From Calothrix sp. MO_192.B10 (lineage in GTDB: Bacteria; Cyanobacteriota; Cyanobacteriia; Cyanobacteriales; Nostocaceae), in assembly GCA_030065055.1 (NCBI GenBank), contig JASJDS010000002.1, forward strand, positions 62,001 to 126,000: 64,000 nt of DNA. The letters run 5' to 3'. Below are positions 1 to 64,000 of the stretch, one piece after another (within the stretch, counting starts at the first letter, position 1; each line of letters starts with the position of its first letter). The notes under the pieces are model-generated. The model made no database searches. It saw only the letters and a program-made list of their open reading frames with translations, and was not told the origin of the DNA. The position numbers and the translations under genes are program-made.

Positions 1-2
1 GC

Positions 3-1082
3 AATTTCAGTGGTAAATATCATTCCTTAGTAGAAAAATTAACTTATAGGGGTAGAGTAAATTGGCCTCTATATAATGCCCTTAGTTACCCAATATATGC
101 AGAATTTAATCACAAGGTTTATCAAAAATTCAAAAATAAAGTGCGTAGGGGAGACTATGATATAGTGCACGCTCTGACTCCTATGATGCCTAGGTATCCA
201 GTCAAGATAGCTAGAGAATGTAAAAATACTCCTTTTATTCTTGGACCAGTTAATGGAGGCGTTCCTTTCCCATCAGGATTTCAAGAAGTAGCTAAACAAG
301 AATCGGCTCATTTCAACTTTTTACGAGCTGTTGGTAGATATCTAATTCCTGGATATGTAGACACTTATAAAAAGGCAGATAAAGTACTAGCAGGTTCTAC
401 TTTTACTTTAAAGTTATTGAAGAGTTTATTTAAATTTTCCGAAGATAACATAGAACTGTTTTATGAGAACGGTATTTCTAGTAATTTTATTAATTATAAA
501 CCTAAACCCCAACAGTCTGAAAAAATAAACTTACTCTTTGTTGGTAGACTAGTTCCCTACAAAGGAGCAGATATGGTTATAGAAGCCCTTGCTCAATTAG
601 AACAATCTATCCGCGAGCGAGTACTATTAACCATAGTTGGCGATGGTTCAGAAAAAGCCTCTTTAGAATTAAGAGTAAAAGAACTTAATTTAAGCAATAT
701 AGTGCAATTTGCAGGCTGGGTTCCTCAACATAAGACAGTTGAATATTATCGTCGGGCAGATATCTTCTGTTTCCCTTCTGTCCGCGAATTTGGTGGAGCG
801 GTGGTATTAGAAGCTATGGCTTGTGGACTACCATGTATCGTTGTTAACAATGGTGGCATTGGAGAATATGTAACAGAAAAAACTGGTTTTAGTATCGAGC
901 CAATTTCTAAAGAATACGTTATAAAAGAAGTATCTGACAAGATAAGTATTCTTGCAAAGAATCAAAAAATAATTACGGAAATGTCAACCCAAGCTGTTGA
1001 GAGAATCAAAGAATTTGAATGGGGTAATAAAGCAAATCAAATAATTAATTTATATCAAGATATGCTTAGTAAATATAAATGA
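3..1082 (+). CDS. Glycosyltransferase family 4, 5'-partial
   Basis: GT-B retaining glycosyltransferase, expected to transfer a sugar from a nucleotide-sugar donor during polysaccharide assembly at the cytoplasmic membrane. The frame is open from base 3 with no start codon, so the gene begins outside the window; the GTG at 141 lies inside a continuous coding frame and is not the true start. The C-terminal GT4 domain shows LLFVGRLVPYKGAD and the donor-site E-x7-E pattern in EFGGAVVLEAMACGLP followed by GGIGEYV. It opens a run of co-directional glycan genes. Acceptor and sugar cannot be told from sequence. Confidence 0.9.
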   Translation, partial: NFSGKYHSLVEKLTYRGRVNWPLYNALSYPIYAEFNHKVYQKFKNKVRRGDYDIVHALTPMMPRYPVKIARECKNTPFILGPVNGGVPFPSGFQEVAKQESAHFNFLRAVGRYLIPGYVDTYKKADKVLAGSTFTLKLLKSLFKFSEDNIELFYENGISSNFINYKPKPQQSEKINLLFVGRLVPYKGADMVIEALAQLEQSIRERVLLTIVGDGSEKASLELRVKELNLSNIVQFAGWVPQHKTVEYYRRADIFCFPSVREFGGAVVLEAMACGLPCIVVNNGGIGEYVTEKTGFSIEPISKEYVIKEVSDKISILAKNQKIITEMSTQAVERIKEFEWGNKANQIINLYQDMLSKYK

Positions 1083-1191
1083 TACTAAGAATAGTTTTGG
1101 TGAGAGAGCTATAAAATTAATTCACTAGCAATAAATATTCATTCTCTAAGAGAATTACAATTTTGAAATTCTATAATATATAGACTAATTA

Positions 1192-2175
1192 ATGATGACA
1201 AATAAACAAAATGTTCGTTTAGATCCCGTATTCGTAATTGGCTATAGCAGATCGGGAACAACCATGCTACGTCTAATGCTCAATAGACATCCAGATCTGT
1301 TCATACCGAAAGAATCTGAATATTTTCAAAAAGTTCCGAGACAATATCGCGATCGAATTCACCAAGTGAAAGATATCGATCGCATACTCAAAACCCTCCC
1401 CAATTATTATGATTCTATTTTAAATGAAGAACAGTTTAGAGAGTTATTGAAACAGAATCTACCAGGTGATAACAGAATACTACTAGCTTGTTTATATCAA
1501 GCTTGTGCAGCTTCTATGGGTAAAAATGATGTGCGTTGGGGAGAAAAAAAGCCTCAGAATTGGCAGTTTGTTTATCGATTACGAAGCTGGTATCCACAAG
1601 CTCAGTTTGTGAATATTATTCGCGATCCAAGGGATGTAATTACATCTATGGAGAGGTCATTATCTGAAATAGTACCACTCCGGACGATTTTTCCTGCACA
1701 TATAATCCTTGCATGGCAATGGCAATTTGTTTTTAAAACTATGATTCAACAGGAAAAAGCATTGGGAAATCAACGTTATTTAAAACTGAGATATGAAGAT
1801 TTAGTATCAGAATCAATTACTCATCTAACTACAATTTGTGAATTTTTGAGTTTATCAACAAACTTTGTTAATGATATGCTTAATTTCAATGAAGATGCTC
1901 GCGATCCCAAAATAGGTGATGGTGGTCAGCATATGTTAGGTACAAAGAACAAATTAAATGTGCAAAGCATTGGTAATTTTAAGAAATTTTTGAGTAAGCA
2001 GCAAATTAGAGAAATTGAATTTATTTGTGGAGATATAATGGAAGAAATGGGATATGCAAGACTTTGCAACTCTCCCACATTTGCTGACCGTACGCGTATT
2101 ATTACTATTTGTAATGTACTCACAAGTATGTGGAAATGTGTTCGCGGTACGCGCTTAATCATGGGTAGTCTTTGA
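1192..2175 (+). CDS. PAPS-dependent sulfotransferase family protein
   Basis: Transfers sulfate from PAPS to an acceptor, here probably a sugar or lipid-linked glycan given the neighbours. The 5'-phosphosulfate loop is GYSRSGTTMLRLML (residues 17-30) and the 3'-phosphate motif is NIIRDPRDVI (residues 141-150); both are well preserved and 327 aa is a normal family length. It starts at an ATG about 110 bp after the glycosyltransferase and is followed by a PhyH-type dioxygenase. cysC, which makes PAPS, lies 27 kb downstream. That the glycan is sulfated is an inference. Confidence 0.85.
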   Translation: MMTNKQNVRLDPVFVIGYSRSGTTMLRLMLNRHPDLFIPKESEYFQKVPRQYRDRIHQVKDIDRILKTLPNYYDSILNEEQFRELLKQNLPGDNRILLACLYQACAASMGKNDVRWGEKKPQNWQFVYRLRSWYPQAQFVNIIRDPRDVITSMERSLSEIVPLRTIFPAHIILAWQWQFVFKTMIQQEKALGNQRYLKLRYEDLVSESITHLTTICEFLSLSTNFVNDMLNFNEDARDPKIGDGGQHMLGTKNKLNVQSIGNFKKFLSKQQIREIEFICGDIMEEMGYARLCNSPTFADRTRIITICNVLTSMWKCVRGTRLIMGSL

Positions 2176-2252
2176 TTGTTAATTATTTTAATCTAGATAA
2201 TTTATTTAGGTTTAAAAATATAATTTAAAAGCAGTAAAATTGAGGGAAAAAT

Positions 2253-3158
2253 ATGACAAGTGATACATTAAAGTACTCTAGTGCCTTTTCAAAACTGACT
2301 GAGCGGACTTGGACAGGAAAGCATAATCGCACAATGGAGAGATTAGTTGCTAGATTTCATCTTGGAAGGAGAGCTTATAGCTTTTTACAGAGTCAACGAG
2401 AAATTCTCAACTTCAATGATGCAAAACAACATCTACAAATTTCTCCAAAATCTGTATTTGACGGTGTAACAGCTAACACATACGTCGAAAAAATTCGCCA
2501 AGAAGGAGTAGCTTTTGGTATCAATTTACCAGCTCCCATGATAGACGAGATTTATCAGTATGCTTGTACAGCTCCTTGTTATGGTACTGGCACTGCAAGA
2601 GATGAAGGAGACTTTCTAATTACAGAGGTCAAAAATGGTTATCTTCGGGGGAAACATCCGATAGCACTAGCAGAGTTTAGCAACTCTACTTTAATGGGTT
2701 GTCAAGCTATCAATAATTTAGTACAAGATCCTTTACTTTTGGAGGTCGCTCGAAATTATCTTGGTTATTGGCCAACTAAAATATTAAGGTATATGAGTTG
2801 GACTCTAGTTTCAAGTTTGCCTGAGGAACAACAAAAGCGTCTAAATGAACCAGTTATCTATCACTACGATATTCCTAGTTATAATTCTGTCAGAATTTAT
2901 TTTTATATAACTGATGTGGATGCATCTTCTGGACCTCATATTATGATGAAAAATTCCCATGATAAAAAGCCTTTAAAGATGCTATTCGCTCCCTGTCAGC
3001 AAACTGATGATGCTATACATAATTATTATGGGAAAGAAAAAGAAATCATCATTGAAGGGAATAGGGGATTTGGTTTTTTCCAAGATCCTTACTGTTTTCA
3101 CAAGGCAACTACTCCAGTTACCTCAGACCGCTTATTACTGCAAATTAGATATTTTTGA
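2253..3158 (+). CDS. Phytanoyl-CoA dioxygenase (PhyH)-family Fe(II)/2-oxoglutarate oxygenase
   Basis: Predicted non-heme iron, 2-oxoglutarate-dependent oxygenase; the substrate is unknown and may be a sugar, acyl or sterol-like group. The iron triad is visible as H204-x-D206 (HYDIPS) with distal H283 (HKATTP), and R293 (SDRLLLQIR) is placed to hold 2-oxoglutarate. GPHIMMKNSHD in the core is PhyH-like. A GGGAAAA stretch just before the ATG could serve as ribosome site. It lies between a sulfotransferase and a GT2 gene, so modification of the cluster product is plausible but inferred. Confidence 0.8.
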   Translation: MTSDTLKYSSAFSKLTERTWTGKHNRTMERLVARFHLGRRAYSFLQSQREILNFNDAKQHLQISPKSVFDGVTANTYVEKIRQEGVAFGINLPAPMIDEIYQYACTAPCYGTGTARDEGDFLITEVKNGYLRGKHPIALAEFSNSTLMGCQAINNLVQDPLLLEVARNYLGYWPTKILRYMSWTLVSSLPEEQQKRLNEPVIYHYDIPSYNSVRIYFYITDVDASSGPHIMMKNSHDKKPLKMLFAPCQQTDDAIHNYYGKEKEIIIEGNRGFGFFQDPYCFHKATTPVTSDRLLLQIRYF

Positions 3159-3467
3159 TAGATGTTTATAGATTGTCATTCTAGATATTCAATACTTGCA
3201 ATTAAGAATATCTAAGCCGATAAACAATATGGCATCAGTAAAATTATTCCATCTTAGCAAACATTACAGATGCCATATTCTTTCGGTAATCATTTCATTT
3301 GTCGCGTTTCTTTGTTTGATGAGATACATATTTGAAGTTAAACAACTTATTAACTTAGCCTTCTGCTGTAGCTCATTAGAGTTAGAACTGCTATACAAAA
3401 AAACTGGTGATTGAAAATACAATATCGAAATCAGGTTAATATTTATATTCACCAAACATTTATACCA
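3159..3467. other. Intergenic stretch, no convincing gene
   Basis: About 300 bp between the dioxygenase stop and the likely ATG of the next glycosyltransferase. It contains one 72-codon open frame (TTG start at 3196) with no recognisable domain and no ribosome site, judged spurious. I see no repeat or terminator in it. Confidence 0.5.
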
Positions 3468-4691
3468 ATGAATCAATTATTAATTTTATCGATCGATTTA
3501 GTCCTATGTTTAATTGCAGTAGGACTTTTTTTACCAATTACCATTCTTTTTATTGAGTGTATTGCAGCATTATTTCCTATACGTTATAAAACGCAGAACA
3601 ATTTAAGTTATCGACCAAAGAGTGTTGTTTTAGTTCCTGCTCATAATGAAGCTGCCACAATTAGCAAAACCTTGACAACACTATTACCCCAATTACGGCC
3701 TCAAGATAGGCTGGTAGTGATTGCTGATAATTGCAGTGATGATACAGCTAATATTGCTCGCCAATCTGGTGTGACAGTAATTGAACGACAGGATTCTGAA
3801 CGTAGGGGTAAAGGGTATGCCTTAGATTATGCATTGAAGTTTTTAGAAGCAAATCCACCAGAAGTAGTGGTCAATGTAGACGCAGATTGTATCGTTCATC
3901 CAGGTACACTTGATAAAATTACTAGTCTTGCTAAAACTACAAACCGCCCCGTTCAGTCAACATATCTGATGGTACAACCAACTACCCCTACTCCCAAGGA
4001 TACGATCTCTGCTTTGGCAGTTAAAGTCAAAAATTTGGTTCGTCCCGTTGGATTGCAGCGACTAGGCTTGCCCTGTTTATTAACAGGTTCTGGTATGGCT
4101 TTCCCTTGGTCGGTGATTCGCACGGTTTCTCTAGCTAATAGCAAAACAGTTGATGATATGCAACTAGGTTTAGATTTGGCGATCGCTGGATATCCGCCAA
4201 TTTACTGTCAAGATGCTCAAGTGACAGGGCGCTTGATGGAAAAACAAGCAGCTAAAAGCCAAAGAAGCCGTTGGGAACATGGACATATAGAGACATTGCT
4301 TAACCAGGTTCCCCAACTAATCAAAGCTTCTATTAATCAAAAACGTTTTGATTTGTTTGCAACTGCTCTAGACTTGTGCATTCCTCCCCTCTCTCTATTG
4401 GTAATGATCTGGGCAATTACCATGCTAGGAAGCTTATTAGCAGGAATAATCTTAGGAGTATGGATACCAGGGATTTTGCTCGCCATAGAAGGGCTAATAC
4501 TTGCTATCTCTATTTTCGGAGCGTGGGCTAAGTTCGGACGTAATGATGTGTCAGGGCTAACACTTCTAGCTGTCCCTTTCTACATTTTTAGCAAAATTAC
4601 CCTATATATCAATTTCTTGGTAAAACCTCAAACAAAGTGGATTCGCACGGAGAGAGATGTAGTTGATGTTACTGTATCTTCCAAAGAATAA
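3468..4691 (+). CDS. Membrane glycosyltransferase family 2
   Basis: GT-A inverting glycosyltransferase anchored by an N-terminal hydrophobic segment and a cluster of C-terminal membrane helices, a BcsA/NodC-like layout. Visible motifs are VLVPAHNEAATI, the metal-binding VDADC, SGMAF in the acceptor region and the processive-type QRSRW. I start it at the ATG at 3468, which precedes the hydrophobic segment MNQLLILSIDLVLCLIAVGL; the frame could extend to a TTG at 3411, which looks unlikely. The product may be a polymer or a single linkage. Confidence 0.85.
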   Translation: MNQLLILSIDLVLCLIAVGLFLPITILFIECIAALFPIRYKTQNNLSYRPKSVVLVPAHNEAATISKTLTTLLPQLRPQDRLVVIADNCSDDTANIARQSGVTVIERQDSERRGKGYALDYALKFLEANPPEVVVNVDADCIVHPGTLDKITSLAKTTNRPVQSTYLMVQPTTPTPKDTISALAVKVKNLVRPVGLQRLGLPCLLTGSGMAFPWSVIRTVSLANSKTVDDMQLGLDLAIAGYPPIYCQDAQVTGRLMEKQAAKSQRSRWEHGHIETLLNQVPQLIKASINQKRFDLFATALDLCIPPLSLLVMIWAITMLGSLLAGIILGVWIPGILLAIEGLILAISIFGAWAKFGRNDVSGLTLLAVPFYIFSKITLYINFLVKPQTKWIRTERDVVDVTVSSKE

Positions 4692-4981
4692 CTGTACTTT
4701 GTTATTCCCATATTAAACCATAACAATCAGTAAAGATACAGTGAAGATACTGAAGTTAATGGTTTATTTTATCCAGTTTTAGTTGTATATTTAATTTAGT
4801 CAGAGAAATAAACATAACACTCATTAATCAAATATTATTTAGTGCAGGCACTCGCATCAGTAATGTTTGGTTACATGGGTATCAACAACCAGAATATCTT
4901 CAAGATGAAAGTGAACATATAGTAATCAATTGATTCCTAATCAGAGAACAATTCTATAACTGACATTTTCCAAGTATAGAT
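4692..4981. other. Intergenic; possible short coding remnant
   Basis: AT-rich spacer. One frame is open from about 4812 to the TGA at 4932 (about 40 codons, including GTRISNVWLHGYQQPEYL) but lacks a start codon and is not recognised, so it may be the tail of a lost gene or chance. Nothing else is visible. Confidence 0.3.
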
Positions 4982-6172
4982 ATGGCGAATTTGAATATCT
5001 TGTTTTTAGTTCCTCACCCTTTTTATCAAGAAAGGGGGTCGCCAATTGCAGATAAAATGGTTTTACGAGTTTTATCTGAGAGGCAAGAAAATGTTGATGT
5101 TGTGACCTATCCTGAAGGTGTAGATATCAACTATAAAAATATTAAATTACAAAGAGTTACCCATATACCATTTATTACTGGTGTCAGACCAGGTTTTTCC
5201 TGGAAGAAAATAGTCTATGACATTTTAATTTTTATCAAAACTACTCAACTAATCTTCAAAAAAAAATACCATTTAATTCATGCAGTAGAAGAAACAGTAT
5301 TTATAGCTCTCTTTTTTAAAGCTATATGCAATATTCCTTATGTCTATGATATGGATTCTTCTCTAGCTCAACAAATAATTGAAAAGTATGCTTGCTTATT
5401 ACCATTTAAAGCTATTTTTCAATGTTTTGAAAGGATAGCTGTGAAAAATGCAGAAGTAGTAATACCAGTTTGTCCTGCTCTGGCAGATGATATTGCAAGA
5501 TACCGACCGAAAAAAGTGATGGTGCTTCCGGACGTTTCCCTTTTGACATAAAAAATCAAAATTATGCAAAATATCAAAACTGAATTGAATATTCAGGATT
5601 TGACGTTAATGTATGTAGGTAATCTAGAGAGTTATCAGGGTATTGATTTACTTTTAGATAGCTTTGCTTTAATAATTAATCAAACGGATAAAGTCGATCT
5701 AGTAATCATTGGTGGAGAACCTACAGATATTCTGAAATACCAAATCAGAACAAGAGAACTTGGCATCGAGCATAAGGTACATTTTTGTGGTTCTCAACCT
5801 AGTAATCAATTAGGTTTATATCTTTCCCAAGCTGACATTTTGGTATCTCCCAGAATTAAAGGAAAGAATACACCGATGAAAATATATTCATATCTCGATA
5901 GTGGTAAGCCTGTTGTGGCAACTAATTTACTAACCCATACTCAAGTTATGAATAATCGGGTTGCTATACTTGCAAACCCCAATGCAAAAGATTTTTCCCA
6001 AGGTATTCTCAGTCTAATAGATGACTATAATCTCAGATTAAAACTTGGGAATGCGGGGAAAAATTTGGTTAAAGAAAAGCATAGTTACCAAGCTTTTAGC
6101 CAAAAATTAAATACTCTATATGATTATCTCAGATTAGAAATATCTAAGAATAGTAGAGTATTCATTCCATAA
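4982..6172 (+). pseudogene. Glycosyltransferase family 4 interrupted by an in-frame TAA
   Basis: The first part (189 codons) holds a GT4 N-terminal Rossmann domain (LFLVPHPFYQERGSP, AVEETVFIA, PYVYDMDSS) and ends at the TAA at 5549-5551 after LPDVSLLT. The second part (ATG 5564, 202 codons) holds the C-terminal donor domain (LMYVGNLESYQGIDLLL, GEPTDILK, PRIKGKNTPMKIYSYLDSGKPVVAT). Both are in the same frame, with only four sense codons between the TAA and the ATG, so one nonsense codon splits an otherwise complete gene. It is either a recent pseudogene, a sequencing error, or two chains that assemble. The rest shows little decay. Confidence 0.8.
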
Positions 6173-6222
6173 TAAATATAAATGATTGGTATTGAATCAA
6201 TTAAAAAATAGATTTATTCAGT

Positions 6223-6256
6223 TTTTGCACCTTTAATCTAGGGGTGCAAAATTTTT
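6223..6256 (+). terminator. Rho-independent terminator-like hairpin
   Basis: TTTTGCACC (6223-6231) pairs perfectly with GGTGCAAAA (6243-6251) across an 11-nt loop, followed by a T-run. It sits 50 bp after the split glycosyltransferase and just before the oxidoreductase gene, so it probably ends the upstream transcript. Confidence 0.6.
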
Positions 6257-6294
6257 ATATTTTATAATTTATTTTACTATCTATATAAGCTTAT

Positions 6295-7968
6295 ATGCAT
6301 AGAAATTTAACAGAGCTAACACATCACATTTATGACTTGCTTATAGTAGGTGGTGGTATTTACGGAGCTTGTGTCGCGTGGGAAGCAAGTTTACGTGGTT
6401 TGTCAGTTGCTTTAGTGGAAAAAGCAGATTTTGGTGCAGCGACTTCCGCCAATAGCTTAAAAATTATCCACGGAGGCTTGCGTTATCTACAAAACGCTGA
6501 TTTTAAGCGGATGCGCGAATCAATTCGAGAACGAACTGCTCTCATGCGAATAGCACCCCATTTAATTCATCCATTATCGGTGCTTATTCCTACCTATGGT
6601 CATGGTATGAAGGGGAAAGAAGTACTAAGATTAGCAATGGGTATTAATGACCTTATTAGTTGCGATCGCAATCACATCAAAGATCCACAAAAGCATATCC
6701 CCAATGGTCGGGTGATTTCTCAGCAGGAGTGTCAGCAGTTGCTCCCTGGTATTCCTCGTCAGGGATTAACGGGAGGAGCTATTTTCCATGACGCTCAGGT
6801 TTACAACTCCGAACGACTGACGATTTCGTTTTTGCGTTCGGCAGTCAAAAAAGGTGCTAATATCGCTAATTATGTCGAAGCCACGGGATTTCTACAAACA
6901 GGAAATCGGATCAGTGGTATTACAGCTAAAGACTCCCTCAGTGGAAATCAGTTTGAGATTCGTGCCAGAACGGTTGTCAATACTTCTGGTCCTTGGATCA
7001 ATCGGGTTCTGGGCTTAGTAGAAGAGTCCCGTGATCGCTCCCAGGTTGCTTTAACTAGGGCGATGAATTTAGTCATCCATCGTCCCCTTTGCCCAAACTA
7101 TGCTGTGGGAATTTCTAATCGAAATAGTAACTCCCCTACTAATAAAAGTAATCGTTTACTGTTTATGGCTCCCTGGCGCGGACACACCTTGATTGGTACC
7201 CACTACGCTGTCTGGGATGGAGAACCGGATGAATTTCAGATTGGCGAATCTGAGATTCAAGGCTTTTTGACAGAAATTAACCAAGCATATCCATCAGCCA
7301 ACTTAACTAGAGACGATGTTTCCTTCGTTCATGGTGGATTGCTTCCCCGAATAGGAGTCGACCCCAAAAATGGCGAACCCATTCTTGCCAAACACTATCA
7401 AATTTGCGAGCATCGCTCTCCGGCAGGGTTAATATCTGTGGTGGGGTTGAAATATACAACTGCTAGGGATGTTGCCCAAAAAGTTGTTGACAGAGTATTT
7501 CAATCTTGGGGTCAAAAACCACCACAGTCTCTTTCATCAGTCACTCCCATTCATGGAGGGGAAATTGACAATTTTGCGGAATTTTTACAAAATGCGATCG
7601 CCACAAAATCCCATGAATTCAGTGAGGATAATGTACGTTCCTTAGTATACAATTACGGTTCTGCTTACCCACAATTACTAAAATACCTTAACAATCAATT
7701 TGAGTCAGATAAAGCACCTGTAGATAAGTATAGTATGCTCAAGGCTGAAGTTCTCCATGCACTGCGGGAAGAAATGGCGCAAAAATTAAGCGATGTTATT
7801 TTTCGCCGCACAGAAATAGGTAGTGCTGGATACCCAGGAGATGAAGTGATTCAAGTTTGTGCTAACACTATAGCTACAGAATTGGGGTGGAGTTACACTA
7901 GAATTCAGCAGGAGTTGCAAGAAGTACATAATATTTTTAGAAGTACATCTTCTATGCATATATACTGA
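6295..7968 (+). CDS. FAD-dependent glycerol-3-phosphate dehydrogenase-like oxidoreductase
   Basis: GlpD/GlpA-family flavoenzyme. The N-terminal dinucleotide-binding loop is IVGGGIYGACVAWEA (residues 17-31), followed by the family signature IIHGGLRYLQ and a late GLKYTTARDVA segment. The 557-residue length includes a C-terminal DAO_C-like helical domain. The classic reaction is oxidation of sn-glycerol-3-phosphate to DHAP, feeding electrons to quinone. Within a glycan cluster it could act on a polyol-phosphate or another hydroxy acid instead. It stands alone behind a terminator and before a MITE. Assignment to the family is firm, the substrate is not. Confidence 0.8.
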   Translation: MHRNLTELTHHIYDLLIVGGGIYGACVAWEASLRGLSVALVEKADFGAATSANSLKIIHGGLRYLQNADFKRMRESIRERTALMRIAPHLIHPLSVLIPTYGHGMKGKEVLRLAMGINDLISCDRNHIKDPQKHIPNGRVISQQECQQLLPGIPRQGLTGGAIFHDAQVYNSERLTISFLRSAVKKGANIANYVEATGFLQTGNRISGITAKDSLSGNQFEIRARTVVNTSGPWINRVLGLVEESRDRSQVALTRAMNLVIHRPLCPNYAVGISNRNSNSPTNKSNRLLFMAPWRGHTLIGTHYAVWDGEPDEFQIGESEIQGFLTEINQAYPSANLTRDDVSFVHGGLLPRIGVDPKNGEPILAKHYQICEHRSPAGLISVVGLKYTTARDVAQKVVDRVFQSWGQKPPQSLSSVTPIHGGEIDNFAEFLQNAIATKSHEFSEDNVRSLVYNYGSAYPQLLKYLNNQFESDKAPVDKYSMLKAEVLHALREEMAQKLSDVIFRRTEIGSAGYPGDEVIQVCANTIATELGWSYTRIQQELQEVHNIFRSTSSMHIY

Positions 7969-7998
7969 AATATTGCACTAAAGTATTAATACTGATGC

Positions 7999-8042
7999 TT
8001 TAGGCTTGCAATCGCAATATACTTGTCTCAATAAAGCCTAAA
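7999..8042 (+). terminator. Possible weak terminator hairpin
   Basis: TTTAGGCTT (7999-8007) and AAGCCTAAA (8034-8042) are perfect complements with a 26-nt loop, soon followed by ATTTTTT. The long loop makes this only a candidate terminator for the oxidoreductase gene. Confidence 0.35.
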
Positions 8043-8146
8043 ACTAGATTTTTTGCCTGGATATACAGGTAATTTAGCAAGTTACACTACCACCCCTACA
8101 CTCATATAAATATCAAGGAACTTTTAATCGAAAAATATCAAAAATA

Positions 8147-8251
8147 TATAGCGTTTCCTAGTCTAATGAGGTACACCTAAATTTTTTCAATCGAAGTAAT
8201 AAAAAGTAATCAGTTTTGAAAGTGTACCTCACCAGGTTGGGAATTGCTATA
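8147..8251. mobile_element. MITE-like palindromic element (105 bp)
   Basis: The ends form 30-bp imperfect inverted repeats matching at 23 of 30 positions: 8147-8176 starts TATAGCGTTTCC and ends TGAGGTACAC, and the complement of 8222-8251 starts TATAGCAATTCC and ends TGAGGTACAC. Both termini begin with TA. There is no coding capacity, and it lies in the spacer between the GlpD-like gene and the YdjM-like gene. The layout is that of a non-autonomous transposon. Confidence 0.7.
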
Positions 8252-8474
8252 ATTAGCATTTTATATTAAATTTGTGAGATTAATCTATACATTAAGAGAC
8301 AACTAATTCCATGTATTGGATAATTAATCTCTTAATGCTATTCGTGAATTCAATAATTAATCGATGTCAAAATTAATCTGTTTTCTACAGTTCTAAAGAA
8401 ACTAATTTACAAATGCATTCTTATGTTTATTGATACAAGATAGGAATACTAATCTTGTAAAGACTAAGTTATTC

Positions 8475-9026
8475 ATGTTGTGTGAAATTATGCCATCCCC
8501 AATAGCTCATTCAGTGTCTGGGTATATACTTGGCAAGGTTGTACCCTTGGAGCACAGGAAAGTTTCAAGACACAAAACTTTCTATTGGCAGATATATGCT
8601 GTCTTTGTTGCTATTTTTGCTGATTTTGATTTTATTCCTCAATTCATCACAGGGGAAAGATATCATCGTGGTCTGACACATAGTTTAAGCTTTACCCTTG
8701 GCTTTAGTGCAATTGTGGCGTTAATACTGAGTTATTTGTGGAAGTCTTCATATAAGCAGATCTTTTTGCGTACTTTTATCTTTTATATTTCTCATCTATG
8801 TTTAGATTTTTTTAGTGAAGGCAGAGGAATAAAACTATTTTTGCCTTTCATAGATAGTTTCTTTAGATCGCCAGTAATTATTTTTCCTGGAGTTCATTAC
8901 TCGATGGGTCTATGGAGCTATAGCCACATCGTGACAATAACTTTTGAATTAGCTTATTCAGTTTTACTTTTTTTTGTGGTCTGGTTCTGGCAAAAGAACA
9001 GGTCAAAAAAGATCAACAATATATAG
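8475..9026 (+). CDS. Metal-dependent membrane hydrolase, YdjM/DUF457 family
   Basis: Small integral membrane protein of the YdjM (LexA-regulated, putative metal-dependent hydrolase) family. The family signature is MPSPIAHSVSGYILG at the start, then AIFADFDFIPQF and YHRGLTHSL, which supply the Asp and His residues thought to bind metal, with about four hydrophobic segments after that. The frame opens at a TTG at 8430, but the ATGs at 8475 or 8490 fit the conserved N-terminus better. Such genes often lie in envelope or glycan regions; the substrate is unknown. Confidence 0.7.
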   Translation: MLCEIMPSPIAHSVSGYILGKVVPLEHRKVSRHKTFYWQIYAVFVAIFADFDFIPQFITGERYHRGLTHSLSFTLGFSAIVALILSYLWKSSYKQIFLRTFIFYISHLCLDFFSEGRGIKLFLPFIDSFFRSPVIIFPGVHYSMGLWSYSHIVTITFELAYSVLLFFVVWFWQKNRSKKINNI

Positions 9027-9148
9027 TCATAAATATTCATAAAATAATTATTTTTTCCATGTAAAGAATAGTAAAATAGTGTTTTTTTACCACGCGGATA
9101 AAATATAATAAATGTGGTTTGTTTTTAGATTAGAGTATCGGATTTAAT

Positions 9149-9443
9149 ATGAGTATTTATCAGATGAGTTATGCCAACAAAAATTTTGATAAAAGGACAG
9201 AATTTAGCAATCTTGAGACCAACATTAGATTTATCAATGCAGCTGGTGCAATCAATAGAAAAACAAAGATTATGGAAATTGGTAGTGGCAATGGCAGCTT
9301 GCTTAATTATTTTTATAAAAGTGGTCATGATATACGAGGTTTAGAGATAAAATAGTCAATAATTGAGGAAAATAAATATCTCTATGGTAATCTTCCCTTG
9401 GATGTGGTTAGATCAGTTTATAAAGCACAAACTATCCAATCAT
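9149..9443 (+). pseudogene. Class I SAM methyltransferase, truncated remnant
   Basis: The first 68 codons encode the start of a Rossmann methyltransferase with motif I as IMEIGSGNGSLL and an acidic end of strand 2 (RGLEIK), then stop at the TAG at 9353. The same frame continues after the stop for about 29 more codons of plausible sequence (IEENKYLYGNLPLDVV) before another stop at about 9443, where homology appears to end. A full enzyme would be about 200 residues longer. It is a broken gene between the YdjM-like gene and a GT2 gene. Confidence 0.65.
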
Positions 9444-9504
9444 GATCTTAATTAATAAAGGTTGTTTATCTTGCCAGTGTATATTAACTATTTAAAATTA
9501 ACTC

Positions 9505-10464
9505 ATGTATTCTAGTGTTAAAAATGTCGCTCCCATTCCCATGGTTAGTTTTGGGCTACCGGTATATAATGCCTCTAAGGTTTATTTAACTCAACTTCTT
9601 GATTCCTTGTTAGCACAAGATATTCAAGATATTGAGGTAGTTATTAGTGATAATGCTTCTGATAATGATACCCAGGAAGTATGCGAAGAATATGCAAATC
9701 GCGATCCACGGATAAGGTACCATCGAAACTCAGAAAATATAGGTCAAGTTGACAATTTCAACAAAGTTCTGAAACTAGCCCGTGGAAAATATTTTCGCTG
9801 GATTGGTTCTGATGATTGGCTAGAAACTGATTATGCACGCCGATGTGTAGAGGTACTTGAAGCTGAAGATGGCAAAGATTTTATTGGCGTGACAACCCAT
9901 TATGATTTTCTTTTTGAAGATGGTCAACGCTACTATCGGGAATATCAAGGAGAGCGTCTAGATTTACCCTCGCCTCATCTAAGATTTCGACGCATGGTGT
10001 GGTTTATGACTGCTGACTTTGGTTTCATAGACCCAATCTACACTATGATGCGTCGAGACATTCTACTTAAAACTCCTTTGCTCAGGTATATACCAAGTAT
10101 GGATAGTGTACTAGCTGTAGAACTGAGTTTATTGGGTAAGTTTGCTCATGTTCCAGCCTGTCTTGCTCACCGTCGTTGGAAGAATTTAGGCAAAATTCCT
10201 AAAGACAAGCTTTGGAAAGAATACTCTCCTAAAAATCACCAAAATATTGGCAAACCCTATCTCTATGTTGGAATAGCGTTCTTATCAGCGGCTTGGGCAA
10301 CACCTATCAGTTATTGGGAGAAGATGCTCTGCGTCGTACCTGTAATTAATTATCTGAGAGTAAGGACTTTGAGGCGGGGAATTCGTTGGATGCGTACTTT
10401 GGCTCATCAAATTCGTCGGTTCTTTCGTATAAGCTCGATTGAGGAGTTCGGGCATAATGGATAA
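9505..10464 (+). CDS. Glycosyltransferase family 2
   Basis: Soluble GT-A transferase. The N-terminal fold shows VSFGLPVYNASKVYLTQLL, VVISDNASDNDT and RNSENIGQVDNFNKVL, with the metal-binding region at RWIGSDDWL. No strong membrane segments are seen. At 319 aa it fits the size of rhamnosyl- or galactosyltransferase-type family members. It starts at an ATG and is followed by a 1.2-kb stretch of transposon debris. The sugar is not predictable. Confidence 0.85.
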   Translation: MYSSVKNVAPIPMVSFGLPVYNASKVYLTQLLDSLLAQDIQDIEVVISDNASDNDTQEVCEEYANRDPRIRYHRNSENIGQVDNFNKVLKLARGKYFRWIGSDDWLETDYARRCVEVLEAEDGKDFIGVTTHYDFLFEDGQRYYREYQGERLDLPSPHLRFRRMVWFMTADFGFIDPIYTMMRRDILLKTPLLRYIPSMDSVLAVELSLLGKFAHVPACLAHRRWKNLGKIPKDKLWKEYSPKNHQNIGKPYLYVGIAFLSAAWATPISYWEKMLCVVPVINYLRVRTLRRGIRWMRTLAHQIRRFFRISSIEEFGHNG

Positions 10465-10529
10465 CATTTGTTCCCTAGCTTTGAGCTTTTATAAAAAGTC
10501 TGTTTGTTCCCGCCAATATAAAATTTTTG

Positions 10530-10666
10530 GGCGTTGCATAATTGAAGTATGAATTCAGGGGATCGCTATGAAATGTCCAAGGTGTGCATTCACTCATATC
10601 CGCAAGAATGGCAAAAAGCTTAGTAAACAAAATCACATCGGAAAGGAAGTTCAGGAGATTGGATAG
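10530..10666 (+). pseudogene. IS1-like transposase N-terminal remnant
   Basis: From the ATG at 10568 the frame reads a zinc-ribbon start, MKCPRCAFTHIRKNGKK then LSKQNHI, typical of the InsA-like N-terminus of IS1-family transposases in cyanobacteria. It diverges and stops at 10664 after 32 codons. The upstream GGGCGTTGCATAATTG resembles the left end of such elements. No downstream transposase is left. Confidence 0.55.
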
Positions 10667-10903
10667 ATCATTTTGATCGCTCAACACAGACTTACTTTAA
10701 AGAAATTACAAAAGACCTGGTAAAATTCTTAGGATATTCATAAGATATGGTTCTTCAGTACTTGTTATGCTAAAAAAAGATTGTCTAAAGTCCAGGATTG
10801 GCACTGGTAGAGGAATACATGCTTAATTTCTCACAAAAACTCACTTTTCAAGCCTTTTGAGTGTTGAAGGTTTATTTTAATAGCATCTTGCAAACTTTAA
10901 TTC
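10667..10903. other. Intergenic, nothing recognised
   Basis: Between the IS1-like remnant and a MITE. No gene, hairpin or repeat that I can support. Confidence 0.4.
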
Positions 10904-11026
10904 AGGACTTACGCAATTGTCACAATCGGTGATTGGTGCGTGAGGTTACAAGTCTGATTCCTACGTTCAAACATTCTTGCAGCGTCACGCACCCTACAGA
11001 AAAAATATGCTAGTTGCGTAAGTCCT
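10904..11026. mobile_element. MITE-like element with AGGACTTACGCAA termini (123 bp)
   Basis: Perfect 13-bp terminal inverted repeats, AGGACTTACGCAA at 10904-10916 and its complement TTGCGTAAGTCCT at 11014-11026, enclose about 97 bp without coding capacity. The internal part contains TGGTGCGTGAGG and GCGTCACGCACC, which pair partly. It is non-autonomous and lies within the transposon-debris zone. Confidence 0.65.
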
Positions 11027-11140
11027 ATAATTAATAGTTTGGCATACTATGTACTGAAGAGCCTAAGATATTTAAGAATTACCAATAATAAGCTTTAATT
11101 TTTTGTCTAATTCCCGTTACTCAACTGGCATAAGCGGTGG

Positions 11141-11588
11141 CAGGGCTATTTCATTCTAAAAATTTGCTTAAGTGTGTCTAGCCCAAAAGAACAGATTTGT
11201 TGAGCTTGTGCCATATTTTCAAACATCTGGTCACGGTATAAATTGAGGAGTGTAAAATTGCGAACGGCTGTAAAAATTTTAGGCAGAGGTTTAGTGCGAA
11301 TTCTAGATTTATCCTCGCCCTGAGTAAGATATCGAGCATAGTGGACTTTATTCTCAACACCCCAATATCCACGTATACATTCAGCAAAATCTTGGGCTGT
11401 TAAACTTAAGGAAGAAATATAATTAAGCAGAGTGAAAGAGTATGGCGTTGTCCGGCAAGACGACGAGGATCTTCTAGTCCAGCAAAGGCTTCTATAATTG
11501 CGATTTGAGACACGGGAGTAGATGCATTAAACGGAAGTTGCCCTAGATTATACCATATTGTGCTTACATTTAGAATGAAATAGCCCTG
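11141..11588 (-). mobile_element. ISAs1-family element with internal deletion (448 bp)
   Basis: Both ends are intact: CAGGGCTATTTCATTCTAAA at 11141-11160 and its exact 20-bp complement at 11569-11588. On the minus strand the left part encodes an ISAs1-type N-terminus (FAGLEDPRRLAGQRHTLSL) and the right part the C-terminus (RGYWGVENKVHYARYLTQ, then GEDKSRIRTK) ending at the TAG at 11146-11148. The roughly 200 central codons with the DDE site are missing. It is therefore a transposase-deficient derivative that could still be mobilised in trans. Confidence 0.75.
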
Positions 11589-11698
11589 GATTTAAACTTG
11601 ACTTTTATACTATAGCTAACGATAGCTGTTTTATGAAAAAATAATTGATATCTGCGGTTTTCATTATGCTCTGTTAAAATATTTTATAGATAAAAAAT

Positions 11699-12538
11699 AT
11701 GAGATCTATCTTGAAAAAAAATCAAGTAATTATTGCAGATGCTCATGTCCATATTTATGATTGTTTTCAATTAGAAAATTTTCTTGACTCAGCCTGGAAT
11801 AATTTTGCCATCAATGCCAAACAACTAACATTAATAGATAATTTTGTATCAATTCTATTTCTGGCAGATATCAAAGGTCAAAGAACTTTTCATCAACTTA
11901 AGCAATATTCTCAAAAGCAAGAAGGTATTGATGATCATAAAACCAATAATTGGACATTTCATAATACCCAGGAAGAATTATCATTATATGTACGTCATCA
12001 AAATAATCAAATCATTTACCTAATTGCTGGTCGCCAAATAGTGACTGCTGAAAACCTTGAAATTTTAGCACTAATAACAGAGCAAACCTTTGAAGAAGGT
12101 CTACCTCTAGAAGTGACAATTAAAGAAATTATTGCATCAGGAGGAATACCCGTACTTCCCTGGGGTGTTGGCAAATGGATAGGGAAGAGAGGTAAAACTT
12201 TAAGTAATCTTTTGACAAATAATATACATTCTATACTTTTTGTAGGTGACAATAGTAATCGTCCAGGATTTTGGTTACGACCTTTTTATTTACAACTAGC
12301 CAAAAAACAAGGAATACAAATTTTACCGGGAACCGATCCACTACCACTGGCTTCTGAATGCAGCCGTCCGGGAAGTTTTGGATTTATGGTTCGGGGTAGT
12401 TTAAATCATGAACAGCCTGGAAAGCATATTAAGCAAATACTACTTGACTCAAAGACAAATATTCAGGCTTATGGTGCTTTGGAGTCACCTTGGAGGTTTA
12501 TTCGTAATCAATTGGCTATCAGGTTAGAAAGCAAATAA
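11699..12538 (+). CDS. Predicted metal-dependent (amidohydrolase/PHP-like) hydrolase
   Basis: The protein opens with IIADAHVHIYD, the H-x-H metal site (H16, H18) of TIM-barrel amidohydrolases and PHP enzymes. Later segments GGIPVLPWGVGKW and ILPGTDPLPL fit conserved strand ends of such barrels, with a late Asp available as metal ligand. 279 aa is within range. It begins a co-directional group (methyltransferase, epimerase, acyltransferase, GT4, GT4), so a role in glycan precursor chemistry is possible but inferred. The substrate is unknown. Confidence 0.55.
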   Translation: MRSILKKNQVIIADAHVHIYDCFQLENFLDSAWNNFAINAKQLTLIDNFVSILFLADIKGQRTFHQLKQYSQKQEGIDDHKTNNWTFHNTQEELSLYVRHQNNQIIYLIAGRQIVTAENLEILALITEQTFEEGLPLEVTIKEIIASGGIPVLPWGVGKWIGKRGKTLSNLLTNNIHSILFVGDNSNRPGFWLRPFYLQLAKKQGIQILPGTDPLPLASECSRPGSFGFMVRGSLNHEQPGKHIKQILLDSKTNIQAYGALESPWRFIRNQLAIRLESK

Positions 12539-12602
12539 AATCAGTAATAAAGGGTTATAAAACAGGATAACTAATTATAAAATTAATCAAGGGAATATTA
12601 AA

Positions 12603-13331
12603 GTGGTTTCTACAGATAATTTTTTAGAAACAGCAGATATTGAAACATCTTCTGATGATTATGCTTCCCGTTTTACGGGAGAAATTGGAACCTGGCTTCT
12701 AAAAGTACAGGAAAAAGCGACTTTACAGATGCTCGCTCCTTATCCCCAAGCTAGGATTTTAGATGTTGGAGGAGGTCATGGTCAACTTACTGGTGCTTTG
12801 ATTCAGAATGGATATCAAGTTACTGTTTTGGGAAGTGCTGATATTTGTAAAGCAAGAATTAAAAATTTTTTGGATGCCAATCTTTGTGAATTTAAAGTTG
12901 GTAATGCTCTTGAGTTACCTTATCCAGACGCAACTTTCGACGTTGTCATCAGCTATAGATTTTTAGCCCATGTTAATCAATGGCAAAAATTTTTAACTGA
13001 GCTATCTCGGATAGCTAAAGAAGCAGTAATTGTTGATTATCCTACAGTTCGTAGTTTTAATGCTATTGCACCATATCTGTTTAAACTAAAAAAAGGCTTG
13101 GAGGGAAATACACGACCATTTACTTGTTATCAGGAAAAGGACATTTTAGATTTTTTTCAAACTATTGGTTTGAAACAATCCGAACGTTATGCCCAGTTTT
13201 TAATACCAATGGTTCTCCATCGTGCCTTAAAATCCACTAAAATTTCATCAACTCTAGAAAACATATTGCGATTATCTGGTTTTACCAATTTATTCGGTTC
13301 ACCTGTAATTGCAAAATTCATCAATATTTAA
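12603..13331 (+). CDS. Class I SAM-dependent methyltransferase
   Basis: Ubiquinone/menaquinone-type Methyltransf_11 fold. SAM motif I is ARILDVGGGHGQLTG (residues 50-64), and the strand-4 motif is PYPDATFDVVISY. The start is a GTG at 12603, in keeping with the N-terminal position of the fold; no upstream ATG is in frame. It lies 64 bp after the putative hydrolase and 70 bp before the epimerase, in one transcriptional direction. Small-molecule or sugar methylation is likely; the acceptor is unknown. Confidence 0.8.
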   Translation: MVSTDNFLETADIETSSDDYASRFTGEIGTWLLKVQEKATLQMLAPYPQARILDVGGGHGQLTGALIQNGYQVTVLGSADICKARIKNFLDANLCEFKVGNALELPYPDATFDVVISYRFLAHVNQWQKFLTELSRIAKEAVIVDYPTVRSFNAIAPYLFKLKKGLEGNTRPFTCYQEKDILDFFQTIGLKQSERYAQFLIPMVLHRALKSTKISSTLENILRLSGFTNLFGSPVIAKFINI

Positions 13332-13404
13332 ATCAATCTTAATTGAATATGTTTCTTAGTATAATAAAATACAGCTACTATCATAACTAGATATAAATAC
13401 AGAT

Positions 13405-14454
13405 ATGGAAGAATTTAAATATAGTATTCCCCCTGAAAGCCGTGTTCTAGTCACTGGAGCTACTGGATTTACCGGGTCAGTTCTGATAAAAAAATTAATT
13501 AATCAAGGAGTAGATGTAGTTGCCATAGCTCGTACAACCTCTAATATTGAGATTTTTGAAGCAATGGCGATTGAATGGATCACAGGAGATGTATTTGACG
13601 AAAAGATAATTAATCAGGCTGTACAAGGTGTAAACTATATCTTCCACATAGTAACTCCTTTTCGTGAAGCTAAATCTGCCGATATTGTTTATCATAACGT
13701 TCATATTTTAAGTACTCAACTACTGGCAAAAGCAGCTTTAGTAGAACCTAATTTTAAGCGTTTTATCCATATTTCCACCATTGGAGTTCATGGACATATC
13801 GATAACCCTCCTGGGGATGAAAATTCTCCTATGCATCCGGGTGATATATATCAAGAGACGAAACTAGAAGGAGAGGTTTGGATTAGAAGTTTTGCCGAGC
13901 GAGAAGGACTACCAGTTACTATAGTAAGACCAGCAGGTATTTATGGACCAGGAGAGAAAAGACTTTTAAAAATATATAAATGGGTAGCTCAGAGATGGGT
14001 ACCAGTAATTGGTACAGGGAAAAATTTACTCCATTTCATCCATGTAGATGACTTGACTGACTTTTTAATTTTGACAGCAACTCATCCAAAGGCTGTAGGA
14101 GAAACTTTTATTTGCGGTAGCCAGAAAGCTATGACATTTCGGCAGATGGTTTCTATTATTAGTGAATATTATGATGTATCTGTTAGGTTTATCAAATTAC
14201 CAAGATTACCTTTATTTTTATTAGGCTACTTTTTTGAAATTATCTGTCGTCCATTGGGTATAGAGCCACCTATTTATAGAAGGCGTTTGGCATTTTTTAC
14301 TAAGGATCGCTCATTTAACACAGCAAAGATGAGTAATCTACTTGGTTTTATACCTAAGCATTCAGATGAGGAAGGATTAAAAGAATTGGCTCAATGGTAT
14401 CTTGACCAAGCATGGATATCTGTTCAACAGACCAAATCACTTGCTAATAACTGA
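13405..14454 (+). CDS. NAD-dependent epimerase/dehydratase (extended SDR)
   Basis: Extended short-chain dehydrogenase acting on a nucleotide sugar or related substrate. The cofactor loop VTGATGFTGS lies at residues 16-25, a Ser/Thr-rich catalytic strand at HISTIGVHG, and the catalytic pair Y149-x3-K153 in YQETK, followed by the VRPAGIYGPGE motif. 349 aa is typical. The next gene's ATG directly abuts this stop codon, implying translational coupling. 3-beta-HSD-like features in the C-terminal half leave the exact substrate open. Confidence 0.85.
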   Translation: MEEFKYSIPPESRVLVTGATGFTGSVLIKKLINQGVDVVAIARTTSNIEIFEAMAIEWITGDVFDEKIINQAVQGVNYIFHIVTPFREAKSADIVYHNVHILSTQLLAKAALVEPNFKRFIHISTIGVHGHIDNPPGDENSPMHPGDIYQETKLEGEVWIRSFAEREGLPVTIVRPAGIYGPGEKRLLKIYKWVAQRWVPVIGTGKNLLHFIHVDDLTDFLILTATHPKAVGETFICGSQKAMTFRQMVSIISEYYDVSVRFIKLPRLPLFLLGYFFEIICRPLGIEPPIYRRRLAFFTKDRSFNTAKMSNLLGFIPKHSDEEGLKELAQWYLDQAWISVQQTKSLANN

Positions 14455-15246
14455 ATGTTAAACATATTGAAAACTAACCTTATTATGATAGCTCATCAAG
14501 AAAGACAACTTATATCTAAAGTTCCTTTGACAGAACAACTCAATCAAATAGAGTCTTCTTTATTGAAAAGTTATCAAGCAAAAGTTTTGGGAAATGATAG
14601 ATTACTTTTTTTACTGGAATACGAATTAAGTACTTTATTGTTTGGGAATCTTTCTGGTGGACTGGGATATCTACTGAGAAAACGGTTCTATCGTCATCTT
14701 TTTAAAAGCGTAGGTGGAGGTGTCATTTTTGGCAAAGGGATTATTTTACGTCATCCTCAAAGAATTACTCTGGGAAATCGTGTAGCTATTGACGATTATG
14801 GACTACTGGATGCTAGTGGTTCTGGGGAGCAAGGAATAACCTTGGAACATGATGTGATTATTTCCAGGAATTGTGTCATTCAGGGTAAAACTGGTCCTGT
14901 CGTAATTGGGCAAAAAACAGATATTGGCTGTAATACGATTATCTCTTCGGGCGCAGGTATTTTTATTGGTAGTTCTGTTTTAATCGCCGGCAATTGTTAT
15001 ATAGGAGGCGGACGTTACATAGCGGATCGATTAGATATTCCCATGATGGAACAGGGAGTTTATTCAAAAGGACCGGTGGTTATTGAGGATGATGTTTGGT
15101 TGGGTGCTGGAGCAATAGTTCTGGATGGCGTTCATATTGGCAAGGGATGTATTGTTGGTGCCGGGGCGGTGGTGACAAAAGATTTACCTGATTATGCTGT
15201 TGCGATTGGTGTTCCAGCTAGGGTTAATAAAATTCGGGAAGGCTAA
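14455..15246 (+). CDS. Hexapeptide-repeat acyltransferase (left-handed beta-helix)
   Basis: The C-terminal half shows many hexapeptide turns (VIGQKTDIGCNT, VIEDDVWLGAG, VHIGKGCIVGAGAVVTKDL) that build a left-handed beta-helix, ending in the WcaF/MaaA-like DYAVAIGVPARV. The catalytic His seen in classical enzymes is not certain. It should acylate, probably acetylate, a sugar of the glycan. The ATG follows the epimerase TGA with no gap, so the two genes are likely co-translated. The N-terminal 80 residues are helical extension. Confidence 0.85.
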   Translation: MLNILKTNLIMIAHQERQLISKVPLTEQLNQIESSLLKSYQAKVLGNDRLLFLLEYELSTLLFGNLSGGLGYLLRKRFYRHLFKSVGGGVIFGKGIILRHPQRITLGNRVAIDDYGLLDASGSGEQGITLEHDVIISRNCVIQGKTGPVVIGQKTDIGCNTIISSGAGIFIGSSVLIAGNCYIGGGRYIADRLDIPMMEQGVYSKGPVVIEDDVWLGAGAIVLDGVHIGKGCIVGAGAVVTKDLPDYAVAIGVPARVNKIREG

Positions 15247-15309
15247 ATTATTGTAATTTTATAAGTGACTTTTAAGAAAACAGTAGACAACGAATTTAAT
15301 TATTTGACA

Positions 15310-16458
15310 ATGAACTTTCAACAGAAAGACAAAAGTATTCTATATCTCTCGGTATACGATCCACATATACCATTAACAGGAACAGGAACAAGAGGAATTG
15401 AGTTTGTAAACAATCTTTCACAAAAGTTTAATTTGGATTTAGTTTATATTGATGGTTCAGGGCAGCCACCAATTTCTCATATTTCAGAAAAATTTTCATC
15501 TAATTTACAATATGTACGCACAAAAATTGGTATTGAATTTAGTCAGTTTAACTACTTTGTTTTTAGTAGGCATCTTTACAGAGAAGCCCATAGACTTATT
15601 AAAAATAATAATTATAGTTTCATAATTTGCGATTATGGATTAAGCGCAATTTATGGAAATTTATTATCACAAAAATTTAACTTGCCTTTTGTTTACTGTT
15701 CTCATAATATTGAATATTTAATGTATCTGGACAAAGTAAATAAGGATAAGCGTCGTCTACTATTAATGCCATACGTTTATTGGGTTGAAAAGATAGGTGT
15801 TAAAAATTCAAAAATATTAGTCTCCATTACCAAAAATGATGCCGAATATTATAGACGTTGGACAGACAAAAACAAAATCATTGTGATTCCACAAGGGTTT
15901 GATAGTTCAATTTTTAATCCATTTTATAAACCAATAAAAAATGACCCTAAAATCATCCTATTTTGTGGTAATTATGGGATTCAATCTAATCGAGATGTAG
16001 TCAGTATAGTAATGGATAAAATTTTGGAAAAGGTGTTATCTGTTTATCCGAATACAATATTTCGTTTTATAGGTGCTAATCCACCTCAAGACGTAAAGCA
16101 TCCAAATGTAGAGTTTACTGGTTTTGTTGATGATTATCCTTCGTATTTGAAACAAGCTGATGTTGTAATATCTCCAATGCAACAAGGACGAGGTTTCCCA
16201 ACTAAAATCATTGAATCTTTAGCTTGTGGAAAACCAACCATTGCGACTCCAATTGGTGCTAGAGCAATAGAGAGAGATTATACGTCTCTTAAAGTTTGCA
16301 ATTTTGATCAATTCCCAGAAATGATTTGCCGAGTTTTGACAGAAGACGAATCGGTTACGACATCAGACTTTGAAAAATTGAAGACTAGGTACTCTTGGGA
16401 TATTAATATTCAAAAATTAACTGACAAAATAGATGATTTGGAGATGCTAAAAGTTTAA
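15310..16458 (+). CDS. Glycosyltransferase family 4
   Basis: GT-B transferase with N-terminal acceptor domain (ILYLSVYDPHIPLTGTGTRG) and C-terminal donor domain (FCGNYGIQSNRDVV, EFTGFVDDYPSYLKQADVV, GFPTKIIESLACGKPTIAT). The classic E-x7-E is partly altered to GRGFPTKIIE, a variant seen in TuaH/WsaF-like branches. I start at the ATG 15310; the frame extends to a GTG at 15265. It follows the acyltransferase and precedes another GT4 gene in the same direction. Confidence 0.85.
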   Translation: MNFQQKDKSILYLSVYDPHIPLTGTGTRGIEFVNNLSQKFNLDLVYIDGSGQPPISHISEKFSSNLQYVRTKIGIEFSQFNYFVFSRHLYREAHRLIKNNNYSFIICDYGLSAIYGNLLSQKFNLPFVYCSHNIEYLMYLDKVNKDKRRLLLMPYVYWVEKIGVKNSKILVSITKNDAEYYRRWTDKNKIIVIPQGFDSSIFNPFYKPIKNDPKIILFCGNYGIQSNRDVVSIVMDKILEKVLSVYPNTIFRFIGANPPQDVKHPNVEFTGFVDDYPSYLKQADVVISPMQQGRGFPTKIIESLACGKPTIATPIGARAIERDYTSLKVCNFDQFPEMICRVLTEDESVTTSDFEKLKTRYSWDINIQKLTDKIDDLEMLKV

Positions 16459-16503
16459 ATATACATATCTCAATATATAGCTTTATATATAGTTTTTATA
16501 GTT

Positions 16504-17706
16504 ATGAATCAAAATAGATATACAGACCATAAGCCAAAAATTGCTTATCTTCGAGGCTCTTATCTCAATCCCTTTGAAACACAATACTTAATCCCACTTC
16601 AGGATAATTTTGATATTGTTTTAGGTTATCCGAAATCTCACCGTTATAATTTGGATGGTATTACAATTCCACGCATTCAATTACCTTGCCTAGATTATTT
16701 TAATGGTATAATTCCACGAAATATAGAAGGGCGCACTATTCCAAATTTTCTTAAGTACTTTGCCCATGAAGAGGTGTTATTTAACCTTAAAAATCTTACA
16801 AAGTACTTTGATGTAATACATGTACCAGAACAATCATTTTATTTTACTTGGCAGATTGCTAAAAATAAAAGTAAAATGAACTATAAAATGATTACTATGC
16901 AGGATGAAGTCAATCCTTTTTGGTATCTACATAAGCCTGCAATTGCTAAACGTGCAGCCTTAGTCCGTAGTCAGACCGATTTATTTATTGCTCGCTCAAC
17001 AAGAGCCAAAACAGCACTAATTTGCGAAGGTGTCGATCCGAATAAAATACGAGTAATTGGGCATGGAGTAGATACAACTCGCTTTAAACCTGGTCCTCGT
17101 AATGAAGACCTTTGCCATTCTCTTGGTATTAAAGCAGATCGATTTATTATTTTGTTTGTAGGTCGTTTATTTTGGACCAAGGGGATTTACGCAATCTCTG
17201 ATGCAGCAAAGCTGCTTTTGCAACATCCTGAGATAAAAGAGCTTGATCCATTATTTTTGATTGTGGGCGATGGAAATGAACGAACTGAGTTTGAGGAAAG
17301 GGTAAAACAGTTAGATATTCAGAAATCATTTCATTTTGTCGGATGGCAAGCCTACAATCAGCTTCCAGACATTCATCGGCTAGCAGATATCTTTATGCTC
17401 CCAAGCATCTCGACGCGTTACATTCTTGAACAGTTTGGAATTGCTCTGATTGAAAGTATGGCTACAGGCAAACCGGTTGTTTCAACCCACTGTGGAGCTA
17501 TTGATGAAGTTATTGGCGATGCAGGCATATTAGTCCAGCCGAATGATTATTTTCGTCTTTACCATGCGTTATTGAAACTTTGCTTGAATAAAGATTTGCG
17601 AATTCAGCTTGGCTGTAGAGGTTTAGAACGTGTGAAGCAAAAATTCACTTATGAAAAGATTTCCCAAGCTATTACTGAATCTTACAATGAGGTTTTGCGT
17701 CTATGA
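16504..17706 (+). CDS. Glycosyltransferase family 4
   Basis: GT-B retaining transferase of 400 aa. The donor domain shows ILFVGRLFWTKGIYAISDA, FVGWQAYNQLPDIHRLADI and the nucleotide-sugar E-x7-E in EQFGIALIESMATGKPVVST, then HCGAIDEVIGDAG. The ATG at 16504 is the natural start. Its TGA overlaps the ATG of the following truncated sulfotransferase gene by four bases (ATGA at 17703), showing that they once formed a coupled pair. Confidence 0.88.
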   Translation: MNQNRYTDHKPKIAYLRGSYLNPFETQYLIPLQDNFDIVLGYPKSHRYNLDGITIPRIQLPCLDYFNGIIPRNIEGRTIPNFLKYFAHEEVLFNLKNLTKYFDVIHVPEQSFYFTWQIAKNKSKMNYKMITMQDEVNPFWYLHKPAIAKRAALVRSQTDLFIARSTRAKTALICEGVDPNKIRVIGHGVDTTRFKPGPRNEDLCHSLGIKADRFIILFVGRLFWTKGIYAISDAAKLLLQHPEIKELDPLFLIVGDGNERTEFEERVKQLDIQKSFHFVGWQAYNQLPDIHRLADIFMLPSISTRYILEQFGIALIESMATGKPVVSTHCGAIDEVIGDAGILVQPNDYFRLYHALLKLCLNKDLRIQLGCRGLERVKQKFTYEKISQAITESYNEVLRL

Positions 17707-17945
17707 TTCTCTCAAAAACTAATGACAAGTATAGACTTATTTGGTTTCAACACTTTCATAAAGCTGGCGGAACATCAATTGTCAAGTTCGCACAATCTAA
17801 TAGTGAAGTTTTATATCCATGCCATTTAAATGGGAATCCTCTTTCACCTGATGGTCGTAATGGCAAAATACAGTTGAGTGGATGTAAATCCCTAGGTAAG
17901 TCACACCAATTACAACCATCTTTAAGTTTACAAGATTCCATCTAA
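17703..17945 (+). pseudogene. Sulfotransferase-family N-terminus truncated by an IS remnant
   Basis: The first 55-60 codons carry a carbohydrate-sulfotransferase PAPS loop, WFQHFHKAGGTSIVKFA, but the frame runs into IS5-like DNA at about 17876 and stops at 17943. Only the N-terminal quarter of a normal enzyme is left, so it is presumed inactive. The ATG overlaps the upstream GT4 stop, so the intact ancestor was in the glycan operon. It is a second sign that the pathway included sulfation. Confidence 0.65.
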
Positions 17946-18032
17946 GATTTCTCTCTTGCTCCATGTTGGGGATTTAGGTCTTTTTTTCTTGGGTAACATC
18001 GGTTCAACAATCTACCACTCTCGATTAGTCAA
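17876..18032 (-). pseudogene. IS5-like transposase N-terminal remnant
   Basis: The minus strand reads, through one TAG and one frameshift, SLTNREW, IVEPMLPKKKRPKSPTW, SKREILDGIL and KLKDGCNWCDLPRDLHP. This is the conserved N-terminus of the IS5-type (DUF4096) transposases of cyanobacteria. The catalytic part is absent. It replaces the 3' end of the sulfotransferase gene. Confidence 0.65.
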
Positions 18033-18085
18033 ACTGCTTGAATAAAGCATTTTTACCTGATTAAACCCTTTAAAAAAGATCCCAA

Positions 18086-19468
18086 ATGAGTTCTAACACT
18101 ATAACTTTTATGACTTCACCTAATGAACCCAATAGGAATCATGATTATAGCCTTGGGAAGAGAGTATTAAGTAATACAGTTCTCTCTCTACTCGATATTA
18201 TTTTGACAAAGCTCGGTACCGTTATTGTTTTCATCTTACTTGTCCGCTTGCTGCCAGAACAAGAGATCGCTGCAATTGGAATAGGTTCAGGCTATCTGGT
18301 TTTTATTGCTTATTTGGAAATTGGTGCCCCTCGTATTCTTCTCAGGGATTATCCAAAGGTTGCAGAAAATAAGCACGAGCGTAATCAATTATTTACTGCC
18401 TTAATTCTCTTCTGGCTCCTTCAAACGTTGTTCATGCTTTTCATCTGTTTTGGACTGCATCTGTTTGTGCTTAGTAAGCTGAACATACAAGGTATATCAT
18501 TTCTTTTACTTGGCTTGACAATTGACTTTATTTCTCTTTCTTTTCAGGACTCAATCAAAACTGCTTTCTTCTCCAGTTTCCAACAATCAATAGCAACTAA
18601 GCTTAACTTTTTAAGCGTTATACTCCGTTTAGTGAGTTATATTCCCCTGATTTTTTATCCATCCCTAACCCTGTATTCCAATATTTTAATTTTTACATCT
18701 TTTTTGACTTGCATTATTTGGGCTTTTATATTTATCAGGAATTTCAGTTTTTACCCTATTCTTTGTAGAAATACCTTTCTAGTCTTAATAATAAGTCTCA
18801 ACACCTATGGTATTTGGGATCATTTAAATCGAATGACAATTGATACATTATTTCTGATTGATACAGTCATTTTAAGTTGGTTTGTATCTATTCATGAAAT
18901 TAGTGGCTATACAATAGCATTAAGAGTTACTAGTCTCCTCTTCGTAGTTCCTTTGCAGATTCAGCGAGGTCTTCAAGTTGCAATAGCCAACTATATTGAC
19001 AATGTCAAAATTTACCAGGCTATAAATAGTGCTATTAAACTAACTTTTTTGATCAGTCTTTTACAATTCCTATTTATTTTATTTGGTGGTGCTTGGCTCC
19101 TGAATTTGCTCTTTGGTACACATATTAGTCAAAATGCAGTTAATTATACAATTATAATTGCATTTGCCATAGCCATTATGAACCTAAGTTGGCCGCTCAT
19201 AAGTGTCATTAATAATCTTTGTAACTTACGCCAAGTATTTTTTCAGGTATTCTTACCAGCACTTTTACTGGGTTGTTTCATTTATGTAGGTGCAGCTAAA
19301 ATATGGGGAGCCACCGGTGTAGCTTATGGAAACATAGTAAATTATACAATCTTGTTTCTAGGTTTGGTAATATTTACTGTAAAACACTATCCATTTCCAC
19401 TCAAATTTAAGCTAATTACTACTGAAGAAAGACAATTACTATACAAATTTGTTAGAGGACAGCCTTGA
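18086..19468 (+). CDS. Polysaccharide flippase / O-antigen transporter-like membrane protein
   Basis: A 460-residue protein of about 12-14 hydrophobic helices from residue 25 on (for example TVIVFILLVRLLP, FLISLLQFLFILFGGAWLLN), with the MOP-superfamily feel of Wzx/RfbX flippases. It would move lipid-linked repeat units across the cytoplasmic membrane, pairing with the Wzc-like protein downstream. The ATG at 18086 precedes a hydrophilic N-terminus. Sequence identity in this family is low, so the substrate cannot be inferred. Confidence 0.75.
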   Translation: MSSNTITFMTSPNEPNRNHDYSLGKRVLSNTVLSLLDIILTKLGTVIVFILLVRLLPEQEIAAIGIGSGYLVFIAYLEIGAPRILLRDYPKVAENKHERNQLFTALILFWLLQTLFMLFICFGLHLFVLSKLNIQGISFLLLGLTIDFISLSFQDSIKTAFFSSFQQSIATKLNFLSVILRLVSYIPLIFYPSLTLYSNILIFTSFLTCIIWAFIFIRNFSFYPILCRNTFLVLIISLNTYGIWDHLNRMTIDTLFLIDTVILSWFVSIHEISGYTIALRVTSLLFVVPLQIQRGLQVAIANYIDNVKIYQAINSAIKLTFLISLLQFLFILFGGAWLLNLLFGTHISQNAVNYTIIIAFAIAIMNLSWPLISVINNLCNLRQVFFQVFLPALLLGCFIYVGAAKIWGATGVAYGNIVNYTILFLGLVIFTVKHYPFPLKFKLITTEERQLLYKFVRGQP

Positions 19469-19601
19469 TAGAAGAAGTAAATTCACTGAAACTCTTTACT
19501 CTCTAGGCTATCCAACCATAAAATATCCAATACCATATTTAACTGACCGATAAACCTAAACATATCTAGTATTTAATTTTTTTACATAATCTATAATTCC
19601 T

Positions 19602-20726
19602 ATGAAAAGACGGCCGCAGGATATTCTATTCCCAAAACAATATTTTGGTACCTTAGTAAAACAACTAAAGCCAATTCCAGCTTATTTTTATCATCAGATA
19701 GAAGCCCAAGAATTCGCATTAATTTGTGAATTGCTTATGCGTCGCGGCTTTCGTACAGTTACTTTTGGAGATATTTTAGATAACTCTTTGATTGATAGCC
19801 CAGCTTTGCTTCTCACCATGGACGACGGTTGGTCGTCTGTCTGGTCGGTAGCATTTCCCTTAGCACGTCGATATGGAGTACGTTTTACACTATTTGTTGC
19901 TCCTCAGATGATAGAGGACTCACAAGAATGTCGCTCAACTCTTGATGATGGGGTTGATCCTGATTCTTTGATTGCCCGGGATCTTGGATCGCGCTGTATG
20001 CTTACCTGGGGAGAAGTAAGAGCTATGCATGAGAGTGGTCTTGTTGAAGTGCAATCACACTCGCTGCACCATGGCGTTGTTTTTACTTCACCGCACCTTT
20101 CTGGTTTTTCTACTCCAGACAAGCCTTTTTCTCTGCCTGGTAATGTTCCATTGGTCAGTAGACTCAAGGGTAAAGATGTTCCGGAGTGGCATCCTTGTTT
20201 GGGCACACCAATATATCCATTGGCACCTGCCTTGGCTGCGCCACGTCGCTTTATCGAGAATGAATCATTCAAGGAACAATGTATCGCATTAATTCAACAA
20301 AACGGTGGAGCAGACTTCTTCATGACCGAAGGTTGGCAGGACATACTTCAAAAAACTCTTACTAGGCTAGAGACGGGAGTTTGGGAAAGTGAGGACGAGC
20401 GACGCGATCGCTATCGCCAAGACCTATTACAAGCAAAACTATGTATCGAAGAGCGACTACCTGGAGCCTATGTACGTGCTTTTGCTCCTCCTTGGGGAGC
20501 TATGCATACTGATATCCCAGCGATCGCACAAGAGACGGGTCATAAGGTACTAGTGCTTACTTATCCTTTGCCCTCGTTTATTAAAGAGAGTCCCTTAACC
20601 TGTTACCCACGTCTTAAGGGAGATGCGATTTGGATGCTGCTTGAAGGTCCTATACATGGGAGTATCAGTTGGTGGAAGGCACACAAGCGTGCCCTTGCTC
20701 GCAAGATGGCTGGTGCTAATCCCTAG
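19602..20726 (+). CDS. Polysaccharide deacetylase (NodB homology) family protein
   Basis: Carbohydrate esterase 4-like. The metal/catalytic motif is LLTMDDGWSSVW (DD at residues 74-75, with TMDDG in place of the usual TFDDG), and the two metal-binding histidines are in QSHSLHHG. AFAPPWGAMHTD carries the conserved arginine-proline strand in modified form. It removes N-acetyl groups from a glycan or acts on a related amide. 374 aa is somewhat long, with inserted loops. Base composition is a little richer in G+C than its neighbours. It stands alone between the flippase and a broken FG-GAP gene. Confidence 0.75.
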   Translation: MKRRPQDILFPKQYFGTLVKQLKPIPAYFYHQIEAQEFALICELLMRRGFRTVTFGDILDNSLIDSPALLLTMDDGWSSVWSVAFPLARRYGVRFTLFVAPQMIEDSQECRSTLDDGVDPDSLIARDLGSRCMLTWGEVRAMHESGLVEVQSHSLHHGVVFTSPHLSGFSTPDKPFSLPGNVPLVSRLKGKDVPEWHPCLGTPIYPLAPALAAPRRFIENESFKEQCIALIQQNGGADFFMTEGWQDILQKTLTRLETGVWESEDERRDRYRQDLLQAKLCIEERLPGAYVRAFAPPWGAMHTDIPAIAQETGHKVLVLTYPLPSFIKESPLTCYPRLKGDAIWMLLEGPIHGSISWWKAHKRALARKMAGANP

Positions 20727-20806
20727 TCATTTATTTTTATTTGAAGGAAATGACTTCATCAAACAAATATATTGAATCAATTTAATGCATATATAATAAG
20801 GTAATT

Positions 20807-21245
20807 ATGTCTACCTTTTCAACTATTAGAAGTAAATTATTATTTATATTACTTTTTACTTTGTGTTTTAAACTGGGGATGTGTGGGACAGTCCAATGCG
20901 GATATTTCCAATACAAAAACAAAGAAATTACCCTATTCCGAAATCAAACCCCAAATTATTCAATTAGATTTACCTGCTGAAGATAAAGGCATTGGAGGTT
21001 TAATAGCTGCTGATGTCGATAATGATCTTAAAAAATCACCGCTTCCAAGAAAAAGCAGATCGACTTTCTGTGGCAGATGTATCAGGAGATTGGTGCGAGG
21101 AATTGATTGTTATCAACGGAAATCAGTTACGCATTTATAATAACCCAAAACCAAATCCGAATCGCGATCGCCCAAGGTTATGGTTTCAAAACCACTACCG
21201 TCGCAGCAAAATGACTTGGAATTATTACAGTCCATATAAGAAGTT
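20807..21245 (+). pseudogene. FG-GAP/VCBS-repeat secreted protein, frameshifted
   Basis: Pieces of one gene lie in several frames. A hydrophobic leader starts at the ATG 20807 (LLFILLFTLC), then LPYSEIKPQIIQLDLPAED and GGLIAADVDND, then VADVSGDWCEELIVINGNQ, and finally RRSKMTWNYYSP. The D-x-D-x-D-like ADVDND and ADVSGD turns are calcium-type FG-GAP loops. At least two frameshifts, and likely a deletion near 21030, disrupt it. An intact homologue would be exported and extracellular. Confidence 0.6.
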
Positions 21246-21284
21246 TTACTTGAAATATATTATATATAAACCAAAATAAATAAT

Positions 21285-22895
21285 ATGAGCTTAGCGAACT
21301 TAAAAATATTAATATTTCCAAGACTCAACATTCGAAAAAAGCATTTGAGCCAATGGCTTCCTATCAGCTTAATTTTAATATTAGCTAGTGCATTACGTTT
21401 TTATCAAGTTGATACAGAGGGAGTTTGGGTGGATGAGATGTTCAGCCTTAGATATGCTGAAAACTATAATCCAATTAGCGTACGACCACTCTATCCTACA
21501 CTTCTACGTGTTTGGATGTTATTTGGCACAAGTGATGCCTGGTTACGAGGACTTGGAGTCTTATTTGGCATAGGTAGTGTCTTCCTGACCTATCGTCTCG
21601 GTCGTCGTTTGTTAGGAAAATCTGTTGGTCTAATTGCCGCTTTGTTGATGGCTCTTTCTCCACTATTCATCAATCATTCTCAAGAAATACGATTCTATGC
21701 CCTTAGTACTTTCCTTTGTCTTGCTGGTACTTTAATCTTGAGTTATTTATTTGAATATCCCAGTAAAGTATTACTGGGATGGTGGGCAATTGCACGCACT
21801 TTAGCAATTTTGACCACTCCACTCAATTTCCTCATGTTGATACCAGACATAATCCTATACACTTGGAGATTTAGGAAGGAACGCCGTTGGTTATTAATCC
21901 TTGGAAAAGGACTGATGATAGTTAGCTGTTTTTCACTTGTACCTATATTGATATTGACATTTGGCGGTTCATTTTCTAGTTACATGAATGGGGGAGCTAG
22001 TACTTACCCCAAACCAGGCATTGGTAAAATTATTAGCATGCTCCCAAGATTGTCAGCATCCTGGGGCCTAAAAGAACTATTAGCTTCAGTTCAAGTTTTA
22101 CGTCAAAATACCGATAGCGGTCTATTACAAAATATTTTAAATTTAAATAACATCACAAATATATTACATTTGTTGTGTTATACCATATACACTATAGTCT
22201 TAATTGGTTTATTAGTTATTGCTCTACGTAATGGTAAGGGGCAAAAAAGATTTTCGTCAGAACAACTAATTTGGGTTGCAACATGGGGATTTTTACCCAC
22301 AACTGCTATCTTATTCATATCTTACGTATTTAGTACTATATGGATACCCCGTTACCTATTATTCATTGCGCCTTACTTATTTATTCTTCTAGCAGTCGGT
22401 ATAGTTAAAGTTTGGCATCAATGGCGATCGCTGGCAATATTTATGGTTGCTACCTATATATTTACGGTTAGTAGCGGACTAGTTAGTTACTATACAAATC
22501 AGGATCGCCCTGATTTTAAGAGAGCAGCGCAGATGATTAGCATTAATGAAAAACCAGGTGATGTTATTGTTGCCCATGTTCCTGAGGTTTTGCATAATTA
22601 TTCCATAGCTCGCTACTACCAAGGGAAAATGCCCATCCATAACACCAGTCGTCAACCTAATCAATCATTCGATCAAGTCTACATTAAGCAAAAATTGGGT
22701 AGCTTACCACCTATTACAGGTAATCTTTGGTTGACCTGTTGGAAATTTTGTGATAACGAAGAAGAAATTAACCTAATCTTGGAAACTCTTGTAGGTAAAA
22801 ATTTTCATTTCCAAACACAAAAGACATTTGGAGACTCAAAAAGTTCAGATAGTGTCAAGGTATTTCAAGTAACGCCCGTTGCTAATAAATTGTAG
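21285..22895 (+). CDS. Integral membrane glycosyltransferase, GT39/ArnT-like (GT-C)
   Basis: GT-C transferase using a polyprenyl-phosphate-linked sugar on the outer face of the membrane. After the first helix, the first extracytoplasmic loop carries the acidic catalytic motif VWVDEMFSLRYAE, and a second conserved loop is INHSQEIRFYALST. Ten or more hydrophobic helices follow, then a soluble C-terminal domain. 536 aa suits the PMT_2/DUF2723 group. It probably works with the next gene, a dolichol-phosphate-mannose-synthase-like GT2 that would make the lipid-linked donor. Confidence 0.8.
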   Translation: MSLANLKILIFPRLNIRKKHLSQWLPISLILILASALRFYQVDTEGVWVDEMFSLRYAENYNPISVRPLYPTLLRVWMLFGTSDAWLRGLGVLFGIGSVFLTYRLGRRLLGKSVGLIAALLMALSPLFINHSQEIRFYALSTFLCLAGTLILSYLFEYPSKVLLGWWAIARTLAILTTPLNFLMLIPDIILYTWRFRKERRWLLILGKGLMIVSCFSLVPILILTFGGSFSSYMNGGASTYPKPGIGKIISMLPRLSASWGLKELLASVQVLRQNTDSGLLQNILNLNNITNILHLLCYTIYTIVLIGLLVIALRNGKGQKRFSSEQLIWVATWGFLPTTAILFISYVFSTIWIPRYLLFIAPYLFILLAVGIVKVWHQWRSLAIFMVATYIFTVSSGLVSYYTNQDRPDFKRAAQMISINEKPGDVIVAHVPEVLHNYSIARYYQGKMPIHNTSRQPNQSFDQVYIKQKLGSLPPITGNLWLTCWKFCDNEEEINLILETLVGKNFHFQTQKTFGDSKSSDSVKVFQVTPVANKL

Positions 22896-22957
22896 AAAAA
22901 ATTGCAGATGCGAATTTGACTTCTATTACTATTAGTATTTATCAATTCCATATAACT

Positions 22958-23965
22958 ATGCAAAATTCATTATTTTATAAGCACTACCAAGAACCTGTTA
23001 TATTAAATCCTCTGAAGCCACAAATATCAGTGGTGGTACCTATTTATAATGAAGTAGAAAGTCTACCCATATTAGTGGAGTCCATAACTGAGAGTTTAAA
23101 TGGTACTGGACTCAGCTACGAGCTAATCTGCGTTGATGATGGTTCTCGAGATGGTTCAGTGCAGCTGCTCCAAAAACTAACACTCAGTTATCCACATTTA
23201 CGAGCAATTATTCTGCGGCGCAATTACGGTCAAACCGCAGCCATGGCTGCTGGATTTAATTATGCACGGGGTAAAACTATTATCACTTTAGATGGTGATT
23301 TACAAAATGATCCGGCTGATATTCCCATGCTGCTTGCTAAACTGGACGAGGGCTATGACTTAGTCAGTGGATGGCGTAAAAATCGTCAGGATGCAGCTTT
23401 AACCCGTCTGTTACCTTCTAAAATAGCTAACTGGTTAATTGGTAAAATTACCGGGGTTAAGCTGCATGATTATGGCTGCTCCTTGAAGGTTTATCGTTCA
23501 GAATTGGTAGCTGACATGAATTTGTATGGAGAGTTGCATAGATTCTTACCAGCTTTAGCCTTTATTGAAGGGGCAAGAATTACTGAGCTACCAGTAAACC
23601 ACCATAAACGTCAGTATGGACGTAGTAAATATGGACTTGGTCGCACTATCAGGGTAGTACTGGATTTAATTACTGTATTTTTCATCAAAAAGTTCTTGAC
23701 ACGACCAATGCACGTATTTGGGTCATTGGGAATTATATCTCTAGTCATCGGCACTGGTTTAGGTCTTTACTTGACTTTCTTAAAACTATTTCTCAATCAG
23801 GGTATTGGCGATCGACCACTGCTTATTTTGACTGTAGTATTAGTCTTAACAGGTATACAGTTGTTTAGCTTTGGTTTATTGGGTGAACTGCTCATGCGTA
23901 CTTACCATGAATCACAAGGAAAACCTATTTACAGAGTGAGAGAAGTACTAGGAGATCGGGTTTAA
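22958..23965 (+). CDS. Polyprenyl-phosphate glycosyltransferase, DPM1/GtrB-like GT2
   Basis: GT2 enzyme that charges undecaprenyl phosphate with a hexose. Motifs are VVVPIYNEVESLPILVE, CVDDGSRDGS, ALRRNYGQTAAMAAGF-like (observed ILRRNYGQTAAMAAGF), and the metal-binding ITLDGDLQNDP. Two C-terminal membrane helices follow (about residues 240-320), as in GtrB. The start is the ATG at 22958; a TTG at 22916 is in frame but lacks support. It lies 60 bp after the GT-C enzyme, which would be the consumer of its product. Confidence 0.88.
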   Translation: MQNSLFYKHYQEPVILNPLKPQISVVVPIYNEVESLPILVESITESLNGTGLSYELICVDDGSRDGSVQLLQKLTLSYPHLRAIILRRNYGQTAAMAAGFNYARGKTIITLDGDLQNDPADIPMLLAKLDEGYDLVSGWRKNRQDAALTRLLPSKIANWLIGKITGVKLHDYGCSLKVYRSELVADMNLYGELHRFLPALAFIEGARITELPVNHHKRQYGRSKYGLGRTIRVVLDLITVFFIKKFLTRPMHVFGSLGIISLVIGTGLGLYLTFLKLFLNQGIGDRPLLILTVVLVLTGIQLFSFGLLGELLMRTYHESQGKPIYRVREVLGDRV

Positions 23966-24580
23966 CTAAAATCAATTTGCTCTTGATTGTTACAGTCCAT
24001 ATTGAATTATTTTTTATACTCTTCATAATTTATATGGTTAATACCAATAGTTTATTGTTGAAAACGGGTTGATTTGTGCAAGATCAATACTTTATAGAAA
24101 ATTGGTATTAGCTTTAATCAAAAAATACTATTCATTGGCTTTCAAACTAAGACACGGATGATATACTGAAATAGAAATAAACATAATTTATTCTATTTTA
24201 GATGATAATATCCAAAATTTTAAGCTATCTCGATGTATGGGTTTTTCAAACTAAAAGATCCTTGATTTTCACTATAGTTACAGTTCATAATTAAATTCTA
24301 CTTCATCTATTTCATAAACAAATATATTCTGATTATAATATATTCAATTTAAAATATGGAAATCATATTTTAAATTATCAAATATTTTCCTCCTACAAGC
24401 TCCTTAAAATAAAAATATAACTGATATTTCGGTTGTTTCAAGGCCATCAAAATTGTGATGTGACATAGGCATGGTTCTGCGATCGCTCATTCAGGTAGCG
24501 TTAGTATCGCAAAAATTGTGGGTAACATAATGGAGAAAGCATAATTCCTATATTATTTTGATTTAATTTTTGTACTAAAG
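23966..24580. other. Long AT-rich intergenic region
   Basis: 615 bp with no credible gene. It holds a 10-bp inverted repeat (TAATACCAAT at 24039-24048, ATTGGTATTA at 24101-24110) that could be a small 72-bp palindromic element, and a HIP1 octamer near 24479 within a short GC-rich palindromic segment. The promoter for the following GT2-wzc-like pair should lie in its 3' part, but I cannot point to it. Confidence 0.45.
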
Positions 24581-25576
24581 ATGCAATGTTTACAGCAAGT
24601 CGGAGTAGTCATCATTGGACGCAATGAAGGTCAATGCCTGAAGCAGTGTTTACTTTCTGTGCTGGGAAAAGTTTCTTACATTGTCTATGTTGATTCTGGT
24701 TCAACCGATGGCAGTGTAGAAATGGCAAAATCTTTAGGGGTGGATGTAGTTGAGTTAGACCTATCTATACCCTTTACAGCCGCTCGAGCTAGAAACGAGG
24801 GATCTTACCATTTATTGGCATTAAATAAGCAAATTAAATTTGTCCAATTTGTAGATGGTGATTGCGAAATTGTTGAGGGATGGATAAATCGCGCTCAACA
24901 AGAGCTAAATCTTCAACCCCAGCTAGCTGTTGTCTGTGGTCGCCGACGGGAACGCTTTCCACAAAGGTCTATCTACAATAAATTATGCGATATTGAATGG
25001 AATACCCCAATTGGCGAGACCAAAATGTGTGGTGGTGATTCCATGATGCGTGTAGAAGCTTTTACACAGGTCAGTGGTTTTAACCCTAGTCTCATTGCTG
25101 GTGAAGAGCCAGAACTATGCGTCAGGCTACGTCAAAAAGGGTGGAAGATTTTGCGTATTGATAAGGACATGACCTTACACGATGCACAGATGACCCGTTT
25201 TAGTCAGTGGTGGAAACGTTCTTTGCGAGCAGGTCATGCCTATGCCGAAGGTTCCTGGTTGCATCGTCGCAGTGCAGAACGTCATTGGGTTAAAGAAAGT
25301 CGAAGTATTTGGTTATGGGGCTTACTCCTACCATTGCTGAGTTTGGGAACAGCCTGGTCAAGTAGTGGCTTGAGCCTACTATTGTTAACTGGTTATCCTT
25401 TAATTATCTATCGTAGCTATTGCCATACTCTACAACAAGGTTTCAATAGCCAGGATGCTCTAGTTTATTCTCTATCTTGTGTCTTGGGTAAATTCTCTGG
25501 AGTTCAAGGTCAAATTCAGTTTCATCTCAATAGATTACTCGGTAAACGTCGTCAATTGGTTGAATACAAAAATTAA
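24581..25576 (+). CDS. Glycosyltransferase family 2
   Basis: GT-A transferase with GVVIIGRNEGQCLKQCL at the N-terminus, YVDSGSTDGSVEMA, and the metal-binding FVDGDCEIVEGW. A GEEPELCVRLRQKGW segment in the second half is typical of GT2 enzymes that add to lipid-linked intermediates. A hydrophobic stretch near residues 245-280 may anchor it in the membrane. It lies 17 bp before the co-polymerase gene, so the two are probably co-transcribed. Confidence 0.85.
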   Translation: MQCLQQVGVVIIGRNEGQCLKQCLLSVLGKVSYIVYVDSGSTDGSVEMAKSLGVDVVELDLSIPFTAARARNEGSYHLLALNKQIKFVQFVDGDCEIVEGWINRAQQELNLQPQLAVVCGRRRERFPQRSIYNKLCDIEWNTPIGETKMCGGDSMMRVEAFTQVSGFNPSLIAGEEPELCVRLRQKGWKILRIDKDMTLHDAQMTRFSQWWKRSLRAGHAYAEGSWLHRRSAERHWVKESRSIWLWGLLLPLLSLGTAWSSSGLSLLLLTGYPLIIYRSYCHTLQQGFNSQDALVYSLSCVLGKFSGVQGQIQFHLNRLLGKRRQLVEYKN

Positions 25577-25593
25577 ATTATAATCTATATTTT

Positions 25594-27903
25594 ATGAATT
25601 CAAATAATATAAATTCTCCAGTAGAATCAGCAAATGGCAAGAACATTAAAATTGAAAATACTTCTTGGATTCAGGCAAGAGCTAGACAATTAGAAGAAGC
25701 ACCATTAGAGACTCAAGAAAACAATCCTCCACCTCAAAAAGGCTTGGATTTGCGCTGGCTTGGGAGGACTGTTAAGCGCAAGGTACTGCTAATTATTGGC
25801 ATTACCAGTTTAACAACTGGAACTGCCTGGTATTTAAATTCCAAATCTTTGCCCATATATCAAGGTAATTTTCAGCTTTTGGTCGAGCCTGTAACATCTG
25901 CAGAAAAATTATCCGACCCCAGTACACTCGCTCGCACAGGAGGAGTACCTAATGAGGGACTATTAACCCTGGACTACCCGACTGTAATTCAAATTTTAAC
26001 TAGTCCAGGGATGTTGTCTAACATTGTCAAGGAAATAAAACTTAAGAATGATAACTATAGTATTAGTAGTGGTCAAATTAAAAAAGGATTAACAATTCAA
26101 CGCCTTGGGGGGAAAAGTCGTTTAGATCAAACTAAGATTCTTGATGTTACTTACCAAGGAATAAATCCTAAAATTGTCCAATTGGTCTTAGAAACAACGG
26201 CACAAAAATATCTAACTTATTCTCTTGAAGAGCGCAAAAGTCGTATTGGTCAAGGCGTTGAATTTATCGAAAAACAACTTCCCACTTTGCATAAACGAGT
26301 AGCTACTTTACAGAAAAACTTGCAGAAGATACAAGAGCAGAACAAAACTATTAATACGGCTGGAAAGGGTGAATCATTGTTTATCAAAGTTCGGGAAATT
26401 GAAGCCCAACAAATTAATACCCACAGGGAGTTACAAGAACTAATAAATCTTAAGGGAAACTTAGAAAGACAATTAAAACTAACGCCTGATGAAGCTATTG
26501 TGGCATCTACTTTAAGTCAAGATCCTAATTATCAAAGGTTACTGGCAAAATTAAAGGAAGTCGAAAGCCAGATTGCCATAGAAACAGCTCGTTTTCAGTC
26601 TGATAGCCCTAATATTTTATCTTTAGAAGCTCAACGTCAGAATCTACTCAGTTTACTGAACAAAGAAACCCAAGAGATCCTTGGACAAAATTTTACAGAA
26701 GCTAAAGCTAAAAATGCTGCTGTACTAATTTTACAGAATTCGATCCGTGTGGGAATGATTCAAAGACTAACTGATACTACAAATCAAATTCAGTTACTAG
26801 AAATTCGCTATCGGGAATTAGCTAAGGAACAAAAATATTTTGAAAAACAAGCAAAGCGATTTCCTGATGTAGTACGACGATATAATGAGTTACAAAGACA
26901 ATTAGAAATTGCTCAGCGAACGCTCAATCAATTATTGACTCAGCGAGAAACTTTAGCTATTGAAGCAGCACAAAGTCAAGTACCTTGGGAAATAATTTCT
27001 AAACCTCAAATACCCATTGATGCTTTTGGTAATCCTGTACCAGTTGCTACTGAATCTCATCAAAAATTATTAATGGGATTGGTGGGTGGTCTATTTTTTG
27101 GCATTGCAGCAGCTGTACTCATAGAGAAATCACGTAACATATTTTATACTAGTGAAGATATAGAAGATGTAATCCAATCTCCTTTGTTAGGTAAAATTCC
27201 AGTTGATAAGAGTCCCGAAAAAGTAATCAAATCAAGAATAAAATCAGGCACTCTCGTAGAATCAATTAAAGAACCGACTATAGAAATAAAAGAAAGCAAT
27301 CAGAACCTTTTCCCTGTAATAGATGCTTATAATTCTCTATATAGTAACCTGCGTTTTTGCTTTTCTCATTCACCGATTCATTCATTAGTAGTTTGTGCTG
27401 CAGAACCAGGGGATGATAGTACTACAATCGCTTTACAATTAGCTCAAACAGCAACGGGGGCGGGTGAACGGGTTCTATTAATAGATACAAACTTTCGTTG
27501 TCCTCAAATACATTCTCAATTAAATTTACCGAATTTGAAGGGTTTTAGTGATTTACTCTCTTGTGAATCTGACTCTGAGGATATCATCCAAAAACCAATT
27601 TTGGGTAATAATCTTTTTGTCTTGACATCTGGTAAATATATATCAAATTCTGCGAGGCTACTTACTTCAGAACAGATGAAAAATTTAATGGGAAAATTTG
27701 TGCAATCCTTTGACTTAGTAATCTATAATACTCCTGATATTCTCAGTTCTATGGAAGCTAGTTTTGTTGCTACTCATACAGATAGTACTTTGATGGTTGC
27801 TACAATTGGCAAAACAAAAAAATCTGTATTTATGCAAGCTATAGAACAATTACAAAAGAGTAATTTACCAAATTTAGGTATAGTTGCAAATCAAGTAAAT
27901 TAG
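25594..27903 (+). CDS. Wzc/GumC-like polysaccharide co-polymerase with degenerate BY-kinase domain
   Basis: Layout: cytoplasmic N-terminus, first membrane helix about residues 63-80, Wzz and long coiled-coil periplasmic region (rich in Q, E, L between residues 215 and 460), second helix about 490-508, then a P-loop domain. It would control chain length and export. The kinase Walker A is CAAEPGDDSTTIAL (about 601-614); the usual GKST lysine is replaced. Walker A' is LLIDTNFRCP and Walker B is DLVIYNTPD. No tyrosine-rich C-terminal tail is seen. Co-polymerase function is likely, kinase activity doubtful. Confidence 0.82.
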   Translation: MNSNNINSPVESANGKNIKIENTSWIQARARQLEEAPLETQENNPPPQKGLDLRWLGRTVKRKVLLIIGITSLTTGTAWYLNSKSLPIYQGNFQLLVEPVTSAEKLSDPSTLARTGGVPNEGLLTLDYPTVIQILTSPGMLSNIVKEIKLKNDNYSISSGQIKKGLTIQRLGGKSRLDQTKILDVTYQGINPKIVQLVLETTAQKYLTYSLEERKSRIGQGVEFIEKQLPTLHKRVATLQKNLQKIQEQNKTINTAGKGESLFIKVREIEAQQINTHRELQELINLKGNLERQLKLTPDEAIVASTLSQDPNYQRLLAKLKEVESQIAIETARFQSDSPNILSLEAQRQNLLSLLNKETQEILGQNFTEAKAKNAAVLILQNSIRVGMIQRLTDTTNQIQLLEIRYRELAKEQKYFEKQAKRFPDVVRRYNELQRQLEIAQRTLNQLLTQRETLAIEAAQSQVPWEIISKPQIPIDAFGNPVPVATESHQKLLMGLVGGLFFGIAAAVLIEKSRNIFYTSEDIEDVIQSPLLGKIPVDKSPEKVIKSRIKSGTLVESIKEPTIEIKESNQNLFPVIDAYNSLYSNLRFCFSHSPIHSLVVCAAEPGDDSTTIALQLAQTATGAGERVLLIDTNFRCPQIHSQLNLPNLKGFSDLLSCESDSEDIIQKPILGNNLFVLTSGKYISNSARLLTSEQMKNLMGKFVQSFDLVIYNTPDILSSMEASFVATHTDSTLMVATIGKTKKSVFMQAIEQLQKSNLPNLGIVANQVN

Positions 27904-28067
27904 GTTCTTCGGTATATAGTACGCCAAACTATTAGTTAGAACTGAAATTATGCTTTGAAATAAAAGCTAAGATACTCAAAACTGGATTTTAGACTAATAA
28001 ACCACTAAACAGCACAACAGTAATAACTTGGTGTGCGGAGCGTGTAAAAATTGAATCAATAAAGTTT

Positions 28068-28495
28068 TTAAGCAGACTTGGGCCACTTTGTCCTGTGAAT
28101 TTTAGTTTGTTTTTTAACCACAGGGTAGTTATTTCTACCCTGACGCTTAATTTGTGGTTTCCAACCAGGAGATTTTCCGCGTGGTTTGGGAGATGTTGCA
28201 GGTGTGTGAATCACTGCTAAAATTGCACCAATAGATTGTGTAATATGATGTCCGGCAAATTACCCATAATATGTCCGCAGCGTTAGCGTAGCTCCTCTGA
28301 AAGAGGCGTGGAACGAAGTGAAACGACGCAATTCCAAGGTCTTTGAGATTGCTTCCCTACGGTCGCAATGACGGTTATTAGAACGAACATCATATAACCC
28401 TTCCAGGAGTTAACTTGAGGGCGATTTTTTGCCAAGGCAAAGGGTTATCTTTAACCATATCTAGTGCTAACCATAATTGCCAAAATACAAAAACA
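28068..28495 (-). pseudogene. IS701-like transposase C-terminal remnant, itself interrupted
   Basis: On the minus strand, FWQLWLALDMVKDNPLPW then KLTPGRV is followed, after an insert, by QSIGAILAVIHTPATSPK, PRGKSPGWKPQIKR and a stop at 28068-28070. These are the last conserved blocks of IS4/IS701-type transposases. The catalytic part is missing. A palindromic insert at 28243-28395 splits the two blocks. Confidence 0.6.
28243..28395. mobile_element. MITE-like insert within the transposase remnant
   Basis: 153-bp insert with inverted ends ATATGATGT (28243-28251) and ACATCATAT (28387-28395). Inside lie short palindromes such as GCAGCGTTAGCGTAGC and CCTACGGTCGCAATGACGG, of a kind scattered through cyanobacterial genomes. 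The flanking reading frames of the transposase resume on each side, which defines the insert. Confidence 0.55.
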
Positions 28496-28719
28496 TATTA
28501 TTTTTACTGAAATCTTCATTCAAAATATATACTAATTTCAGTAAAAATAAGACATAATATCAATATGATGATACAAAAGAGTTGCAATCTATCAAAAATG
28601 TAAAATCAATCATTAATAAAAACATGATCGAAGAATTGATAATTGCTTAATTAAGCTCTCTAGGAAAATAGTTTTACTTAGAAGTAGAGTTTAGAAATAA
28701 ATATATCTCGGAGGAAAAT

Positions 28720-29298
28720 ATGCAAATAAAACAGAGTGGTGTAACAGTGTGGTTTACAGGTTTGAGCGGTGCAGGTAAAACTACTATCTGTAGAGCAGTA
28801 GAAAAAGAACTTCGCGCTCAAGGATGTAAAATAGAGGTTCTTGATGGAGATGTAGTTCGGGAAAACCTCACAAAAGGATTAAGTTTTAGTAAAGCAGATA
28901 GGGATGAAAATATCCGGCGAATTGGTTTCGTGGCAGATTTATTAACCCGAAATGGAGTGATTGTATTAGTCTCAGCAATATCACCATATTCTGAAATTAG
29001 AGATGAGGTCAGACATAAAATAGGTGATTTTATTGAAGTATATGTTAATGCTCCTCTCAATGTATGCGAGAAAAGAGATGTGAAAGGTTTGTATAAAAAA
29101 GCTCGGGGTGGGGAAATAAAGAACTTTACTGGTATTGACGATCCCTACGAGCCACCAGTAAATCCAGAAGTTGAATGTAGAACAGATAGAGAAGATTTAC
29201 AAGAAAGTGTCAACAAGGTTATGAATGCGCTTAATAAATATATAGTTTTACCTCAACTTTTATCAGTCAATAATAATCACAGTAATATTGCGGTATAA
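28720..29298 (+). CDS. cysC: Adenylylsulfate (APS) kinase
   Basis: Phosphorylates APS at the 3' position with ATP to give PAPS, the sulfate donor of sulfotransferases. The P-loop is WFTGLSGAGKTTICRA (residues 11-26), with the conserved LDGDVVRENL, FSKADRDENIRRIGFVA and KGLYKKARGGEIKNFTG that bind APS. At 192 aa it is full length and single-domain. A clear ribosome site, GGAGGAAA, lies 6-7 bp before the ATG. With the SLC13 permease and the sulfotransferases it makes a coherent sulfate-activation set. Confidence 0.95.
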   Translation: MQIKQSGVTVWFTGLSGAGKTTICRAVEKELRAQGCKIEVLDGDVVRENLTKGLSFSKADRDENIRRIGFVADLLTRNGVIVLVSAISPYSEIRDEVRHKIGDFIEVYVNAPLNVCEKRDVKGLYKKARGGEIKNFTGIDDPYEPPVNPEVECRTDREDLQESVNKVMNALNKYIVLPQLLSVNNNHSNIAV

Positions 29299-29826
29299 CT
29301 TATAATAAAAATATAATTTTTATCCTGTTGGGTAATGCAAAATCATAAATATATTGATTGTTGATACGAGCAAAATATGTATGCATTACCCTTTTTCTAT
29401 CTTCTTAATCAACGCGATGTGCTACTAGTCATATTAACTATTCTGTGGTTGAGTGTTTTATCTTTATCTCAAGTACTCATCTGTTATAATGCTTGTGAAA
29501 TAAGGATTTTTGAAAAGTCACACACGGCGTTAATCAATAAAAATTATATATGGGCTACTAGTTTTTCAATTGATTTTTGAAAAATAGTTTTGTTTTGCGT
29601 CATCGTTTATATATATTTGTCTTGAATTTCATTTTTGGCAGATTCATATCAGGTTCGCCTAATTATTTACTGTAAAAACTTGGCAGAGTTATTTGCGCCT
29701 ACCCTACAATAAGCCACAACCTTACTCATGCATGAGCTTTTACGATAATTGTTTAACCTAACATAACATCATATTTTCTGCATAACATTATTTTTTTGCA
29801 ATTAGTATAAAACAAAATACAAATAT
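29299..29826. other. Intergenic; no supported gene
   Basis: About 530 bp between cysC and the permease. One 67-codon frame (ATG 29377) with a hydrophobic start is present but has no recognisable family and no ribosome site; I do not call it. No terminator is evident. Confidence 0.4.
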
Positions 29827-31617
29827 ATGTCTATTTTTCTGACATTAGCCGTTGTTTTTTTGGCATTAGTTTGCTTTATTGGCGAATGGTTGCCATCAGA
29901 TATAATTGCTATTATTGTTTCTGTTTTATTAACTGTATTGGGTCTAGTTACCCCAGAGGAAAGCATATCTGGTTTTAGTAACTCTGCAACTATTACTGTA
30001 ATGGCAATGTTTATTCTCAGCGCAGGTATTAGCCGTACAGGAGCGATTCAAATAGTTAATGATTTGCTATTTAAGTGGGGAGGTAAACATCCTACGAGAC
30101 AAATCCTCACTTTGGGAATTATTGCTGGATCAATTACAACATTAGTTAATAACACTGCTGTTGTTGCAGTATTTTTACCAATTGTAGAGAATTGGTGTTC
30201 CCAGCAAAAGATATCTGTATCTACATTATTATTACCATTATCATATATTACTATTCTTGGCGGAATGACAACGGTAATTGGTACTTCTACTAGTATCTTA
30301 GCCAGTGGTCTATCAGAAAAATTAGGTTATGGAACATTCAGTTTATTTCAGTTCACTCCATTGGGTTTAATCACATTTACAATTGGTTTAGCTTACTTAG
30401 CGATCGCAGCTCCTCGTTTACTTGGAGAACGTAAATTTTCTACGGGGGATATTGTTAGTACTGAGTATGAACTTAAAGATTATATTAGTGAGATTATCAT
30501 TCCACCCCGTTCTCCATTAGTCGGACAAACCTTAAATAGCAGTCGCATACAACGCAAGTTCGATGTAGACGTGTTAGAAATGATTTGTAATGGTGTACAT
30601 TTTTCTCAACCTTTAGGGGACAAACAGCTGCAAGCAGGTTGTATTCTTTTAGTCAGGGGTGGACGAGAAGATTTACTACAAATCAAAAATCAACAAGGAA
30701 TCGAGATTTTACCAGAAGTCAAATTTCGTCATCATTCCTTAACATCAGAACTTAATTCTCTAGAGGAAGGAATCGCAGAGGTATTAATCCCCTCTGAGTC
30801 TAGCTTAATTGGCTCTACCCTCAAAGAATTACGCTTCCGACAACGATATAATGTTACTGTTTTGGCTATTCGTCGGGGTGAAGAACTGACTCGCAACCGC
30901 TTAGGTCAAATACCCTTACGTTTTGGTGATGTTTTATTAGTGGGTGGTCCTCAACAAAGCCTTGTGGGATTGCAAACTAGCCGGGATGTGTTGCTAATTA
31001 TGCAACGAGATATAGAAAACCTACGTCATTCTAAAGCACGAATTGCTATTGCGATCAGTATGGGGGTAGCATTAGTAGCAGCTTTAAAATTGTTACCAAT
31101 TTTAATCAGTTCTTTAATTGGTGTCATATTAATGGTGCTTACAGGCTGTCTCAAGCCGAGGGAAATTTATCAAGCTGTACGTTGGGATATTATTTTTCTG
31201 CTAGCTGGTTTAATCCCTTTAGGAATCGCGATGAATAATTCTGGTGCTACTCAACTACTGGCAGATAATATTGTTAAACTAGGGGGTAACTTTTCTGGCT
31301 ATTGGTTACTAACTTTTTTCTTTGTTATTACTGCTTTGATGACTGAAATATTGTCCAATAATGCTGCTGTAATTTTACTTTTACCTATTGCAGCAAAGGT
31401 AGCAGAAAATCTCAATTTTAATCCCTTAGCTTTTATGTTATCCGTAACTTTTGCCGCTTCTTACAGTTTTATGACTCCCATCGGTTATCAGACAAATACT
31501 ATGGTGTACGGTCCTGGTGGCTATAAATTTTTTGATTTTTTCCGTATCGGTGCTCCTTTAAGTATATTGATGGCACTGATCATCCCACCATTAATTATAT
31601 TTTTATACGGTCTTTAG
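29827..31617 (+). CDS. SLC13/DASS-type permease with two TrkA-C domains
   Basis: Inner-membrane secondary transporter, in cyanobacteria typically for sulfate or dicarboxylates. Two hydrophobic halves (about residues 1-190 and 400-596) each carry the N-A-V re-entrant motif: TTLVNNTAVVAVFLP and ILSNNAAVILLLP. Between them lie two soluble TrkA-C (RCK-C) modules (about 215-300 and 310-385), which likely bind a regulatory ligand. 596 aa is the standard length. Placement 500 bp after cysC favours sulfate as substrate, which remains an inference. Confidence 0.85.
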   Translation: MSIFLTLAVVFLALVCFIGEWLPSDIIAIIVSVLLTVLGLVTPEESISGFSNSATITVMAMFILSAGISRTGAIQIVNDLLFKWGGKHPTRQILTLGIIAGSITTLVNNTAVVAVFLPIVENWCSQQKISVSTLLLPLSYITILGGMTTVIGTSTSILASGLSEKLGYGTFSLFQFTPLGLITFTIGLAYLAIAAPRLLGERKFSTGDIVSTEYELKDYISEIIIPPRSPLVGQTLNSSRIQRKFDVDVLEMICNGVHFSQPLGDKQLQAGCILLVRGGREDLLQIKNQQGIEILPEVKFRHHSLTSELNSLEEGIAEVLIPSESSLIGSTLKELRFRQRYNVTVLAIRRGEELTRNRLGQIPLRFGDVLLVGGPQQSLVGLQTSRDVLLIMQRDIENLRHSKARIAIAISMGVALVAALKLLPILISSLIGVILMVLTGCLKPREIYQAVRWDIIFLLAGLIPLGIAMNNSGATQLLADNIVKLGGNFSGYWLLTFFFVITALMTEILSNNAAVILLLPIAAKVAENLNFNPLAFMLSVTFAASYSFMTPIGYQTNTMVYGPGGYKFFDFFRIGAPLSILMALIIPPLIIFLYGL

Positions 31618-32296
31618 TTTGAATTATGCTAGTAATGATTGATTTTGCTTACTTCAGAATTCACTCACAGTAAAAATATTAATCTGATGGTTGGGTATAT
31701 TGTATATTTTTTATTTCTTAGGATGACAACTAAACCCTTGATGTAGTTGTTCATAAATCATTTATTTTTCTATTATTTACTATTCATTTGTATTTAACAT
31801 TCCATCATAGCTTAAATTGCAGCGTAGCTACAAATTAGAGAATCGAAATAGTCACATAAATGACGGTAAATCCATGATAATGCCCTATATATTGACAATA
31901 AGTACAGTGTGAATCTCGGAAATCCAATGCTGGCTACCTCAGATAGATATCTGTAAATTAGCTAGCATTTGTTATCTGCATTTTTATTTCAACGTAAAAA
32001 ATTTGGGTATTGACATTGGCAACAAGTTCTAGAACCGATTTTATCCACAAATAATTATTGTGCTAATAGAGTGTATCTGAATTTTGTTTTTGCATATACT
32101 CGCCAATTACCTAATTTTTGGTGAATACTCCCCTTCAAAACTGTAGTTAGTAACCATGAGTTGGGTAGGTACTATCATGGCTATGTAAAAAATAAACCAT
32201 CAGCAATGTGTTTCATTCTCAGTGACATGACTATGGCTTGAGTTTAAATCTTTTCTGACGATTCAACTTTGTTCAAGACTAGCAACACCTTAATTA
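31618..32296. other. Long intergenic region, nothing recognised
   Basis: About 680 bp of AT-rich DNA without a credible gene on either strand. No strong palindrome or tandem repeat is seen. It separates the sulfate/glycan block from ordinary chromosomal genes. Confidence 0.4.
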
Positions 32297-32554
32297 ATGA
32301 TGACTCAAACTCTTGATTCATTGCCCTTGGAGTATAGTCAACGTATTCTATGTATTTACTCCAATCATAGCAATCAAATCCTCATTGCTCGCATTTCCAA
32401 CATTCCTGGTTGGTATTTTGAACGAGTGGTATTCCCCGGAGAACAGTTACTGTTTGAAGCTTTACCAGAAGCCGACTTGGAAATTCATATGGGTAAGAAA
32501 AATGACATGACTTTAGCGGAAAAACTTCCCTGTTCCCAGTTACAAGTTACTTGA
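32297..32554 (+). CDS. DUF1830 family small protein
   Basis: 85-residue protein resembling the cyanobacteria-specific DUF1830 family. Conserved-looking segments are RILCIYSNHSNQILIARI and WYFERVVFPGEQLLFEA. The function is unknown; it has no signal peptide or membrane helix. It begins ATGATG; the first ATG is taken as the start. Immediately downstream is an unusual nested inverted repeat. Confidence 0.7.
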   Translation: MMTQTLDSLPLEYSQRILCIYSNHSNQILIARISNIPGWYFERVVFPGEQLLFEALPEADLEIHMGKKNDMTLAEKLPCSQLQVT

Positions 32555-32585
32555 AAATTGCGATTCTCCCCTTTCATCAAATCGG

Positions 32586-32723
32586 GAAAAATCTGCCAGC
32601 CTCATCAGCAGTTTATTGGTTTAGCGGCATATATCTTGGCGGAAAAATCGCCCTTTACCAGAAATTACCAGGTTTTATATCTAGTGAACTAGGGCGATTT
32701 TTCCGGAGGCTGGCAGATTTTTC
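32586..32723. repeat. Nested inverted repeat (138 bp)
   Basis: Outer 18-bp arms GAAAAATCTGCCAGCCTC (32586-32603) and its exact complement (32706-32723) enclose inner 14-bp arms GGAAAAATCGCCCT (32641-32654) and complement (32691-32704). On RNA this would be a long branched stem. It lies between the DUF1830 gene and the EamA gene and could be a MITE or a structured terminator/processing site. Confidence 0.65.
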
Positions 32724-32933
32724 GCTTGTTTTACCCAACCCCTTGGGTGGCTCCCAAGGGGCGAATATTGGGAAAGTTAGTAGTACAACCAAAAATCTGA
32801 ATTCTTTTTCTGGAGTGGAATTGAGTTAAGGGCGATCGCACTTAGGTATGATTTCCTTCACAAAACTACATAATGAAGTAAGATTAGGTAATCATACTTT
32901 CGCATTTGTAATCTGAAGGGTTTCCATTAACTC

Positions 32934-34034
32934 ATGCAACTTCCGCTTCGTGCATTCCGATTTCCATTCGCATCTCTACTGTTAATCGCGCCCTTTTTCT
33001 TGTGGGGTACGGCGATGGTAGCAATGAAAGGAGCGATCTCCCACACTACGCCACTATTTATAGCGGGAGTACGCTTGTTGCCGGCGGGAGTATTGATTTT
33101 GATAGTAGCAGCATTTCTGGGTAGACCGCAGCCCCGAGGATGGATGGCTTGGTTGTGGATTACTTTATTTGCTTTGGTGGATGGAACCCTATTTCAAGGC
33201 TTTTTAGGGGAAGGACTGGTAAAAACTGGTGCTGGTTTGGGTTCGGTGATGATTGATTCCCAACCCCTAGCAGTGGCTTTAATGTCTTCCTGGTTATTTC
33301 AGGAAAGGATTGGTTTATGGGGATGGCTAGGTTTGTTTTTGGGGGTAACTGGTATTAGTTTGATTGGCTTACCCGATGAATGGATTTTCCATACTATTTC
33401 GGGTTTTATTCCCTTCTTCTCCCACTCCTCCACTTCTGCTATCTCCCTGTCTTTTTTTGAAACAGGTGAATGGTTGATGCTGCTAGCAGCATTAAGTATG
33501 GCCCTAGGAACCATACTCATTAGGTTTGTCTGTCGCCATGCCGATCCGGTAACTGCTACGGGATGGCATATGATTATTGGTGGTTTGCCATTGTGGGGGA
33601 TTTCAGCGGTGACGGAAAGTGACCCTTTTGTTAATCTGATTCCTGCTGATTGGATGGCACTGGCTTATACCACAGTACTTGGAAGTGCGATCGCTTATGG
33701 GTTATTTTTCTATTTTGCTTCTTCTGGAAATCTTACCAGTCTCAGTGCTCTTACTTTCCTCACCCCCGTATTTGCTTTAATATTTGGTCATTGGTTACTC
33801 AATGAAGTTCTCAGTCCCTTGCAGTGGATTGGGGTAGGTATAACGTTAATCAGTATTTATTTAATTAACCAACGAGATAAATTAGCAGGTGTTAATCAGC
33901 AAGTGGCTGAGATAGAACAAAATACAACACCACAGCCAGCAGTATTGGCAGCTTCAGAACGGGATTTACAGCCTGTAAATGTAGCAGTGAGAAAATCAGA
34001 ATCAGAAGTTTTACCCTCAACTCTACGGAATTAA
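32934..34034 (+). CDS. EamA/DMT-superfamily transporter
   Basis: Ten-helix drug/metabolite transporter formed by two EamA repeats. The first repeat begins APFFLWGTAMVAMKGAI and PLFIAGVRLLPAG; the second ends in YGLFFYFASSGNLTSLSAL and LTPVFALIFGHWLLNE. The 366-residue protein has a hydrophilic tail of about 60 residues. The ATG at 32934 follows GTTTCCATTAACTC, with no strong ribosome site. The substrate is unknown; family members export amino acids or metabolites. Confidence 0.85.
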   Translation: MQLPLRAFRFPFASLLLIAPFFLWGTAMVAMKGAISHTTPLFIAGVRLLPAGVLILIVAAFLGRPQPRGWMAWLWITLFALVDGTLFQGFLGEGLVKTGAGLGSVMIDSQPLAVALMSSWLFQERIGLWGWLGLFLGVTGISLIGLPDEWIFHTISGFIPFFSHSSTSAISLSFFETGEWLMLLAALSMALGTILIRFVCRHADPVTATGWHMIIGGLPLWGISAVTESDPFVNLIPADWMALAYTTVLGSAIAYGLFFYFASSGNLTSLSALTFLTPVFALIFGHWLLNEVLSPLQWIGVGITLISIYLINQRDKLAGVNQQVAEIEQNTTPQPAVLAASERDLQPVNVAVRKSESEVLPSTLRN

Positions 34035-34164
34035 ACTGAGATATATGTAAAATAGGTTAACGCTCTTTAACAAGGCTCACTTAGGGTGCATAGGTAACTA
34101 TTTTTGTCCAATGAAAAGTTAACATTGAGCCAGTTAAAATTTATCTGTATATCTATTTTTACTG

Positions 34165-35331
34165 ATGTCTTTACTGGCGAAAACTTTGTATATGAGGCTT
34201 TGCCGTAACCCTATCCCGATCTTTATCTATCTAATTGGCTGGATGTTCATCCCCATTCCAGCCAGTGCAGTCTCCTATGGTGTTACCCATAATAGTTTGT
34301 TGGCTCAAAGTACTTCTACGGAAATTTTACGTATTGGTAGTAGGGGTAAAGAGGTAGAACTATTACAAATCCAATTGCAAAAGCTGGGATATTACGGTGG
34401 TGCGATCGATGGTAAATACGGTATCACTACGAGAAATGCTGTGTATAAATTTCAGCAAGAACAAGAGTTATCAACAGATGGGAATGTGGGTGATGAAACT
34501 AGGAAGCAATTGCAAGTACAAGTAAATAAATCTACTAGTTTAATTGCCAGTACAACTCCACCATCAATCAAACATACTCCCCAGTCCTCAGGAAAGGGTT
34601 TTGTATGGTGGTCACTAATGGGAATAGGTATTTTGGGTAGTATTGGCGCGTTACTGTACTGTGTCAAATGGTTTTCCCATCAGAAAAAGTTACCAAATAC
34701 GGATATTTCCCCAACTAATAGTACCCATAATCAACATTCAGGGATAGATTTTCTCGGAGAACACCACCCACAAATTAAAAGCCAAAAAGAGTCAGAATTA
34801 TCTGTTCCTCAAACACAATTACTACCACTTGAAAACACATCCCGATTGGCAAAAATCAATATTGTTGAGGAATTAGTCACAGACTTACGCAGTGAGGATG
34901 GAAATCAAAGACGCAAAGCAATCTGGAATTTAGGACAACAGGGTGATTCGCGGGCAATTCAGCCCTTAGTAGATTTGATGATTGATGGGGATTCTCAGCA
35001 ACGTAGTTTAATATTGGCTGCTTTGGCGGAAATTAGTACCCGTAACCTGAAACCCCTGAATCGGGCTTTAGCAATCTCCTTACAAGATGAAAGCCCCCAA
35101 GTGCGGCAAAATGCTATCCGCGATTTAACTCGTGTGTATGACATGATGGCTCAGGTAAGTCAAATGCTATACCATGCTATAGAAGATCCCGATGCAGAAG
35201 TACAAGAAACGGCTAAATATGCTTTAGGACAAATGAATCGGATGCGTAGTTTGTCTAATGATTTATCTTCTCCATCACCCAACTCTGTGGAGCATAAATC
35301 TACTGAACACAACTCAAATCACTCCTCCTGA
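34165..35331 (+). CDS. Peptidoglycan-binding domain protein with HEAT repeats
   Basis: N-terminal signal-like hydrophobic segment (to about residue 35), then a PG_binding_1 domain (LRIGSRGKEVELLQIQLQKL and YGGAIDGKYGITTRNAV, about residues 52-110), a membrane helix near residues 147-167 (WWSLMGIGILGSIGALLYCV), and a cytoplasmic C-terminal half with HEAT/PBS-like repeats (NQRRKAIWNLGQQGDSRAIQ, SPQVRQNAIRDL). The layout suggests a membrane protein that touches the cell wall and binds a partner inside. It overlaps the convergent aspartoacylase gene by 13 bp. Confidence 0.75.
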   Translation: MSLLAKTLYMRLCRNPIPIFIYLIGWMFIPIPASAVSYGVTHNSLLAQSTSTEILRIGSRGKEVELLQIQLQKLGYYGGAIDGKYGITTRNAVYKFQQEQELSTDGNVGDETRKQLQVQVNKSTSLIASTTPPSIKHTPQSSGKGFVWWSLMGIGILGSIGALLYCVKWFSHQKKLPNTDISPTNSTHNQHSGIDFLGEHHPQIKSQKESELSVPQTQLLPLENTSRLAKINIVEELVTDLRSEDGNQRRKAIWNLGQQGDSRAIQPLVDLMIDGDSQQRSLILAALAEISTRNLKPLNRALAISLQDESPQVRQNAIRDLTRVYDMMAQVSQMLYHAIEDPDAEVQETAKYALGQMNRMRSLSNDLSSPSPNSVEHKSTEHNSNHSS

Positions 35332-36206
35332 ACTTCAAAGCAGTATTCTTCCTTCTGGGTCAAATACATGGCAATTCCCTTTTCATAATAGGCAACCTCG
35401 TTAATAAATACCGGATAAACTGTAAATTCTCCTTCGTAGAAAATGTCTTTACCATCAAAAGTGATAAACATCGGATTACCAGGATGTAGCGGTTTGTAGT
35501 CTTGAAACTGCAATTGGGGATGGATCATAGCTTGGATTTCTCCATGTTTATTTCTGGGATAATCAACTTTTTCTAGCATGTGATAAAAGGTGAAATTTGT
35601 TGGTGCTGCTAAGGGCTTACCTTGTCTGTCAGCTTCAATATAGTCCAGAATAGAGTGAATCAAATCTTCTGTTTCTTGAAACAATTTTGCATCTAATAAA
35701 CCATTCGCAACTGCTCCCACTTCGATGGCAATACCAAATTCCACCAGACTTCTCAAATAAGATGTATTTTGGTCGGGAGGATGTTGTAAAATTTTGACTT
35801 GAGGATTAATTGCTGTCAGATATGCAGCTAACCGCAATAGATCAGGATGAGTGCTGCGTAAAATTATTGTCAATCCCATATTTGCAGTTGTGCTGTGCAA
35901 ATCAATTATGAAATCAATTTTCTCTTGTTGGATTCGTCGAGCAATAGTTTTGGCGATTGATTGCTCGTAATTCATTAATTGGGGATTGGCTAAATCTTGG
36001 GGATGAAAAGTCCGATTTAAGTCTGTATCAATATACCTCCTTCCCATTGCGATCGCTTTCTTGTTTGCCAATAAGGTAATAGTTTCAATCCCATTACGTT
36101 GAATTTGCCGGGGAAACTGTTGAAATTTCTTAGCTAAAAAGACTCCTGTGAGTTCCCCACCGTGGGTTCCTCCCACTAAGGCAACTCGTTGAATTGGCAA
36201 TACCAT
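35319..36206 (-). CDS. Probable aspartoacylase (AstE/AspA family zinc carboxypeptidase-like)
   Basis: Zinc hydrolase family that deacylates N-acyl-aspartate or related amides. The zinc motif H-x2-E is VGGTHGGELTG (residues 11-21), the substrate-binding DLNRTF is in RYIDTDLNRTF, and the second zinc His is in FIIDLHSTTANMG. Late VEVGAVANG and FDGKDIFYEGE fit the family end. 295 aa is full length. It is convergent with, and slightly overlaps, the peptidoglycan-binding gene. Confidence 0.85.
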   Translation of the reverse strand: MVLPIQRVALVGGTHGGELTGVFLAKKFQQFPRQIQRNGIETITLLANKKAIAMGRRYIDTDLNRTFHPQDLANPQLMNYEQSIAKTIARRIQQEKIDFIIDLHSTTANMGLTIILRSTHPDLLRLAAYLTAINPQVKILQHPPDQNTSYLRSLVEFGIAIEVGAVANGLLDAKLFQETEDLIHSILDYIEADRQGKPLAAPTNFTFYHMLEKVDYPRNKHGEIQAMIHPQLQFQDYKPLHPGNPMFITFDGKDIFYEGEFTVYPVFINEVAYYEKGIAMYLTQKEEYCFEVQEE

Positions 36207-36315
36207 AATCTATCTCGATTTTTAAGATTTGTTTATGTCACCAGTGTAAAGGAGATAGTATTATCTAGAAAAGCATATATTTGAGATTGTAGTATATTAG
36301 AGAATATATATCTCT

Positions 36316-37260
36316 ATGAATTATCGAGATTCAGACAGGTTAGAATTGCAAGATTTACGCTACTTTGTTGAGGTAGCTAGTCACGAAAATTGTAGCATTA
36401 CCGATGTTGCTGAACAATTGGGTATGGCACAATCTAACCTAAGTTCTTCAATTAGAAATTTAGAAAAAAAGTTAAGTTTACGTAACAACAAAAGGAAATT
36501 AGAAGTAAAGCTGTTTAACCGCAACAAACGCCCGCTACAGCTAACAGAAGTAGGGCAAGAATTTTTGCAAGAAGCCATTTCAATATTGAGTGCAATTGAC
36601 CGCGCTTTTGAGAACACCCAACAAAGGAGTGAGGGAAAAATTGGACAGCTAAACGTTGCTCTCACCAGTTCTGTTTCCAATAGCATCCTACCGGATATTT
36701 TGAGAAAATTCCGCGAACAATATCCCAATGTCAAACTACTTTGGCGAGAAATGACAACCCACAACCAACTCCAAGCACTTCGCTCTCACCAAATTGATGT
36801 GGGTCTTTTACATCTGCCCAAATCGGCAATTGATGATAAAGAACTGGGTTTTACTACGGTTTTAGAAGAACCTTTAGTTATAGTGTTACCAGAAAACCAT
36901 CAATTAGCCATAACTAAGCAAATTCCCTTAAAAGAACTCCAAGGGGAAAAATTCATTCTTCCTGACCGTCAATTGGTTCCAGGATTATCCCAGGAAATTT
37001 TAGATTTGTGTAAAAAAGTAGGTTTTGAGCCTAAAGTTACTCAAGAGGCTGCATTAATGTTGACAATTTTAGGACTTGTTGCTGGAGAGATGGGAATTGC
37101 ACTACTTCCTGCTAATGCCAAAAATCTCCGGCGCAAAGGAGTTGTCTATCGGAAAATTGAAGAAAAAGCGACAACGGTGAAAATAGATATGGTTTGGCGA
37201 CGAAGTGATGAATCTGCTGTGGTGGAACAATTCCGTAAAGTTGTCAGGGAAATAAGATAA
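36316..37260 (+). CDS. LysR-family transcriptional regulator
   Basis: N-terminal winged helix-turn-helix, LQDLRYFVEVASHENCSITD then VAEQLGMAQSNLSSSIRNLE, then a LysR substrate-binding domain (IGQLNVALTSSVSNSILPDI, VGLLHLPK, GLVAGEMGIALLPAN). The segment after the recognition helix has an extra basic stretch (SLRNNKRKLEVK) of about 9-10 residues before LFNRNKRPLQLTEVG, lengthening the wing. It is divergent from aspartoacylase with a 110-bp shared promoter region, so regulation of that gene is possible. Confidence 0.88.
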   Translation: MNYRDSDRLELQDLRYFVEVASHENCSITDVAEQLGMAQSNLSSSIRNLEKKLSLRNNKRKLEVKLFNRNKRPLQLTEVGQEFLQEAISILSAIDRAFENTQQRSEGKIGQLNVALTSSVSNSILPDILRKFREQYPNVKLLWREMTTHNQLQALRSHQIDVGLLHLPKSAIDDKELGFTTVLEEPLVIVLPENHQLAITKQIPLKELQGEKFILPDRQLVPGLSQEILDLCKKVGFEPKVTQEAALMLTILGLVAGEMGIALLPANAKNLRRKGVVYRKIEEKATTVKIDMVWRRSDESAVVEQFRKVVREIR

Positions 37261-37326
37261 GTCAAAAACTATTGTATGCTAAACCACACTGTAATGAGAG
37301 ATTCCTGATTCAACGAGCGATGCTTT

Positions 37327-37911
37327 TTAACCAGAAAAAGACCGATCTATTTGTGTATATAAATTTTCTATCCCTAAATTATTATCTAACACCACATCAG
37401 CACGGGCTACTTTTTCCGCCAGAGGCATTTGACTGTTAATTCTGGCCTCTGCTTGTTCTACAGTTAAATTATTGCGCTGTATTAACCTAGTTAACTGTTG
37501 TTGTCGATCGCAGTAAACTACCCAAATCTCTGTTACTAAGTTGGTAATGCCAGCTTCAAATAATAAAGGCACAACTAATACTAGTGTTTTTACTGGAATC
37601 TGGTTCATTGCATTCATCAAGCGATCTCGTACATAAGGATGGATTAAACCCTCTATATAACTGCGTTCTTCTGGTTGATTAAATATAATTTCACCCAGTT
37701 TTTGCCGATTTAGATTACCATCTACAAGTAATATTTGTGACCCATATTTTTTTGCGATCGTTTGGAGAATTGGCGAACCCACAGCCACCGCATCCCTGGC
37801 GTAGATATCAGCGTCTAAAATGGGTAAGTTGTAAGTTTTGGCTAAATAATTAGCGACAGTTGTTTTACCTGTAGCAATACCACCAGTTAAACCGATAATG
37901 CGTTTGGTCAT
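37327..37911 (-). CDS. coaE: Dephospho-CoA kinase
   Basis: Final enzyme of coenzyme A synthesis, phosphorylating dephospho-CoA with ATP. The P-loop is GLTGGIATGKTTVANYLA (residues 7-24), followed by the CoaE signature ILDADIYARDAV, LIHPYVRDR and VVPLLFEAG. At 194 aa it is normal length. It is transcribed alone, convergent with the LysR gene. Start is the ATG at 37909-37911. Confidence 0.92.
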   Translation of the reverse strand: MTKRIIGLTGGIATGKTTVANYLAKTYNLPILDADIYARDAVAVGSPILQTIAKKYGSQILLVDGNLNRQKLGEIIFNQPEERSYIEGLIHPYVRDRLMNAMNQIPVKTLVLVVPLLFEAGITNLVTEIWVVYCDRQQQLTRLIQRNNLTVEQAEARINSQMPLAEKVARADVVLDNNLGIENLYTQIDRSFSG

Positions 37912-38012
37912 TCAGTTATGGTTTCTGCTCCCACAGGTTAGGTTCGTTGACAACATCTGGTAAAGTTTTCCAGTCCATCTAAGTATTCTCTCAGGTCTTG
38001 GTAATTTTTTAT

Positions 38013-38723
38013 CTACTGCCCAGACAAACGCTGTACAAAAGCCTCGTGTTCCGGTGAATTTAGGCCTTCTTGCAGCACAGACAGCACTTGCTTCATATTA
38101 CCCGTAAGCAAATCTGTGATTGATAGCCACAATCCTGGAAATACTTGACTGCGAATAACACCTTTGGTGTCTACATCCTGTGATACGTATTCCCCTTGTT
38201 GTAAACAAAACCAATCCAACTTATTCTCAAAAATCTGCCAGACAATATACTCCAACACCCCATTGCGGCGATATGCATTCTTTTTATTGTGTAAGTCAAT
38301 AGCAGCAATACTTGCAGCTACCTCCACCACTAATTCGGGTGCCCCCTCAATGTAGTCATCTTTATCTACACGAGATTGTCCACCAGCAGATTGGGGAATT
38401 AGCAACACTCCATCCGGTTGTGGTGCATTATCTTGATCCAAGCGTACAGTAGGTTCAATTCCCAATCTCACACCTGGGGTAGAAATTTGGTAAGTCCACA
38501 GCCAACCAATTAAATTGCCGTGTGGTTCAGCATGACTTTCAAAACGTAAGGGGGATGCCACGTAAACGACTCCTTCAATCAATTCAGCTTTGTGGATGTC
38601 AGTAGCTGCTACATAGCGTTTCTCAAACTCGTACCTTGTCAAACAATCGCCACTCTCTAAAGGTGCAATTCGAGTAGGTATAGTTTCTGACTGGGATATT
38701 TCGGAGTTAGAAAGGTTAACCAT
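38013..38723 (-). CDS. Uma2-family (DUF820) PD-(D/E)XK endonuclease-like protein
   Basis: Cyanobacteria-expanded Uma2 restriction-endonuclease-like fold of unknown physiological role. Visible are AELIEGVVYVASPL, PDGVLLIPQSAGG (Asp of the active site) and GAPELVVEVAASI (E-x-x... E site), then YRRNGVLEYIVWQI. I start it at the ATG at 38723 (MVNLSNSEISQ); the open frame extends to 38822 without a better start. It is probably one of many copies in the genome and often linked with mobility. Confidence 0.75.
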   Translation of the reverse strand: MVNLSNSEISQSETIPTRIAPLESGDCLTRYEFEKRYVAATDIHKAELIEGVVYVASPLRFESHAEPHGNLIGWLWTYQISTPGVRLGIEPTVRLDQDNAPQPDGVLLIPQSAGGQSRVDKDDYIEGAPELVVEVAASIAAIDLHNKKNAYRRNGVLEYIVWQIFENKLDWFCLQQGEYVSQDVDTKGVIRSQVFPGLWLSITDLLTGNMKQVLSVLQEGLNSPEHEAFVQRLSGQ

Positions 38724-39116
38724 GATTGTTAGAGGATTGCAACATAATATGTTAGGACTTACCCAAGGGCACAAAATAATGGCAATTGGCACACATGCTT
38801 GAATTTGATGGTGACCGAACAAGGCAAGAGTAAAAAGTAAAAAGGCAAAAGTAAAGAAAAAGAAAAATGGTCACCAAGCCCCTAAATTTATTTATGGAAC
38901 GAAGTAAAAACATTTGTTTCGATACAGGTAGTGCAAGAAACAATACCTCCGTAATCTTATCCCCTCAATTTATTTATGGGGATTATCTTTTTACTTTTTA
39001 CTTTTATCTTTTTACTTTTTAACTGGTGGAATAATTCCCCTGGAAAGTGTAAGCAAGACAAGCTCCCATTAGATGAGAGCTTCTTTTTATAGCAATTTTC
39101 GGTTGAGTCAGGTACA
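38724..39116. other. Intergenic with simple AT-rich repeats
   Basis: Contains purine-rich GTAAAAAGTAAAAAGG runs on one side and TTTTTACTTTTTACTTTTAT runs on the other (38830-38870 and 38988-39020), which can pair with one another at the level of a roughly 190-bp stem. No gene is supported. Confidence 0.4.
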
Positions 39117-40010
39117 CTAAAACACTTGTCGCAAATCCTCAATATTATTCGCTAAAACCACACTTCGCAAAATCTCTTGCAATTGTGAAAAATCACTAAT
39201 TTGAGAAACTAGAGGCATCAATTCCAAACCCTCATTACCAAATTTTGCTTCTAAACTCATTTCTATGTTAGAAAGAATTGCTTCTTTTCGTCCTCGTGCT
39301 TCTCCTCGTGCTTCTCCTCGTGCTTCTCCTCGTGCTTCTCCTCGTGCTTCTCCTTCTCGTAAAATTTCTTGATACCAAGGTGATTCTCTCAAAACTCCCA
39401 TATCCCACCTCATGATGTCTTGAACTAACGCGCTTTCTAATACAAAGGTAGCAAAAAAGGCTAAAACTGTTTCCAGTTGGTTTAGGTCTTCATCCCGACG
39501 CAAAATTTGCAATGCTTCCCTAATTGTAGACTCATTATCTCCTCCTTTGAGAATTGGTACAAATGGAAGCAATGACGGTAAAGGTTGTTGAAAAGGAACG
39601 CTAGCATCCACTTCCCAGAGATTAATCACGCGGTAATCTTGGGTTGCTGTTAACCCAGCAATATTTGATGTATATCTTGTGGGTATTACGGTATCACTCG
39701 TTTGCAAGATATTAATTAATACTGGGTAAGTTGGTAATTCATATTTTTCTTCTGCAAGTGCTGCATAGCAACGCACTCGTCGAGGCATTTTGGAATTGTA
39801 ACGTAATTGTAATTCGTTTAGTACCAAAAATTCTCCATATTCGGGACTAGTAGCACGAATTAATACGTCACTTTCTCTACTTATCCATTGAAATTCCCCG
39901 GATAAAATTTCATTGGCTCTAATATTGGGAATATTTGTCACCCATCGTACCCAATTATCGGGTGCGAGGCTAATTAGTTTTTTCGTACTGGTATCTGCGG
40001 GTTTTGGCAT
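39117..40010 (-). CDS. Rpn-family PD-(D/E)XK nuclease-like protein with DUF4351
   Basis: Related to recombination-promoting nuclease/putative transposase proteins. The N-terminal half holds the nuclease fold (SRESDVLIRAT for the Asp, FLVLNELQLRY as the E-x-Q variant site), and the C-terminal 50 residues match DUF4351 (SLEAKFGNEGLELMPLVSQI). Between them is a GEAR tetrapeptide tandem, about five copies, encoded by a 12-bp repeat at 39296-39360. Such copy-number tracts vary between strains. Biological role unknown. Confidence 0.75.
   Translation of the reverse strand: MPKPADTSTKKLISLAPDNWVRWVTNIPNIRANEILSGEFQWISRESDVLIRATSPEYGEFLVLNELQLRYNSKMPRRVRCYAALAEEKYELPTYPVLINILQTSDTVIPTRYTSNIAGLTATQDYRVINLWEVDASVPFQQPLPSLLPFVPILKGGDNESTIREALQILRRDEDLNQLETVLAFFATFVLESALVQDIMRWDMGVLRESPWYQEILREGEARGEARGEARGEARGEARGRKEAILSNIEMSLEAKFGNEGLELMPLVSQISDFSQLQEILRSVVLANNIEDLRQVF
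39294..39360. repeat. 12-bp coding minisatellite
   Basis: Five or so near-perfect copies of CGTGCTTCTCCT in tandem inside the Rpn-like gene, encoding (GEAR)n on the minus strand. In-frame length changes would only lengthen or shorten a linker. Confidence 0.85.
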
Positions 40011-40417
40011 TTTTCGAGATGCACTTTTGTTTGGAGGAATATCATAATCTGAAGCTTGGGGAAGCTATGTTTTAGAGGCGATCGATTGAGGGTGTGATCG
40101 GCTCGAGGAAATGGAGTTACAAGTTGTTTGTAACCCTGCATATTTATTATTGTTTTGGGTAATTTGAAGGTAGTCCCCTTGCGGGGAAGTGATGATGACT
40201 CAAAAAGAGTTCAAATCATCATACTAGAGGCGTGTTTCAATCCCCTTGCGGGGTAAGTTAATTATGTATTTTTTTAGAAACTTAAACCCTCTAGCTTTCA
40301 ATACATTAGAAGATTTTTCAACTCAAGTCAAGCCTGAAATAATCTAAGGGAAAATCTAGCCTGGAATATTTTTGAGTATAATCAAAAATAAATATTTCCC
40401 CCTCTAATTTTTCTCAC
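40011..40417. other. Intergenic region with two degenerate CRISPR-type repeats
   Basis: Two CCCCTTGCGGGG hairpin cores lie 60 bp apart (40177-40188 and 40237-40248), the second within GTTTCAATCCCCTTGCGGGG. Otherwise it is AT-rich with no gene. It lies beyond the 3' end of the cas operon and of the toxin-antitoxin pair. Confidence 0.5.
40165..40262. CRISPR. Degenerate two-repeat CRISPR remnant
   Basis: Copy one spans about 40165-40197 and copy two about 40228-40262. Copy two starts GTTTCAATCCCCTTGCGGGG and continues TAAGTTAATTATG; copy one matches in the hairpin core and loosely in the ATGATG end. About 31-36 bp separate them, a spacer-sized gap. The repeat differs from that of the array at 61 kb. 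It may be the last remains of an array of another subtype. Confidence is limited by the degeneracy. Confidence 0.4.
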
Positions 40418-40699
40418 TTATTCAAACTGTGCAAGAATTGTTTCCTGCTCGGGAAAATCAGCTATTATTTTCAATTTTCCACCAAGACCTTTAACATACT
40501 GAGAAAGCAAAGTTACTGAAACATCATCTAGATTTTCCAATTCTAAAATATTCATCTCTTCGTTTGTATAATCCAAAGATTTTTGGCGTTCTGCAAGCGC
40601 GAGAAGTAGCAATTCTAATTGAACCTGAGCTTGGATTTTTGCTCTTCGCTCAGGGGTCATTCTTTGTAGCAAGTTACTAAAAGGTTTTGTTTTAGGCAT
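40418..40699 (-). CDS. XRE/HigA-like antitoxin
   Basis: Small protein that would bind and silence the toxin encoded just upstream. The N-terminal MTPERRAKIQAQVQLE helix and the C-terminal YVKGLGGKLKIIADFPE are the usual ends of HigA-type antitoxins. The middle, where the helix-turn-helix lies, reads about seven to eight residues shorter than standard, so part of the DNA-binding unit could be missing. It follows the toxin gene by 205 bp, in the toxin-first HigBA order. Confidence 0.65.
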   Translation of the reverse strand: MPKTKPFSNLLQRMTPERRAKIQAQVQLELLLLALAERQKSLDYTNEEMNILELENLDDVSVTLLSQYVKGLGGKLKIIADFPEQETILAQFE

Positions 40700-40904
40700 A
40701 TAGACTCCTTTCTAATTCTATTATATGGTGATTATATTTTACTCATCTCAATACTCTCCCATCTCAATATTAATTATATTTAGATATTTAGGATTGATTC
40801 GTTTCTGAGGATTGAAATATTCACTCACCCTGTGAGTATAAAATTATTATTTATTAACTCATTCAAAGCTTCAGGGTGAGATTTGTAGCGTTAACTGTAT
40901 AAAG

Positions 40905-41378
40905 CTAAGACATTAGCCCTTCGTTCCTTAATTCATTCAGATGCTCTTCATAGAGGCGATCTGCTTTCGGTATATTTTCTTCATACCAGCGATTATTTCC
41001 ACCCTTGTTGCCAACTAAAAGAAGTATTGCTACTCTGCGAGGGTCAAAAGCATATAAAATCCTAAATGGTTGACCTCTAAATTTTACTTTGAGTTCTCGC
41101 ATATGTCCGTAACGAGAACCATTTATACCTGAACTATACTTACTGTCAAGATTTACTCCCTTTTCTTGTAGCAATCCAACTACAAAAGCAACTTTGTCTT
41201 GAGTTGACTCATCAAGTTCAAGCCATTGCGACTCAAACTCATCTGTATATTCTATTTCTGATGTCATATTCCTAATACCTTCAATGAAATCCGCCATTCT
41301 GTCTGAGGCTTTGATGTCTTCTTGAGTCACTTGAACCGGAGGTGGTTCGGCAAAATGTTGGTTTGTTAGATTTTTCAT
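40905..41378 (-). CDS. RelE/ParE-superfamily (HigB/gp49-like) toxin
   Basis: mRNA-cleaving toxin-type fold. The domain runs from about residue 40: YTDEFESQWLEL, VGLLQEKGVNLDSKYSSGI, HMRELKVKFRGQPFRILYAFD and VGNKGGNNRWYEENIPKA, which carries the conserved Arg and Lys residues. The 37-residue extension before it, if translated from 41378, is unusual; an internal ATG at about 41267 (MTSEIEYTDEF) would give the normal size. It lies directly behind the cas operon, on the same strand, 94 bp after the last gene. Confidence 0.7.
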   Translation of the reverse strand: MKNLTNQHFAEPPPVQVTQEDIKASDRMADFIEGIRNMTSEIEYTDEFESQWLELDESTQDKVAFVVGLLQEKGVNLDSKYSSGINGSRYGHMRELKVKFRGQPFRILYAFDPRRVAILLLVGNKGGNNRWYEENIPKADRLYEEHLNELRNEGLMS

Positions 41379-41471
41379 GCCATGATTTTTGCTTATTGAT
41401 AGTAATAGGTTTACTCGCCGTATCTTTCAATATATTATACCAAAAAACAGGGAAGTAAAAAAATATACGAT

Positions 41472-42104
41472 TTAATCTATACCCTTAACACCCTTAATAC
41501 TTCCATCATCCTTGAGCGCGACAATTTTTACCTTCACAACTTGCCCTTCAGACAAAGAACCAGCTTTTTTCGGTTCTTTCGCCGTCAATTTGATTGTTTC
41601 CAATATCCCATAGGTAACTTTGTTACTCTTAACACTCAGTACCGTTGCATCCAAAACTTGGTCAATTTCAAACTTATGGGACTTTAAAACCTCTGCAATT
41701 TCCGCTTGACGTTCAGAAATCGGCTCTGGTATGTCTGCAATCGCCATTTCTTCAACGGGACTAACTTTGTAATACCGCATTAAACGCATTGCCCACCCCA
41801 AGATTTTTAACATGGAATGGGCGTTATTTTGGTAATTTTGCAGATATTTACTGCAAGCGCGATCGATATTACGGTAATAATCTGTGGTTCTACCACTATG
41901 TCCAATTTGTCTACCGTGATTTACAAGGGTTTTGAGGTATTGTAGAAATCTCGTACCTGCATCTGGCTGATTGACAATGCTTCGCAGATATGAAATTACT
42001 TTCCCTAATTCATTAACGTCGGTATTTTCTCGAACTAGGGTAATTGCTAAATTATGGGCAATTTGGGATTCGATTTCTGTTAAGGATTCGGTTTGAGTTG
42101 GCAT
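41472..42104 (-). CDS. Unknown type III-associated protein: helical N-terminus plus OB/TRAM-like tail
   Basis: Last gene of the cas operon; its ATG directly adjoins the stop of the Cas7-like gene before it. Residues 1-125 are almost all helical (VISYLRSIVNQPDAGTRFL, YYRNIDRACSKYLQNYQN), reminding one of Cas11/Csm2 small subunits. Residues 150-210 (VLDATVLSVKSNKVTYGIL, LSEGQVVKVKIVALKDDGS) read as a five-stranded S1/TRAM-like RNA-binding fold. I do not recognise the family. A small subunit with an added RNA-binding module is the working guess. Confidence 0.5.
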   Translation of the reverse strand: MPTQTESLTEIESQIAHNLAITLVRENTDVNELGKVISYLRSIVNQPDAGTRFLQYLKTLVNHGRQIGHSGRTTDYYRNIDRACSKYLQNYQNNAHSMLKILGWAMRLMRYYKVSPVEEMAIADIPEPISERQAEIAEVLKSHKFEIDQVLDATVLSVKSNKVTYGILETIKLTAKEPKKAGSLSEGQVVKVKIVALKDDGSIKGVKGID

Positions 42105-43178
42105 TTAATACATTCCTTCCGGTGGTTCTCTATCAGTTGGGTAACGTAATATTTGGGCTAATTGTTGGAGTTGTTGGGATTGGATGAGTCGGGAATGGGC
42201 TGTTTGGATTTGCTTTTGGATAAATTGTTGTAAAGCATTTCCTGTCAACAAGTTATCGTTTGCAGGATTATATTGACAGTAGCGTTTTTTGATATCCTCG
42301 AATTTTTCTAAAACCCTTGCTTGGGTTATTTCTACAGTCATGGTTCCCATGCCGATGGGTTTTCCACCACCAACTTTTAAGGCGATGGGATATTTGCTAT
42401 CTTGTCCCAATACAACCAGCAATGTTCCTAATTCTTCGGGTTTGAGATTTTTAAATTGCAATTGGGTAGTAAATGTATATTCTCGTGTTGCTTGTTGGAC
42501 TGCAATTCCTTGATTTTGTCCTTTTGCGATCGCACGAATTGTATGATAATAAAATTTACGCCCTGCTACTTTCCCTCGTGTGTCAAAATACGCGCTTCCA
42601 GGTTCGGGACGAGGACGGTATAAGGATGGCATAAATCCGGTATTGAAACCAATACTTTCGCATTTGGCATCATTAAATTCAATTAATCCCTGCCAATCTA
42701 AAGCACCAAATACTTGACTTGCGGGACAAAGTTCGGTATTTTTTCTGCAAGGTAAACGTTCTGGGGGAATTTTATCGCGGTATCTTGATGTTACTACTGC
42801 CAAGGTACTATTAGTAATTGCTTCATATACAGAACGAATGCAACCTTTTAAGGAACTTCCTTGGATTAAAAGTTGTTTTTCTGTTCCTTGGGTCATGGTT
42901 TTTATCAAAGCCACACGACTTTCCACATCCCTACCAGGTGCTACAATCCCAGTAGAAATATGTAAGGATGTTTGAACTTGTAATTTCAAAAATAAGGTTC
43001 CATGCAAGCAATTTTTATCGAATTTATCATGTCCCGCAGGTTTTGCTAAATGGGGACGTTCGCGAGGGAAGGAAACAAATTGATAGGGTTTATTCGGATT
43101 AGCTGCTGTTAGATTATCGCGGGATGGATGCTGGGGTGGAGGAGCTTTTCTCGGTTTAGGTTTGGGTGTTTTAGTCAT
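42105..43178 (-). CDS. RAMP superfamily Cas7-like protein (type III)
   Basis: Backbone-type subunit expected to bind the crRNA. The RAMP glycine-rich region is LLIQGSSLKGCIRSVY (near residues 103-118; the usual PGSS is QGSS) and a later GGGKPIGMGTMTVEI corresponds to the C-terminal RNA-binding glycines. A basic, proline-rich N-terminus (MTKTPKPKPRKAPPPQHPSR) precedes the fold. A C-terminal helix of about 60 residues (LQQFIQKQIQTAHSRL) is an add-on. Together with three other Cas7-like genes it gives a heteromeric backbone. Confidence 0.75.
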   Translation of the reverse strand: MTKTPKPKPRKAPPPQHPSRDNLTAANPNKPYQFVSFPRERPHLAKPAGHDKFDKNCLHGTLFLKLQVQTSLHISTGIVAPGRDVESRVALIKTMTQGTEKQLLIQGSSLKGCIRSVYEAITNSTLAVVTSRYRDKIPPERLPCRKNTELCPASQVFGALDWQGLIEFNDAKCESIGFNTGFMPSLYRPRPEPGSAYFDTRGKVAGRKFYYHTIRAIAKGQNQGIAVQQATREYTFTTQLQFKNLKPEELGTLLVVLGQDSKYPIALKVGGGKPIGMGTMTVEITQARVLEKFEDIKKRYCQYNPANDNLLTGNALQQFIQKQIQTAHSRLIQSQQLQQLAQILRYPTDREPPEGMY

Positions 43179-43199
43179 GGTAATTTTAGATTTTAGATT

Positions 43200-43682
43200 T
43201 TAGATTTTAGATTCAGCTTTTTCTAAAGTGAGAGCGATAAAATGAACGGTTGCAGTTGCAGAATTTTGAAAATATCGTTGTTTAATTTTAGGTTGTTTAT
43301 CTGGAAAAATGAATCCTTTCGGGTATTGGGTTTCATTTGTGTCGTGCCAATATGCGTTGCGATCGCAAATTTTCCATTCCCCTGTTAGTATTTTAAAATC
43401 TTCTATTTTGACTTTCTGCTGACTAAGTATTAAAGCCTCATATCCAGTTTTATATTTTTTCCATCGCAACTCACAAATTGCATTGAACATTTGTCCTTCA
43501 ATTTCTCCCCTATCGTCGGGTAATTCCGCACAAATCCCACTAACTTTATGTGCATGACGCAAAAAATAATAATTTTCTGATGAATTAGAGGCTTTTTTTA
43601 CTGCTTCAATTATCTTATCTATATCTTCTGCTGCTACCAATTGCCTATGATAAACATATCCTTGTATCATGATGTCGTGCAT
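43200..43682 (-). CDS. Unknown small cas-operon protein (possibly Csx19-like)
   Basis: 160 residues with no motif I can name. The N-terminal part reads as beta-alpha (IMIQGYVYHRQLVAAEDID), the C-terminal as strands (FQNSATATVHFIALTL). Its start overlaps the end of the upstream Cas7-like gene by 16 bp, so it is translationally coupled and belongs to the operon. Subtype III-D systems often carry Csx19, of similar size and position; I cannot confirm that identity from sequence alone. Confidence 0.5.
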   Translation of the reverse strand: MHDIMIQGYVYHRQLVAAEDIDKIIEAVKKASNSSENYYFLRHAHKVSGICAELPDDRGEIEGQMFNAICELRWKKYKTGYEALILSQQKVKIEDFKILTGEWKICDRNAYWHDTNETQYPKGFIFPDKQPKIKQRYFQNSATATVHFIALTLEKAESKI

Positions 43683-44662
43683 CCTAAAAGCTTACCCCAA
43701 GAACGAACCCCACGCATAAATAAATCTTTCACACCAGCTTCTGTATTACCTTCCCATTTCATTTGCACGCCAAAACCCAAATCCATCGATTCTGCACGCA
43801 CAGGAGAATCTTGCTTATCTGGTTTTTGCTTATCTGGTTTTGGAAAATCATATTTCTTCGCTTCTGACTCTGATAAAAATTCTCCGACTCCCAGTAAATA
43901 ATTCCAATCCCATCGATTTTCACTTCCTAATAGATTAATTTGCCTATTTTCGTCATCCAAAATACACCCTGGATATTGAACTGTGGCAGAATTATATTGA
44001 ACTTGAACAGTTCCCAAACCGCGAGATTTAGCAAAACCTAAGCCAAACCAGCCATCATTTAAATCCCGTAATACCAAACCAATTAAACCCAACTGCGCTA
44101 AAGTAAAATTTTTCAGATGAATTTTGGTTTGAAATTTTCCCCCAGTGCATACTTGGTAATTAAATGGTCCCACTGCAACGGAACCAAATACCCTATCAAT
44201 TGCTACACCATTACGTTCTTCAATATGTAATTTTTTAACATCAACTGGATATGCATCTTCAACCCGCACCCGACTAGCAATGGAAGTATTACCAAACATT
44301 TGGTCAGTGAAAGAAGATTTTTGATAAATTTCGTGAGATGGTAAATCCTTATTTTGACTATCCTTTAAATAACTGTATTTATCATTTAAAGGGTCATTTG
44401 CCCAAATTTTTTTACCATTATTCTCACGAGGAATAGTATCACTTCCAATAGTGCGAACAATTCTTTCAGCATGAGCGCGAATTGCACCTTTGAGACTGCT
44501 TCCCGGTAAATATATCGACCATCCCCCTTGATGAAAAGTTCTGACAAACTCCATATCTGGATTTGTAGGGTCAGCACCTTCCCGTCCCGATTTTATTAAA
44601 ATTGGACCATCGGGAATGATGCTGAAATTGATAGTGCAATGGTTAACAAGTCGTTTGTGCAT
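43667..44662 (-). CDS. RAMP superfamily Cas7-like protein (Csm3/Csm5-like)
   Basis: crRNA-binding backbone protein. Visible RAMP elements: LPGSSLKGAIRAHAERIVR (about residues 52-70), FGNTSIASRVRVEDAYPV, VAIDRVFGSVAVG and the glycine-rich end AKSRGLGTVQVQY. An acidic segment SGREGADPTNPDMEF precedes the PGSS loop and could supply the catalytic Asp used by Csm3 for target RNA cleavage. A PDKQKPDKQ repeat lies in a disordered C-terminal linker. It overlaps the next gene. Confidence 0.8.
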   Translation of the reverse strand: MHKRLVNHCTINFSIIPDGPILIKSGREGADPTNPDMEFVRTFHQGGWSIYLPGSSLKGAIRAHAERIVRTIGSDTIPRENNGKKIWANDPLNDKYSYLKDSQNKDLPSHEIYQKSSFTDQMFGNTSIASRVRVEDAYPVDVKKLHIEERNGVAIDRVFGSVAVGPFNYQVCTGGKFQTKIHLKNFTLAQLGLIGLVLRDLNDGWFGLGFAKSRGLGTVQVQYNSATVQYPGCILDDENRQINLLGSENRWDWNYLLGVGEFLSESEAKKYDFPKPDKQKPDKQDSPVRAESMDLGFGVQMKWEGNTEAGVKDLFMRGVRSWGKLLGCTTS

Positions 44663-44689
44663 GGTAAATTTGATTGGAAAGATAAAACA

Positions 44690-45310
44690 TTAAGCAGCTA
44701 CTAAATTATTTAGTTGTTGTTCGCATTGTTGAAAGGCAAAATTTACAACCGCAAAGAGTTTATCTAACTCTTGAATAGTATAAAAAATAGTATTGAGAGT
44801 AAAAAAATTATTTTCTAATTTTCCAAATTGCCAAGTCATTCCATTAGAAACAATCCCAAATATCGTGACATTAATTTCTTGGTTTAGATTTTGTGCTGCA
44901 ATCATTTCTGCTAAACATTGTGCCCAACCTCTCTCAAAGTCATCTTGTTTAGCTTCAACTAAAATAAAATAGGGTTTGTCAAAAACAACTTTTCCTAAAG
45001 GAGAACGTTTGGCAATGATATATTCTGGAAAGCCTGATAGCTTTTCATCATAGTTAAAAGATTGATGACTCCAGATTGTGAGCTTAGTTTTATACTTTTT
45101 CCATACCTCTTTTAAGACTGGATAGATTAAATTCTCACATACCGCAAACTCTGAATTAGAAACAACTCCATCCTGCATTACTTCATTTAAGTCTTCTCGG
45201 AAGTAATCGGAGATATTAAAGGGTACTTCTTGCACAAAGTTTGTTTCGGTATAAGTAACTTGATACTCTTTCAGAACTTCCCCGATGGTTTTAAAATTGC
45301 TAAAAGCCAT
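44690..45310 (-). CDS. PD-(D/E)XK nuclease-like protein inside the cas operon
   Basis: 206 aa. A restriction-fold core is suggested by GFPEYIIAKRS followed about 20 residues later by PYFILVEAKQDDFERGWAQC, giving a P-E...E-x-K active site and the Q-containing helix. It has no CARF or RAMP domain. The start codon lies 2 bp after the stop of the Cas7-like gene upstream, and it precedes another Cas7-like gene by 27 bp, so it is firmly in the operon. Related proteins also occur outside CRISPR loci in cyanobacteria, so accidental capture is possible. Confidence 0.55.
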   Translation of the reverse strand: MAFSNFKTIGEVLKEYQVTYTETNFVQEVPFNISDYFREDLNEVMQDGVVSNSEFAVCENLIYPVLKEVWKKYKTKLTIWSHQSFNYDEKLSGFPEYIIAKRSPLGKVVFDKPYFILVEAKQDDFERGWAQCLAEMIAAQNLNQEINVTIFGIVSNGMTWQFGKLENNFFTLNTIFYTIQELDKLFAVVNFAFQQCEQQLNNLVAA

Positions 45311-45312
45311 AT

Positions 45313-46464
45313 TTACCTCTTTGTCTCAGTGATACTGTCACTCGATTTAGTATTGGTTAACTTATCAATTAATTTTTGTACCCAATTGTCTTTAAATTCC
45401 CGTGCATCCTCATAAGCACTTTTATCTCCCATCACCAGTTTTTTGAGATAATCAAGTAATAAATGTGGTTGTTCCGGGGGATAGTCAAACCACAGCATCT
45501 CGCTAATATCTAGTTTAACAACACCCAAACCGCGAGAACGTCCACCACCAAGGGGGATTTGTTCGGTTTCAAATTGATGTAAACCAATCATCAATAAACC
45601 TAGTTCCCAATCTTCTGCATTCTCGACTATGGCTTTAAATTCAAACTGGGTTCCTGCGGGTACTACCTGGAAGTCGTAAAGTTTTCCTTCTGCTGCGGTT
45701 TCCGTATCTCTGTCAATTGATACACCATCCCGTTCTTGGTATTGTCCAAACCAGGTATCTGCTTTTACTGTTAAGTCGCGTACTTGGAATTTACTTGCTA
45801 TCCAAGGAGAACCAAACAGAGAAGAAATAAAGTCGGTATTTTTCTGAATTACACAAGTTAAAGTAAAGTCATAATTATATTGCTTCTTCAAGCTCTTAAG
45901 CTTATCTTCTGGTAGCGAATACTCTTCTTGTATGTGTTGTATTAGTTCTTCAATGGAAAAATTGATAAATTCATCTGCTTTCCGAGCTTCTTGTAAAGTT
46001 ATTAATTGGTCTAGATTCAATTCTTTAATTTTTATAATTTGTTGCTTTTCTTTATCTTCAGGTAATAAATCTTCATCATGAATGTATTCAATTAGCGTCT
46101 CTAAGGATAACCTTTGGAAGTTTTCTAATGCCCAAAGTTGGTAGAGGATAATTAATTGTTGTAAGTTAAGCCCTTTGATTTTCCCAAGTTCTTTAGAAGT
46201 GAGTGACCATTCATCCTCAATAGCAGGATTTGCCACGAATTTCCGATTATTTCCAATGATACCACGGAGGAAACTTTCTAAACGCGATCGCATGGCTCCT
46301 TTAAAGCTGGAACCGGGGATTAAGGGATTACCTAATGCATCTTTGATGACTGGTAAATCTGAACCAATGGGTTCGCTGGAACGTCCTGCGCTAATTCGTA
46401 ATGCGGTTACGGTGGTGAGGGTTCCTATTAGTTCTAAGCGGTTTCTAAATGTGTCGAACATCAT
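45313..46464 (-). CDS. Csm3-like Cas7 RAMP protein with a duplicated helical insert
   Basis: Closest of the set to Csm3: TALRISAGRSSEPIGSDLPV (with Asp for target RNA cleavage), NPLIPGSSFKGAMRSRLESF (residues 46-65), FGSPWIASKFQVRDL, SIDRDTETAAEGKLYDFQVV and GGGRSRGLGVVKLDI. Between residues 95 and 194, within the fold, lie two tandem copies of a 50-residue helical unit (KIKGLNLQQL... and KIKELNLDQL...), each with LPEDK near its end. Standard Csm3 has no such insert. Upstream neighbour is the CARF gene, 9 bp away. Confidence 0.85.
   Translation of the reverse strand: MMFDTFRNRLELIGTLTTVTALRISAGRSSEPIGSDLPVIKDALGNPLIPGSSFKGAMRSRLESFLRGIIGNNRKFVANPAIEDEWSLTSKELGKIKGLNLQQLIILYQLWALENFQRLSLETLIEYIHDEDLLPEDKEKQQIIKIKELNLDQLITLQEARKADEFINFSIEELIQHIQEEYSLPEDKLKSLKKQYNYDFTLTCVIQKNTDFISSLFGSPWIASKFQVRDLTVKADTWFGQYQERDGVSIDRDTETAAEGKLYDFQVVPAGTQFEFKAIVENAEDWELGLLMIGLHQFETEQIPLGGGRSRGLGVVKLDISEMLWFDYPPEQPHLLLDYLKKLVMGDKSAYEDAREFKDNWVQKLIDKLTNTKSSDSITETKR
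45883..46182. repeat. 150-bp diverged tandem duplication within the Csm3-like gene
   Basis: Unit A (46033-46182) and unit B (45883-46032) are exactly 150 bp each and in frame. Protein identity is recognisable (KIK-LNL-QLI-L, then -S-E-LI--I--E, LPEDK) but diverged, so the duplication is old and has been kept open. Confidence 0.75.
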
Positions 46465-46472
46465 TCAATAGT

Positions 46473-47624
46473 TTATTTAGAATATTTTTCTTTTAAATGT
46501 AAAGCAATAGTATTTGTTTCAGCTAAATTTCTACCTGTAGTTTGAATGCATAAACCTAAACCTGCATCTGTCCAAGTTAAAATGAATTCTACAATTCCGT
46601 TTGGTTTAGTACGACGAATTGGATTAGTTGCTTCTGGGTTAAATGGCAGAGAATTGACAATCCTTTTTACATAGGGAGAACGACAAATTTTTTGACTCAA
46701 TTCTTGTAAAATATCTTTCCCGTGGTCATCTCTAAGATAAATTGCTTTCTTTTGAGGGTCACTTTCATCTTGAGGAACCAAAGAGAGTAAAATTGTTTTT
46801 TGTTTGTCAAATTCTAAACGTGATCGCTCATTAAATAAAACCCCCATTGCTGACATACTAATATAAGCAACATCATCTAGAATTTCTTCGTCAATTAGGG
46901 ACTTTATATAGTCCCCATTCAAAAGATTTTCTATTTCCTGATTTGACATTATTTCTGCAAGAATTCCCATAATTTCAGATTTATTTACAGTTTGTTCGGT
47001 TTCTAAAAATTCAAATAAAGGATAATAATTTAACCAAAAAGCTAGGTCAAGAGCTACTGGTTGCGGTGGTAGTTCGATAACTTCTGAAAATCTCTCAAAT
47101 AAATAATAAACAGGAATACCTAGTGCTTGTCCAATCATTCCAGCAAATGATATTTGAGCCTTATAACCACCTGTTGCATTTATTCCTATAGTTTCAGCAG
47201 AAAAATTTCTTGTTTCTGTGCTAATCTCACGAACAAGATTCTTCAATCCTTCTTGCTTAAATGCTTTGACATCATCATCTCGTAAACCTTTCAGCACGCG
47301 ACATTCAACTTTCCTAAACTTGATAGGATTACGGCTATTTTCATAATATAACCTTAATATTTTTCCAGTTGCTTTACCATCATCTGTATCTGAAACTAAA
47401 AATATTAACTTCTCCAAAGATGATAAAAACCCTTTTTCATGTATCCTCGCAACAGAATTAATTTCTGCACCACATACACGGTCTGTATTTTGTTTTTCTA
47501 AAAGTAATAAAGTTAGGCTTTGGCAATTATTTTCTTCAACAGCTTTCTTCAAATTTTCTTCTTGAGTCTTCTTTAAATTATTGATAAGACTTGTGCCTAC
47601 TGTACAAATTAATGTATTTCTCAT
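46473..47624 (-). CDS. CARF-domain effector, APE2256/Csm6-like family, possible RelE-like C-terminus
   Basis: Cyclic-oligoadenylate-sensing protein. The CARF fold starts TLICTVGTSLINNL (GTSL turn, residues 10-13) and contains the ligand-site helix GINATGGYKAQISFAGMIGQ then ALGIPVYYLFERF. A middle segment (about 190-290) looks like a winged helix. The last 80 residues (YVKRIVNSLPFNPEA, VEFILTWTDAGLGLCI) have a RelE-like beta pattern, an inference. I take the ATG at 47624, as the frame's longer start at 47675 adds an unlikely hydrophobic leader. It should be the toxic output of Cas10 signalling. Confidence 0.75.
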   Translation of the reverse strand: MRNTLICTVGTSLINNLKKTQEENLKKAVEENNCQSLTLLLLEKQNTDRVCGAEINSVARIHEKGFLSSLEKLIFLVSDTDDGKATGKILRLYYENSRNPIKFRKVECRVLKGLRDDDVKAFKQEGLKNLVREISTETRNFSAETIGINATGGYKAQISFAGMIGQALGIPVYYLFERFSEVIELPPQPVALDLAFWLNYYPLFEFLETEQTVNKSEIMGILAEIMSNQEIENLLNGDYIKSLIDEEILDDVAYISMSAMGVLFNERSRLEFDKQKTILLSLVPQDESDPQKKAIYLRDDHGKDILQELSQKICRSPYVKRIVNSLPFNPEATNPIRRTKPNGIVEFILTWTDAGLGLCIQTTGRNLAETNTIALHLKEKYSK

Positions 47625-47684
47625 GATTATATCCCTCAAATTTAAAATCATAAATTGACCGGATGTTAGAGCCATATTTTGATA

Positions 47685-48095
47685 TCAAGCTGTACCATCG
47701 CGTATATATTTCAAATATCGGTAACCATAACCCAAATATCGGCGAATCAATTCTAACCAAATCGGTTTAAAATCAGTTTGACAAAATTCTGCGATCGCTT
47801 GAGCATTTTTCTTTAAATTTCCATCAATATCTCGGACTATTCTTTCTGCTAAAGACCCTTCTCCTCTCCCCCATTTGTTATCCCTACCGACTTGATAACG
47901 GATAAAATTTTTAATAACTTCCGCGCTTTCTGTTGTATCGGAAACACGCACTAAATTCCGAAACTGAGACTCTTCTAAATTACCATAACTGGTATTATCT
48001 AAAGCATCTTGAATCCAGAGAACAATATCATCCTCGGCTTGACGAATTTCTTTTTGAACTAGCAGTTGTTTTTGCTGTTCTAAAATTTCACTCAT
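47685..48095 (-). CDS. Small helical type III subunit (Cas11-like candidate)
   Basis: 136-residue, highly helical protein (QKQLLVQKEIRQAEDDIVLW, AERIVRDIDGNLKKNAQAIA, FKPIWLELIRRYLGYGYRYL). Size, composition and position right after csx10 fit the small subunit (Cas11) that lines the target RNA in type III complexes, but I find no diagnostic motif. Its ATG overlaps the csx10 stop by 8 bp. The other candidate for the role is the last gene of the operon. Confidence 0.5.
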   Translation of the reverse strand: MSEILEQQKQLLVQKEIRQAEDDIVLWIQDALDNTSYGNLEESQFRNLVRVSDTTESAEVIKNFIRYQVGRDNKWGRGEGSLAERIVRDIDGNLKKNAQAIAEFCQTDFKPIWLELIRRYLGYGYRYLKYIRDGTA

Positions 48096-49470
48096 TATTA
48101 ACTATACTCTCCCTAAATACACCATGAAATTCATTACAAATTTGCACTTGACCGAATCCTTCAGACGTTCTTTCTCCTACTCCTTGTAATTCCAATTGTT
48201 GGAGTTTTTTAATCCAGATTTCCTCATATTGCTCATTAATACTAAATAAATATACCCCTCCTCGATTCGTGACTAATTCCACATCTTTCATTAATCCCCA
48301 AGCTGAGTTCCAGCCAGAACGATAGTTATAACTACTATATGCAACTTCTAATCGAAGAAAATCATCTTTTTTTTCTCGACTGTCGAGTTTGTTAAATGTT
48401 TCAGATAAGCCTACATACGCACACAACATATTGGCAGAAATCACGGTTGTGCGTAGCCAATTTTCGCTGAGAATAGCATCGGCTTGTAGGTCTAGGGTAA
48501 AGTATATACGACTATCTAAAATATTTTTTTCTGCTTCTCCAAATACTGACCATAATTGCCAACGTTCTTGAAGTTTTTGATTAAATTTCTTAATTCTCGC
48601 TTCAATGTTACTCAAAACATCTTCAATATTAGCTTTAATTTCAACCTTTCCTAAACCCCTTGAAGTTGCACCACCTAGTCGAAATCTTTGATAATTCTGA
48701 TTAATAAAATTTACTAACGATTCAGCTAAACTATCATCCTTGACAATTATAAAACTATGAAAAACAACAGGTTGCCAATTTTGCCCCTGGGGATGACTAG
48801 CAAATGATTCGTTTAATACTTCAATACTGTAAAGTATATCATCCTCAGATGTAGCCAGTTTACGATTGATTCCAACTCTTGTTAAAAAACGGGTACTTAC
48901 ACCATGCTTGCGATATTTATATTGTGTTTTAGTATCACTATTTTTACTATAAAAGCAACTATATGGTTCAACCCGTGCATCTGTTTTTTCCTGAAGAGAT
49001 TTGGGGTCACTAGGGTCAAAGGGATAATTATAAGCTTCTGCACAAAAACGGTCGATTAAAGTGTCAAAAACTCCGTTACCTTCAGGTTTAAAACCTGAGT
49101 TTGTTTTAGAACTTACGGCTGTTGCTGGTAAAACCATAACTGTATCTTCGACCACTTGAGAAATTAAGTCTGGCTTTCTTTTGTTCTGGTTGTACTCATC
49201 TACAAGCTTTGCTACTGCTGGATAAGCATTTTGAAAAATCGCAGGTTCATCAATTAAAAATAATTTTGCAAATTCACCACCATTACTCGCTAAATTTTCT
49301 GTTGCTACACCTGGTATTTTTTGGTTAGATAGTTGTAAAATATGAGATGCGATCGCACCCCTGATTACACTGCCGGGAATATGGTCCTCTGCTTCACTCA
49401 CTGAGCCTGGTTTTTTTGCTGCGATCGCTAATGGTGATAATGCTGTAATCTTTAATTTAATCTGCTTCAT
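48088..49470 (-). CDS. csx10: Csx10, Cas5-group RAMP protein of type III-D
   Basis: Subtype-defining subunit that caps the crRNA 5' handle. The N-terminus MKQIKLKITALSPLAIAAKK leads into EDHIPGSVIRGAIASHI, and the family pattern GINRKLATSEDDILYSIEVL follows in the middle, with FRLGGATSRGLGKVEI and GERTSEGFGQVQI as glycine-rich RNA-binding loops. The two RAMP folds fill 461 residues. I take the ATG at 49470, 14 bp inside the previous gene; a longer frame to 49509 would overlap more. Translational coupling is likely. Confidence 0.85.
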   Translation of the reverse strand: MKQIKLKITALSPLAIAAKKPGSVSEAEDHIPGSVIRGAIASHILQLSNQKIPGVATENLASNGGEFAKLFLIDEPAIFQNAYPAVAKLVDEYNQNKRKPDLISQVVEDTVMVLPATAVSSKTNSGFKPEGNGVFDTLIDRFCAEAYNYPFDPSDPKSLQEKTDARVEPYSCFYSKNSDTKTQYKYRKHGVSTRFLTRVGINRKLATSEDDILYSIEVLNESFASHPQGQNWQPVVFHSFIIVKDDSLAESLVNFINQNYQRFRLGGATSRGLGKVEIKANIEDVLSNIEARIKKFNQKLQERWQLWSVFGEAEKNILDSRIYFTLDLQADAILSENWLRTTVISANMLCAYVGLSETFNKLDSREKKDDFLRLEVAYSSYNYRSGWNSAWGLMKDVELVTNRGGVYLFSINEQYEEIWIKKLQQLELQGVGERTSEGFGQVQICNEFHGVFRESIVNNE

Positions 49471-50179
49471 GATTTCCTTTTGGCAATAACATCTCCCAAG
49501 CTGCGTCATTTGCTGGTATTGTTTCCAAATCTTTCCAGCTTAACCAACCCAAACCAACTGATTTGCTACCCCCAAGGGCGTGAATGTGCCGCAAACCTGC
49601 TAAAATTAGCACTTTAGTATAGGATGGAGAATTGGGTAATAACTGAATTTCTCCCCTAAATTCCAATTGATTATTCGCAGGAGAAGTTTCTAGAAAAAAT
49701 AATTTATTTTCCTCTGCGGTTAAGCGAGAACGATTAATAGTTACACCTGGACGTATTACCTCTGGCAAATATTCTCGTTCAATCGAACAAATTAAATCGT
49801 CAACTACAATTCGAGAGGGAAGGATGGGATTACCAAATATCTGGGAAATTATACAGTGATAACCCTTATAACCCTCGATTTCATAAACACTCCGAAATTG
49901 ATTGCTAACTTGTGCTTCTGTTGGACAAAGTGTTTCAGCTTTCGGTGATGCAAAAATCTCCCATCCCAAACCCTGGGCTATTTTTTCACATTCGTGACGT
50001 AATCTCCCCTTAAGTTGAGAACCAGGAATTAATAACTGTCCTTGTGCATTGCGAATAATTGGTTTGTCTACAAGAGAACCACTCGAACCACCAGCACCAA
50101 CACACAAAGCAGTATCAATTACCGCTGTGAGTTGAATAGTTGTGATTTGATTTTCAGCTAAATTTCCTAAATCGATCAT
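49457..50179 (-). CDS. Csm3-like Cas7 RAMP protein
   Basis: Small, canonical Cas7 of the type III backbone. The sequence reads AVIDTALCVGAGGSSGSLVD (with Asp at the cleavage position), QGQLLIPGSQLKGRLRHECE (about residues 46-65), IFGNPILPSRIVVDDL, VTINRSRLTAEENKLFFLET and LGGSKSVGLGWLSW. A cysteine-containing segment (TLCPTEAQVS) is present. It starts 2 bp after cas10 and overlaps csx10. It would cleave bound target RNA if the Asp is placed as in Csm3. Confidence 0.85.
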   Translation of the reverse strand: MIDLGNLAENQITTIQLTAVIDTALCVGAGGSSGSLVDKPIIRNAQGQLLIPGSQLKGRLRHECEKIAQGLGWEIFASPKAETLCPTEAQVSNQFRSVYEIEGYKGYHCIISQIFGNPILPSRIVVDDLICSIEREYLPEVIRPGVTINRSRLTAEENKLFFLETSPANNQLEFRGEIQLLPNSPSYTKVLILAGLRHIHALGGSKSVGLGWLSWKDLETIPANDAAWEMLLPKGNHEAD

Positions 50180-50181
50180 GA

Positions 50182-52569
50182 TTACAATACCCCCTCCTTT
50201 GATATGGAAGCATTGAATTTTTTATTTGATTTTTCAATAAAAGGATACAAATCTACTAACTCTCGCCAAATAGTTTCGTATTGATACTTTTTCAGCAGAG
50301 ATATAATTAGATACTGTAATTTAAATTGTTCTGCGGAACATGTTTCAAATAAAACTAACAACATCAAGTTTCTATATATAGCTCCTCTATCTGGTATCCA
50401 AGGTGCTAAATTCCCAACATTAGTTAAAGCTGAACACCATGCGTCTTCAAATTTATCTTCAAGTAACCTTTGAGCGTTTTTGTCACTCAAGCGTACTCGA
50501 AAATAACGGTAATTGAGGATAGCTGTCTGTTTACCTCTTTCTAATAAACTGCGGATTTGATAAATTTGGGATTTGGGAAAATCTGCATCTTTTAAAGCTT
50601 GAGCTGTTGCCAATATCCCCCCTAATTCATGCAGCGTATAAGGTGAAGCATACAACTTCAACTTTTGCTTACCTGTGCCGAATTTTGTTAACCCATTGCT
50701 ACGAAACTCACTAATATTTGAAGAAATCATCGTCACTGATTTCATCACAAGAAAATCAACTGTTCCACCATAGTAATTATATTTTTTAAGTTCTTTAGCT
50801 CGCTTTTTAGCTGATTTAAGTAATTGATTAGTCAGTTTTTCTGCATAGTATATTGGTGTATCATCGGCTGCAATCAATACACCCGTTGACATACTTAGTT
50901 TACATTGGTGATCGTTAATTATTTGTTTTTCTCCATGATAACGATGGACTAATTTAGGATTATATTGTTGATCTGTTTTATACTCATCTCTTCGTTTTAA
51001 CAAGATTTTTTCAAATTCTTCCCCAATCGTTTTCGCAATTGCTAAAGCTTGATTTGCTGGGACAATTAACATTACGTCATCCCCACCAATAGTTAAAATT
51101 TCAAATGGATGAATCCAGCTACCATTGCGTTTTTGTTTATCTATATCTTTAATATTTTTTAGCAGATGTGGTTCTAGGTGTTTCCCTAAAGCGATATAAA
51201 CTGATTGCTCCGTAGCCTGAAAAATATCATCACTGAATTGTTGGTATTTTTCTGGTGTTTGAATCGTTTGAATATAACCACCCATATTATTACCATCAGC
51301 ATATATATATGCCACGAAACCATCTGGTTTACTAGCGTTACCAATTTCGATCAGAGAGCGGGCTTCCTCTGAATTTTTACAGTTTTTATAATATCTATCT
51401 GCTAATTCTTTGTTTTCTTCTTTTTTTAAAAAATCCTCAAACTTCTGCACCCAACTAGGTACATAAAAATCAACTTCGTCGGGTTTCCAATCAAATCCAG
51501 CTTGCTTGTACCAATTTTGAGAAGTCCCATCCCGTTTCGATATCTGTCCGACAATACGTTTGCGTGCGGAAGTTTCAGAAAACCAAGGTTGATTAGGAAG
51601 TTCTTCCGCTCTAGTCGCAGCAGAACGGTAATCACCTGCATCCCTTCGCAAATAGGGGTGAGTTTCAAACATTGGTGGATAACTACGGCTGTTGCGGTTT
51701 TCAAATTTATTACCACTTCGTCGCTGATTAAATAAGGATGCTAATTTTCCAACTAACTCGTTAAAACTTTTACGTTCTTGAAAAGCTTGTAGAGAGTCAC
51801 TGACATCAGGTTTAGTGAAATAGGCATCTATGAGGGGATGATTTAAATTTTGATGATAATGCTCCAACCATAAAGTTTTCTCTACCGGATTACTTAGCAA
51901 GCCAAAGCGAATTTCTAAGGGTTTAAATTTAGCACCGACAGCACAGGAGTTCGCGCTTAAAGTCTGATGGGTATAGCGTTTCTCTATTGCATTTGCTAAG
52001 TCATCGACAAAAGCTGGCGGACAAAAAGCTAATATATTTCCACCTGTGGAATAAATAATAAGTTCGGGTTTTAAAGCAGATTCTAAGTTACTAAAATGTT
52101 TTTGTAACCATTGGGATATAGATATTGATTTTTGAATTGGCTTTGAATTTGACTTGGGTACATTTTTATATTCGCCGAAAAAGATAGGTAAATCAATCAA
52201 ATTAATTTTATCTAGCAAAGCAGAAGCACCGCGAATATCTGGTAACTTGGATTCTTCAAACACATACTGCTTAATCTTCGTCGCACCACCGTAAACTAAA
52301 CCAATGCGAGAACCCCACAGCAAAGGATGCTTTTTGGTTAACTCCTCTAACTTATCCAATGTTTTCGGAAATTTATTAATATCCTCTAATTCTTCTAACT
52401 CTCTAACTGCATCAACAACATAAGAAACTTCCTGGGGAACCTCTTCCCCTTTACCCAATGCTTCCCGCATTCTCTGCAAAACTTCTAAATCATACTTGGG
52501 TATTTTCTCCTCACCCCAAGCTAAACACCAAGCAATACCAATAGATATCGGACGCATTTTCTCTACCAT
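50182..52569 (-). CDS. cas10: Cas10 large subunit (cyclase), no HD nuclease domain seen
   Basis: Large type III subunit that makes cyclic oligoadenylates when the complex binds target RNA. LPDIRGASALLDKI marks the first palm-like domain, the second palm has VAYIYADGNNMGGYIQ (about residues 420-430) and EILTIGGDDVMLIV, with the catalytic GGDD at residues 495-498. The first 80 residues contain no H-D motif, and none is found at the C-terminus, so the DNase activity is probably lost. 795 aa. It lies 15 bp after the Csx3-AAA gene. Confidence 0.88.
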   Translation of the reverse strand: MVEKMRPISIGIAWCLAWGEEKIPKYDLEVLQRMREALGKGEEVPQEVSYVVDAVRELEELEDINKFPKTLDKLEELTKKHPLLWGSRIGLVYGGATKIKQYVFEESKLPDIRGASALLDKINLIDLPIFFGEYKNVPKSNSKPIQKSISISQWLQKHFSNLESALKPELIIYSTGGNILAFCPPAFVDDLANAIEKRYTHQTLSANSCAVGAKFKPLEIRFGLLSNPVEKTLWLEHYHQNLNHPLIDAYFTKPDVSDSLQAFQERKSFNELVGKLASLFNQRRSGNKFENRNSRSYPPMFETHPYLRRDAGDYRSAATRAEELPNQPWFSETSARKRIVGQISKRDGTSQNWYKQAGFDWKPDEVDFYVPSWVQKFEDFLKKEENKELADRYYKNCKNSEEARSLIEIGNASKPDGFVAYIYADGNNMGGYIQTIQTPEKYQQFSDDIFQATEQSVYIALGKHLEPHLLKNIKDIDKQKRNGSWIHPFEILTIGGDDVMLIVPANQALAIAKTIGEEFEKILLKRRDEYKTDQQYNPKLVHRYHGEKQIINDHQCKLSMSTGVLIAADDTPIYYAEKLTNQLLKSAKKRAKELKKYNYYGGTVDFLVMKSVTMISSNISEFRSNGLTKFGTGKQKLKLYASPYTLHELGGILATAQALKDADFPKSQIYQIRSLLERGKQTAILNYRYFRVRLSDKNAQRLLEDKFEDAWCSALTNVGNLAPWIPDRGAIYRNLMLLVLFETCSAEQFKLQYLIISLLKKYQYETIWRELVDLYPFIEKSNKKFNASISKEGVL

Positions 52570-52584
52570 AATTTACCCCCTCAC

Positions 52585-53508
52585 CTAACTTACCAAACTT
52601 ACCAAAATATTTGCCAAAGCTTTGATAATTTCCCTATTTTCAGCATCAACGCCACGCTGCAAACAATGAACCCTACCCCTTAAAATTGGCATTTCCGACT
52701 CGATAAAGTCCTCTTTACCATGATAATCACTAAAGATAATCGCAATTATTTGTAAACCCAAAGATTTACAAAAGTTTTCCCAAATTGATATTTCCTTATC
52801 ATCTTTTACCAAAATTACGGCATGGGTTGCTTCTGCCATAATTATGCGATTTTCTGGAGATGTTTTTCCTCCCACATCGAAAATAAATATGGGTTCTTCG
52901 ACATTTCTAAATTCTCGCGCCTTGAACTGGGCAAATTCTTCTGTAAATTTACTTTTATAGTCAGCTTTTAATTTTTCTGCTAACTCAGCATCGCGTTTTG
53001 CTGTGTCGGAAAACCAAGAACCATCACCATCAGGACATCCAGAAACTACGTAGGATTTGGGGGCGTTGGATATTTCTAATAATGCTTGTTTTAATCCTTC
53101 ACGAAAGCAGGTTTTGCCGGTATTAGGAAACCCACAAAGAGCTACTTTGATATTCCCTGGATTTTCTTCCCTACTAATATCTAAAATATCACCAATTTTA
53201 TATTTAGGATTGTTACTAACAGTAACTACATATCTATCTAAACCTTTATTGCCAATTTTGGGGTCAAAAAATGCGATCGCACTATATATTTGTCCTAATT
53301 TATACCCTAAAACCTGGCTCACCAATACTGATGCGCGTCCGTTAATTTTGATTAACTCACCACCCGGTATTTCCCCAGATGCGATCGCATGATCCAATCT
53401 TACCACAGCATCACGGACTATTTGATCACCCGTGGCTAGGGTTTCCCCAAATCCAACTTGTAAGATGTCACCGTCAAACTCAATACGATAGGTACTCATA
53501 CAACTCAC
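52585..53508 (-). CDS. Csx3 (Crn3-family) fused to a P-loop NTPase domain
   Basis: Residues 1-110 form a Csx3 domain (EFDGDILQVGFGE, GGELIKINGRASVLVSQVL, YSAIAFFDPK, YKIGDILD). A P-loop domain follows: VALCGFPNTGKTCFREGL (residues 122-139) and IFIFDVGGKTSPENRI as Walker B-like. Csx3 is a ring nuclease for cyclic tetra-adenylate. Here the positions of the histidines thought to be catalytic read Gln73 and Asn99/Asn100, so this copy may bind but not cut. Csx3-AAA fusions are known from type III loci. Starts 33 bp after the single-domain Csx3. Confidence 0.85.
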   Translation of the reverse strand: MSCMSTYRIEFDGDILQVGFGETLATGDQIVRDAVVRLDHAIASGEIPGGELIKINGRASVLVSQVLGYKLGQIYSAIAFFDPKIGNKGLDRYVVTVSNNPKYKIGDILDISREENPGNIKVALCGFPNTGKTCFREGLKQALLEISNAPKSYVVSGCPDGDGSWFSDTAKRDAELAEKLKADYKSKFTEEFAQFKAREFRNVEEPIFIFDVGGKTSPENRIIMAEATHAVILVKDDKEISIWENFCKSLGLQIIAIIFSDYHGKEDFIESEMPILRGRVHCLQRGVDAENREIIKALANILVSLVS

Positions 53509-53541
53509 TGGTAGTTACTATAAACACTCTCAAATCCAACA

Positions 53542-53847
53542 TTAATCGATTAAGTCTCCCAGATTATACGTAGGATGATGAGTAATACAAATCACAAATT
53601 TGTCCAGTTTGGGATCGAAAACTGCGATCGCTCCGTAAAGATGGCAGAGTCGATGTGCTAAAACGAACGCTACGGGTATGGATGTGGGACCGGTGATTTT
53701 GAGTAGTTGTCCTCCCCGTAATATCCCTGCTTTTGCCATTTCTTCCAGTCTTGCAGCCGCATCGATGACAATGCGATCATTTGATGCAGGTTCACCAAAG
53801 TTGATTTCTAATAGGTCTGATTTTAACTCAATGTTGTAAGTGGTCAT
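53542..53847 (-). CDS. csx3: Csx3/Crn3 single-domain ring nuclease
   Basis: 101-residue protein, first gene of the operon. It aligns along its length with the N-terminal domain of the next gene: ELKSDLLEINFGE, GGQLLKITGPTSIPVAFVLA, YGAIAVFDPK and YNLGDLID. H69, D78 and H90/H91 are kept, the pattern linked with cyclic-tetra-adenylate cleavage in archaeal Csx3. It should switch off signalling by degrading the second messenger made by Cas10. The ribosome site (GGAGAGA) lies at good spacing before the ATG. Confidence 0.85.
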   Translation of the reverse strand: MTTYNIELKSDLLEINFGEPASNDRIVIDAAARLEEMAKAGILRGGQLLKITGPTSIPVAFVLAHRLCHLYGAIAVFDPKLDKFVICITHHPTYNLGDLID

Positions 53848-54138
53848 TTTTGTCTCTCCTTGTATGGATATAGCACTATGTGCAAGTAATAATTAATAAG
53901 TAATAAGTTTACTGTTCATGTTAGGTTTGCTGCATTCAACAATGTCCTAACGGTTCGACTTCGCTCAGTGTTAGCGGCTGTGGGAATTCATTCCGAGGCG
54001 GACATTTGGGCTAATTGAGAATGCTGAGGTTATGAGATACATCATACAACTTGCTGGAAGAGGGGTATTCCAATACAATCTGATACCAATTCACAAAAAT
54101 ATTGACACATTTGACGAAAAGCAAGAGAGGATTTTGTC
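53848..54138. promoter_or_regulatory. Divergent intergenic region between the cas operon and xisI
   Basis: Must hold the promoter of the 12.4-kb operon (minus strand) and of xisI (plus strand). It contains TTACTTATTA-type heptamers on the minus strand at 53886-53912, 40-65 bp before csx3, and a GC-rich segment near 53950-54005. No operator can be named. Confidence 0.4.
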
Positions 54139-54474
54139 ATGGATAAGTTAACAAAATATCGTGATATTGTTCGTCAATTAATTTTAGAACACGCAACTCA
54201 TAAACCCGCCAATGGTGAAATTGAGCCAAAACCAGTAATCGATTCAGAAAGAGACCATTATGAAGTCATGCATATCGGTTGGGATGGCGTTCGTCGCGTA
54301 CATGGTTGTGTGATTCATATCGATATTATCGAAGACAAAATTTGGATTCAATACGATGGAACTTCTACCCCCATTGCGGAAGAATTATTAGAAATGGGTG
54401 TTCCCCGCGAAGATATTGTTTTAGGTTTCCATCCAGTTGAACTGCGACAATATAATGGTTTTGCAGTTTCTTAA
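54139..54474 (+). CDS. xisI: XisI-family protein
   Basis: Homologue of XisI, one of the accessory factors for excision of the fdxN element in heterocyst development. The family reads VIDSERDHYEVMHIGWDGVR, GCVIHIDIIEDKIWIQYDGT and EDIVLGFHPVELRQYNGFAV, all present in 111 aa. XisI genes usually follow an XisH (endonuclease-like) partner; none is next to it here, only the cas operon on the other strand. A role in this locus is unknown. Confidence 0.85.
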   Translation: MDKLTKYRDIVRQLILEHATHKPANGEIEPKPVIDSERDHYEVMHIGWDGVRRVHGCVIHIDIIEDKIWIQYDGTSTPIAEELLEMGVPREDIVLGFHPVELRQYNGFAVS

Positions 54475-54538
54475 TTTTTGGAAGACCCTACTTCCAGCAT
54501 CCATTAACCTAGAATTGTGAAAACTCAGGGTTGAAGAT

Positions 54539-55912
54539 GTGCTGGAACAATTTTTTCTGGAAACTCCCCATGTGGAGTTATTACAATGGTTTGCCAGGGG
54601 TTCCTTGAAGCAAAATTTACCCCGTGCAATTAGGTTATGGATATGGTTGCGTAGTTTGTATGGGGACAGTCAGGAGCGTTTACTGTTGGAGGATGGTTTT
54701 ACCTACGCCCAATGGAGGAATGGGTTTTTCTTGTCTTCCCACCCCAAGGATGAGGCGATTCCTCAGCTACATGATGTTAATTGTAATTGTGCGAAATCTA
54801 CTGCTGAGTGGTTATTCCATCCTAGGTTTGGTATTGCTGAAGCCGAATGGAAAAATACTTTGACTTCCCATGTGGGGATGGTTGCAAGGGAACTCAATGA
54901 AATTTTACAACAACGGTTGTTTGGGGTGACTCGTCGGACTTTACAAGCGGATTTGCAAATTTTAGTTGATTTGGGATGGTTGGTATACACAAATCGAAAA
55001 TACTATCGAGTGAGAGAATTTCCTGTTTATCCCATCAATAATAGTGAGGATAAAAACCCAGTCAAACTATTAGCTTATGATAACTTTATTCAGGAAGATT
55101 TAAGGGCGATCGCTCAAAATCATTCTGATAAAATTAACGGCATACAACGGTTCTTTGTCAACCTCGATTATGTAATTCCCAAAATTACCATTGATGTGGT
55201 AGAAAATTGGCAGTGGAAATTAAAGGAGATTTGGGCAAATAATCCCGTTCCACCTGTTAAGTTAATTTACTCTAGTGCTAGGGTGGGAAGTAACATTAAT
55301 TGTGTGATTTTTCCCGTTTGTATTTACTATTTTCAACGGGCTGTTTATCTTTGTGGCTATGGGGAAAGTCCAGATCGCAGCACTGATTGGTATAATTTTC
55401 GGTTAGACCACATCCAAGAGATGAACCCTTTAAAATGGAACCATCCAGCCATTCCTGATCACCTGCAAAAGCGTTACTATAAGCAGAACTTACCCAATCC
55501 CGATGAAATTGCGATCGCAATGGATAAAGCTTGGGGATTTGATTTTTATTTACCTCCCCGGTTGATGATATTGCGATTTGATGGAGATTATGATCGGCGT
55601 TATATTAAACATTCTAACCGCCATTCAACTTTTACCAGCGTAAAATATGAAAAACTGGAAAAAATCATCAGTCAAGCGACAAATGACCGCCAAGAAATTC
55701 AAGCTTTTTTGGGTATTTTAAAAAAACGCGATCGCCACGATGCTTATTATCAAGTAATGTATCGTCATAAAGACAATGGAATTATTATGCGATTGCGAGC
55801 TTGGGGTGCAAAATGTGAGGTGATATTTCCTTTAGATTTAAGAGCAACTAGGGCAAAAGAAATCGCCGCAGAATTTAAACTTTATCATGATTATAATATA
55901 GATAATTTGTAG
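54539..55912 (+). CDS. WYL-type transcriptional regulator, TIGR03985-like
   Basis: 457-residue regulator that seems to belong to the CRISPR-linked TIGR03985 group of cyanobacteria. A helix-turn-helix lies at QQRLFGVTRRTLQADLQILV (about residues 115-140). The WYL domain follows (IYYFQRAVYLCGYGESPD, WYNFRLDHIQEM), then an RNA/ligand-binding-like C-terminus (RAWGAKCEVIFPLDL). The start is a GTG at 54539. Divergent from the cas operon across xisI, it is a candidate regulator of it. A clean terminator follows its stop. Confidence 0.75.
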   Translation: MLEQFFLETPHVELLQWFARGSLKQNLPRAIRLWIWLRSLYGDSQERLLLEDGFTYAQWRNGFFLSSHPKDEAIPQLHDVNCNCAKSTAEWLFHPRFGIAEAEWKNTLTSHVGMVARELNEILQQRLFGVTRRTLQADLQILVDLGWLVYTNRKYYRVREFPVYPINNSEDKNPVKLLAYDNFIQEDLRAIAQNHSDKINGIQRFFVNLDYVIPKITIDVVENWQWKLKEIWANNPVPPVKLIYSSARVGSNINCVIFPVCIYYFQRAVYLCGYGESPDRSTDWYNFRLDHIQEMNPLKWNHPAIPDHLQKRYYKQNLPNPDEIAIAMDKAWGFDFYLPPRLMILRFDGDYDRRYIKHSNRHSTFTSVKYEKLEKIISQATNDRQEIQAFLGILKKRDRHDAYYQVMYRHKDNGIIMRLRAWGAKCEVIFPLDLRATRAKEIAAEFKLYHDYNIDNL

Positions 55913-55913
55913 T

Positions 55914-55934
55914 GCGGGCATCTTGCCCGCTTTT
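55914..55934 (+). terminator. Rho-independent terminator-like hairpin
   Basis: GCGGGCA TCT TGCCCGC followed by TTTT, a perfect 7-bp stem with a 3-nt loop, directly after the WYL gene's stop codon. Confidence 0.7.
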
Positions 55935-56337
55935 AATAAAGCTTACCCGTTTTTGAGAGAAATATCTGATCATTTTTTCTATTAAACCTCATCCATCTTG
56001 AAAACTGGAGTTTTTCCTCTAGGAAATACCAAACAAGAAATTCCCCTGTAGGGGCACGGCACCCACAATATTCTTGCATTGCTCCCTAACCTTAATCATG
56101 CCGTGCCCACCTCATCCGATTGAATACTTGTAAGCAAAAACTATGGTTTTCAACATAGACGTGGTTTAAGTAATATCATGCCCGGGTAAATAGTTATTAT
56201 AAAAGATCGCGCAAAGAACGCATTAGACACCGTTCGACGAAGTCGTTCTCGAAGAGTAGGTGGCTTCCCGAAGGGTAGGCGCAAAGAAGTTTGCAAAGTC
56301 AAGTAGTAATCCTGTATTACTTATTACTTATTCAATC
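55935..56337. other. Intergenic with dispersed palindromic repeats
   Basis: Contains GTAGGGGCACGGCACCCAC with a related GTGCCGTGCCC-type motif in reverse, and a GC-rich segment at 56205-56285 (TCGACGAAGTCGTTC, TTCCCGAAGGGTAGGCGC) of the kind dispersed in cyanobacterial spacers. Heptamers TATTACT in tandem precede the next ATG. No gene is supported. Confidence 0.45.
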
Positions 56338-56940
56338 ATGAACCCACAAATGTCAACAGAGAAATTTGCAACCGCGCTCGTCTATGCAACCCGTCTCCAT
56401 GCCACCCAAACCAGAAAAATAAGCGGCGTACCTTACATTTCCCACCTCCTCAGCGTCGCAGCTTTGGTATTAGAAGCAGGGGGAAACGAACAAGAAGCGA
56501 TCGCAGCTTTATTACATGATACTATCGAAGACCAAGGGGGAAATCAAACCCGTGCAGAAATTCGAGAAATCTTTGGCGATGGGGTTGTGGAAATTATCGA
56601 TGGTTGTACCGAATGCGATACCCTTCCCAAACCCCCTTGGAAGGAGCGCAAACTCAAATATTTAGAAAATATTCGTCATGGTTCCCCCTCGGTAAGATTG
56701 ATTTCCATCGCAGATAAGTTACATAATGCTAGGTCATTACTTGCTGACGCACGCCAATATCAAACTACCCAAAAATCTATTTGGAGTGAGTTTAAAGCGG
56801 GGAAAGAGGGAACTTTGTGGTTTTACCGGGAGTTACTGCAAATTTATCAAAGCTTTAGCGCCGAGAATGATGGGGAATATCGCACCAATTTGTTAGTGGA
56901 GGATTTTTCTCAAGTGGTTGATGAGTTGGAAAAGCTGTAG
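56338..56940 (+). CDS. HD-domain phosphohydrolase, (p)ppGpp hydrolase-like
   Basis: HD_4-type small hydrolase, about 200 aa. Motifs: YATRLHATQTRKISGVPYIS with the first His, IAALLHDTIEDQGG with the HD pair, and RLISIADKLHNARSLL, all as in MESH1-like and RelA/SpoT hydrolase domains. No synthetase or TGS domain is present. It probably hydrolyses (p)ppGpp or a related nucleotide. I start at the ATG 56338, the first after tandem TATTACT heptamers; the frame runs open to 56260. A tie to CRISPR signalling is speculative. Confidence 0.75.
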   Translation: MNPQMSTEKFATALVYATRLHATQTRKISGVPYISHLLSVAALVLEAGGNEQEAIAALLHDTIEDQGGNQTRAEIREIFGDGVVEIIDGCTECDTLPKPPWKERKLKYLENIRHGSPSVRLISIADKLHNARSLLADARQYQTTQKSIWSEFKAGKEGTLWFYRELLQIYQSFSAENDGEYRTNLLVEDFSQVVDELEKL

Positions 56941-57420
56941 CCTTATACCAAGAGTAGTTTTTGTAACTATATATGGTTATAAATCAGTATTTATTTGCAA
57001 AAAAATCGGGCTTTTATTTTTAAGCGTGGTATTTAATAATACTTTTTCCTAAGTAAATTGATGCGATCGCGCCTTCTCCTAATTTTTGTTTTCGTCCCCT
57101 TGCGGGGAAATTGGGTTTTAGAACCTTGGGGCTAGGGCGTGTTTTCAAACTATGGTGTAGGTTGGGTAGAACGAAGTGAAACCCAACTGGGTGTACGGAA
57201 AATGTTGGGTTACTCTGCTCCAAGCCCCTTCGGGTCTACGTTCCTCAAACGCCACTTCTCTCAACGCGGGGAACCCGCGCACAAGAGTGGCTCCCCAACC
57301 TACAATTGATGCTAATTTTGGGTTGGAAAACAGACCCTAGTAGCAGGCGGAATGTGGGAAATCGCATCTGAGTTAAATGTCACAGAAGATACAGTCACCA
57401 TCACAGAAGATGTGACTGTT
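56941..57420. other. Intergenic with orphan CRISPR repeat and dispersed palindromes
   Basis: Carries the single CRISPR repeat (57088-57124), then AGGTTGGGTAGAACGAAGTG, AAACCCAACTGGGTG and later GGTTGGAAAACAG, a paired arrangement of TTGGGTT blocks seen in cyanobacterial spacers. No gene is supported. Confidence 0.5.
57088..57124 (-). CRISPR. Orphan CRISPR repeat, 36/37 identical to the main array
   Basis: A 37-bp copy reading GTTTTCGTCCCCTTGCGGGG then AAATTGGGTTTTAGAAC, differing from the array consensus by one base (position 5, C to T). The following CTTGGGG also follows the left-most repeat of the array at 61351. It lies 4.2 kb from that array, in the same orientation. No second repeat is near it. 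Confidence 0.8.
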
Positions 57421-57600
57421 TTGACACTCTCAGCTCTAAAGAGACTGAGATTCTCAGTTCATCGTCGCGACTTGCTCAACCAGGCTTGCACCCTTACGGG
57501 TTCGGCAGTCGCTCATGGGGGAGACCCCCAAGACCGCGCTGCCTCACCAAGAAGAGTAGAGGCCGCAACTTCCTGAGCGTTACTTTGGGGCTGCCCGCCC
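57421..57600 (-). ncRNA. Possible right-end guide (omega/reRNA-like) RNA region
   Basis: TnpB guide RNAs derive from the 3' end of tnpB and the transposon right end. Here this region on the minus strand is GC-rich and hairpin-forming (GGGGGTCTCCCCC, ACCCGTAAGGGTG, CTGAGAATCTCAG), consistent with such an RNA. With tnpB broken it may have no partner. No direct proof. Confidence 0.35.
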
Positions 57601-58726
57601 CTAGCTCTTTCAAGAATATTGATTGCTGCGTTGACATCTCGTTGAAGCACACAACCACAACTACACTTGTGGATACGTACTTTCAACTCTTTTTTGACCT
57701 TGGCTCCACAATTACTACAAAGCTGGGAGGTATTGTGGGGTTTTACAGCAATCGCTTGACGGCTGTGCTTCTGAGCAAAGTACTCTATCCACTGCCTAAA
57801 CTGGCTCCATGCTACATCATTGATGGATTTAGCAAAGCGGTGGTTTCTTACCATGTTCTTGACCTTTAAGTCTAGCCTGCGGCAAGCCGCTTCGCGTCTA
57901 CATAGGCGACTAAGTCGTTAGACTGTACAAGCGTGAGTGCCTCTGTCTTGACAAACTCGGTACGCTGCCTACTTACTCTTAACTGTTTTCGAGCATATAC
58001 TTTGCGGGATTTACTCCGTCTATTAGAACCTTTTTTGTGCTTGTAAATTCTGCGCTGAACGCGCTTAATATCGATTTCAGCTTTTCTAAAAAACCTAGGA
58101 TTATCTACATGATTACCGTTACTATCTGAATAGAAATACTCAAGCCCGACATCTAGACCGACTTGATTCCCTGTTGGTTTTAATGGCTTGGAGTGATCAA
58201 AATCAACAGAAAACTGGCAGTAATATCCATCAGCACGACGTACTAAACGCACTCGCTTAATTAACTTGACACCCAATGTGTGAATATCCCATTTACCAAG
58301 TAACTTAAGCTCACCAATTCCTTTTTTATCAGTAAAAGTGATACGCTTTTTAGTTGGGTGTAATTTCCATCCAGAGGTCTTGTATTCAACTGAGCGGTTA
58401 TCGTGTTGAAACCTTGGAAATCCTTTTTTACCAGGCTTATTGGATTTGCAATTATCGAAAAATCTCTGAATTGCAGCCCATGCTCTCTCGGCTGAAGCTT
58501 GTACAGCCATGCTATTTAGCTGTTTTACGAAATTAAATTCGTTGCGTAGTTCTGTTGAATATTTACTCAAAGCAAACCTGTTAATCTTGTTCTCTTTGGA
58601 TGTATCCATCCAATAACGTAAGCACTTATTACGTATGAACTGAGTGGTGCGTATAGCTTCTTCAATAGCCCGCAATTTTATTTTATTGGCTTTAACTTTA
58701 TATTCCAGAACTAGCAACTCCATCAC
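57513..58726 (-). pseudogene. TnpB-like RNA-guided nuclease, frameshifted by a 26-bp repeat insertion
   Basis: 5' part (57872-58726): helical N-terminus LRAIEEAIRTTQFIRNKCLR, PGKKGFPRFQ, and RuvC-I QVGLDVGLEYFYSD. 3' part (57513-57854): QWIEYFAQKHSR, zinc finger LCSNCGAKV...CSCGC and RuvC-III RDVNAAINI. The frame breaks at the RuvC-II motif (expected YEDLKVKNM; seen YVDAKRLAAG-stop), where a 26-bp insertion lies (57870-57900). The catalytic Glu is thus lost and translation ends early. The whole is otherwise full length. Confidence 0.8.
57870..57900. repeat. Small dispersed repeat insertion with 5-bp target duplication
   Basis: Core GCCTGCGGCAAGCCGCTTCGC (57875-57895) is flanked by GTCTA on both sides (57870-57874 and 57896-57900), fitting a target duplication. 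The core holds GCGGCAAGCCGC. Removing 26 bp restores the tnpB frame. Confidence 0.75.
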
Positions 58727-58790
58727 CTCCTTATTTTCTTTGTTCGTCCTACATATGTTAACATAAATGTAGTGACAATATCAGGACATA

Positions 58791-58925
58791 ATGAAAAAGA
58801 AAAAATTAGAAGTTCGATTAAGCGACCGAAGAATGCATAAATTGCGGTTGTATGCTGTATCCGTAGATAAGACAATGACCGCTATCATTGAAGATTTCAT
58901 AGATTCATTGCCAGAAACTAAGTGA
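58791..58925 (+). CDS. Small ribbon-helix-helix-like protein
   Basis: 44 codons from the ATG at 58791: a basic MKKKKLEVRLSDRRMHKLRL strand and two helices (TMTAIIEDFIDSL), the usual short CopG/RHH pattern. It is divergent to tnpB with 64 bp between. RHH genes in this place are frequent in cyanobacterial IS605-type elements and may regulate them. Short, so probability is moderate. Confidence 0.6.
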   Translation: MKKKKLEVRLSDRRMHKLRLYAVSVDKTMTAIIEDFIDSLPETK

Positions 58926-59008
58926 CTAAAGTCACTCGTGCCGCTTATATCCCAGGTCTAAAGACGCGCTTGTTTTACGCTTACCGCGTGTTTTCTTGTA
59001 ATTCAACA

Positions 59009-60712
59009 TCAAGATGAACAGCTATAGTGCGATACGCCACCAGCGTTTAAAAACGCCTTAGGTTTTAGACGATAGTATTTATCTTCTATCTCCTGTGATT
59101 GCTCATCATACGGATAGCTAAGTACTTCTTGCAACTCTTTGACTAAGGTGTAGTCACCCTGCATGGCTTGTTGGTAGGCGGGAACAATCAACCACTCTCG
59201 CCATGTATATTTTGGGTTAGTCTGTTTCATATTTTTTGATATCTCAGCCAGATTGCCGTCGTTCCTAACGAGGTCGCGCCAGCTTTTTAGCCAAGATTGC
59301 CATTGTTCATCGAGTTGTTGTGAAGTTGTAACATAGAAGCTCTTTTTCAATGGTTCCACATCGTCTGGTATATGGGATAACTCGCGGAAGAAAATGGTGT
59401 AATCTACCTCTGACTGGGTCATTAACTGCATTAATTTCTGAAATAGCTTTGGGTTATATTCAGTCAAGCCAAGTTTGGCCGCCCACATTTTTTGAATTTG
59501 TTTTTGCATTGCTTCTGCAAAGCCACGGCGTACTTGGTCAAAATGTTCTAAAGCTTCAGCATCTTCTGCAAGGAGCGGTCTCACAGCTTTCCAAAACATA
59601 TGATAATTCGCTTCTGCTGCGATTGGCTGATTGAAGAATGAAAAGTGTTTGCCGCCGCCAGTCCAAGGTTGAAACCAAGGGTCAAAAATTTCACAAAACC
59701 CAAATGGTCCATAGTCAAGGGTAAAGCCACCAGCAGCGCAGTTGTCACTATTAAAATTACCCTGGCAATAACCAATACGTAGCCAATTGGCCACCAGTGA
59801 AGTAAGACGCTGACGAAATAGCTTAGCCAACTCAACCAACTGATCTGCAAAACCAAGGTTTTGATTAATGTCGCTTTTGTATTCTCGCTCAATTAAATGC
59901 GACACAATCATGCTCAACTCTTCTAATGCTCTTGGATGAGCATTGCTGCGAGCGCGGCGGGCAAATAACTCTAGCTGACCAACGCGCAAAAAGGATGGTG
60001 CAACGCGAGTTGAAATGGCTACAGGATTGTCCACCAAAATATCAGGGTCAATGGAGTGGGAGTCTTGAGAATACCAAGGCCGGGTAACGGTCTCAGATTT
60101 AGAAACATACAGTGTCAAAGAGCGCGATGTTGGAACACCTAAAGCCTGCATATATTCTTGTGCTAGAAACTCACGCACACTTGAACGGAGTACTGCGCGC
60201 CCGTCGGCACCACGGCAATAAGGCGTTGGTCCACCACCTTTCAACTGCATTTCCCAGCGCTGGCCATTGATGATTCCTTCAAATACAGATATCGCCCGAC
60301 CATCGCCATAACCATTACCAGTACCGAATGGACAATTTTGGATATATTCGGTGCCATAAATCGACAGTGCATAACCAGTCGCCCAGCCAACCTGACGCAT
60401 AGGCTCATGAGCAGCAGAGAGATCACCAGAAAATACATGGCGAAATTTTTCATCAAGCGCCAGCTCATCGCTCAACCCAAGTTCATTAAAAAAAGTGCTG
60501 CTATGGGCTACATATTCTGGTTCTGCAAGCGGCGTGGGTGTCACAGGTACAAAATGACCAGAAAAAACCTGGCGGGCACGGTGATCATCACCATCTCCCG
60601 TGGCATCAAGATCGGCATTTAAGGTGTCCATCAGAGAATAATCCGCCAATTGCACAAACTCATCGAAGGTCGTTACGCAGGGCTCAACAGATGGTTTAGA
60701 TGGATATGACAT
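59009..60712 (-). CDS. selO: Protein adenylyltransferase SelO (YdiU) family
   Basis: Pseudokinase-fold enzyme that transfers AMP to proteins. Key segments: [20 protein letters not shown] with the nucleotide-binding glycines, [20 protein letters not shown], and [20 protein letters not shown] with the metal-binding Asn and DYG. The frame extends to 60778; I choose the ATG at 60712 ([10 protein letters not shown]), in line with the family. 567 aa. Base composition seems higher in G+C than most neighbours, and it sits between two mobile remnants, so it may be laterally acquired. Confidence 0.88.
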
Positions 60713-60783
60713 TGTTCCTAACGCCCGTATTGTCGGGAAAGATTCATGTTCATTTGAGGACTTTCTAGAGACTAGCATAATGA

Positions 60784-60813
60784 ACTACCCCGCCTCAAAG
60801 GAGGACGGGGTTT
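60784..60813 (-). repeat. Stem-loop, IS605-type right-end-like
   Basis: ACCCCGCCTC AAAG GAGGACGGGGT-like hairpin (with one unpaired base) followed on the minus strand by AGTTCAT, a motif common at the right ends of IS605/IS1341-type elements. It directly abuts the reverse-transcriptase fragment's stop. Confidence 0.5.
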
Positions 60814-61317
60814 CTAATTCCCCATCGGATTTGAGGTTGGATTTTTGACGTTCTGACTTTTGCAGAAAACTACAAAGTCATCTGCGTAGCGCACTATACC
60901 ACGATTTCCTAGGGTATGACCTTGTTTGTCGTAGCGAATGCCGAGAGCAGATTCCATACCATGCAAGGCTATATTTGCAAGCAAGGGGGAGATTATCCCG
61001 CCTTGGGGTACACCAGATTCTGTATCGTGAAAAACGCCCTTGTCTACGTATCCTGCCTTTAACCACTGGTGAATTAACTTCCAGCCGTTTTCGATAATTC
61101 CGCATCACGGTGCCTCATCAAAGGTTCACTATCGTTAACCCGTCAATGGTTTTACCCTAGCATTACGTCCACGTTTCGGCTTGTAGATTTTACGCACTTC
61201 CCTCTAGCTTTGAGACATCATAGTTACCTGTGATGCCCCTTCGGGCAGGTACTGGTTCAGGCATTAACCAGGAGTAGTTCTGAGGTACTCACTCTCGTGA
61301 GCGACTGATAGTCGCAC
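60814..61317 (-). mobile_element. Group II intron remnant with reverse-transcriptase fragment
   Basis: The 5' end, on the minus strand at 61317, is GTGCGACTATCAGTCGCTCA, matching the GTGYG start and first stem of group II introns. Domain I-type sequence follows (GAGGGAAGTGCGTAAA, AAGCCGAAACGTGG, CCATTGACGGGTTAACGATA). It then jumps into the middle of a LtrA-type reverse transcriptase (GWKLIHQWLKAGYVDKG, GVPQGGIISPLLANIALHG, RGIVRYADDFVVFC), ending at 60814. Domains II-III, most of the RT, and V-VI are missing. The intron 5' end falls inside a CRISPR repeat. Confidence 0.75.
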
Positions 61318-61721
61318 CCGTCCCCTTGCGGGGAAATTGGGTTTTAGAACCTTGGGGGTAAGCAGCCTCTGGATGAATGCCTACCTGTTTCCGTCCCCTT
61401 GCGGGGAAATTGGGTTTTAGAACTTGTAATTAATGGTCAAACCGTAAAGAGTGCACAGTTTCCGTCCCCTTGCGGGGAAATTGGGTTTTAGAACCCTTCA
61501 TATTTCCTTCAGGCTCCGAGGGACCTGGGTATTGTTTCCGTCCCCTTGCGGGGAAATTGGGTTTTAGAACTTCAGAAAATTTTTGTAGGAAAGTTTCCTA
61601 AGGAGACCGTTTCCGTCCCCTTGCGGGGAAATTGGGTTTTAGAACGGGGGGATGGAAAGGTGATATCCCTAAAAGAACCGTTGTGTTTCCGTCCCCTTGC
61701 GGGGAAATTGGGTTTTAGAAC
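61318..61721 (-). CRISPR. CRISPR array, six 37-bp repeats and five spacers
   Basis: Repeats at 61318-61350 (33 bp, cut by the intron), 61387-61423, 61458-61494, 61534-61570, 61609-61645 and 61685-61721; the last five are identical. Spacers are 36, 34, 39, 38 and 39 bp and all different. On the minus strand the repeat ends CAAGGGGACGGAAAC, with a CCCCGCAAGGGG hairpin and an ACGGAAAC handle as expected for Cas6 cleavage, so transcription is predicted leftwards with the leader near 61722-61900. cas6 lies 0.9 kb to the right. Confidence 0.93.
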
Positions 61722-62601
61722 CCTACCCAATGGAAACTGTTGATATATTTAGCTTTCAAGGTGCAGTTGCGCCATTGTACGGAACCGGGTATGTAGCTTA
61801 GAGATACAGTACAGGTTCCTGAAAACATTTAGCGGCAAAAATTACTTTCACTACCCATATTATCGTAAAACGCTCACAAGTCAAGCTAAAAAATATTACT
61901 TTTCTTTGACTTCCATTACCTAGCTATTTATTAGTTCTTCATCCTCGCTGCGTCATTTCTTGCCTTATGTTTACAATCCGTTACCAAATCCCAAAAGAAG
62001 ATATGAAGGCATTTTTAGCCCTCATACAGCAATTAATTCCCCAGCCTCAATCTTTACAAAATTAAATAATCCGGTGGTTCGTGAGGTTCGGCACTTCCAT
62101 ACACCCGCACTCGCTGTTTTGCACTTTCTTCCAGGGGATAAAACAATTGTAGTGGGAGCGTCTCGCTCCCTATTTCCAGGCAGGGAGAAAGATGCTCCCA
62201 CTCCTTTAACCCGGCAAAATTAATATGGTGAAGTAATGCTACGTCTCTACACCTGGTGGGATAGCGAAAAATCATTATCTGAGGGGTAATACCCTTGATT
62301 CGCCAACAGTATCCTTAAAGAAGTCGGGGATCTCTCACACCCGCGATTCGTCAAAATGGGGATTTATTAATATTCGCAAAAATTAACTATCTTCCCCCCG
62401 TGGGGATTATATTATTGGTAGTGATTTGTACCTTGTCGATTGCAAACAAAAATGCGATGTTCCCAAAGGGAACCGCTAGGCGAACGCACATAATCCAATC
62501 CCTCTAGGGCGCACGCAATGCGCCCCTACTCCAGATAAACAAAAAATCTGTGGGAGAGCCAAGATACTTATTACTTATTACTTCTTACTTATTACTTAAT
62601 T
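61722..62601. other. Predicted CRISPR leader side and cas6 upstream region
   Basis: The first 200 bp should be the leader of the leftward array. At 62150-62215 GTGGGAGCGTCTCGCTCCC and GATGCTCCCACTCC form a dispersed palindrome. A 32-codon frame at 61967-62065 is too short to call. Five tandem TACTTAT-type heptamers at 62565-62599 end 2 bp before the cas6 ATG. Confidence 0.5.
62565..62599 (+). repeat. Five tandem heptamers abutting the cas6 start
   Basis: TACTTAT, TACTTAT, TACTTCT, TACTTAT, TACTTAA in perfect 7-bp register, followed by TT and the ATG. Short tandem heptamers are typical of filamentous cyanobacteria. There is no other ribosome site, so they occupy the initiation region. Confidence 0.8.
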
Positions 62602-63756
62602 ATGCCTCGTAGTCCTACACCAAAAACTAAAACCCGAACCAAATCATCTCCCTCCAAATCAACAAAAACAACTTCCCTAACCTGGGCAGATGAAACTGAA
62701 ATCATTGGTTTGGAATTGGCTCTGGTTCCTCCCGTCAACGCATCAATTTATCCCCAATATTCCACGGGTTTGCACGCTTGGTTCCTCAATTGCGTTCGTA
62801 ATATCGATCCCGAATTATCCGCATATCTGCACGACGGAGAATCGGAAAAACCCTTTACCATATCCCTCCTCGACGGAGAAATTGTCAGTAGTGGGACGCA
62901 GATTCAACTATCAAGCGATCGCATTTATCATTGGTGTGTCACTGGATTATCCCCACGGGTGACAAATTGGATGCGCCATTGGGCGAACAATTTACCCTCG
63001 GATTTGGAACTCAGTCACGTTCCCCTAAAAATTGTATCCTGTCGCATCATCCATCCTGCTACCACCTATTCCCAGTTACTCAATCAAGAAAATATTGGCG
63101 GTACGGTGTGCCTAAATTTTCTCAGTCCCACCAGTTTCCGGCGTAAAAAACATCATTTTCCCCTACCCTTACCCTTCAATATCTTTCAAAGTTATCTGCG
63201 ACGGTGGAATGATTTTTCCAATTTACCCGTTGAACCCAATGACTTTCTCAATTGGATTGACGAACAGGTGATCATCAATCGCCATCAAATTTCCTCCCAA
63301 AAAGTACTCGCCGGGAAAAAGGGTGCTGTTACTGGGTTTACGGGGGCAGTGGAATTAGGTTTAGCGCGAACCGCCAAACAAAATCCCGACTATTACCGCC
63401 TATTTTACGCCCTGGCAAACTTCGCCCCTTACTGCGGCACCGGACACAAAACCACCTTTGGCTTGGGACAAACCCGCTTAGGTTGGTCATCCAAACTAGT
63501 GCAGGAAGTACCCGACGTAGAATCAGTATTAGCAAAACGCATCGAAGACCTAACCGAAATTTTCACCCTACAACGGAAAAGACAGGGAGGACAAAGAGCT
63601 AGTGAAATTGCGGTGAAATGGGCAACAATTTTAGCTAGAAGGGAAATGGGCGACTCCTTAAGGGTAATATCCACCGATACAGGAATACCCTACGAAACCG
63701 TAAAAACCTACGTAAAATTAGCGCGGAAAGCCTTGAAGGAGGGAGTGAGGGAGTGA
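62602..63756 (+). CDS. cas6: Cas6 crRNA endoribonuclease with C-terminal helix-turn-helix
   Basis: Processes repeat RNA by cutting below the hairpin. A basic N-terminal tail (about 25 residues) precedes the RAMP folds; LNFLSPTSFRRKKHHFPLPL, IFQSYLRRWN, KGAVTGFTGAVELGL and the glycine-rich APYCGTGHKTTFGLGQT (about residues 275-292) are canonical Cas6. After it come about 80 more residues with a helical stretch (KRQGGQRASEIAVKWATILA) and a helix-turn-helix (SLRVISTDTGIPYETVKTYV). It lies 0.9 kb from the array and separate from the cas operon. Confidence 0.85.
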   Translation: MPRSPTPKTKTRTKSSPSKSTKTTSLTWADETEIIGLELALVPPVNASIYPQYSTGLHAWFLNCVRNIDPELSAYLHDGESEKPFTISLLDGEIVSSGTQIQLSSDRIYHWCVTGLSPRVTNWMRHWANNLPSDLELSHVPLKIVSCRIIHPATTYSQLLNQENIGGTVCLNFLSPTSFRRKKHHFPLPLPFNIFQSYLRRWNDFSNLPVEPNDFLNWIDEQVIINRHQISSQKVLAGKKGAVTGFTGAVELGLARTAKQNPDYYRLFYALANFAPYCGTGHKTTFGLGQTRLGWSSKLVQEVPDVESVLAKRIEDLTEIFTLQRKRQGGQRASEIAVKWATILARREMGDSLRVISTDTGIPYETVKTYVKLARKALKEGVRE

Positions 63757-63842
63757 GGGAGGGAAGGAGGGAAGGAGGGAAGGAGGGAAGGAGTGAAGGA
63801 GTGAGGGAGTGATGGAGTGATGGAGTGATGGAGTGATGGAGT
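63750..63842. repeat. Purine-rich short tandem repeats after cas6
   Basis: About 90 bp of GGAGGGAAG-type and then GATGGAGT-type units in a row, all purine on the plus strand with many GGG triplets. It begins within the last codons of cas6. It may form triplex or G-quadruplex structures. Confidence 0.8.
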
Positions 63843-64000
63843 AGGGGCTGGGTTTCCCCGCCCGGAGTGAGGGAATTATTTTCATGCTTGGTTGTGGGAT
63901 TTTCCCGTGGGGAGGCTAACTAGAAAATAGTTAAGAAGTGCCCAGTAGGGGCGCATTGCGTGCGCCCTTGAGAATTTCGTCATCAGCGCAAATTGTTAGT
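63843..64000. other. Intergenic end of window
   Basis: Contains GGGTTTCCCCGCCCGGAG and AGGGGCGCATTGCGTGCGCCC, short palindromes. No gene is seen before the window ends. Confidence 0.4.

Follow-up and report, generated by a model that had tools for sequence, protein, structure and literature searches.

A group II intron lineage in the CRISPR repeats of cyanobacteria, with a decayed copy in Calothrix sp. MO_192.B10

A split CRISPR array with an intron remnant

The window, i.e., the whole 64,000-nt stretch of the Calothrix sp. MO_192.B10 genome analyzed here, harbors a CRISPR array of seven repeats with spacers on the minus strand. The array leader is adjoined by cas6 (62602..63756, plus strand), the end of which overlaps tandem 8-nt repeats resembling GGAGTGAT (63723-63857), and cas10/cmr2 of type III-B (50182..52569, minus strand) is located near the array, beside further type III genes at 49-56 kb. 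Repeats 1 to 5 (61685..61721, the leader-side copy, 61609..61645, 61534..61570, 61458..61494 and 61387..61423, all on the minus strand), identified as sequence repeats, are five intact 37-nt copies of GTTCTAAAACCCAATTTCCCCGCAAGGGGACGGAAAC when read on the minus strand from 61721 to 61387. GGAAAC is the usual 3' end of cyanobacterial CRISPR repeats; as the repeats in the window end in this way, the minus strand was taken as the crRNA strand, with the leader towards 61722 and above.

Repeat 6 (61318..61350, minus strand) consists of the first 33 of the 37 nt, stopping after GGGGACGG at 61318 with the final AAAC absent, and a group II intron starts at 61317 (minus strand, GTGCGACTATCAGTCGC), directly abutting this truncated repeat, which thus forms the 5' exon of the intron with GGACGG as IBS1. 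The original prediction of an intron 5' end (GTGCGAC, from 61317) inside a repeat without its AAAC was therefore confirmed. It had also regarded this repeat as the terminal one of the array, which is incorrect: a degenerate seventh repeat, GACGAAAAC, was found at 57088..57124 (minus strand), 4.2 kb beyond repeat 6. The array starts again there, indicating that it was split; a degenerate end is frequent in trailer repeats.

Only two parts of the intron are left in the window. The 5' part of domain I (intron nt 1-237; 61081..61317, minus strand) shows 76-92% identity to full-length relatives and scores 24.2 bits against the Rfam group-II-D1D4-7 model, where the gathering score is 34. It is followed, after the loss of about 985 nt, by intron nt about 1220-1447 (numbering of the copy in genome G340), a reverse transcriptase (RT) fragment with YADD (60853..61082, minus strand) whose protein is 85% identical to residues 211-285 of the G340 RT. 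The EBS1 loop, which would come after nt 237, is deleted, and the copy's own pairing is thus unreadable. The intron portion stops near 60853 and not at 60814, as had been assumed; the stretch at 60779..60852 (minus strand), which truncates it, is copied elsewhere in the genome, with 97-100% identity to four other sites, and looks like an IS605/TnpB-type right end, a label given by eye. An intron 3' end was sought in the window and none was found, a single 15-nt match (E 0.03) being discounted. This copy is dead: it was cut short by other mobile DNA, the D5/D6 portion is deleted and the RT fragment alone is left of the protein.

Between the remnant and repeat 7, all on the minus strand, are a complete gene for SelO, a protein adenylyltransferase (59009..60778, Pfam SelO), a broken tnpB (57513..58726; its ORF 57872-58726 matches Pfam OrfB_IS605, and ORF 57513-57854 was taken by eye as its 3' part) and a dispersed repeat of MITE-like appearance (57129..57340, labelled by eye), partial copies of which are numerous in the genome. 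The SelO gene is a passenger in the split array, flanked by the IS605-like end and the broken tnpB, and the MITE-like repeat (57129-57340) stops 4 nt short of repeat 7, in the expected place of a spacer. Genome G414, of the same genus, carries the same array leader and the intron in the same repeat type, interrupted by other sequence; as array and repeat are the same, the insertion in the window is the older event. The interruption in G414 (L108/L145) lies near nt 121, and the intron of G409 (L165) is interrupted near nt 240 by a sequence that is IS605-like by eye; both points are close to the deletion point of the window copy.

Full-length relatives and the position of insertion

With the remnant as DNA query against 386 genomes of the phylum, matches were obtained in 24, many of them just short RT stretches. 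A search of these genomes for the junction string with 3 mismatches allowed, in which the reversed pattern also matched, gave 24 places in 19 of the 386: three are intron junctions (that of the window, that of G340 without a mismatch and that of G338 with 3), nine are ordinary repeats of the window's type followed by GAC (in four genomes) and twelve look like chance. The full-length relatives that had been sought for the remnant do exist, with the 5' end at exactly the same base. The copy in G340, 2452 nt in length, lies between GTTTCCATTAACCTTTTCCCCGCAAGGGGACGG and AAAC, followed by a spacer and the next repeat. Its protein contains RVT_N, RVT_1, GIIM and HNH domains and no Cas1 domain, the closest solved structure being the maturase 6me0 (E 1.8e-113), and its last 77 nt match RF00029 (D5/D6) end to end (51.0 bits, gathering score 40), with the match stopping at the final intron base. 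The lineage is thus a mobile, ORF-bearing group II intron, described as IIB/CL-like from RT kinship and from an RF02012 D1-D4-7 match below the gathering score. A second array of G340 holds a 327-nt derivative (L107, G340:C1:6628735-6629061) with both intron ends and without the ORF, which could be a non-autonomous form.

When the G340 intron was used as query, 49 of 217 genomes of the family matched at E 1e-10 or better, a count that includes sister introns and fragments without readable ends. No relatives of the intron were found in viral contigs. Related RTs occur in 1305 plasmid records; among the matches listed, two show 60-80% identity, those of Nostoc edaphicum pNe_2 (71.5%) and Nostoc sp. 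HK-01 (65.0%), and the others are below 60%. Among the named hosts are Calothrix parasitica NIES-267, Desmonostoc vinosum, Nostoc sp. KVJ20, Scytonema tolypothrichoides VB-61278, Mastigocoleus testarum BC008 and MAG UBA8803, the last (G722, according to position and sequence) belonging to another family. In G529 (L097), intron fragments lie within a long array of repeats ending in CCCCGAAAGGGGATTGAAAC, the 5' junction having been lost.

All 30 readable 5' junctions (22 genomes, the window included; most members chosen by similarity to the lineage, array-count loci included) lie directly after a repeat-type sequence, e.g., CCCC-loop-GGGGAYGG, so that 29 further 5' ends at the same repeat position support the predicted reading of an intron inserted in a CRISPR repeat, and introns in CRISPR-type repeats are present in 21 further cyanobacterial genomes. 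The core GGAYKG precedes 27 of the 30 junctions, the exceptions being G340b, G409 and G527, and a hairpin lies upstream of every junction, with at least 3 pairs in 30 and at least 4 in 29. The left half and loop of the repeat vary freely between junctions, and the stem also varies (TCTCC-GAAA-GGAGA in G409, AATCCCTATTAGGGATT in G422b). GTGCG, in agreement with the GUGYG start of group II introns, is the 5' end of 26 of the 30 members, including the window at 61317; deviant ends are found in G414 and G386 (GTACG), in the decayed G544 (AACCG) and in G527 (ATGCA). At the other side, all 21 readable 3' ends are CCCATT|AAA, followed in 20 cases by AAAC, the repeat's own end; the 3' exon, which could be read in relatives, is accordingly the AAAC of the repeat. 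Once joined, the exons reproduce a repeat exactly in 9 of 16 cases; the other seven show 1-3 mismatches. The 5'-end identity of the most distant members and that of the nearest sister introns touch at about 79%, and the G461 assembly is flagged as 38% contaminated.

Further repeat copies lie upstream of the intron in 26 of the 30 members, and G479 has four downstream. The copies in KVJ20 and G489b occupy solo repeats with no clear array nearby, and that of G527 lies at a contig end. In G340, copy a sits in an ACGG repeat, the other 12 repeats of that array being ACTG or ACTA. For G338, the idea that the insertion had inverted the hairpin loop was rejected, as 30 of 52 other repeats of the array already have TCAC. 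All copies are oriented in sense with the pre-crRNA, which the asymmetry of the site requires. Among the 16 copies with both ends, 13 have more repeats towards the leader than away from it (a laxer criterion makes G460 and G461 ties, and the cases are not independent). Such a bias fits a displacement of old insertions by newly acquired spacers, or else selection against those close to the leader.

Single origin, target recognition and movement

The eight RTs from CRISPR repeats group together in a 28-RT tree, set apart by a branch that has 100/99 support and was recovered in 100% of 200 bootstrap trees; the second identical copies G538a and G509a, the G470 plasmid copies, the second G056 copy and short fragments were left out. 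The RT coding sequence gave dN/dS values of 0.077-0.172 in five pairs (G460-G461 excluded), two of them saturated with dS >1. Among the 18 sister loci, G451 and G432 have no usable 5' end, and all 16 with readable 5' ends, G054a and G054b included, have no repeated sequence adjoining within the stretch examined; the sister 3' ends that were read are CCCGAC or CCCAAC, not CCCATT. Five of 14 sisters (L173, L090, L094, L101 and L138) start 18-19 nt after the first base of a TATAAT/TAGAAT-like box, and a sixth, L137, 29 nt after one, as if the sister introns settled outside CRISPR just behind promoters.

The region that reads the target was located by a scan of 12 sister introns (without G400 and G515, near-copies of G401, and without G054a and G054b), in which alignment columns from column 60 onward were compared with exon offsets and the exons were permuted for the 25 best windows. 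For exon positions -6..-1, one loop reaches 24.8, the highest score in 200 permutations being 11.0, and overlapping windows at this loop agree. The same loop in the CRISPR clade is closed by a stem and reads CUGUCC, CUAUCC or CAAUCC, i.e., C(U/A)(G/A)UCC. EBS1-IBS1 pairing is complete (6 of 6, one or two of the pairs being G-U) in seven clade A copies and leaves one mismatch (5 of 6) in five clade B copies, these 12 including both members of the identical pairs G538a/b and G509a/b; in G422b, where the repeat ends in GGATTG, all six are Watson-Crick pairs. The suggestion that EBS1 be read against GGACGG was thus borne out in the relatives, in which it pairs with GGACGG/GGATGG.

Among the 25 best windows in the sisters, one over the expected IBS2 zone (exon -13..-9) barely passed, scoring 16.0 against a control of 15.0, and no convincing EBS2-IBS2 pairing was found. 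The zone coincides with the hairpin loop and differs between identical introns (TTAC/TCAGC in G538, TCAC/TAAA in G509). GCAAGG, proposed originally as IBS2, is not supported, as that zone varies between repeats holding the identical intron. This variation implies that IBS1, AAAC and abundance suffice, or that the hairpin is sensed as such.

The former possibility would make the hairpin incidental, with EBS1-IBS1 and the 3' exon setting the site and the repeats serving as the most abundant copies of GGGAYGGAAAC. Good EBS1-IBS1 pairing is in its favor, as is the finding that 66 of 94 places with the core GGGATGGAAA in G470 lie within array-like runs, as counted from the listing. By the same kind of count, sites outside such runs amount to 28 of 94 in G470 and to 26 of 48 in G509, yet no readable lineage end was found at a GGGATGGAAA site outside an array-like run, including the 26 solitary sites of G509. 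The presence of the hairpin at all 30 sites carries less weight, as cyanobacterial repeats of this type have it anyway. Because the core also occurs outside arrays, it does not explain the exclusivity alone, and an extra cue (hairpin, transcription or access) must add to it; the solitary core sites without an intron favor such a cue, short of proof. Thus, an incidental hairpin is a doubtful explanation, if one that keeps some credit, and recognition of the hairpin itself is plausible.

Recent movement was evident from identical introns in arrays with different repeats: the two copies in G538 show 0 of 2458 differences and the two in G509 0 of 2388. In G470 (Nostoc edaphicum CCNP1411), the chromosome holds one copy and the conjugative plasmid pNe_2 (NZ_CP054694.1) three, two of which share one array. 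Differences were seen in 3 of 2391 aligned columns between plasmid copy 1 and its chromosomal counterpart, and in 5 of 2393 between plasmid copies 2 and 3. In addition, G422 carries nearly identical intron 5' parts in the very different repeats CCCCTCACGGGGATGG and CCCTATTAGGGATTG. The notion that such an intron could spread among repeats is thus upheld as movement between arrays and, on one plasmid, as two introns in one array. The 24000-50000 region of pNe_2 (L174) contains CRISPR arrays, the three introns and an RT-Cas1 fusion (RVT_1 and Cas1, 673 aa), and the arrays holding lineage introns flank the RT-Cas1 gene on both sides; this plasmid is a vehicle for intron spread.

An alternative hypothesis is that the introns are passive passengers, descended from one ancestral insertion copied by repeat recombination or whole-array transfer. 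Inheritance in place does occur, as the window and G414 have a common leader and hold the intron in the same type of repeat, and intron-bearing arrays are carried on a conjugative plasmid. However, recombination would bring the repeat along, and the identical introns of G538 and G509 occupy arrays whose left halves and hairpin loops are unrelated; the nearly identical 5' parts of G422 lie in the dissimilar repeats CCCCTCACGGGGATGG and CCCTATTAGGGATTG. In addition, the downstream flanks are unalignable, and upstream just stretches of 20-70 nt are shared among the matches listed. We consider this hypothesis very improbable.

The chance landing of an intron of ordinary specificity in one repeat would be a sufficient account of the window alone, which is a single event, and group II introns do retrotranspose to ectopic sites. 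The intron 5' end alone was also used as query, blind to the flanks; the exact pattern misses many members and its matches overlap the 30. Among genome_contigs (84,980 species) eight loci were obtained, with 7 of 7 readable junctions after such a repeat, one of them solo. Among 388 genomes of the order, seven places in 5 genomes matched: all 6 that could be read follow a repeat of this kind, and the remaining one is flanked by repeats but has its junction in an assembly gap. A chance insertion is refuted by this recurrence at the same base, together with the 30 of 30 readable junctions at one repeat position in 25 different sequences (the forms of the last 28 nt; 21 forms in the last 20 nt), and it is scarcely credible. 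That the remnant is instead a domesticated CRISPR-associated RT, as an RT fragment within a type III-linked array could suggest and as the descent of such RTs from group II intron RTs described in PMC5513706 would allow, is refuted by relatives with a complete ribozyme end, exact exon junctions and a maturase with HNH and no Cas1 domain, the RT-Cas1 fusion of pNe_2 being a separate gene, and it can practically be dismissed.

Proposed mechanism and comparison with known systems

Taken together, a CRISPR-repeat-specific retroelement lineage in cyanobacteria is well supported, and we estimate the probability at about 93% that the window copy is a decayed member of such a group II intron lineage acting as follows. 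The intron RNP, presumably lariat RNA with the RT-maturase-HNH protein, would pick a repeat by EBS1 pairing to the hexamer that precedes the site, in most cases GGAYKG; the upstream hairpin and the downstream AAAC are likely additional cues. Reverse splicing would take place between GG and AAAC, the protein would then copy the intron into DNA, and a new copy would arise in another repeat of the same or a different array. Cas6 cleavage leaves an 8-nt handle on the crRNA; splicing would bring GG and AAAC together again and thereby restore the repeat, the Cas6 substrate and this handle, ACGG|AAAC. Without splicing, Cas6 could still cut upstream, and mainly the next downstream crRNA would lose its handle. 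As the repeat would be restored by splicing, or mainly one crRNA lost, the array would pay little. The window intron would subsequently have lost its middle and 3' half, with other mobile DNA, the SelO gene and the dispersed repeat now before the last repeat. We give even odds to the stronger proposal that the RNA of this lineage splices itself from the crRNA precursor with the handle split in half, that crRNA maturation there depends on the intron and that the lineage is a living model of RT capture.

The role of CRISPR arrays is to keep a record of mobile elements and have them destroyed, and here a mobile element uses the repeat as a safe site. The persistence of a selfish intron would be explained by a site that is multi-copy, transcribed, non-coding and often transferred, at a small cost. 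The lineage predicts spliced crRNA precursors, of which, to our knowledge, none has been described. In addition, a retargetable intron with short EBS1 recognition and a hairpin would interest intron engineers.

The protein of PDB 6me0, which we take to be the maturase of TeI4h, a group II intron of Thermosynechococcus elongatus (subclass IIB1), is the closest solved relative of the lineage by protein sequence. TeI4h has an En domain, sits in a tRNA gene and is thought to splice from it, according to PMC2882425. A non-coding RNA gene as home is thus common to both, whereas TeI4h has a single tRNA site with EBS2-IBS2 and the present lineage occupies CRISPR repeats of many sequences with no constant IBS2. 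Group IIC introns insert beside terminator hairpins, and the target of the present lineage, a hairpin followed by a short IBS1, multi-copy and non-coding, is similar to theirs. Group IIC introns are not known to have an En/HNH domain. An HNH domain is present in the protein of this lineage, whose closest relative of solved structure is not a IIC protein either; any likeness in target would thus be convergent. In Streptococcus suis, according to PMC12479173, each intron family targets one conserved site in ICE genes, resembling the present lineage in its dedication to one conserved site of a mobile gene set; those targets are protein-coding, whereas the present one is the repeat of an immune array.

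Among the matches listed from full-text literature, which covers few subscription journals, we found no report of group II introns in CRISPR repeats. The CRISPR-associated RTs are similar to the present proteins in being of group II intron descent and linked to CRISPR arrays. These RTs are without ribozyme hallmarks (PMC5513706) and serve spacer acquisition, whereas the members of the present lineage are mobile introns inside repeats. PMC5513706 also suggests that RT recruitment began with a group II intron integrating beside a type III cas1. The entry of introns into CRISPR loci has a living example in this lineage, and, with its introns in the arrays on either side of an RT-Cas1 gene, the recruitment of intron RTs into CRISPR adaptation becomes testable.
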